Assembly (NCBI GenBank): GCA_003220595.1
Contig: QHSZ01000069.1
Span: forward strand, 1 to 38,570
Source: Candidatus Rokuibacteriota bacterium
Lineage (GTDB): Bacteria > Methylomirabilota > Methylomirabilia > Rokubacteriales > CSP1-6
Reading direction: 5' to 3'
Length of the DNA stretch: 38,570 bases
The number at the start of each line of letters is the position of its first letter. Positions within the stretch are counted from its first letter, which is position 1. Below, piece by piece: positions 1-38,570 of this stretch. A model generated the notes under the pieces. The model worked only from the letters and a program-made list of their open reading frames with translations. It searched no databases and was not told where the DNA came from. Position numbers and translations under genes: made by a program.

Positions 1-223
1 GAACCCGACCGAGACCCAGGCGCTGATGCAGCTGATCGTCGGCCTGCGCGAGGAGCGCGGGCTCACGATCCTGGTGGTCGAGCACGACATGGAGCTCGTC
101 ATGGGGATCTCGGACCGGATCGCGGTGCTCGACGACGGGCGCAAGATCGCGGAGGGCAAGCCGCGTGAGATCGCGACGGACCCCGCGGTCGTCGAGGCCT
201 ACCTGGGGAGCGCAGAGGACTAG
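1..223 (+). CDS. livG: Branched-chain amino acid type ABC transporter ATP-binding protein, C-terminal part (5' truncated by window)
   Basis: LTILVVEHDMELVMGISDRIAVLDDGRKIAEGKPREIATDPAVVEAYLGS is the characteristic LivG C-terminus; reading frame open from the window edge. Confidence 0.9.
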   Translation, partial: NPTETQALMQLIVGLREERGLTILVVEHDMELVMGISDRIAVLDDGRKIAEGKPREIATDPAVVEAYLGSAED

Positions 224-230
224 TGCACTA

Positions 231-989
231 GTGGCGGCGACGCTCGAGGTCGCGGACCTCACGGTCTTCTACGGCAAGCGCCGCGCCGTCGAGGGCGTGT
301 CGCTTGCGGTCGGGCCGGGAGAGGTCGTGACGCTGCTCGGCGCCAACGGGAGCGGCAAGTCGACGACCCTCCGGGCGATCTCGGGCCTCGTCCGCCCCGC
401 GCGCGGCCGCATTCTCCTGGACGGGCGCGACGTCACGCAGGCGCCTGCCGACGCCATCGTCGCCGCCGGCGTGAGCCACGTGCCGGAGGGGCGCGAGGTC
501 TTCCCCGAGTTCACGGTGCTCGAGAACCTGCTCGTCGGCGGCCACCGCGTGGCGCGCGGGGCCCTGCCGGCGCGGCTGGAGGGCGCCTTCGAGCTCTTCC
601 CGATCCTCCGCGCGCGCCGGCGTCAGCTCGCCGGGACGCTCTCGGGCGGCGAGCAGCAGATGCTCGCGATCGCCCGCGCGCTGATGACCCGACCGCGCCT
701 GCTGCTGCTCGACGAGCCCTCGCTCGGCCTCGCGCCGATGCTCGCGCGTGAGATCTTCCGCACGCTCGCGCGGATCAACGCGACCGGCGTGGCCGTGCTC
801 CTCGTGGAGCAGAACGCGCGGCGGGCGCTCCGCCTCGCCGCGCGCGGCTACGTGCTCGAGACGGGCCGCGTCGCGGCGGCGGGAACGAGCCGCGAGCTCG
901 CCGCCGACGCGCGCGTCCGCTCCGCCTACTTGGGCCTCGGGCAGACCGCCGCGCCGCCTTGTGCAGGCTCGGCGGGTTCTCTAGGATGA
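231..989 (+). CDS. livF: Branched-chain amino acid type ABC transporter ATP-binding protein LivF
   Basis: Walker A GANGSGKST, signature LSGGEQQM, Walker B LLLLDEPSLGLAP; GTG start at 231 favoured over the longer ORF start at 165, which overlaps livG. Confidence 0.88.
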   Translation: MAATLEVADLTVFYGKRRAVEGVSLAVGPGEVVTLLGANGSGKSTTLRAISGLVRPARGRILLDGRDVTQAPADAIVAAGVSHVPEGREVFPEFTVLENLLVGGHRVARGALPARLEGAFELFPILRARRRQLAGTLSGGEQQMLAIARALMTRPRLLLLDEPSLGLAPMLAREIFRTLARINATGVAVLLVEQNARRALRLAARGYVLETGRVAAAGTSRELAADARVRSAYLGLGQTAAPPCAGSAGSLG

Positions 990-2275
990 TGCCCATGCTG
1001 GCGATGTGGGAGCCCGAGTTCGAGGCGCTCGAGCGTGAGCCGCTCGAGCGGCTCGTCCTCGAGCGCATGCGGACGACGCTCGAGCGCGCGCTCGGCAACC
1101 CCGCGTACGCCCGTCGCCTCGGCGGCGCGCGCCCGGAGGACGTGAAGGGGCCGGAGGACTGGCGACGGCTCCCACTCCTCACCAAGGCGGAGCTGCGCGA
1201 CGCCTATCCCTTCGGCCTCGCCTGCGGGGGCGACCGCGGTTACCGCCGCATCCACATGTCGAGCGGGACGACGGGCAATCCGATCCTCAACCCCTACACG
1301 GCGGCCGACGTCGAGCAGTGGGGCACGGTCATGGCGCGCTGCTACGTGGCCGCGGGCGTCGCCGCGCGGGACGTCGTCCAGATCACGCCGTCCTTCGGCC
1401 TGTTCACGGGCGGCTTCGGCTTCCACTACGGGGCCGAGCGGCTCGGCGCGATGGTCGTCCCGACGGGCGCCGGGCGCACGTCGCTCCAGCTGCGGCTCAT
1501 GCGCGACCTCAGGGCGACCGTCGTGGCGGCGATCGCGACCTACCCGCTGCGCCTCATCGAGGTGGCGCGCGCGGAGGGGTTCGACCTCACCACGCTCTCG
1601 ATCCGCGTCGGGATCTTCGGCTCGGAGATGTGGTCCGACGAGCTCCGGGCGCGCATCGAGCGCGAGCTCCGCATCCGTGCCTTCGACATCATCGGCATGA
1701 CCGAGACGGGGGGGCCGGGGATGGGGATCGACTGCGCCGCGCGCGCCGGCATCCACGTCTGGGAGGACCACTTCCATGTGGAGATCGTCGAGCCGCTGAC
1801 GGGCTCGCCCGTGCCCGACGGGACGGAGGGCGAGCTCGTCGTCTCGACGCTCACGCGCGAGGGGCTCCCGCTCGTGCGCTACCGCACCCACGACCTCACG
1901 CGCGTGCTCGCGCGCTCGCGGTGCGACTGCGGGCGGACGGCGCTCCGCCTGGACCGCCTGCGCGGGCGCACCGACGACATGGTGATCTTCAAGGGCGTGA
2001 ACTTCTACCCGCGCCAGATCGAGACCGTCCTGCTGCGCCAGCCCGGGGCGAGCCACGAGTATCAGGTCGTCCTCGACGGCGAGGGCGGCGGCGAGCGTCT
2101 GAGCGTGCTCCTCGAGGTTGAGCCCGGCTGCGACCCCGGGATCGCCGCGCGCATCGGGCGCGAGCTCCACGATCTCCTCGCGCTCTCGCCGGAGGTGCGC
2201 CTGCTGAAGCTCGGCGAGCTCGAGCGGCCCCAGGGCAAGGCCGTGCGCGTGGTGGATCGCCGCACCGTCCGGTGA
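986..2275 (+). CDS. Phenylacetate-CoA ligase-like adenylate-forming enzyme (PaaK family)
   Basis: SSGTTGNP motif, IGMTETGGPGMGIDC, YRTHDLTR, RGRTDDMVIFKGVNFYPRQIE; ATGA overlap with the preceding livF stop. Confidence 0.85.
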   Translation: MMPMLAMWEPEFEALEREPLERLVLERMRTTLERALGNPAYARRLGGARPEDVKGPEDWRRLPLLTKAELRDAYPFGLACGGDRGYRRIHMSSGTTGNPILNPYTAADVEQWGTVMARCYVAAGVAARDVVQITPSFGLFTGGFGFHYGAERLGAMVVPTGAGRTSLQLRLMRDLRATVVAAIATYPLRLIEVARAEGFDLTTLSIRVGIFGSEMWSDELRARIERELRIRAFDIIGMTETGGPGMGIDCAARAGIHVWEDHFHVEIVEPLTGSPVPDGTEGELVVSTLTREGLPLVRYRTHDLTRVLARSRCDCGRTALRLDRLRGRTDDMVIFKGVNFYPRQIETVLLRQPGASHEYQVVLDGEGGGERLSVLLEVEPGCDPGIAARIGRELHDLLALSPEVRLLKLGELERPQGKAVRVVDRRTVR

Positions 2276-3447
2276 CGCGGCCCCTCGACGGCCTCACCGT
2301 CCTGGCGCTCGAGCAGGCGACGGTCCTGCCGTTCCTCACGTACCGGCTCGCGTGCGACGGCGCCCGCGTGATCCGCGTCGAGAGCCCCGAGCGCCCGGAC
2401 CCGAACCGCTTCGTCGGCGACGACGTCCTCGGCGACCCCGGCATGCGGAGCTATTTCCTGCCCAACAACTGCGGCAAGGAGGCGATCACGCTGAACCTCG
2501 CGGAGGCCGAGGGACGCGCGATCCTCCGGGCGTTGATCGCGGCGCTCCGCGTGGACGTCTTCGCCACGAACCAGCGGGCGCGGAGCTATGCGCGCCTCGG
2601 CGTCGACGACGCCACCCTCCGCGCGGCGCGGCCGGACCTGATCTGGCTCGGCATCACGGGGTTCGGGCCCGACCACGACGAGGCCGCCTACGACCCGATC
2701 CTCCAGGCGCGCGCCGGCTTCATGGAGCTCACCGGCGAGCCCGACGGCCCGCCGACGGCATTCGGCCTGCCGATGGTCGACCTCGGCGCCGCCGAGCACG
2801 GCTACGGCGAGATCATGAAGGCGCTCTACCGCCGGGCCGTCACGGGCGAGGGGGCGCGGATCGACCTCTCGATGCTGCGCAGCGCCGTGTCGTGGATGGC
2901 GAGCCCCCTCCTCCTGGCGGCGAGCCTCGGCGAGCGGATCACGCGCAAGGGGAACAGCCACCAGTTCTTCGCGCCGGTCTCGGTCTTTGCGACGCGCGAC
3001 GGCTACGTGTACGTCGCCGTCGGCGGCGACCTCCAGTGGGCAGCGCTCGAGAAGCTCCCGGGGTTCGAGACGCTCGCCAGCCCGGCATACGCGACGAACG
3101 CCGGCCGGATCGCCGACGCGCCGCACCTCGAGCGTGAGCTCGGCGAGCGCTTCGCGGGCCTCGCCACCGAGGAGGCGCTCGCGCTGCTCCAGGGCGCGGG
3201 GGTGCCCGTCGCGCGCGTCAACACGCTCGCCGACGTCGTCGCCGACCCGCTGGTGGCGCCGCGGCTCCAGCGCGTCACCGACCCGCGCACGGGCCTCGCG
3301 GTCGTGCTGCCGGCGCCGCCCGCCAGCGACCCGCCGCCGCTCGCGTTCCCGCCGCGGCTCGGCGAGCACAACGAGCGGATCTACGGCGAGGCGCTCGGCT
3401 ACCCGCCCGAACGGCTCGCGGACCTCCGCCAGCGTCGGGTAATCTAA
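2272..3447 (+). CDS. CaiB/BaiF-type (family III) CoA-transferase
   Basis: [34 protein letters not shown]-terminus and [35 protein letters not shown] core; GTGA overlap with upstream gene. Confidence 0.9.
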
Positions 3448-3455
3448 GGGGGCCC

Positions 3456-4604
3456 ATGCGGGACCTCTTCTACCTGACCGACGACCAGCGGGCCATCCGC
3501 GACCTCGCCCGAAAGCTCGCGCGTGAGCGGATCGCCCCGCACGCCGCGCGCTACGACGAGGCCGAGGCGTACCCCGAGGACTCGATGCGCGCCATCCTCG
3601 AGTCCGGGCTCTTCGGCATCTGGGTGCCCGAGGAGTACGGGGGCAACGACCTCGGCTGCCTCGCGCTCTCGCTCGTCGCCGAGGAGATCGCCTGGGCGTG
3701 CGCGGCGACGGCCACGCAGTACCTCGACCAGCCGCTCGGCGGGCTGCCGATTCTCCTGTCGGGCACGGCGGAGCAGAAGAAGAAGTACCTGCCGCGGCTC
3801 GCGACGGGCGAGCTGCTGGCGGCCTACTCGCTGTCCGAGCCAGGCGCCGGCTCGGACGCTGCCGGCCTCAAGACCACCGCGGCGCGGAGGGGCGACCGCT
3901 ACGTCCTGAACGGCTCCAAGCAGTGGTGCACGAACGGCGACCACGCCGACGTCATCACCGTCTTCGCGACCGTCGACCCGAAGAAGCGCGCCAAGGGCGT
4001 CACCGCCTTCCTCGTCGAGAAGGGGATGCCGGGCTTCGCGGTCGGCAAGAAAGAGAAGAAGATGGGCATTCGCGCCTCGCCCACCGTGGCGCTCCACTTC
4101 ACCGACTGCGAGGTGCCCGTCGAGCAGCGGCTCGGCGCGGAGGGCGAGGGGTTCACGCTCGCGATGAGGACGCTCGACATGACGCGGCCGGCCACCGGCG
4201 CGATGGCGGTCGGCATCGGCCAAGCGGCGCTCGACGCGGCGGTGGGCTACGCGAAGGAGCGGCAGCAGTTCGGTCAGGCGATCGCGAGCTTCCAGGGGAT
4301 CCAGTTCATGCTCGCCGACATGGCGATGCTCGTGCACAGCGCCCGGCTCATGGTCCACCACGCGGCGCGCCAGGTGGACGCGGGGATCACGGGCAACACC
4401 TACGAGGCGTCCATGGCCAAGTGCTGGGCGGCCGACGCGGCCATGAAGGTCGCGACCGACGCGATCCAGGTCTTCGGCGGCTACGGCTACACGCGCGAGT
4501 TCCCCGTCGAGCGCTTCTTCCGCGACGCGAAGATCATGCAGATCTACGAGGGCACCAGCCAGATCCAGCGCATCGTCATCGCGCGCGAGCTGCTGGGCTC
4601 GTAG
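3456..4604 (+). CDS. Acyl-CoA dehydrogenase
   Basis: [60 protein letters not shown]. Confidence 0.93.
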
Positions 4605-4639
4605 CGCTGCTCGTTGAACATGGGGGCCCCGACAGGCTC

Positions 4640-5404
4640 TTAGCCGACCGCCAGCCTTTCGTACAGCGCGCTGAGGATCTCCGCGATCGCCGCGGACGCC
4701 CACAGGTCGAAGAAGGGCGAGGCCTGCATGGTCACGAACTCCCGCATCTGGCGCTCCTGCGTCTGCGCCGGCGTCTCGCCGGGTCGCGCCGCCTGCTGGT
4801 GTGAGCGGATGCGGTCCTTGTGATAGATGGCGGGGTACTCGACGTAGCGGTGGAGCTCCTGGAAGTCCTTCGTGTAGAACACCGCGACCGGGAGCGACGC
4901 CCACTCCCCGCCGTTCTTCTTGTTCATGAACTCGAGCATGAGGTCGTGGTTGGCGTCGGGGGCGACGGCGGGGTCGGGGCGCCGCGTGCCGAGGATCTTC
5001 TTGCCGTCGCGGTTGAAGATCCGCAGCTCCATCCCGCCCGCCTCGGCGAGCCGCGCCAGGACGGGCACGTCGCGACGGCAGTCCGAGGACCAGTCCTCGG
5101 AGAGCACGAGAATCTTCGCGGGCCCGTTGGGCTGCGCGACGAGCCACTTGATGGCGGCCGTGTGCTCCTCCGTCAGACGCGCCCGGGCGTAGCGTTCGCG
5201 GAGGATGGCGCTGTTGTCCTTGCGCGGCGCGCCGAGCGACCCGCCGTCGGGGACATAGCTGCCAAAGGCCTCGCGGGCGAGGTTCTCGGGGCTGCCAGCG
5301 TACTTCAGGTACTGGTCGAAGGTCATGCCCTTCGCGAATCGCTGGGGAGTGACGACGCTCGTGGCCACGCTCTCCTCCTCGGGGTCCTTCGGACCCGTGC
5401 CCAT
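4640..5404 (-). CDS. Thioredoxin-fold protein (Thioredoxin_9-like), monothiol variant
   Basis: ILVLSEDWSSDCRRDVPVLARLAE plus cis-Pro-like segment ASLPVAVFYT; start placed at MGTGPKDPEEES rather than the longer ORF start at 5896, which would overlap the divergent gene. Confidence 0.7.
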   Translation of the reverse strand: MGTGPKDPEEESVATSVVTPQRFAKGMTFDQYLKYAGSPENLAREAFGSYVPDGGSLGAPRKDNSAILRERYARARLTEEHTAAIKWLVAQPNGPAKILVLSEDWSSDCRRDVPVLARLAEAGGMELRIFNRDGKKILGTRRPDPAVAPDANHDLMLEFMNKKNGGEWASLPVAVFYTKDFQELHRYVEYPAIYHKDRIRSHQQAARPGETPAQTQERQMREFVTMQASPFFDLWASAAIAEILSALYERLAVG

Positions 5405-5441
5405 AGATTCGCTCCGCTCGCCCGGCTGCGCAATCTCGACG

Positions 5442-5447
5442 TATAAT
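5442..5447 (+). promoter_or_regulatory. Putative -10 box (TATAAT) upstream of the SBP gene; no recognisable -35
   Basis: Exact TATAAT 25 bp before the start codon in the divergent intergenic region. Confidence 0.4.
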
Positions 5448-5471
5448 CGCGCCCCAAGAGGGGGCTGCTCA

Positions 5472-6755
5472 ATGGCGAAGACCCGACTGAGCCGTCGCGC
5501 GTTCCTCCGATCCACCGCGGCCGGCGCGGCCGTGCTCGGCTTCCCGCTGCCGCTCCGCGCGCAGCCGAAGACGTTCAAGATCGGCGCGATCCATCCTGTG
5601 ACCGGCCCGCTCGCCGAGCCCGGGCAGGCCTGCCGCCTCGGGGCGCAGATGGCGGCGGACGCGATCAACGCCGCCGGCGGCATCAAGTCCAAGGGTGGCC
5701 TCAAGCTCGAGCTGCTGCTCGGCGACACGCAGACCAAGCCCGAGAACGGGCGCGTCGAGGCCGAGCGCGCCGTCGGCCAGGGCGCCCAGATGCTGCTCGG
5801 ATCCTTCGACTCCGGCTCGACCAACTCGATGGTGTCGGTCGCGCAGCAGAAGCGCGTGCCCCTTCTCGTGGACATCGCCGCCGCCGACCCGATCACGGCG
5901 AACGTCGCGAAGTCGGTGAAGGAGGGCCAGCAGAAGGTCCAGTACGTTTACCGGAACTTCCCGACGGGCTCGAGCTTCGGACGGAACGCCGTCCAGTACT
6001 TCACCGAGATCTTCAAGGAGGCGAGCGTCTCGCCGAAGCGCGTCGTGCTCATGCACGCCAACGACCTCTTCGGCACGAACCAGATGCGGGGCTTCAAGGC
6101 GGCGTGGGAGGCGGCGAAGCCGTCGTGGGAGATCGTCGAGATCATCCCGTGGCCGGAGCCGCCGTCGGACCTCTCGACGGAAGTCTCGCGCGCGAAGGCG
6201 CTCAAGCCCGACGTCCTCGCGCCGATCACGCGGCCGGCCTCCGCGCAGCTCCTGCTCCCCGAGATCCGCAAGCAGCGCGTCGAGCTCATGGGCATCGTCG
6301 GCCCGGGAAGCCCCGGGCTCTACGAGGCGGGCCAGTTCGCGGTGCTCAAGGAGGATCTCGAGTACGTCATGACGAGCGTGCCGTGGCCGAGCTTCAAGAA
6401 CCCGCGCACGCTCGCGGTCGCCGAGGAGTACGCCAAGCGCACGGAGCGGGAGACCGGCCGGCGGAGGACCTTCGACACGAACTCGGGCTACTCGTACGAC
6501 GCCATGTTCCTCATCGCCGACATCCTCGAGCGCGCCGCGACGCTCGGCGACCCGGACGCCATCGTCGAGGCGATGCGGAAGACGCGCTTCGCGGGCGGGC
6601 TCATGCAGTACGGCGGACCGATCCTCTTCAATGAGATCGGCGACAACCCGAACGCCATCGCCACGATGATCCAGATCCTGGGCCAGAAGCCCGTCGCCGT
6701 CTGGCCCAAGGCCGCGGCGCTGCAGAAGTTCGTCTTCCCTCGGCCCAAGGCGTAG
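5472..6755 (+). CDS. livK: ABC transporter substrate-binding protein, LivK/periplasmic binding type I family, Tat-type signal
   Basis: MAKTRLSRRAFLRSTAAGAAVLGFPLPLRAQ signal (RRAFLR); FKIGAIHPVTGPLAEPGQ; gene order SBP-H-M-G-F. Confidence 0.88.
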   Translation: MAKTRLSRRAFLRSTAAGAAVLGFPLPLRAQPKTFKIGAIHPVTGPLAEPGQACRLGAQMAADAINAAGGIKSKGGLKLELLLGDTQTKPENGRVEAERAVGQGAQMLLGSFDSGSTNSMVSVAQQKRVPLLVDIAAADPITANVAKSVKEGQQKVQYVYRNFPTGSSFGRNAVQYFTEIFKEASVSPKRVVLMHANDLFGTNQMRGFKAAWEAAKPSWEIVEIIPWPEPPSDLSTEVSRAKALKPDVLAPITRPASAQLLLPEIRKQRVELMGIVGPGSPGLYEAGQFAVLKEDLEYVMTSVPWPSFKNPRTLAVAEEYAKRTERETGRRRTFDTNSGYSYDAMFLIADILERAATLGDPDAIVEAMRKTRFAGGLMQYGGPILFNEIGDNPNAIATMIQILGQKPVAVWPKAAALQKFVFPRPKA

Positions 6756-6769
6756 GATTACCGAGCGCG

Positions 6770-7633
6770 TTGCTCCTCCTGCAGGGCGCGCTCAGCGGGG
6801 TGCTGTTCGGGGGCGTCTATAGCCTCATGGCGGTGGGCCTCACGCTGATCTTCGGCGTGATGCGCGTCGTGAACTTCGCCCACGGCGACATGATGGTCTG
6901 GGGGATGTACCTCGCGTTCCTGCTCGCGACGGGCGCGGGCGTGGACCCCTACCTCGCGTTCGTCGTCTGCGCGGCGGCGCTCTTCGTCCTCGGCTTCGCC
7001 GTCCAGCGCGCGCTCGTCGACCGCATCCTCGCGGCCCCGCACGAGATGCAGATCCTCCTGATGCTCGGCGTCGCCCTCGTGCTCGAGAACCTGGCGCTGG
7101 TCGCCTTCGGGCCGGAGCCGACGCGCGTCCGCTCCCCGCTCTCGGAGGCGACGATCTGGCTCGGGCCCGTGTTCGTGGACGTGGCGCGGCTCGTGGCCTT
7201 CGGCGTCGCGAGCGCCCTGACCCTCGCGCTCTACCTCTTCCTGTTCCGCACCGACCTCGGCCGCACGATGCGGGCGGCGGCGGACAACACGTACGGCGCG
7301 CTCGTGATCGGCACCGATGTGCGCCGGGTCTACGCGGTCGCCTTCGGCGTGGGCGCCGCGTGTGTGGGCGCGGCCGGCGCGCTCGTCGCACCGATCCTGC
7401 CGTTCCAGCCGCCGACCGGGCTCTCGCTCTCGGTCACGTCCTTCAACATCGTGATCATCGGGGGTATGGGGAGCCTGCTCGGCGCGTTCGTCGGCGGCCT
7501 CCTCGTGTCCGTCGCCGAGTCGCTCGGCGCCGTGTTCCTCAAGCCCTCGCTCAAGGAGCTGTTCAGCTTTTCGCTCCTGATCCTGATCCTCCTGGTCCGC
7601 CCCGCGGGGCTCTTCGGGCGCCGCGCCTCGTGA
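6770..7633 (+). CDS. livH: Branched-chain amino acid type ABC transporter permease LivH
   Basis: GVLFGGVYSLMAVGLTLIFGVMRVVNFAHGDMM; IVIIGGMGSLLGAFVGGLL; TTG start. Confidence 0.93.
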   Translation: MLLLQGALSGVLFGGVYSLMAVGLTLIFGVMRVVNFAHGDMMVWGMYLAFLLATGAGVDPYLAFVVCAAALFVLGFAVQRALVDRILAAPHEMQILLMLGVALVLENLALVAFGPEPTRVRSPLSEATIWLGPVFVDVARLVAFGVASALTLALYLFLFRTDLGRTMRAAADNTYGALVIGTDVRRVYAVAFGVGAACVGAAGALVAPILPFQPPTGLSLSVTSFNIVIIGGMGSLLGAFVGGLLVSVAESLGAVFLKPSLKELFSFSLLILILLVRPAGLFGRRAS

Positions 7634-8577
7634 GGTGGCTCGGCGCGCTCGCCGTGCTGGTGCTGCTGGCGCTGCCGGCGGTGCTCGGCTCCTACGCGAC
7701 GACGATCCTCATCCTGGTCTTCTTCTACGGCTTTCTCGGCCAGGCCTGGAACATCGTCGGCGGCTACGCGGGCCAGCTCTCGGTGGGCCACGCGGCCTTC
7801 GTCGGGATCGGCGGCTACACCGCGGCGATGCTCTCGCTCGAGTGGGGCATCACGCCGTGGATCGGGATGTTCGTGGGGGGCGCGCTCGCGGCAGTCCTCG
7901 GCGCGGTCATCGGCTATCTCGGGTTCCGCTTCGGCCTGCGCGGGTTCTACTTCGTTCTGCTGACGGTGGCGTTCGCCGAAATCTGCCGCATCGCCGTGTC
8001 GAACGTCGACGCCGTCGGCGGCGCCCTCGGCCTCTACATCACGTTCACCGGCGACCCGCGCCAGTTCCAGTTCCAGGACGGCCGCGTCTACTACTACATC
8101 GCGCTCGCGCTGATGCTGGCGGCGACGGGCGTGGTCGCGCTCCTCGAGCGCCGGCGCTTCGGGATCTACCTCGCGGCGATCCGCGAGGACGAGAGCGCCG
8201 CCGAGGCGCTCGGCGTCGACACGTTCAAGTACAAGATGCTCGCCATGGTCGTGTCGTCCTTCCTGACGGGGCTCGGCGGCACCTTCTACGCGTTCTACCT
8301 GTTCTCGCTCCAGCCGAACGCGATGTTCGGCATCCCGCTCTCGGTCGAGATCATCCTGCGGCCCATCGTCGGCGGGGCGGGCACGCTGCTCGGTCCGATC
8401 CTGGGCTCGTTCATGCTCACGCCGCTCGGGGAGCTGTCGCGCCTCTACTTCGGCCAGGGTGGCCACCACGGGCTCCACCTCGTCGCGTACGGGGTGCTCC
8501 TGATCGCGGTCGTGCTCTTCCTGCCCCAGGGCGCCTACCCGTACCTGCGACGGTTTTTCGTCGGGTCGCGCCCGTGA
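7630..8577 (+). CDS. livM: Branched-chain amino acid type ABC transporter permease LivM
   Basis: GQAWNIVGGYAGQLSVGHAAFVGIGGYTAAML; LGVDTFKYKMLAMVVSSFLTGLGGTFYAFY; GTGA overlap with livH. Confidence 0.92.
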   Translation: MRWLGALAVLVLLALPAVLGSYATTILILVFFYGFLGQAWNIVGGYAGQLSVGHAAFVGIGGYTAAMLSLEWGITPWIGMFVGGALAAVLGAVIGYLGFRFGLRGFYFVLLTVAFAEICRIAVSNVDAVGGALGLYITFTGDPRQFQFQDGRVYYYIALALMLAATGVVALLERRRFGIYLAAIREDESAAEALGVDTFKYKMLAMVVSSFLTGLGGTFYAFYLFSLQPNAMFGIPLSVEIILRPIVGGAGTLLGPILGSFMLTPLGELSRLYFGQGGHHGLHLVAYGVLLIAVVLFLPQGAYPYLRRFFVGSRP

Positions 8578-9298
8578 CGGCGGCGCTGCTGGACGTCACG
8601 GGGCTGTCGAAGCGGTTCGGCGGTCTCCAGGCGATCTCCGACCTCGCGCTCCGCGTGGGTGAGGGCGAGATCGTCGCGCTCATCGGCCCGAACGGCGCGG
8701 GCAAGACGACCGCGTTCGGCCTGATCTCCGGGTTCCTCACACCGGACGCGGGCGCGATCCATTTCCGCGGCCGGTCGATCACGGGTCTGCCGCCCCACCG
8801 GGTGTGCGCGCTCGGGCTGGCGCGGACGTTCCAGATCATGCGGCCGTTCCCGCGGCTCTCGGTGCTGCGCAACGTGATGATCGGCGCGCTCGGGCGCCAC
8901 GCCGATCCCCGCGCGGCCGCGGCGCGGGCGGGCGCCGTGCTCGAGGAGCTCGGGCTCGCGGCCAAGGCCGCCGAGCCCGCCGGGAGCCTCACCCTGTCCG
9001 AGCGCAAGCGGCTCGAGCTGGCGAAGGCGCTCGCGACCGAGCCCGTGCTGCTCCTCCTCGACGAGGTGATGTCCGGGCTCACCGACCGCGAGACGGAGCG
9101 GCTCGTCGGCGAGGTCCGGGCGATCAACGCGCGCGGGGTGGCGATTCTCCTGATCGAGCACGTGATGCGGGCCGTGATGTCCCTGGCCCAGCGCGTCGTC
9201 GTCCTCGACTACGGGGAGCGAATCGCCGAGGGCCGGCCGGAGGAGGTCGCGAACGACCCGCGCGTGATCGAGGCGTATCTCGGGGACGAGCGCCTCTG

Positions 9299-9299
<1 letters not shown>
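8574..9299 (+). CDS. livG: Branched-chain amino acid type ABC transporter ATP-binding protein LivG
   Basis: LIGPNGAGKTTAFGLISGF, LARTFQIMRPFPRLSVLRNVMIGAL, ILLIEHVMRAVMSLAQRVVVLDYGERIAEG. Confidence 0.92.
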
Positions 9300-10012
<713 letters not shown>

Positions 10013-10077
10013 GGGGGCCCGCGCGGGGCGCGTGCCCGTCCTCCACGCGTCGCGCGGCTGCTATATACTCCTAGCCG

Positions 10078-11154
10078 ATGACGAGCCCGATCATCACCGA
10101 AGCGGTCCGGACGCTGATCGAGCGGCGCGACCTCACGCGCATCGAGGCCGCCGCGGCGATGGAGGCGATCATGTCCGGCGCGGCGACGAACGCGCAGATC
10201 GCCGCGTTCTTGACGGCGCTCCGGATGAAGGGCGAGACCGTCGAGGAGCTGATCGGATTCGCCCAGGTGATGCGCCAGAAGGCCGTCCGCGTGCGGACGC
10301 GGACGGACGAGGTCGCCGGGCTCACGGGCACCGACCGCGACGTGCTCATCGACACCTGCGGCACCGGCGGGGACGCGACCGGCACCTTCAACGTCTCGAC
10401 GGCGACGGCGTTCGTCGTCGCCGGCGCGGGGCTCCGCGTCGCCAAGCACGGCAATCGCTCGGTCTCCTCGCTCTGCGGCTCGGCCGACGTGGTCGAGACG
10501 CTCGGCATCAACCTCGAGCTCACGCCGCAGAAGGTCGGCCGCTGCATCGACGAGGTCGGCCTCGGCTTCCTCTACGCGCCCCTCCTGCACACGGCGATGA
10601 AGCACGTGATGGCCGCGCGTCGCGAGATGGGCGTGCGCACGGTGTTCAACATGCTCGGCCCGCTCACGAACCCGGCCGGCGCCAACGCGCAGGTGATCGG
10701 CGTCTACGCCGCCGCCCTCACCGAGCCCCTCGCGCGTGTCCTCGCGGAGCTCGGCACGCACCGGGCCTTCGTCGTCCACGGCGCCGACGGCCTCGACGAG
10801 ATCTCCAACACCGGCGAGAGCCGGATCTCGGAGGTGCGCGAGGGGGTCGTCCGCACCACCACCGTGCGGCCCGAGGACTTCGGGATGCCGCGCGCCTCGA
10901 TCGGCGACCTCCGCGGCGGCGACCGCGAGCAGAACGCCGAGATCATCCGCGCCATCCTCGCCGGCGAGCCCGGGCCCAGGCGCGACATCGTCCTCATGAA
11001 CGCCTCCGCCGCGCTCGTGGCGGGCGGCCGGGCGCGCGACCCGAAAGAGGGCGTGGAGCTGGGGGCCCGCTCGATCGACACGGGCGCCGCCCGCGGCACG
11101 CTCGAGCGCCTCATCGCGGTCTCGCAGGAGCTCGGGCAGGAGAGCGGCGCGTGA
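10078..11154 (+). CDS. trpD: Anthranilate phosphoribosyltransferase
   Basis: DTCGTGGDATGTFNVSTATAFVVAGAGLRVAKHGNRSVSSLCGSADVVETLG; FNMLGPLTNPA. Confidence 0.93.
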   Translation: MTSPIITEAVRTLIERRDLTRIEAAAAMEAIMSGAATNAQIAAFLTALRMKGETVEELIGFAQVMRQKAVRVRTRTDEVAGLTGTDRDVLIDTCGTGGDATGTFNVSTATAFVVAGAGLRVAKHGNRSVSSLCGSADVVETLGINLELTPQKVGRCIDEVGLGFLYAPLLHTAMKHVMAARREMGVRTVFNMLGPLTNPAGANAQVIGVYAAALTEPLARVLAELGTHRAFVVHGADGLDEISNTGESRISEVREGVVRTTTVRPEDFGMPRASIGDLRGGDREQNAEIIRAILAGEPGPRRDIVLMNASAALVAGGRARDPKEGVELGARSIDTGAARGTLERLIAVSQELGQESGA

Positions 11155-11504
11155 AGCACGGGCTGGCGCGCGTCTGGGCCCGTCTCGTGGTGGCGCTGAG
11201 CCTCTGCCTCTTTCTCGCCGGGCTCGCCGCCGGCGCGGGAGCGCTGTTCCTCGACTGGCGCTGGGCCGGCCTCCAGGACCCGACGCGGGATGCCCGCATC
11301 CTCGCGGCGGCGCTGCTCGTTCTGGCCGGTGTGGTCCTCGCCACGCCGGGCATCCTCTTCGGCGAGCTGCTGATGATCCTCCTCGCGCAGCGGCGCCTGC
11401 TCTCGCGGATCGCCCGTCAGCTTCGGCAGATGCCGGAGTTCCCGGAATCCGGCGAGCCGCCCGCGGCCCGGCGACTGATGGGGCGCCTCGGCCCGAGAGA
11501 GTAG
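11151..11504 (+). CDS. Small hypothetical membrane protein, two predicted TM segments
   Basis: VKHGLARVWARLVVALSLCLFLAGLAAGAGALFLDWRW... ILAAALLVLAGVVLATPGILFGELLMILLAQ; GTGA overlap with trpD. Confidence 0.65.
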   Translation: MKHGLARVWARLVVALSLCLFLAGLAAGAGALFLDWRWAGLQDPTRDARILAAALLVLAGVVLATPGILFGELLMILLAQRRLLSRIARQLRQMPEFPESGEPPAARRLMGRLGPRE

Positions 11505-11534
11505 CCGGCGCCCGGTCGGTACCGTGCGGCGCTC

Positions 11535-11564
11535 TTGCGCAGCCCCGGCTCTCAGCCCTAAAAT
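11535..11564 (+). promoter_or_regulatory. Putative sigma70-type promoter (TTGCGC-18bp-TAAAAT) upstream of the GntR gene
   Basis: Hexamers with 18-bp spacer in the intergenic region 11505-11707. Confidence 0.4.
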
Positions 11565-11650
11565 AGCTCGTCGCGGCGCGCCCAACTCCCTATGGGTGTT
11601 GCCTCTGCTTCGTTCCGGCCGGCTTTCTTCCGGGATACGCGTGGCGCGAC

Positions 11651-11666
11651 GGTGTTCTAGAACACC
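11651..11666. promoter_or_regulatory. Perfect 16-bp palindrome GGTGTTCTAGAACACC, candidate GntR/UTRA operator
   Basis: Sequence equals its own reverse complement; 42 bp upstream of the GntR start. Confidence 0.7.
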
Positions 11667-11707
11667 AAGGGGTTTCACTGAGTGGGGTTCACGAGCTTGA
11701 GGTCCGG

Positions 11708-12466
11708 ATGAACGGCAGCGTCCGAGTGAACGGGCGGGTCCCTCGCTACCACCGGATCGCCGAGGTCCTGCGCGAACGGATCCACGAGGGCGAGCTCCGT
11801 CCCGGCGCCCGGCTCGACAACCAGCGACGGCTCGCGAAGAGCTTCGGCGTGACGCTGATGACGCTGCGCCAGGCGCTCGAGCTGCTCGAGCGCGAGCACC
11901 TGATCTCGCGCCGCCACGGCCTCGGGACGTTCGTCGCGGCGCCCTCCATCGACTACGACATCCTCCAGCTGCGCCGGTTCGCCGGCGACCTCCAGGCCAA
12001 GGGCGAGCAGGTGACGACGCGGCTCGTCGGGACGAAGTTCGCGCTCGCCGACCACCGCGTCTCGGACGCGCTCGGGCTCGGGCCCGGCGCGCGCGTGCTC
12101 GTGCTGGAGCGGCTCCGCCTCGTGGACGGCCACCCCATGAGCCTCCAGCGCTCGTTCCTGCCCGCGCCGATCGGCGAGGAAGTCGTCCGCGCGGACCTGG
12201 CCCGCACGCCGCTGCACAGGGCGCTCGAGGTCAGACTGGGTCTCGTCGTCGAGTCCGCGCGCGAGACGGTGTCCGCGGTGCGCCTCGAGCGCAGCGAGGC
12301 GCGCGAGCTCAGCTGCCGGACCGGGGCGCCCGCGTTCGAGTCCGAGCGGGTGTCGTACGCGGCGGGCGGCGCGCCCGTCGTCTTCGACCGCGTGTTCATC
12401 CCGGGCGATCGCTTCCGGATCACCCGGGAGCTCCACTACGAGTCCCTCCAAGGAGCGACCTCATGA
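11708..12466 (+). CDS. GntR-family transcriptional regulator with UTRA domain (HutC/FarR subfamily)
   Basis: RYHRIAEVLRERIHEGELRPGARLDNQRRLAKSFGVTLMTLRQALELLEREHLISRRHGLGTFVA winged HTH; C-terminal UTRA-like region. Confidence 0.92.
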   Translation: MNGSVRVNGRVPRYHRIAEVLRERIHEGELRPGARLDNQRRLAKSFGVTLMTLRQALELLEREHLISRRHGLGTFVAAPSIDYDILQLRRFAGDLQAKGEQVTTRLVGTKFALADHRVSDALGLGPGARVLVLERLRLVDGHPMSLQRSFLPAPIGEEVVRADLARTPLHRALEVRLGLVVESARETVSAVRLERSEARELSCRTGAPAFESERVSYAAGGAPVVFDRVFIPGDRFRITRELHYESLQGATS

Positions 12467-13242
12467 AGATCCTGGTGGCCATCAAGCAGGTGCCCGACAC
12501 GGCGACGCAGGTGAAGGTCGGCGCCGACCCGCGCCTGATCGACACCGCGGGCATCACCTGGATCGTCTCGCCCTACGACGAGTTCGCCGTCGAGGAGGCC
12601 CTGCGGATCAAGGAGAAGCGCGGCCAGGGCGAGGTGGTGGCCGTGTCCCTCGGCCCCGAGCGCGTGAAGGAAGCGCTGCGCTCGTGCCTCGCGATGGGCT
12701 GCGACCGCGCGCTCCACCTGAACGACGCGGCGTGGAACGGCGCCGACACGCTCGCGACGGCCCGGGCGCTCGCCGCCGTCATCAAGCAGGAGCAGCCGCA
12801 GCTCGTGCTCTGCGGGCGGCAGGCGATCGACGACGACATGGGTGCGGTGACGGCGCAGCTCGCCGAGCTGCTCGGCTGGCCGTGCGCGTCCTGGATCATG
12901 GAGGAGGCGGTGGACGCGGAGGGCACGACGGTCCGGGCGGCCCGTCAGGTCGAGGGCGGCCTGGAGGTCTTCGACCTCCCGCTCCCCGCGGTCCTCGCGG
13001 CGCAGAAGGGGCTCAACGAGCCGCGCTACCCGACGCTGAAGGGCATCATGGGCGCGAAGAAGAAGGAGATCCGCGACGTGAAGGCCGCCGACCTCGGGCT
13101 CGGCGCCGAGCCCTCGCAGCTCTCGGTCGTCGGGCTCGAGGCGCTCCCACCCCGTCCCCCGGGGCGCATCATCCAGGGCGACGTGCCGACGGCGGTCAAG
13201 GAGCTGGTGCGCGCGCTCCGTGAAGACGCGAAGGCCATCTGA
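12463..13242 (+). CDS. etfB: Electron transfer flavoprotein beta subunit
   Basis: MKILVAIKQVPDTATQVKV; GRQAIDDDMGAVTAQLAELLGWP; ATGA overlap. Confidence 0.94.
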   Translation: MKILVAIKQVPDTATQVKVGADPRLIDTAGITWIVSPYDEFAVEEALRIKEKRGQGEVVAVSLGPERVKEALRSCLAMGCDRALHLNDAAWNGADTLATARALAAVIKQEQPQLVLCGRQAIDDDMGAVTAQLAELLGWPCASWIMEEAVDAEGTTVRAARQVEGGLEVFDLPLPAVLAAQKGLNEPRYPTLKGIMGAKKKEIRDVKAADLGLGAEPSQLSVVGLEALPPRPPGRIIQGDVPTAVKELVRALREDAKAI

Positions 13243-13256
13243 GGGGGCGGGAGACC

Positions 13257-14233
13257 ATGGCAAGCGCTTTCTGGTGCATCGTCGAGGACGATCGGCAGGG
13301 CGCCCCGAAGAAGGTGATGGCCGAGGTGCTCGGCGCGGCGTCGCGCCTCGGGGGCGGCCCGGTGGAGGCCGTGTGGCTCACCGACAAGGCGAGCGACGCG
13401 GGCCTGAAGCAGCTCGGCGAGTGGGGCGCCGGCAAGGTCTGGCTCCTCGAGAACGCGGGGTTGGCGCCCTACCGCAGCGAGGTGTGGGCGGGTGCCCTCG
13501 CCGACCTCGCCGCCCAGCAGTCGCCGCGCGCAATTTTCGGCGCCGTGACAAGCCGCCAGCGCGAGCTCGTGGCGCGCCTCGCGGCGCGGCTCGGCGTCGG
13601 GCTCGCCGCCGACTGCGTGGCCCTCGCCATGAACGGCGACACGCTCGTCGCAACGCGGCCGGTGTACGCGGGCAAGCTCATCGCGCGGGTGACCTGGGCG
13701 AAGGGCCCGTGGGTGGCGACGCTCCGGCCGAACGTGTTCCGTCCCGCCGAAGCGCAACCGGGCAAGACCGCCGCCGTCGAGCGGCCCGCGGTGTCGCTGC
13801 CGCCCGCCGTGATGAAGTTCGTCGAGCGGCGCGAGGAGGTGTCGACCGGGCTCCCTGAGCTGACCGAGGCCGAGATCGTGATCTCCGGCGGCCGCGGCAT
13901 GAAGGGGCCCGAGAACTACGTGATCCTCGAGGACATGGGGCGCGTCATCGGCGCCGCCGTCGGCGCCTCGCGCGCGGCGGTGGACGCGGGCTGGCGCCCG
14001 CACCGCTTCCAGATCGGCCAGACGGGCCGGACGATCTCGCCGAAGCTCTACCTGGGCTTCGGCGTCTCGGGCGCGATCCAGCACCTCGCCGGGATGCGGA
14101 CGTCGAAGATCATCGTCGCCGTGAACAAGGACGCGGAGGCGCCGATCTTCAAGATCGCCGACTACGGCATCGTGGCCGACCTCTTCGAGGTGGTGCCGGA
14201 GCTGACGAAGGAATTCAAGAAGCTTCTGGAAAA

Positions 14234-14237
<4 letters not shown>
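13257..14237 (+). CDS. etfA: Electron transfer flavoprotein alpha subunit
   Basis: [65 protein letters not shown]. Confidence 0.94.
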
Positions 14238-15376
<1,139 letters not shown>

Positions 15377-15392
15377 GCGCCGGGAGGCGGGG

Positions 15393-17042
15393 ATGAGCGA
15401 CACGCGCGAGCCGGAGGCGAAGAGACGGGGGTCCGTCGGGTCGAAGACGCCCGAGCGCTCGGTGCGGTTCGAGTCGCTCTCGGGCATCCCGATCAAGGCG
15501 CTCTACACGCCGGCGGACCTGACGGGCAAGTCGTACGAAGAGCGGCTGGGCGCCCCGGGCGAGTATCCGTTCACCCGGGGCGTCTATCCGACGATGTACC
15601 GCGGCCGGCCCTGGACCATGCGCATGTTCGCGGGCTTCGGCTGCCCCGAGGACACGAACGCGCGCTTCAAGTACCTGCTCGCGCAGGGCCAGACGGGCCT
15701 CTCGACCGCCTTCGACATGCCCGCGCTGATGGGCTACGACGCCGACCATCCGCGCGCCCGCGGCGAGGTGGGCAAGGAGGGCGTCTCGATCTCGACGCTC
15801 GACGACTTCGAGCGCCTCTTCGCCGACATCCCGCTCGGCGAGGTCACGACGTCCATGACGATCAACTGCACGGCGTCGGTCGCCCTCGCCATGTACCTCG
15901 TGGTCGCCGAGAAGCAGGGCGTCGCGTGGGACCGGGTCGGCGGCACCATGCAGAACGACATGCTCAAGGAATTCATCGCTCAGAAGGAGTGGATCTGTCC
16001 GCCGGAGCCCGCGGTGCGCATCGTCACCGACATGATCGAGTTCACCTCGAAGCACGTGCCGCGCTTCAATCCCGTCTCGATCTCGGGCTATCACATCCGC
16101 GAGGCGGGGTCCACGGCGGTGCAGGAGCTGGCGTTCACGCTGGCCGACGGGCTCGCCTACGTCGACGCCGCGCTCGCGCGCGGGCTCGACGTGGACAGCT
16201 TCGCGCCGCGGCTCAGCTTCTTCTTCGACATCCACAACGACTTCTTCGAGGAGATCGCGAAGCTCCGCGCCGCCCGCCGCATGTGGGCGCGCTTCATGAA
16301 GGAGCGCTTCGGCGCGAAGAAGCCGGAGTCCATGCGGCTCCGCACCCACACGCAGACCGCCGGGGTCTCCGCCACCGCCCAGCAGCCGCTCAACAACGTC
16401 GCGCGCGTCGCCATCCAGGCGCTCGCCGCGGTCCTCGGCGGCGCCCAGTCGCTCCACACCAACTCCTACGACGAGACGTGGGCGCTGCCCACCGAGGACG
16501 CGGTCACGGTCGCGCTCCGGACCCAGCAGATCATCGCCGAGGAGACGGGCGTGGCGCTCACGATCGACCCACTCGGCGGCTCGTACTACCTCGAGAAGCT
16601 CACCGACCAGATGGAGGAGGCGGCGCTCGGGTACGTCCGGACGATCGACGCGATGGGCGGCATGATCCGCGCGATCGACGCGGGCTACCCGCAGAAGGAG
16701 ATCGCCGATGCCGCCTACCGCTACCAGCTGATGGACGACCGGGGCGAGAAGGTCGTGGTCGGGGTCAACAAGTACGTGATGAAGGAAGAGCGCCCGATCA
16801 ATTTCCTCAAGATCGACGAGACGGTGGAGCTAGAGCAGATCGAGAAGGTCCGGCGGTTCAAGGCGTCGCGGGACGCGCGTCGGGTCGAGCGGCGGCTCGC
16901 GCAGCTCGCGGACGCCTGCACGAACGGCCAGAACCTGATGCCCGTGCTCATCGACGCCGTGCGCGACTACGCGAGTCTCGGCGAGGTGGCCGACGTCTAT
17001 CGCCGGGTGTTCGGCCTGTACCGCGAACCGATCATCTTTTAG
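15393..17042 (+). CDS. Adenosylcobalamin-dependent acyl-CoA mutase large subunit, isobutyryl-CoA mutase (IcmA)-like
   Basis: [66 protein letters not shown]; Phe79 and Gln197 at the specificity positions. Confidence 0.88.
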
Positions 17043-17132
17043 ATTTGCCGTCGGGGGGCGCCGCAGCACCCGACGGTCGAGGAGATTTTTAGATTGGCCG
17101 TCGGGGCGCCTCCGCGTCCGACGGTCGGGGAG
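17037..17132. repeat. 50-bp tandem imperfect repeat (two units), each with an inverted repeat CCGTCGG...CCGACGG
   Basis: TTTTAGATT at 17037 and 17087 (period 50); stems 17048-17055/17069-17076 and 17098-17104/17118-17124. Confidence 0.85.
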
Positions 17133-17142
17133 GTCAATCCGA

Positions 17143-18216
17143 ATGAGCGAGCCGATCAGGATCACCCGGGCCGCGACGAAGAAGTCGAAGCCGAAGGACG
17201 CCGAGCTGAGCTTCGGCACGGTCTTCACGGACCACATGTTCGTGGTGGACTTCCAGGAGGAGAAGGGGTGGTACGACCCGCGGATCGAGCCGTACGGGCC
17301 CTTCAGCCTGGATCCGGCGTGCGCCGTCCTCCACTACGCGCAGGCGGTCTTCGACGGCCTCAAGGCCTTCCGCGGCAAGGACGGGCGGGTCCGGCTGTTC
17401 CGGCCGCAGAAGCACCTCGAGCGCCTCAACAACTCGGCCCGACGCCTGTGCATCCCGCCGGTCGAGCCGGAGCTCGCCCTGCGGGCACTCGTCGAGCTGG
17501 TGCGCCTCGAGATGGACTGGGTGCCCTCCACGGTCGGCACGGCGCTCTACATCCGCCCGACGATCATCGCCAGCGAGCCGTTCCTCGGCGTTCGGCCGGC
17601 GCGGTCCTACATCTACTACGTCATCCTGTCGCCCGTAGGAGCCTACTATCCCGAGGGCATGAACCCCGTGAAGATCCTGGTCGCGGACAAGTACGTCCGC
17701 GCCGTCGAGGGCGGCGTGGGGGGCGTGAAGACCGGCGTCAACTACGCGTCGAGCCTCTATGCCGCCGAGGAGGCGAAGCACCAGGGGTTCACGCAGGTGC
17801 TCTGGCTCGACGGGCGCGAGCGGAAGTACCTCGACGAGGTGGGCACGATGAACATCATGCTGAAGATCGGTGACGAGGTGATCACGCCGTCGCTCGGCCA
17901 CGGCACGATCCTGCCCGGCGTCACCCGCGACTCGGCGCTCACGCTGATGCGCGAGTGGGGGCTCCGCGTCTCGGAGCGCGAGGTCTCGATCGACGAGGTC
18001 GCGCGGGCCGCCCGTCAGGGCGCGCTCAAGGAGGTCTGGGGCACGGGCACGGCCGCGGTCATCTCGCCCGTCGGCGAGCTCGCCCACCGCGGCGAGCGGA
18101 TCGTCATCAACCAGGGCAAGATCGGCGAGCTGACGCAGAAGCTCTACGACGCGATCGTCGGCATCCAGTACGGCACGGCGCCCGACACCCACGGCTGGAC
18201 CGTGGGCGTCGAGTAG
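17143..18216 (+). CDS. ilvE: Branched-chain amino acid aminotransferase
   Basis: [71 protein letters not shown]. Confidence 0.92.
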
Positions 18217-18224
18217 GGGGAGCG

Positions 18225-18647
18225 GTGGAGACCTGTGTCTTCTGCAAGATCCGCGACGGCCAGATCCCGGCGATGAAGGTCTTCGAGGACAAGCGAACGC
18301 TCTGCATCATGGATATCAACCCGATCAGCCACGGGCACTGTCTGGTGCTCCCCAAGACGCACGCGGCGACGATCTTCGACGCGGACGCCGCCGACCTGCA
18401 GGCCGCGATGGCGACCGCGAAGCGGGTCGCCATCGCCCTCAAGCAGGCGCTCGAGCCGGAGGGGCTCAACATCCTCCAGGCCAACGGCCCCGCCGCCTTC
18501 CAGTCGGTGCCGCACTTCCATCTGCACCTGATCCCTCGCTGGATGCGCGACGGCAAGGGGTTCGACTGGAAGCTCTCGCCGGGCAACCGGACGGAGATCG
18601 CGAAGACGGGCGAGCAGCTCCGTGCGGCCCTGGGCGGCCGCGCGTGA
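18225..18647 (+). CDS. HIT-family protein (nucleotidyl hydrolase/transferase)
   Basis: [47 protein letters not shown] motif; GTG start. Confidence 0.92.
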
Positions 18648-19051
18648 TGGCCGAGCGCACGGTGCGCGTCGTCGTCGCCAAGCCGGGCCTCGACGGCCAC
18701 GACCGCGGGGCGAAGATCGTCGCGCGCGCCCTGCGGGACGCGGGGTTCGAGGTGATCTACACGGGCCTCCACCAGACGCCCGAGCAGATCGTCACGACGG
18801 CCGTCCAGGAGGACGCGGACGCGATCGGGCTCAGCGTGCTCTCCGGCGCCCACAACTACCTCTTCAAGCGCGTGCTCGAGCTCCTGAAGGAGAAGGGGGC
18901 CGAAGACGTGGTGGTCTTCGGCGGCGGCATCATCCCGCCCGAGGACATCGCCGCGCTCAAGACGCTGGGCGTGAAGGAGCTGTTCACGCCCGGCACCTCC
19001 ACCCAGGACATCGTCCGCTTCGTCCGCCAGCACGTCCGCGCGGCGGTCTAG
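18647..19051 (+). CDS. Cobalamin-binding small subunit of acyl-CoA mutase (IcmB/MCM C-terminal domain-like)
   Basis: [41 protein letters not shown] with the DxHxxG cobalamin motif; [10 protein letters not shown]; alternative GTG start at 18644. Confidence 0.92.
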
Positions 19052-19066
19052 ACGCCGCGCCGTGTG

Positions 19067-20212
19067 ATGGACTTCGAGCTGAGCGACGACCAGCAGCGGA
19101 TCCGCGCGGTCGCGCGCGAGTTCGCGGACGCCGAGCTCGGCGACAAGATCGCGCCCTATGACGCGCGCCACGAGTTCGCGTGGGAGATCGTGAAGAAGCT
19201 CGGCCCGCTGGGCTTCCTGGGCGTGCTGGTGCCGGAGGACTACGGTGGGGCCGGGCTCGACTACGTCTCGTACGCGCTGATCGTCGAAGAGCTGAACCGC
19301 GGCGACGCCTCGGTCGGCATCACCATGTGGGCCCACAACTCGCTCTGCACCAACCACATCGCCCTCTTCGGCTCGCCCGCGCAGAAGCAGACGTACCTGC
19401 CGCGCCTGGCCTCGGGCGCGGTGCTCGGCGCCTGGGGGCTCACCGAGCCCGGCTCCGGCTCCGACGCCGCCGCGCTGCGCACGCGCGCGGTGGAACGCGA
19501 CGGCGCGTGGGTGCTGAACGGCACCAAGGCCTTCATCACGAACGCGTCGGTGGGGGAGATCGCCGTCGTCCTGGCGCGGACGGATGCCGAGAAGAAGTCG
19601 CGGGGCATCTCGGCGTTCATCCTGGAACGGGGGACGCCCGGGTTCAGCGCCGGCACGCCCTATCGGAAGCTCGGGCTCCACGCCTCGGACACCGCCGAGC
19701 TGGTGCTCGAGGATGCCCGGGTACCTGCCGCGAACCTCCTCGGCGCGCGGGGCGCGGGCTTCGCGCAGGCGATGACGGTCCTCGAGGGCGGGCGGATCGC
19801 GATGGCGGCGATGGCCGTCGGCATCGCGCAGGCCGCCGTGGATCAGGCCGTCCGGTACATGAAGCAGCGGAGCGCATTCGGCAAGACACTCGCCGAGTTC
19901 AACGGCCTGCAGGGGATGCTCGCGGATCTCGTGACCGAGGTCGAGGTCGCCCGCCTGCTGACCCTGCGCGCGGCGTGGCTCAAAGACGAGGGGCGGCCGG
20001 CGATGCACGCGGCGGCGATGGCCAAGCTCTTCGCCTCGGAGACCGCGATGAAGGCCGCCACCCAGGCCGTGCAGATCCACGGCGGCGCCGGGTACATCGC
20101 CGAGTTCCCCGTCGAGCGCATCTTCCGCGACGCGAAGCTCACCGAGATCGGTGAGGGGACGTCCGAGATCCAGCGCCTGGTGATCGCCCGGGAGATCCTC
20201 GGGTTCTCGTGA
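19067..20212 (+). CDS. Acyl-CoA dehydrogenase
   Basis: [61 protein letters not shown]; alternative GTG start at 19064. Confidence 0.93.
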
Positions 20213-20997
20213 GCGCGTCCCCGCCGCTGATCGCGGTCGAGGGCGTCGGCAAGCGTTACGCGACAAGCTCGGGGCCCATCGAGGCCCTCCAGGACGTCTC
20301 GCTCAGTGTCGGCGAGGGCGAGTTCTGCACGCTCATCGGTCCTTCCGGGTGCGGCAAGTCCACGCTCCTCGGCATGCTCGGCGGGCTCACGGCGCCCGAC
20401 CGCGGACGCGTGCTCGTCGAGGGGCGGCCCGTCACCGGGCCCGACCCGCGGCGGGTCGCGACCGTCTTCCAGGACCCGGGCCTCTTTCCGTGGCGCACCG
20501 CGCTCGAGAACGTGGAGTTCGGCCTCGAGCTCCAGGGCGTGCCCGCCGCGCGGCGCCGCGCGGTCGCGACCGATCTCCTCGGCCCGCTCGGCCTCGCGGG
20601 CTTCGCCGGCAAGTACCCGCGCGAGCTCTCGGGCGGCATGCGGCAGCGCGTGGCGATCGGGCGCGCGCTGGCGATCGACACGAAGATCGTCCTGATGGAC
20701 GAGCCCTTCGGGGCGCTCGACGAGCAGACGCGGCTCCTCATGGGCGAGTGGCTCCTCGAGATCTGGCGGCGGACGAAGAAGACCGTGATCTTCGTCACCC
20801 ACAGCCTGCAGGAGGCGCTCGTCCTCTCGACCCGGATCGCGGTCATGACGGCGCGCCCGGGCCGCATCAAGTCGGTCCTCGAGCTCGGCATGGGCTACCC
20901 CCGGCCGATGGAATCGCCCGAGCTGGTGGCGCTGCGCGCGAAGCTCTGGCACGACATCCGCGAGGAGTCGCTGCGCGCGATGGGCGGTGACCAATGA
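20209..20997 (+). CDS. NitT/TauT (SsuB/TauB)-family ABC transporter ATP-binding protein
   Basis: [87 protein letters not shown]. Confidence 0.92.
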
Positions 20998-21740
20998 CCG
21001 TCGCGCTCGTCCGGCTCGGCCTCGTGGCGGCCGTGCTCCTCGCCTGGGAGGTCGCGGGCCGCGCCGCCAACCCGCTCCTGGCCGTCCCGCCGTCGGCGAC
21101 GCTCCCGGCGCTCCGCGAGCTCCTGTTGCTCCGCTCGTACCCGGACCTCGGCGCGAGCCTTCTCGTCACGCTCCGCGAGATCGCGACCGCGTACGCGCTC
21201 GCGGTGGCGGTGGGGCTCGCGGTCGGCGGGACGCTGGGGATGAACCGCCTCCTCGGGCGCGCCTACGGACCCATGCTCGCCGCGCTCTACGCGGTGCCGG
21301 CCGTCGTCTGGTACCCCTCGCTCATGCTCTTCTTCGGCCTCGACGCGGCGTCGAAGATCGCGTTCGGATTCCTCCTCGGCTTCTTCCCGGTCACCCTGGC
21401 CGTCCTCGCGGGCATCCGGCAGGTCAACCCGCACCTCGTCACGGTGGCGAAGAGCTACGGCGCCGGCCCGCTCACGGTCTTTGGCCGGGTCGTGCTGCCG
21501 GCGACGCTCTTCACGCTCGTCGGCGGCCTCCGCACGGGGCTCGCCCTGTCGGTGATCGGCGTCATCGTCGGCGAGATCCTCGGCAGCAAGCGCGGGATGG
21601 GCGCGCTCATCAACCACGCCTACGGGCTCCTCCGGACGGCCGACTACGTCGCCCTCGTCCTGGTGACGCTCGCGCTGATCGTCGGCACCGACGTCGTCGC
21701 GGGACTCGTCGAGCGGAAGGCGCGCGCGTGGAGCGAGTGA
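20994..21740 (+). CDS. NitT/TauT-family ABC transporter permease
   Basis: AVPAVVWYPSLMLFFGLDAASKIAFGFLLGFFPV; KSYGAGPLTVFGRVVLPATLFTLVGGLRTGLALSVIGVIVGE. Confidence 0.9.
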   Translation: MTVALVRLGLVAAVLLAWEVAGRAANPLLAVPPSATLPALRELLLLRSYPDLGASLLVTLREIATAYALAVAVGLAVGGTLGMNRLLGRAYGPMLAALYAVPAVVWYPSLMLFFGLDAASKIAFGFLLGFFPVTLAVLAGIRQVNPHLVTVAKSYGAGPLTVFGRVVLPATLFTLVGGLRTGLALSVIGVIVGEILGSKRGMGALINHAYGLLRTADYVALVLVTLALIVGTDVVAGLVERKARAWSE

Positions 21741-22483
21741 GTGCTCAGCGGGTGCGCGGCCTGCAGCTCGTCAGCGTCCTCGCCCTGCTCTCTGCCTGGG
21801 AAGGGGCGGCGCGCGCGGGCTGGGCCGACCCGCTCTTCGTCCCCGCGCCGAGCGCGGTCGCCCGCGCGTTCGGGCCGATCGGCGGCCCGGCGCTCGCGGC
21901 GCTCGGCGACACGCTCGGCAAGACGGCGATCGCCTACGTGCTCTCGATGGTCCTCGGCGTCGCGGCCGGGCTCGCCGTCGGCTCGATCCGCCTGCTCCGC
22001 GACGTGCTGAACCCGTTCGTCGTCGCCCTCTACGGCATCCCGAAGATCCTCGTGCTGCCGTGGATCGTGCTGCTGCTCGGCTACGGGACGGCGCCGGCGA
22101 TCTTCTACGGCGCGCTCCACGGTCTCTTCCCGGTCCTGGTCCTGGTGATCGGTGCGGTGCGCGACGTGGACCGCACGCTCGTCACCGTGGCGCGCTCCTA
22201 CGGCGCCACCACGTGGCAGCTCTACTGGAAGGTGCTCCTGCCCGCGATCGTCCCGTCCGTGTTCGCCGGGATGCGCCTCGGGATCGTCTTCTGCCTGCTC
22301 GGCGTGCTGGTCGTGGAGATGTTCGCCGGGATCCGCGGCATGGGCTACGTCATGGGTGCCTTCGCCAACGGCTTCCAGGCTCCGGAGCTGTTCGCCGCCA
22401 CGGGGCTCGTGTCCGCGGCCTCGATCGCGATCGTGCTGGCGCTCGACCACGTGAGTGAGCGCCTGTCCCACTGGCGCGGCTAG
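21737..22483 (+). CDS. NitT/TauT-family ABC transporter permease (second)
   Basis: LYGIPKILVLPWIVLLLGYGTAPAIFYGALHGLFPVLV; RSYGATTWQLYWKVLLPAIVPSVFAGMRLGIVF; GTGA overlap start. Confidence 0.9.
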   Translation: MSAQRVRGLQLVSVLALLSAWEGAARAGWADPLFVPAPSAVARAFGPIGGPALAALGDTLGKTAIAYVLSMVLGVAAGLAVGSIRLLRDVLNPFVVALYGIPKILVLPWIVLLLGYGTAPAIFYGALHGLFPVLVLVIGAVRDVDRTLVTVARSYGATTWQLYWKVLLPAIVPSVFAGMRLGIVFCLLGVLVVEMFAGIRGMGYVMGAFANGFQAPELFAATGLVSAASIAIVLALDHVSERLSHWRG

Positions 22484-22597
22484 CGTCAGTTCGTTTCCGG
22501 CTGCGCGGTCAAGGCTTTTCCGGCCCCGATTTGCGGTGCCTTCCCGATAGTCGCGCCGCCCCCCTGGCTCGACACTCAGGAGCAGGGAGGAACCGCG

Positions 22598-22885
22598 ATG
22601 GCCGGGGCCCAGGGCAGCGTCACCAGCGTTCTCGTGGCGCTCGCCTTGTGGTGGGCGCCGGCTCTAGGGGCGGAGATGGCCGTCTCGCGGGAGGTCGATG
22701 TCGCCGGCGACGACCTGGCCGGGCAGCTGCAGCAGCCGGTCGCCGACATGGAACACGAGCTGGCGCAGCGGGGCTGCGTCGCGTTTTCTCGTGCGTACTG
22801 GTCCGACAGCACTCCCCTCCGGACCATTCACGTCGAGGTGCGCTGCAAGGAGGGCAACGAGGATGGACGGCTTAGCCTCCGCTGA
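22598..22885 (+). CDS. Small hypothetical secreted protein
   Basis: Shine-Dalgarno GGGAGGAA before ATG; N-terminal hydrophobic signal-like segment VLVALALWWAPALGA. Confidence 0.5.
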   Translation: MAGAQGSVTSVLVALALWWAPALGAEMAVSREVDVAGDDLAGQLQQPVADMEHELAQRGCVAFSRAYWSDSTPLRTIHVEVRCKEGNEDGRLSLR

Positions 22886-23096
22886 GATCGTGACCGTCTA
22901 CCGGGCGCTCGATGACAGCATCCACCACGCCAGGTGCGGTCAGCGGATCGCGCTGCAGGGCCGGCGCGGGAGCGTGGGACCGGAGATGGAGCTGGATTTC
23001 TACTGCTTCGCGTGCGCGGAATCCGTGACCCTCCCGCTGTGCGTGCTGGCGCGCATCCCCGTGGCGAACGAGGCCGCCGCCGCCGTCGCGGCCTGA
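22863..23096 (+). CDS. Small hypothetical cysteine-containing protein (possible zinc ribbon)
   Basis: MDGLASAEIVTVYRALDDSIHHARCGQRIALQGRRGSVGPEMELDFYCFACAESV; overlaps upstream small ORF by 23 bp. Confidence 0.45.
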   Translation: MDGLASAEIVTVYRALDDSIHHARCGQRIALQGRRGSVGPEMELDFYCFACAESVTLPLCVLARIPVANEAAAAVAA

Positions 23097-23117
23097 GCGC
23101 GGCGGCCCGCGCGCCCG

Positions 23118-24026
23118 CTACTCGCCCCGCAGCGTCGGGTCGAGCAGGTCGCGCAGCCAGTCGCCGGTGCGGCTCACCACGAGCGAGGTGAGCATCAGCA
23201 CGAGCCCGGGGAAGGTCGAGATCCACCACGCCGTGTCGAGGTACTCCCGCCCCTCCTGGATCATCCCGCCCCAGGACGGCGTCGGCGGCTGGATGCCGAG
23301 GCCGAGAAACGAGAGCGTCGCCTCGAGCACGATCGCCCGCGCCAGCTCGAGCGTCGCGATGACGACGAGCGTCGAGAGCACGTTCGGCAGGATGTGCCGG
23401 AGCACCACGCGCCCGACCGAGCCGCCGAGGGCATGGATCGCGTCCACGAACTCGCGCGAGCGCAGCACGAGCACCTGCGAGCGGAGGATGCGCGCGTAGG
23501 AGACCCACCCCGAGAGGCCGATGACGACGATCAGCGTCGGGAAGCTCGGCCCCAGCACCGCGATGATCCCGATCGCGAGCAGGATGAACGGGAAGGCCAG
23601 CTGCGCGTCGGCGAGCGTCATGATCACGCTGTCCGTGACGCCGCCGCGGAACCCGGCGGTGATCCCGAGCGTCGCGCCGACGACGCCCCCGACGACCACC
23701 GCCGCCAGGCCCACCACGAGCGAGACCCGCGCCCCGTAGATCACGCGCGAGAGGACGTCGCGTCCGAGCTGGTCGGTGCCGAGGAGCCTCGCGCGGCCGT
23801 CGAGCGCCCCGCGCGTGGGCGGCGCGAGCCGTCCGCGCAGGGCCTGGCGGGTCGGGTCGTGGGGCGCGAGCCACGGCGCGGCCGCGGCGACGATTCCAAG
23901 GAGCGCCACGAACGCGAGCCCCGCCATCACCAGCCGCACCGTGCGGCGCGCACGCGCGCCGCCGCGGGCGAGCGCGTCGACGCTGCCCGCGTCAGCGAAG
24001 GCGGGCGCGGGGATCGAGGAAGCCAT
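23118..24026 (-). CDS. Dipeptide/oligopeptide-type ABC transporter permease (DppC-like)
   Basis: HDPTRQALRGRLAPPTRGALDGRARLLGTDQLGRDVLSRVIYGARVSL; LSFLGLGIQPPTPSWGGMIQEGREYL. Confidence 0.93.
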   Translation of the reverse strand: MASSIPAPAFADAGSVDALARGGARARRTVRLVMAGLAFVALLGIVAAAAPWLAPHDPTRQALRGRLAPPTRGALDGRARLLGTDQLGRDVLSRVIYGARVSLVVGLAAVVVGGVVGATLGITAGFRGGVTDSVIMTLADAQLAFPFILLAIGIIAVLGPSFPTLIVVIGLSGWVSYARILRSQVLVLRSREFVDAIHALGGSVGRVVLRHILPNVLSTLVVIATLELARAIVLEATLSFLGLGIQPPTPSWGGMIQEGREYLDTAWWISTFPGLVLMLTSLVVSRTGDWLRDLLDPTLRGE

Positions 24027-24918
24027 AGATCGCGTCGATCGCGAAGTTGATGACGATGAACATGACCGCGGAGAAGAAGACCGCGCACTGCACGACCGGG
24101 TAGTCCCGGTTGTAGATGGACTGGATCGCGAGCCGTCCGATCCCGGGCCACGCGAAGACGGTCTCGGTGACGACGGCGCCGCCGAGGAGCGTGCCGAACT
24201 GGAGGCCGGTGATCGTCACGATGGGGAGGGCGGCGTTCTTCAGCGTGTGCTTGGTGATGACGACCCACTCGGCGACGCCCTTGGCGCGCGCCGTCCGGAT
24301 GTAGTCGGCGTGGAGCACCTCGAGGACGGCCGAGCGCGTGAGGCGCGCGATCGAGGCCATCGTGAAGGCGCCGAGCGTGAGCGCGGGGAGCACGAGGTGC
24401 GTGACGTCGCCGCGCCCGCCCGTCGGGAAGAGATCGGCCTTCAGCGAGAGCAGCAGGATGAAGAGGATCCCGAGGTAGAAGGTGGGCGCCGCCTGGCCGA
24501 CGAGCGCGACGGCCATCGCCGCGTGGTCCACCAGCGAGTTGCGCCGGATCGCCGAGAAGACGCCGATCGGCACCGCGACGAGGGCCGCGAGGAAGAAGGA
24601 GGTCAGCCCGAGCTCGACCGTGGCGCCGAGGTAGCCGCGCACGACGGCGAACGCGGGCTCGCGGAAGTGGATCGAGCGGCCGAAGTCGCCGCGGAGGATG
24701 TTGCCGGCGAAGACCGCGTACTGGATGGGCAGCGCGCGGTCGAGGCCGAGCTCGCGGCGGACCCGCATGATCTCGCTCGTCGGCGCGTCGGGCGGTAAGA
24801 GCAGCGGCACCGGGTCGCCCGACAGACGCATGACGACGAAGACCACCGTCGTGACGAGCCAGACGGCGACGAGCGCTCGCAGGAGCTTCGCACCGAGGAA
24901 GCCGAGGACGGCGCGCAT
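23992..24918 (-). CDS. Dipeptide/oligopeptide-type ABC transporter permease (DppB-like)
   Basis: RLSGDPVPLLLPPDAPTSEI; RLTRSAVLEVLHADYIRTARAKGV; LLGGAVVTETVFAWPGIGRLAIQSIYNRDYPVVQ. Confidence 0.93.
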   Translation of the reverse strand: MRAVLGFLGAKLLRALVAVWLVTTVVFVVMRLSGDPVPLLLPPDAPTSEIMRVRRELGLDRALPIQYAVFAGNILRGDFGRSIHFREPAFAVVRGYLGATVELGLTSFFLAALVAVPIGVFSAIRRNSLVDHAAMAVALVGQAAPTFYLGILFILLLSLKADLFPTGGRGDVTHLVLPALTLGAFTMASIARLTRSAVLEVLHADYIRTARAKGVAEWVVITKHTLKNAALPIVTITGLQFGTLLGGAVVTETVFAWPGIGRLAIQSIYNRDYPVVQCAVFFSAVMFIVINFAIDAIYGFLDPRARLR

Positions 24919-24970
24919 CGGGAATGGCGCGCCCGGGGCCCCGGCCAGGGAGCCCCGGGTGCTTCGGCGG

Positions 24971-26518
24971 CTACGCGCGCCTGAGCTTGAAGTTGAAGCG
25001 ACGGAGCTCGAACTGCTGATTCGGGTTCGGGGTCCACTCGACGTACTTCTGGATGCCGTAGTCCTCGTACGGCTGGATGACCGGCAGCCACGGGAGGTGC
25101 TCGAGGAAGATCTTCGTCATCTCGCGGTACGCCTCGGCGCGGAACTTCTCGTCCACCGAGAAGCGCGCGGCGCTCCCCAGCTCGTCCCAGCGTGCGTCGC
25201 GCCAGTAGTCCTGGGGCCCGCCGGGCCCGAGGAGCCGCCACATCATGCCGTCGGGGTCGCCGAGCGTCGAGGTGGGGTCGGACCAGAAGACGCCCTTGAA
25301 CGACTTCTCGCGGTTCTTCTGGGCGCGGACCGAGTACTCGATGACCTCGAGCTTCACGTTGACCCCCACGTCCTTCCACATGCCCTGGATCGCCTCCGAC
25401 ATCTGCTTGTCGTTGGACACGTAGGCGACGGTGGTCTCGATCCAGATCTCCTCGTTCTTGTAGCCAGCCTTCTTCAGCAGGTCGCGGGCCGCGCCGGGAT
25501 TGTAGGCGAGCGGCGGCAGGCTTGGATCGAAGTGGTTGTCGCCCTTTGCGATCGGGCCGTTCGGCACGACGCCGCGCCCGCGCCAGAGCTCCTTCACGAT
25601 CGCCTCGCGATCGATCGCCATCGAGAGCGCTTGCTTCACGAGCGGGTTGTCGAGGGGTGGGCGCTTGCTGTTGACGGCGAGCACGTAGAGACCCGCGTAG
25701 AGGGCGCCGGCGACACGCGTCGAGGCGTTGCCGGTGACGCGCTCGCCCTGGTCGGCGGGCAGCTGCGTGATGATGTCCACCTCGCCCTTGAGGAGCGCCG
25801 CGATCCTCGGCGCCGTTTCGGGGATCGACCGCACGCTGACGCGATCCACGTCGATCCGGCCGCCCCAGTAGTCCGGGTTGGCCTCCAACACGAGCCTGTC
25901 GTCCTTGACCCACGAGACGAATCGTACGGGCCCGGTGCCGACGGGCTTGGAGTTGAAGACGTCGTTGCCGAAGGCCTGCACGTACTTCGACGGCACGATC
26001 TGGCCGCCGTAGAAGGCCAGGCGCGCGGGCAGCAGCGGGTCCGGCTTCTTGGTGTGGATGACGAGCGTGGCGGCGTCCGGCGCCTCGATCTGGTCGATCG
26101 TGGTCAGCGCCGTCGCGACCATCGTCTTCGCGGCCGGATCGTACGTGCGCTCGATGCTGAACTTCGCGTCGGCGGAGGTGAACGTGTCGCCGTTGTGATA
26201 CTTCACCCCCTGGCGCAGCTTGAAGGTCCAGGTCGTCGGCGCGGTCAGCTTCCACTCCGTCGCCAGGCCCGGGTAGAGCTTGCCGTCGGGGTGGCGGCTC
26301 GTCAGATTGTCGAAGATGTTGAACGATACGCGGATGTCGTTCGACGACGTGCTGAAGTGCGGATCGAACTTCGAGACGTCGCCACCCTGCGCCCAGATGA
26401 GCTCGCGCTTTTGCGTGGTCTGCGCGTCGGCTCTACGCAAGAGCGGATCGGGCAGCGCGGCGGCGGCGCCGAGGGCGGCCGCCCCTTTCAGTAGCTCGCG
26501 TCGTGTGACCTGGACCAT
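24971..26518 (-). CDS. ABC transporter substrate-binding protein, peptide/nickel type (family 5, DppA-like), Tat-like signal
   Basis: MVQVTRRELLKGAAALGAAAALPDPLLRRADAQ; ATEWKLTAPTTWTFKLRQGVKYHNGDTFTSADAKFSIER. Confidence 0.93.
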   Translation of the reverse strand: MVQVTRRELLKGAAALGAAAALPDPLLRRADAQTTQKRELIWAQGGDVSKFDPHFSTSSNDIRVSFNIFDNLTSRHPDGKLYPGLATEWKLTAPTTWTFKLRQGVKYHNGDTFTSADAKFSIERTYDPAAKTMVATALTTIDQIEAPDAATLVIHTKKPDPLLPARLAFYGGQIVPSKYVQAFGNDVFNSKPVGTGPVRFVSWVKDDRLVLEANPDYWGGRIDVDRVSVRSIPETAPRIAALLKGEVDIITQLPADQGERVTGNASTRVAGALYAGLYVLAVNSKRPPLDNPLVKQALSMAIDREAIVKELWRGRGVVPNGPIAKGDNHFDPSLPPLAYNPGAARDLLKKAGYKNEEIWIETTVAYVSNDKQMSEAIQGMWKDVGVNVKLEVIEYSVRAQKNREKSFKGVFWSDPTSTLGDPDGMMWRLLGPGGPQDYWRDARWDELGSAARFSVDEKFRAEAYREMTKIFLEHLPWLPVIQPYEDYGIQKYVEWTPNPNQQFELRRFNFKLRRA

Positions 26519-26589
26519 AATGGCCTCCGTGGTGCAGCCGGTAGTGACTCGGGTAGTCGGCAATATATACGCAAAGGCGGAGGGACGCC

Positions 26590-27771
26590 ATGGTCAGCGC
26601 TGACGTCGTCGTCGTCGGCGGCGGTGTGAACGGGGCGAGCACGGCCTTCCACCTGACCCAGCTGGGCGTGAAGAACGTCGTGCTCCTCGAGCGCGGAACC
26701 CTGGCGTCCGGCGCCACCGGCAAGTCGGGCGCGCTCGTCCGCACGCACTACACGAACGAGCACGAGGCGCGGCTCGCCTTTGAGAGCCTGAAGGTCTTCC
26801 GGAATTTCGACGCCATGGTCGGGGGCGAGTGCGGCTTCGAGGCGCTCGGCTTCCTGCAGCTCGTCCCGCGGGGCTACGAGGCGGCCATCCGCCAGAACGT
26901 CGAGACGCAGCGACGGCTGGGGATCAAGACGGAGCTCGTGTCGCACGACGACCTCCGGCGGATCGTGCCCGGCATCCACGTCGACGACGTCGGCGGAGCC
27001 GCGTGGGAGCCCGACTCCGGCTTCGCCGACCCGAACGCCACGGCGTTCGCGTTCGCCGAGGCGGCGCAGCGCCACGGCGCGCGCATCGAGACTGGTCGCG
27101 AGGCGACGGCGGTCCGGGTCGAGCGTGGACGCGTCACCGGCGTGGAGACGCGCGCCGGTCGCGTGGACGCGCCCGTCGTCGTGCTGGTCCCGGGCGCGTG
27201 GGCGGGGCGCCTGCTCGCGCCGCTCGGTCTCGACTTCGGCCTCGAGCCGTTCCGGATCCAGGTGTCGATCTTCCGGTGGCCGGCGGGCCTGACGCGGCGG
27301 CATCCGGTCGTGATCGACGCGATCCGCAAGTCCTGGCTGCGGCCGGAGGGGAGCGCCTCGACGCTCATCGGTGTCGAGTTGGGCCGCGGCCACGCCGACC
27401 CCGACACGTTCAGCGAGAGCGTGGATCCCGACTTCGTCGCGCAGAGCCGTGAGTGCCTCGCGGCGCGCCTGCCCGTCTTCGCGGGAGCGACGATGCGGGG
27501 CGGCTGGGCGGGCATGATCATGATGAGTCCCGACGGCCGACCGCTCATCGACCGCATCGCGTCCGTCGAGGGCCTCTTCGTGATGCTCGGCGACTCGGGC
27601 ACGAGCTTCAAGACGGCGCCAGCGATCGGGCGCTGCCTCGCCGAATGGATCGTGGACGGCAAGCCGCGCTTGGCGGACCTCACGCCGTTCCGCTCGACGC
27701 GCTTCGCCGAGGGCAAGCCCTGGGTGGACGAGTTCCACTACGGCCGCGAGCGGTTGTCCGTCTCACGCTAG
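26590..27771 (+). CDS. FAD-dependent oxidoreductase, DAO/sarcosine oxidase beta-like family
   Basis: DVVVVGGGVNGASTAFHLTQLGVKNVVLLERGTLASGATGKSGALVRTHY; SPDGRPLIDRI. Confidence 0.9.
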   Translation: MVSADVVVVGGGVNGASTAFHLTQLGVKNVVLLERGTLASGATGKSGALVRTHYTNEHEARLAFESLKVFRNFDAMVGGECGFEALGFLQLVPRGYEAAIRQNVETQRRLGIKTELVSHDDLRRIVPGIHVDDVGGAAWEPDSGFADPNATAFAFAEAAQRHGARIETGREATAVRVERGRVTGVETRAGRVDAPVVVLVPGAWAGRLLAPLGLDFGLEPFRIQVSIFRWPAGLTRRHPVVIDAIRKSWLRPEGSASTLIGVELGRGHADPDTFSESVDPDFVAQSRECLAARLPVFAGATMRGGWAGMIMMSPDGRPLIDRIASVEGLFVMLGDSGTSFKTAPAIGRCLAEWIVDGKPRLADLTPFRSTRFAEGKPWVDEFHYGRERLSVSR

Positions 27772-27818
27772 CACGCCCGAGGCCGCGCGCGGCAGGTCGC
27801 GCCCGGCCGGGGCGGAGG

Positions 27819-28277
27819 TCAGCGTGGCGCGGCGGGCGGCGGGCTCGGAGGGCGCTTCGCGAACGGGCTCGGCGCCCCCGGCGGCAGCGACGGCCGCTGG
27901 GGCAACGGCACGACCTGTTCCGGCGCCCGGGACGCCGCGGGCGGAGTGGTGGCCGGCCACGGGGCGGCGCGTCGCGCGTCGGTGAGGCCAAACGCCTCGA
28001 CGGCGATCGGCGGCAGGAGCCACGAGCCGGCGTCGACCAGCATGACGAGCAGCAGGGGCCAGAAGGCGAAGAGGGACGGGCGGTTGAGCGTCACCGAGAG
28101 CGTGCGGAACGCGAGCGCGCCGAGCACGGTGACGAGACCGGGGATCGGCCGCCGCCCCTCGCGCGAGACCGCGCGCCGCCACGCGTAGATCGCGTTCATC
28201 GTGGAGAGCGCCGCCGCGACGACCAGAGCGAAGACCGCCAGGTAGTGGAGGATCGTGAGGAAGGCTCTGACGGTCAT
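27819..28277 (-). CDS. Uncharacterised membrane protein with Pro-rich C-terminus
   Basis: MTVRAFLTILHYLAVFALVVAAALSTMNAIYAWRRAVSREGRRPIPGLVTVLGALAFRTLSV..., TM segments; overlaps upstream gene by 4 nt. Confidence 0.65.
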   Translation of the reverse strand: MTVRAFLTILHYLAVFALVVAAALSTMNAIYAWRRAVSREGRRPIPGLVTVLGALAFRTLSVTLNRPSLFAFWPLLLVMLVDAGSWLLPPIAVEAFGLTDARRAAPWPATTPPAASRAPEQVVPLPQRPSLPPGAPSPFAKRPPSPPPAAPR

Positions 28278-29602
28278 CGGGTGGCCTCCTCCGGCTGGGC
28301 CAGGTGCGTGCGACGCACACGCGCCTGCACGTCCTGGACGACGCCGCGCTCGAGCACGAGCTCGACCTCGTGGTGCTCCACGTCCCAGCCGCTCACGGTC
28401 GCGATCCAGCCGAAGCGCCGCTGCCGCCGCGGCACCACCCGCCGCCCGCGGTAGATCAGCACGCGCCGGTCGGGGGCCGCGAACCGCTCGTGCTCCTCGG
28501 GCTCCGGGCCGCAGAGGCGCAGGACCTCTTCGTGCGTGGTCACGCCGGGCTCGAGGCGCGCGAGCGTCTCGCGCGGAATGACCGTCCCCGTGTGCCGCTC
28601 GGCGCGGCCTCCGGGGTCGACGTGGATCCGGCCCGCGAGCCCCGCACCGACGCGCCGGACGACGAACATGACGAGCGGGCCGGCGAGGTTGCCGAGGATG
28701 AAGAACGCGATGGGGATCAGCACCGGCGCCCAGGACTGCCAGCCGGTGTAATAGCCGAACTGCACCGTCAGCACCTGCGGCGTTCGGCCCTCCGAATGGT
28801 CGAGGAAGAGCGACACCACCTCCGTCGACTCGAGGGTCTCGCTCTTCCGGCGGCTCGCGGTCTGCGGGAAGACGTCCTGGATCTTGAGCGTTCCGGCGTG
28901 GGCGAAGTTGATGATGAGCTGCGAGGGCTCGTCGGCGAGGCGGATGACCCGGTGGCGGTTCTCGAGGTAGAGCGGGAACATCGCGCGCGGCCGCACGTCG
29001 TTGAACGTGAGCGAGGCCGTGTGGCGGCGGCCCCAGAACGCGTTCTCGACCCAGGTGGCCTCTCGGGGCTTCACGAGCCGCGGCAGGCCCATCCGGAGAC
29101 GGACGAGGAACGTGCGGTTCGCGAGCATCGGCGTCCACGGGATGCGCACGTAGGTGACCGGCGCGGTGAGGCCGAGGGGCCCGCCCTGGCGCACGAAGGT
29201 GACGTACGGGGCGCCGCCCTCGACCGGCTCGGGCGGGTGCTGCTCCCTCCGGTAGAGCGTCTGCACGGAGAGCGGCAAGCGTCCCTCGCCCGTGACGATG
29301 AAGCCGCGCTCCTCGACGTAGCGGGCGAGCGTGGGATCGGGCGGGCCCGGCGTCTTGAGTCCGTCCACCTCGTCGGGCCAGAGCAGGTAGAGGTCCTGCG
29401 CGATCTCGCTCCCGGAGCGCGTCGGCGGGATGACGAGGCTCCAGAGGATGTCCAGCGTGGCCGCCTGGAGCTCCGGCGAGACGCTCGCGCGCATGAACAG
29501 CGGCCCGATCGTGAACTCGGGATTCGGCCGGGCGGCGAGAAAGACCTGGGCGCGCGCCGGGCCCGCGCCCGCGAGCAGGAGCAGCGCCGCGAGGCCGCCC
29601 AC
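28274..29602 (-). CDS. Uncharacterised exported/membrane protein with C-terminal BamE/SmpA-like segment
   Basis: Signal-like N-terminus (GTG start), single TM region VLIPIAFFILGNLAGPLVMFVV, then LARLEPGVTTHEEVLRLCGPEPEEHER... VLIYRGRR. Confidence 0.7.
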   Translation of the reverse strand: MGGLAALLLLAGAGPARAQVFLAARPNPEFTIGPLFMRASVSPELQAATLDILWSLVIPPTRSGSEIAQDLYLLWPDEVDGLKTPGPPDPTLARYVEERGFIVTGEGRLPLSVQTLYRREQHPPEPVEGGAPYVTFVRQGGPLGLTAPVTYVRIPWTPMLANRTFLVRLRMGLPRLVKPREATWVENAFWGRRHTASLTFNDVRPRAMFPLYLENRHRVIRLADEPSQLIINFAHAGTLKIQDVFPQTASRRKSETLESTEVVSLFLDHSEGRTPQVLTVQFGYYTGWQSWAPVLIPIAFFILGNLAGPLVMFVVRRVGAGLAGRIHVDPGGRAERHTGTVIPRETLARLEPGVTTHEEVLRLCGPEPEEHERFAAPDRRVLIYRGRRVVPRRQRRFGWIATVSGWDVEHHEVELVLERGVVQDVQARVRRTHLAQPEEATR

Positions 29603-29612
29603 GCGCAGCGCG

Positions 29613-30584
29613 CTAGACCGTGACAGGCGTGAACTCGCGCGTGAGGTGCTCCTCGAGCGGGAGCTTCTTCTTGATCACGGCGTACTCCAGCAGCGTGTCC
29701 TGCATGACCGCGAGCGCCGTGATGTCGATGCGACCGTCGACGGGCAGGAGCGGTCCGGAGATCCGGTGGGCGGCCAGCACCGCCTCGGGCGTCCACGCGA
29801 GCTTCTTCGCGCAGAGCAGGGCCGCCTCCTGCGGGTGCTCACGCATGAGCCGCATGGCCCGGAACATCGCGCGCATGCTCTTCCGGATCTGCTCGGGGTG
29901 CTGCCGGATCGCCTCCTCGGACGCGTACTGGATCTGGCTGATCCACTTGCCGGTGACCGCGTCGAAGCGCAGCAGCACCTTCGACTTGCCCCCGAGCTCG
30001 GTGACCGCGCCGCCGTCGCCCCACACGTAGGCCGCGATCTCCCGGCGCGCCATCGCGGCCAGCTGGGCGTCGAGGCCGCCGAGGCCGACGACCTGGACGT
30101 CCCGGTCCGGGTCCCAACCCTGCTTCTTGGCGAGCATGCGCGCGAAGACCCAGGTGGTCGCGCCGGCGCGCGTGACGCCGATCGCCTTGCCCTTGAGGTC
30201 CGCGACGCCGCGCACCTCGGGGGCGACGTTGAGCGTGAAGTGGTTGCCCTCGGTGTGGGTCGCCACGGTCTTGATGGGCGAGCCCGCCTCGCGGAACACG
30301 AGGATGTCGGTCGAGCCCGTCACGCCGACGAGCACCTCGCCCGCCATGACCGCCTTGAGCAGGTCGGGGCCGCCGCGGAAGGGGATGAACTCGGCGGCGA
30401 GCCCCTCGTCCTTGAAGAAGCCCTTCTCGAGCGCGACGATGACCGGCCCGGCCATCGAGTAGTCGCCGAGCACCGCCGTGCCGATCTTCACGGCGCTCTG
30501 GGCGCCGGCGACCCGCGGGGTCACCGCGGCGAGCGCGGCCGCGGCGGCGAGGAACCGACGACGTGTCAGCGAGGGGCTGGGCAT
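29613..30584 (-). CDS. NMT1/TauA/SsuA-like ABC transporter substrate-binding protein, Tat-like signal
   Basis: LTRRRFLAAAAALAAVTPRVAGAQ; VALEKGFFKDEGLAAEFIPFRGGPDLLKAVMAGEVLVGVTGSTDI; alternative start at 30602. Confidence 0.88.
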   Translation of the reverse strand: MPSPSLTRRRFLAAAAALAAVTPRVAGAQSAVKIGTAVLGDYSMAGPVIVALEKGFFKDEGLAAEFIPFRGGPDLLKAVMAGEVLVGVTGSTDILVFREAGSPIKTVATHTEGNHFTLNVAPEVRGVADLKGKAIGVTRAGATTWVFARMLAKKQGWDPDRDVQVVGLGGLDAQLAAMARREIAAYVWGDGGAVTELGGKSKVLLRFDAVTGKWISQIQYASEEAIRQHPEQIRKSMRAMFRAMRLMREHPQEAALLCAKKLAWTPEAVLAAHRISGPLLPVDGRIDITALAVMQDTLLEYAVIKKKLPLEEHLTREFTPVTV

Positions 30585-30595
30585 GGCCGGTCTCC

Positions 30596-30624
30596 TTGAC
30601 ATTCCTCGTGATTTTCCCTACGTT
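30596..30624 (+). promoter_or_regulatory. Putative sigma70 promoter TTGACA-17bp-TACGTT towards the crotonase genes
   Basis: Consensus -35 with 17-bp spacing; predicted 5' UTR of about 180 nt. Confidence 0.45.
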
Positions 30625-30808
30625 GGGTCGCGCTTTCCATGAGTGCCACCCCGGTGCACGCGCAGTGCTCCCGCCGATGCTACATCGCCCCGCGCCCCGT
30701 GCACAATCACGCGCGCACACCCCGGCCTCGCGGACCCCGCTACTTGATCATAGGCTCGCCTCAGACGGCGGGGCCCCAGCCCCGCGACGTCCTACGGCTC
30801 GCAAGGCT

Positions 30809-31600
30809 ATGACCGACGCGCCGGTCGGTTACGAGGTGCGCGACGGCGTGGCGTGGATCACGCTGAACCGGCCGCGCGTGCTCAACGCGCTCGACACGGG
30901 CCTGGCCGCCACGCTCGCCGACCATGCGGAGGTCGCGGCGGCCGACCCCGACGTCACGCTCGTGGTCGTCCGCGGCGCCGGCCGGGCGTTCTGCTCGGGG
31001 ATGGACCGCACGGCGCTCGCGGCCGGTGCGATCGCGGAGCCCTTCTACCGGCACTGGATCCGCGGGCTCAACCGTCTCGAGGACATGCCCAAGGTCTCGC
31101 TCGCGGTCCTGCACGGCCACTCGATCGGCGGCGGGCTCCAGCTGGCGCTCGCGTGCGACCTGCGGCTCGCGACCGACGACGCGGTCCTCGGCCTCGGCGC
31201 CACGCGCCACGGACTCATCCCCGACGGGGCCGTCCTGCGCCTGGCGCGCGTGATGGGAGTGGGGCGCGCGAAGGAGCTGGCGATCCTGAACGACGAGATC
31301 AGCCCGGCGGAGGCGCGCGCGACGGGCCTCGTCAACTGGGTGTGCCCGGCGGCCGAGCTCGACCGGACGCTGGAGCGGCTCGTCGCGAAGATCCGCGGGG
31401 CCTCGCCGACCGCCGCCGCGCACACCAAGCGCCTGCTCCACGAGTCCTTTCACCGCGATCCGCGGGCGATGATCGAGGAGATGCTGAGGTCGCAGAGCGC
31501 GTGCATGGCGTCCTGGGAGCTCGACGAGGCCAACCGCGCCTGGCGAGACAAGCGCGAGGCGGTTTTTTACCCGCCGCGTCGCGCGGAGCGCACCTCATGA
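30809..31600 (+). CDS. Enoyl-CoA hydratase/isomerase (crotonase) family protein
   Basis: [61 protein letters not shown]. Confidence 0.92.
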
Positions 31601-32406
31601 ACGACAGCGCGTACACGGACATCCTCTACGAGAAGCGGGACGGCGTCGCCTGGATCACGATCAACCGGCCCGAGGTGCGGAACGCGTTCCGCACCCGGAC
31701 CGTCGCCGAGCTGACGGACGCGTTCAGCGACGCGCGCTGGGATCCGTCCGTCGGGGTCGTCGTGCTGACGGGCGCGGGCGACAAGGCGTTCTGCTCGGGC
31801 GGCGACCAGAAGGAGCGCGGGCAGGGCGGCTATGCGCCGGGCGCCGGCGGCGCGACCGCGCAGCGGCCCATGGACGTCGAGGCCCTCCACAGCGCGATCC
31901 GCCACATCCCGAAGCCCGTGATCGCCATGGTGAACGGCTTCGCGATCGGCGGCGGCCACGTGCTCCACGTGCTCTGCGACCTCACGCTCGCGTCGGAGAA
32001 CGCGGTCTTCGGCCAGACGGGCCCGCGCGTGGGCAGCGTGGACGCGGGGCACGGCACGGGCTATCTGGCCCGCCTCGTCGGCGAGAAGCGCGCGCGCGAG
32101 ATCTGGTACCTCTGCCGCCAGTACACCGCGAAGGAGGCGCTCGCGATGGGGCTCGTCAACAAGGTCGTGCCCCAGAAGGACCTCCGCGCCGAGGTGGAGC
32201 AGTGGTGCCGGGAGCTCCTCGAGAAGAGCCCGACGGCGCTCGCCCTGGCGAAGCAGTCGTTCAACATCGACTCCGAGCAGCGCGCCGGGGTGGCGCAATT
32301 CGCCCACACGGCGCTGAACCTGTACTACCAGACCGATGAGGCCATGGAGGGCCGGAACGCCTTCGTCGAGAAGCGGCCGGTCAGCTTCAAAAAATACCGC
32401 AAGTGA
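31597..32406 (+). CDS. Crotonase-family protein, BadI/MenB-like (candidate 2-ketocyclohexanecarboxyl-CoA hydrolase)
   Basis: [77 protein letters not shown] overlap. Confidence 0.85.
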
Positions 32407-32493
32407 CACCGCGCGGCCTGCCTCGCTGACACGAGCCGGGCAGTTTCAAGATCGATTTACAGCAATATCGGGCACTTCCGGACGCCGTGAGCC

Positions 32494-32508
32494 TGGCAGG
32501 GCGCTTGC
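32494..32508 (+). promoter_or_regulatory. Putative sigma54 (RpoN) promoter TGGCAGGGCGCTTGC
   Basis: GG and GC dinucleotides separated by exactly 10 bp, in TGGCA-N6-TTGC context. Confidence 0.55.
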
Positions 32509-32521
32509 GTTATCACGGGGC

Positions 32522-32671
32522 ATGACGCTAAGACGTTTCGTGATCGGCGCAGCGCTCCTCGCGGGTCTGGCGCTCGCGGCCTCGGGCGCGGGCGGCGAGA
32601 TCGCCGCGGCGCGAGGCCCAGCGGAAGGCCTCACGCCCGCGCTCCTCGTCGAGCAAGCGCCCACCCGCTGA
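32522..32671 (+). CDS. Possible small exported peptide (49 aa)
   Basis: MTLRRFVIGAALLAGLALAASGAGGEIAAARGPAEGLTPALLVEQAPTR signal-peptide-like. Confidence 0.25.
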   Translation: MTLRRFVIGAALLAGLALAASGAGGEIAAARGPAEGLTPALLVEQAPTR

Positions 32672-32702
32672 GCCCCGTCTGAGGTAAACTCGCGCCCGGC
32701 AC

Positions 32703-34097
32703 ATGGCCGGGCCCCTCGATCGCTTCTTCCGGTTCACCGAGCGCCGCACCGACCTCGCAACCGAGGTCCGCGCTGGCCTGACCACTTTCATGGTCATGGC
32801 CTATATCATCTTCGTGAACCCGATCATCCTCGGGTATGTCGGCGTCCCCGGCCTGGAGGGCAAGGGCCTGCCGTTCGGCGCGACGCTGACCGTCACGTGT
32901 CTGACCGCCGGCGTGCTGTCGATTCTCATGGGGCTCACGAGCAACTACCCGCTGGCGCTCGCCCCCGGGATGGGGCTGAACGCGGTCGTCGCCTTCGAGC
33001 TCGTGGCGGGGCGCGGGCTCACGTGGCCCCAGGCGATGACGGTCGTCTTCCTCGAGGGTCTGGCGATCACGCTCCTCGTGCTGACGCGCTTCCGCGAGAC
33101 CGCGATGGACGCGGTACCGCTCGGGCTCAAGCGGGCGATCGGCGTCGGGATCGGTCTCTTCATCGCCTTCATCGGCTTCTTCACCGCGGGCTTCGTCGTG
33201 AAGCCTGCGACGGGTCCGTTGCCGGTCGGGCTCGGGTCCCTCGGCGGGCTGCCGAGCATCGTCTTCCTCGTGGGCTTCCTCCTGACCGCTTGGCTCATGG
33301 CTCGGCGCGTGCGCGGCGCGCTCCTGCTCGGAATTCTGCTCACGACGCTCCTCGGCATCGCGCTGAACGGGGTCTTCGCCGGCTGGAAGGGCTTCCCGAC
33401 GCCGGGCGCCGCGCAGCTCCCGGCGACGCTCGTCCAGCTCCCGGACTTCTCGACCTTCGGCCGCCTGGACTTCGGCTTGGTCAGGCACCTGGGGGTGATC
33501 ACCGCGGTGCTCGCGACCTTCTCGATCATGCTGAGCGATTTCTTCGACACGATGGGCACGATCATCGGCGTCGGCGGCCAGGCGGGCTTCCTCGACCGGG
33601 AGGGACGGCTCCCCGGCGCCCGGCGCGTGCTGCTCGTCGACTCGCTCGGCGCGCTCTTCGGCGGGCTCGCCAACTCGAGCAGCAACACGACCTACATCGA
33701 GTCGGCGGCGGGCGTGGCCGAGGGAGCGCGGACAGGCCTCGCGGCCATCGTCGTCGGCGTCCTCTTCCTCCTCGCCATGTTCTTCGCGCCGCTCGCGAGC
33801 GTGATCCCGGCGCAGGCGACCGCGCCGGCGCTGATCATCGTCGGCTTCTATATGATGTCGATCGCGCGCGAGATCCCGTGGGACGACGGGGCGGAGGCCA
33901 TTCCGGCCTTCGTGACGATGCTGGTGATGCCCTTCACCTGGTCCATCACCAACGGGATCGGCGCGGGCTTCGTGACCTGGACGGCGATCAAGGTGCTGAA
34001 CGGGCAGGGGTCCCGCGTCCACTGGATGGTCTACACGGCCGCCGCTGCCTTCGCAGTCTACTTCGCCCTGCCGTCGATCGAGCGAGCGCTGCGATGA
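32703..34097 (+). CDS. NCS2-family nucleobase permease, AzgA/PbuG (adenine/guanine/hypoxanthine)-like
   Basis: FFRFTERRTDLATEVRAGLTTFMVMAYIIFVNPIIL; GMGLNAVVAFEL; LSDFFDTMGTIIGVGGQAGFLD; SSNTTYIESAAGVAEGARTGLAA. Confidence 0.93.
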   Translation: MAGPLDRFFRFTERRTDLATEVRAGLTTFMVMAYIIFVNPIILGYVGVPGLEGKGLPFGATLTVTCLTAGVLSILMGLTSNYPLALAPGMGLNAVVAFELVAGRGLTWPQAMTVVFLEGLAITLLVLTRFRETAMDAVPLGLKRAIGVGIGLFIAFIGFFTAGFVVKPATGPLPVGLGSLGGLPSIVFLVGFLLTAWLMARRVRGALLLGILLTTLLGIALNGVFAGWKGFPTPGAAQLPATLVQLPDFSTFGRLDFGLVRHLGVITAVLATFSIMLSDFFDTMGTIIGVGGQAGFLDREGRLPGARRVLLVDSLGALFGGLANSSSNTTYIESAAGVAEGARTGLAAIVVGVLFLLAMFFAPLASVIPAQATAPALIIVGFYMMSIAREIPWDDGAEAIPAFVTMLVMPFTWSITNGIGAGFVTWTAIKVLNGQGSRVHWMVYTAAAAFAVYFALPSIERALR

Positions 34098-34224
34098 CCC
34101 CCAGCGGCTGACCGAGCGCTGGCCGCTCTACGTCGGCGTGCTGTTCATCCTGGCAGTGTTCTTCTTCCCCCGGGGCGTCCTCGGAACGCTCCGGGAGCGC
34201 GCCTCGCGACGTGGAGGCCGCTGA
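34093..34224 (+). pseudogene. Remnant of a livM-type permease gene (C-terminal about 40 codons, no start)
   Basis: In-frame DPQRLTERWPLYVGVLFILAVFFFPRGVLGTLRERASRRGGR-stop, typical LivM C-terminus, begins right at the NCS2 stop. Confidence 0.7.
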
Positions 34225-34276
34225 GTCCAGACCCGGCGCGGTGCGTCGCAAGTCCTCGTCATTGCGACCAAAATCC

Positions 34277-34306
34277 TTGACACCCCGGTCGCCTCCCGGC
34301 TACACT
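34277..34306 (+). promoter_or_regulatory. Putative sigma70 promoter TTGACA-18bp-TACACT for the acyl-CoA synthetase/liv cluster
   Basis: Consensus -35, near-consensus -10, 32 bp before the GTG start. Confidence 0.6.
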
Positions 34307-34337
34307 CTCGCCACTCGATTTACGCCCGCCTCAAGTA

Positions 34338-36329
34338 GTGGGAGCGTACGACCCGCAACGTCGCGGAGGCGATTTGGACGCACACGCGCATGGAACCGCT
34401 TCGGAGGTGCTCGATCCCGAGCGCGACACGTTCCCGAAGCTCGTCCGGCTCAACGCAGCGCAGCGCCCACGGAAGGTCGCGATCCGCGAGAAGGACTACG
34501 GGATCTGGCAGTCCTATACCTGGCGTGACTACTTCGAGCAGGCGCGGCTGATCGCGCTCGGCCTGGCCTCGCTGGGCTTCCGGCGCGGCGACAGGGTCGT
34601 GATCGTCGGCGACAACCGGCCCCAGCTCTACTGGGCGGTGATGGCCACGCAGGCGCTCGGCGGCGTGCCGGTGCCCGTCTACCAGGACGCGGTCGAGAAG
34701 GAGCTGGAGTACGTGGTGGACCACGCCGCGGCGCGCTTCGCCGTGGCCGAGGACCAAGAGCAGGTGGACAAGCTCCTCCTGGTCCGGAGCGCCTGCCCCC
34801 GCCTCGAGCGCATCGTCTACGACGACGCGCGCGGGATGCGCGCCTACTCCGAGCCGTGCCTGCTGAGCCTCGGCGAGCTCCAGGAGGCCGGGAAGAAGTT
34901 CGAGGTCGGCCAGCCGGCGTACTTCGATGCGGAGCTGGCGAAGGGCCGGGCCGACGACGTCGCGATCATCTGCTACACCTCGGGCACCACCGGCGTGCCC
35001 AAGGGCGCGCTGCTCTCGCACCGGAACCTCCTGGTGACCGCGCGCCACGCCGCCGCCGACGACGGCGTCGGCGCGGACGAGGAGATCCTCTCGTACCTGC
35101 CGATGGCGTGGGTGGGCGACCACATCTTTTCCTACGCACAGGCGATCGCGGTCGGGTTCACGATCAACTGCCCGGAGAGCGCGTCGACGGTCCTCCAGGA
35201 CCTCAAGGAGATCGGCCCGACCTACTTCTTCGCGCCGCCGCGCATCTGGGAGAACATCCTCACGAGCGTGATGGTCCGTCTCGAGGACTGCGCGTGGCCG
35301 AAGCGGCGGCTCGTCCAGCTCTTCCTCGGGCAGGCACAGGAGATCGAGCGCGCGCGCCTCGACCGCCGGCCCGTTCCCGCCTGGCGCCGGCTGCTCTACC
35401 CGCTCGGGCGGCTCCTCGTCTACGGGCCCCTCCGCGACAACCTCGGCATGCGACGCGTCCGCCGCGCCTACACGGCGGGCGAGGCGATCGGCCCCGAGAT
35501 CTTCGTCTTCTTCCGCGCCCTCGGCGTCAACGTGAAGCAGATCTACGGCATGACCGAGGCGAGCGTGTTCCTCACGATCCAGCGGGACGGCGACGTCCGG
35601 CTCGGCACCGTGGGCTCGCCGATCCGGGGCGTCGAGCTGCGCATCTCGCCGGAGGGCGAGGTCCTCTACCGGAGCCCCGGCGTCTTCCAGGGCTATGAGA
35701 AGAACGATGCGGCGACCCGGGAGACCATCGTCGAGGACGGCTGGGTGCGCTCGGGGGACGCCGGCTTCCTGGACGGAGACGGCCACCTCGTGATCACCGA
35801 CCGCGCCAAGGACGTGACCCGTCTGGCCGACGGGACGCTCTTCGCGCCCAAGTACCTCGAGAACAAGCTGAAGTTCTCGCCCTTCGTGAAGGAGGCCGTC
35901 TGCATCGGGCAGGACCGCCCGTACGTGACGGCGCTCGTCAACATCGACCTCACCGCCGTCGGGAACTGGGCGGAGCGCCGGAACATTGCATACACGAGCT
36001 ACGCCGACCTCGCCCAGAAGCCCGAGGTCTACGAGCTCATCGCCCAGGAGGTGTCCCGGATGAACCGGAGCCTCGCGAAGGACGCCGTGCTGCGCGGCGC
36101 CCAGATCCGGAGGTTCCTGATCCTGCACAAGGAGCTCGACCCGGACGACGAGGAGATCACCCGGACGCGGAAGGTGCGGCGCGGGCACATCGCCCGGAAG
36201 TACGCCGCCCTCATCGACGCGCTCTACGGCGACCGCGACCACGTCGAGGTCGAGGCGAAGGTGACCTACGAGGACGGGCGGACGGGCACCTTCCGCGCCG
36301 ACGTCAGGATCCGTGAGGTCGTCGCGTGA
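34338..36329 (+). CDS. Long-chain acyl-CoA synthetase-like AMP-dependent ligase
   Basis: CYTSGTTGVPKGALLSHRN; YGMTEASVFLTIQ; GWVRSGDAGFLDGDGHLVITDRAKDVTRLADGTLFAPKYLENKLKFSPFVKEAV. Confidence 0.92.
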   Translation: MGAYDPQRRGGDLDAHAHGTASEVLDPERDTFPKLVRLNAAQRPRKVAIREKDYGIWQSYTWRDYFEQARLIALGLASLGFRRGDRVVIVGDNRPQLYWAVMATQALGGVPVPVYQDAVEKELEYVVDHAAARFAVAEDQEQVDKLLLVRSACPRLERIVYDDARGMRAYSEPCLLSLGELQEAGKKFEVGQPAYFDAELAKGRADDVAIICYTSGTTGVPKGALLSHRNLLVTARHAAADDGVGADEEILSYLPMAWVGDHIFSYAQAIAVGFTINCPESASTVLQDLKEIGPTYFFAPPRIWENILTSVMVRLEDCAWPKRRLVQLFLGQAQEIERARLDRRPVPAWRRLLYPLGRLLVYGPLRDNLGMRRVRRAYTAGEAIGPEIFVFFRALGVNVKQIYGMTEASVFLTIQRDGDVRLGTVGSPIRGVELRISPEGEVLYRSPGVFQGYEKNDAATRETIVEDGWVRSGDAGFLDGDGHLVITDRAKDVTRLADGTLFAPKYLENKLKFSPFVKEAVCIGQDRPYVTALVNIDLTAVGNWAERRNIAYTSYADLAQKPEVYELIAQEVSRMNRSLAKDAVLRGAQIRRFLILHKELDPDDEEITRTRKVRRGHIARKYAALIDALYGDRDHVEVEAKVTYEDGRTGTFRADVRIREVVA

Positions 36330-37123
36330 GCCTGGCGCGCCAGCCGGCCGCGGCGCGCCCGCTCCTCGAGGTGCGGGGCGTCAGCGTCCGCTTCGGCGCG
36401 CTGCTCGCACTGAACCGCGTGAGCCTCGAGATCGGGCGCGGCGAGATCGTGGCGATCATCGGCCCGAACGGTGCCGGGAAGACGACGCTCCTCAACGTGA
36501 TCAGCGGCTTCTACCACCCGTACGAGGGACGGATCGTCTTCGAGGGCCGGGACCGCACGCGGCTCGCCCCGCCCGACGTGGCGGCGCTCGGCATCGCCCG
36601 GACCTTCCAGAACGTCGCCCTCTTCAAGGGCATGACCGTGCTCGACAACATCATGACGGGGCGCCTGCTCAAGATGCGGGGGAGCTTCCTGCTGGAGGCG
36701 GTCTACTGGGGGCCCGCCCGGCGTCAGGAGCTGGCGCACCGCGCCGTCGTGGAGCGCATCATCGACTTCCTCGAGATCCAGGCGATCCGCAAGACCCCGG
36801 CGGGGCGGCTGCCGTACGGGCTCCAGAAGCGCGTCGAGCTCGCCCGCGCGCTCGCCGCCGAGCCGACACTCCTCCTCCTCGACGAGCCGATGGCCGGCAT
36901 GAACGTCGAGGAGAAGGAGGACATGTGCCGCTTCATCCTCGACGTCAACAGCGAGTTCGACACGACCATCGCGCTCATCGAGCACGACATGGGCGTGGTG
37001 ATGGACATCTCCGACCGCGTCGCGGTCCTCGACTACGGCCGGAAGATCGCCGACGGCTCGCCCGACCACGTCCGCAAGGACCAGGCGGTGCTCGACGCCT
37101 ACCTCGGGGTGAGCCATGGGTGA
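36326..37123 (+). CDS. livG: Branched-chain amino acid type ABC transporter ATP-binding protein LivG
   Basis: IIGPNGAGKTTLLNVISGFYHPYEG; ARTFQNVALFKGMTVLDNIMTGRL; LIEHDMGVVMDISDRVAVLDYGRKIADG. Confidence 0.94.
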   Translation: MSLARQPAAARPLLEVRGVSVRFGALLALNRVSLEIGRGEIVAIIGPNGAGKTTLLNVISGFYHPYEGRIVFEGRDRTRLAPPDVAALGIARTFQNVALFKGMTVLDNIMTGRLLKMRGSFLLEAVYWGPARRQELAHRAVVERIIDFLEIQAIRKTPAGRLPYGLQKRVELARALAAEPTLLLLDEPMAGMNVEEKEDMCRFILDVNSEFDTTIALIEHDMGVVMDISDRVAVLDYGRKIADGSPDHVRKDQAVLDAYLGVSHG

Positions 37124-38054
37124 GATCCTCTACGGTGTCTTCGTGGCGCCCTTCCGCGACATGGCGGGCTCGCCCGCCTTCCTCGCGGAGGTCGTGATCG
37201 GCGGCGTCTTCGCCGGCCTCCTCTACTCGCTCGTGGCGCTCGGCTTCGTGCTCATCTTCAAGGCGTCGGGCGTCTTCAACTTCGCCCAGGGCGTGATGGT
37301 CCTCTTCGCGGCCCTCACGCTCGTGGGCCTGCTGGAGCGGGGCCTGCCCGTCGTCGTCGCCCTCGTGCTGACGGCTCTCGTCATGGTGGCGCTCGCCTTC
37401 GCCATCGAGCGCGCCGTGCTGCGCCCGCTCGTCAACCAGGAGCACATCATCCTGTTCATGGCGACGATCGGGCTCAACTTCTTCCTCGAGGGCTTCGGCG
37501 AGATGGTCTGGGGGGCGAACGTGAAGAAGCTCGACGTCGGCATCCCCGACCGCACGTTCGTGATGGCGGGGATCCAGGTGAATCAGCTCGAGCTCTTCGC
37601 GGCGGTGACGGCGGCCGTCCTGGTCGCGGTGCTCGCCGTCTTCTTCCACGGGACGCGCATCGGGCGGGCGCTCCGCGCCGTGGCCGACGACCACGAGGCG
37701 GCGCTCTCGATCGGCATCCCACTCAAGACGATCTGGGTCATCGTCTGGTCGGTCGCGGGCATCGTGGCGATGGTCGCGGGCATCATGTGGGGCGCCAAGA
37801 GCGGCGTGCAGTTCAGCCTCTCGCTCATCGCGCTCAAGGCGCTGCCCGTCCTGATCCTGGGCGGCTTCACCTCCGTGCCGGGCGCGATCGCCGGCGGGCT
37901 CATCGTGGGCGTCGGGGAGAAGCTCGGCGAGGTCTACTGGGGCCCGCTCGTCGGCGGCGCGATCGAGAACTGGTTCGCCTACGTCGTGGCGCTCGCCTTC
38001 CTGCTGTTTAGGCCGCAGGGCCTCTTCGGGGAGAAAATCATTGAGCGCGTGTGA
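37116..38054 (+). CDS. livH: Branched-chain amino acid type ABC transporter permease LivH
   Basis: LLYSLVALGFVLIFKASGVFNFAQGVMVLFAAL; LNFFLEGFGEMVWG; LGGFTSVPGAIAGGLIVGVGEKLGEVY. Confidence 0.94.
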   Translation: MGEILYGVFVAPFRDMAGSPAFLAEVVIGGVFAGLLYSLVALGFVLIFKASGVFNFAQGVMVLFAALTLVGLLERGLPVVVALVLTALVMVALAFAIERAVLRPLVNQEHIILFMATIGLNFFLEGFGEMVWGANVKKLDVGIPDRTFVMAGIQVNQLELFAAVTAAVLVAVLAVFFHGTRIGRALRAVADDHEAALSIGIPLKTIWVIVWSVAGIVAMVAGIMWGAKSGVQFSLSLIALKALPVLILGGFTSVPGAIAGGLIVGVGEKLGEVYWGPLVGGAIENWFAYVVALAFLLFRPQGLFGEKIIERV

Positions 38055-38066
38055 GCGACGAGCAAA

Positions 38067-38570
38067 ATGATCTACCGCGAGGCCGGCCAGTTCAAGACGA
38101 CCTACGCGAGCGACCAGGCGGTCTTCCCGATCGTCCAGGACCGGGTCGTCGTCGCGCTCGCGGTCGTGGCCGCGTTCGTCGTGCCGCCGCTGGTCGCCGA
38201 CGAGTATTGGCTCCAGGCGGTCCTGATCCCGCTCCTCGTTTACTCGCTCGCGGCGCTCGGGCTGAACCTCCTGACCGGCTACGCCGGCCAGCTCTCGCTG
38301 GGGACGGGCGGCTTCATGGCGGTCGGAGCCTACGCGGCGTTCAAGCTCGCGACGGCGTTCCCCCAGCTGAACATCATCCTCGCCTTCCTGCTCTCGGGCG
38401 CCGCCGCCGCGGCGATCGGTCTCGTGTTCGGCATTCCGAGCCTCCGGATCAAGGGCTTCTACCTCGCGGTGGCGACGCTGGCCGCCCAGTTCTTCCTCAT
38501 CTGGCTCTTCAACAAGGTGCCGTGGTTCGTGAACTACGCGTCGTCGGGCACCATCACCGCGCCGCCGCGG
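38067..38570 (+). CDS. livM: Branched-chain amino acid type ABC transporter permease LivM (3' truncated by window)
   Basis: LLVYSLAALGLNLLTGYAGQLSLGTGGFMAVGAYAAFKL; FGIPSLRIKGFYLAVATLAAQFF. Confidence 0.93.
   Translation, partial: MIYREAGQFKTTYASDQAVFPIVQDRVVVALAVVAAFVVPPLVADEYWLQAVLIPLLVYSLAALGLNLLTGYAGQLSLGTGGFMAVGAYAAFKLATAFPQLNIILAFLLSGAAAAAIGLVFGIPSLRIKGFYLAVATLAAQFFLIWLFNKVPWFVNYASSGTITAPPR

Follow-up and report, generated by a model that had tools for sequence, protein, structure and literature searches.

The 16-bp palindrome GGTGTTCTAGAACACC, with its core GTTCTAGAAC, is almost certainly, on comparative evidence, the operator that serves the GntR/HutC regulator encoded next to it. 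In the full explanation, to which we assign a probability of roughly 0.88, the regulator would bind this site through NagR-like contacts, would repress itself and the operon that follows by a roadblock, and would be released by a metabolite. What is new is a predicted variant of the GntR/HutC operator type whose change of specificity finds a structural explanation in the comparative data. The features of the window (the whole 38,570-nucleotide stretch of Candidatus Rokuibacteriota DNA analysed) that bear on this reading are as follows.

11535..11540, plus strand: -35-like hexamer TTGCGC; most of 25 orthologues keep CTTGC.
11559..11564, plus strand: -10-like hexamer TAAAAT after an 18-bp spacer; TA-rich hexamer conserved in 25 orthologues.
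11571..11707, plus strand: predicted 5' leader, placed from the promoter position and the leader alignment.
11651..11666, no strand assigned: predicted operator palindrome, from its sequence, its uniqueness in the genome and its conservation in orthologues.
11699-11702, plus strand: ribosome-binding site GAGG, within the predicted leader.
11708..12466, plus strand: GntR/HutC-type regulator (GntR winged HTH and UTRA, 252 aa), from Pfam, PDB matches and residue alignment.
12463..13242, plus strand: etfB, first structural gene of the operon (Pfam/NCBIfam; conserved after GntR).
13257..14237, plus strand: etfA (Pfam/NCBIfam; gene order conserved).
14234..15376, plus strand: acyl-CoA dehydrogenase, ACAD (Pfam/NCBIfam; gene order conserved).
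15393..17042, plus strand: methylmalonyl-CoA-mutase-type large subunit (Pfam/NCBIfam; gene order conserved).
17143..18216, plus strand: branched-chain aminotransferase, IlvE type II (above the curated cut-off; gene order conserved).
18644..20212, plus strand: B12-binding mutase subunit (18644-19051) and second ACAD (19064-20212); order conserved.

Read from the window sequence, the palindrome is perfect over all 16 bp, and each half-site, numbered from the centre, reads G-7 T-6 G-5 T-4 T-3 C-2 T-1. The sequence-only reading had placed it 42 bp before the regulator start; this is exact, with 41 bases separating the palindrome from the ATG at 11708. A search of the window allowing up to 3 mismatches returns it as the sole match (0.05 expected from shuffles). 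In the 4.06-Mb genome, pattern searches find the central 9-mer GTTCTAGAA and the core GTTCTAGAAC once each (the reversed control of the 9-mer gave 6 and 13), and no second GTTCTAGAA marks a wider regulon. The genome-wide scan proposed earlier for the motif at further genes yields one exact site in this genome, beside looser matches that differ at two or three positions, and not a multi-gene regulon: whereas NagR (YvoA) of Bacillus subtilis and DasR of Streptomyces govern an amino-sugar regulon, the present regulator has one local target.

The regulator carries the N-terminal GntR winged HTH and the UTRA effector domain that define GntR/HutC proteins, both above cut-off (PF00392, E 2.2e-18; PF07702, E 2.3e-29), and its best PDB matches are DasR and NagR/YvoA. 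The gene content first read as GntR, etfB, etfA, ACAD, mutase and ilvE is borne out by Pfam/NCBIfam. Genomic neighborhood analysis shows the order GntR-etfB-etfA-ACAD-mutase-ilvE-HIT-mutase B12 subunit-ACAD to be kept in 16 relatives, as far as each locus reaches, and the B12-binding mutase subunit and second ACAD are probably the distal genes of the operon. Directly upstream, in the same direction and in many relatives, lies a functionally unrelated trpD-like anthranilate phosphoribosyltransferase gene (10078-11154). At two loci (L122, G038:C239; L119, G063:C210), the regulator gene seems broken or frame-shifted and the operator is intact, which could be an assembly error.

Phylogenetic footprinting strongly supports the autoregulatory operator proposed in the sequence-only reading, which would have fallen had the motif been absent upstream of orthologous regulators. 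Public genomes yielded 26 loci in a scan, almost all of them labelled Rokubacteria/Rokuibacteriota, plus a single Methylomirabilota locus and a distant match in a proteobacterium; GTTCTAGAAC occurs within ∼150 bp before the matched region in 24/24 scanned orthologues with upstream sequence. Across 25 aligned orthologous leaders, the eleven contiguous columns GTTCTAGAACA are invariant (25/25), and from the -10 to the palindrome the mean majority identity is 55%. Within the phylum, an orthologue is present in 53 of the 95 genomes surveyed. Two are cut at the contig start (G052, G068); the remaining 51, with intact upstream DNA, carry either GTTCTAGAAC (47/51) or GTTCTAGAAG (4/51; G056, G060, G082, G093), and all 51/51 match at least 9/10 of the core. 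By coordinate comparison, the exact 11-mer GTTCTAGAACA stands beside the orthologue in 46 genomes, and the G078 orthologue has the variant GTTCTAGAACT in its place; the site there reads GTTCTAGAACTCT. In one further genome (G074), no orthologue was found and the site stands at the end of a contig. Additional exact sites in G038, G054, G080 and G088 fall inside ORFs or at their margins and resemble background.

The structure of NagR bound to DNA indicates how such a site would be read: Arg38 contacts G-5, Arg48 contacts G-4, the latter contact being made by the equivalent arginine in FadR and AraR, and the carbonyl of wing Gly69 contacts G-7 (PMC4333415). In the HutC subfamily, the Arg38-equivalent position correlates with one half-site base (PMC4494728). 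Residue alignment places Arg40, Leu50 and Gly71 of the present regulator at NagR positions Arg38, Arg48 and Gly69 (NagR numbering hereafter). Position 38 is Arg in 32/33 orthologues, wing Gly69 is kept in 33/33, and position 48 is Leu in 33/33, so that the arginine at the N-terminus of the recognition helix (NagR Arg48, FadR Arg45) is missing throughout. Leu48 occurs in none of the other UTRA proteins retrieved from the phylum, almost all of which have Arg48. Operator base -4 is T, not G, in all orthologues, a departure from the usual pattern that is expected because Arg48, the reader of G-4, is replaced by Leu. The retained arginine at position 38 would thus read G-5 and the wing glycine the flank, and the leucine would pair with T-4. 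Against this scheme, three orthologues that keep Arg38 nevertheless have a degenerate right half-site, with C at -5.

A reciprocal change is found within the same lineage. The sole other UTRA regulator of the source genome is a His38/Arg48 protein with AGGTGTCTAGACATCC before its gene. This paralogue (L123, G000:C231; ORF 2220-1459, minus strand; palindrome at ∼2208-2222 upstream) lies between an acyl-CoA dehydrogenase gene and a hydantoinase/oxoprolinase-like gene. It shares with the present regulator the protein family, the CTAG centre, a single operator before its own gene and an acyl-CoA dehydrogenase neighbor, but it shows the opposite combination, His38/Arg48 with TGTCTAGACA. This operator, T-5 G-4, characterizes the His38/Arg48 paralogue clade, in which the great majority of ∼44 proteins carry it; three of the T-5 G-4 sites have an altered CTAG centre (TGTCCGGACA or TGTCAGGACA). 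An Arg38/Arg48 protein (L246) with TATGGATATAACCATA upstream, hence G-5 G-4, is a single case and only suggestive. UTRA proteins with Val at both 38 and 48 would have offered a further contrast, and no convincing operator was found for them; this group (L235, L237, L242, L243, L245) abuts or overlaps the upstream gene.

The reciprocal residue-base pattern agrees with the structural prediction. Its Fisher p-value is very small but ignores relatedness and is not independent evidence; the switch amounts to about one phylogenetic contrast, two clades plus NagR/DasR, with few independent events. The balance tips modestly towards a model in which two HutC paralogues of one lineage, having undergone reciprocal changes (Arg38/Leu48 with G-5 T-4; His38/Arg48 with T-5 G-4), would use insulated CTAG operators, a Leu48-thymine readout replacing the near-universal Arg-G contact of GntR proteins. 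For GntR recognition, the pair amounts to a ‘natural experiment’: a recognition helix without its arginine, a matching base change, and a paralogue with the reverse change. If binding tests agree, residues 38 and 48 could predict the operators of other GntR proteins. For this soil lineage, which is widespread and uncultured, and for its acyl-CoA/branched-chain operon, the system also supplies a testable pair of operator and regulator.

Like NagR and DasR, the present system combines a GntR winged HTH and UTRA protein with a CTAG-centred palindrome, and Arg38, wing Gly69 and the anion-binding arginines 133/135 are common to all three. Unlike the HutC-subfamily consensus NyGTMTAKACNy, in which 4 nt separate GT and AC (Suvorova et al., PMC4494728), the present site has GT and AC 6 nt apart, although it shares the TA-centred palindrome, T-3/A+3 and a single location near the regulator gene; where the HutC operator form is GTNTANAC (GTMTAKAC), the window has TGTTCTAGAACA, with T at -4. 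A shifted GT-6-AC spacing was considered and set aside, since the TA-centred register is simpler and leaves the site one base per half-site off dre. The protein's GntR/HutC membership rests on its domains, and its predicted operator is a deviant of the subfamily type.

The position of the site bears on how repression would work. The promoter thought plausible at 11535-11564 is conserved across orthologues but is not called by a consensus promoter scan of the window, and its assignment therefore rests on conservation: in the 25 aligned leaders, a TTGC-(about 18)-TANNAT element precedes the palindrome by 80-102 bp, with the -35 missing from a few. Transcription would then start near 11571. Counted from there, the operator would occupy roughly +81 to +96 of the leader; it lies beside the ribosome-binding site, some 90 bp beyond the -10, and not at the promoter. 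A regulator dimer bound to the palindrome 41 bp upstream of its own gene would repress that gene and the closely following same-strand etfBA-ACAD-mutase-ilvE genes. It would most likely do so by blocking elongating RNA polymerase, leaving the promoter uncovered: a roadblock is proposed because the site lies ∼80-95 bp past the predicted start, close to the ribosome-binding site, and is favored over promoter occlusion because the spacing is variable and the operator distant from the promoter. This position in the predicted leader suggests roadblock repression. Between promoter and operator, a CAAGTTCCCTTCGGCGTTG-like segment (11582-11610) is moderately conserved in many orthologues.

Three other explanations were weighed. 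An unrelated regulator could bind the palindrome and control the etf/ACAD operon, with the GntR gene merely lying in between; CTAG-centred palindromes are known for several families, and the site adjoins the whole operon. The distribution of the site argues otherwise. In G092 and G094, from other families of the same order, etfBA-ACAD is present (EtfB 77% identical) and the regulator absent, and no site occurs there (best match 7/10), whereas in G093, from another family, a 57%-identical regulator stands before a thiolase and retains AGAGTTCTAGAAGTCC. The site is therefore conserved upstream of orthologous regulators and tracks the regulator, not its neighbors, as an autoregulatory operator should. 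One site per genome is also what a local self-repressor predicts, and the base change fits the residue change of the GntR protein itself, which leaves binding by an unrelated protein improbable.

Still less probable is that the element acts as RNA, with GGUGUU-CUAG-AACACC folding into a hairpin of the 5' leader that affects translation or decay. Its place near the ribosome-binding site would suit such a role, and a 6-bp stem can form in the window, but the sequence is invariant, loop included, instead of covarying; 15/25 leaders have A/A at the third pair, and the outer pairs change independently. RNAalifold predicts no pairs in the aligned leaders and there is no Rfam match, and the hairpin was rejected for want of structure, covariation and family. 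Equally slight is the chance of a true dre-type HutC operator read through two Arg-G contacts as in DasR/NagR, despite these being the best PDB matches and despite identity with TGGTCTAGACCA at 10 of the 12 central bases. Site and dre share G-7, T-6, G-5, T-3, C-2 and T-1, and the palindromic NagR half-site is identical except for T in place of G at -4; it is exactly there that the window half-sites read GTGT where dre requires G-7 T-6 G-5 G-4, and G-4 and Arg48 (Leu) are missing together in all orthologues. The dre analogy drawn from the sequence thus holds only for the CTAG centre and the size and fails for G-4 and Arg48. The preferred reading remains binding by the adjacent regulator.

In the effector domain, the two anion (phosphate)-binding arginines (NagR 133 and 135) are kept in 33/33 orthologues, but the sugar contacts of the GlcN-6-P/GlcNAc-6-P pocket are replaced, for the most part by hydrophobic residues. 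Compared with NagR/DasR, the present regulator has, besides Leu for Arg48, Glu145 changed to Gln, Tyr167 to Leu, Glu222 to Val and Tyr228 to Ile; the same replacements occur in its orthologues, together with Val/Ala for Ser226. These residues suggest a ligand that is anionic and has a hydrophobic body; the pocket would be compatible with a branched-chain 2-oxo acid, a short acid or an acyl-CoA, and not with an amino-sugar phosphate. The acyl-CoA or branched-chain ligand conjectured earlier becomes a little more plausible on this basis, and a small anionic metabolite of acyl-CoA/branched-chain breakdown would release the regulator from its operator.

In one related genus, to which G056 and G060 belong, a second GTTCTAGAAC lies 20-30 bp before an Amidohydro_2 gene (L107:2391-2400 and L108:2417-2426), at the same relative position in both genomes, and this gene is possibly a lineage-specific second target of the regulator.
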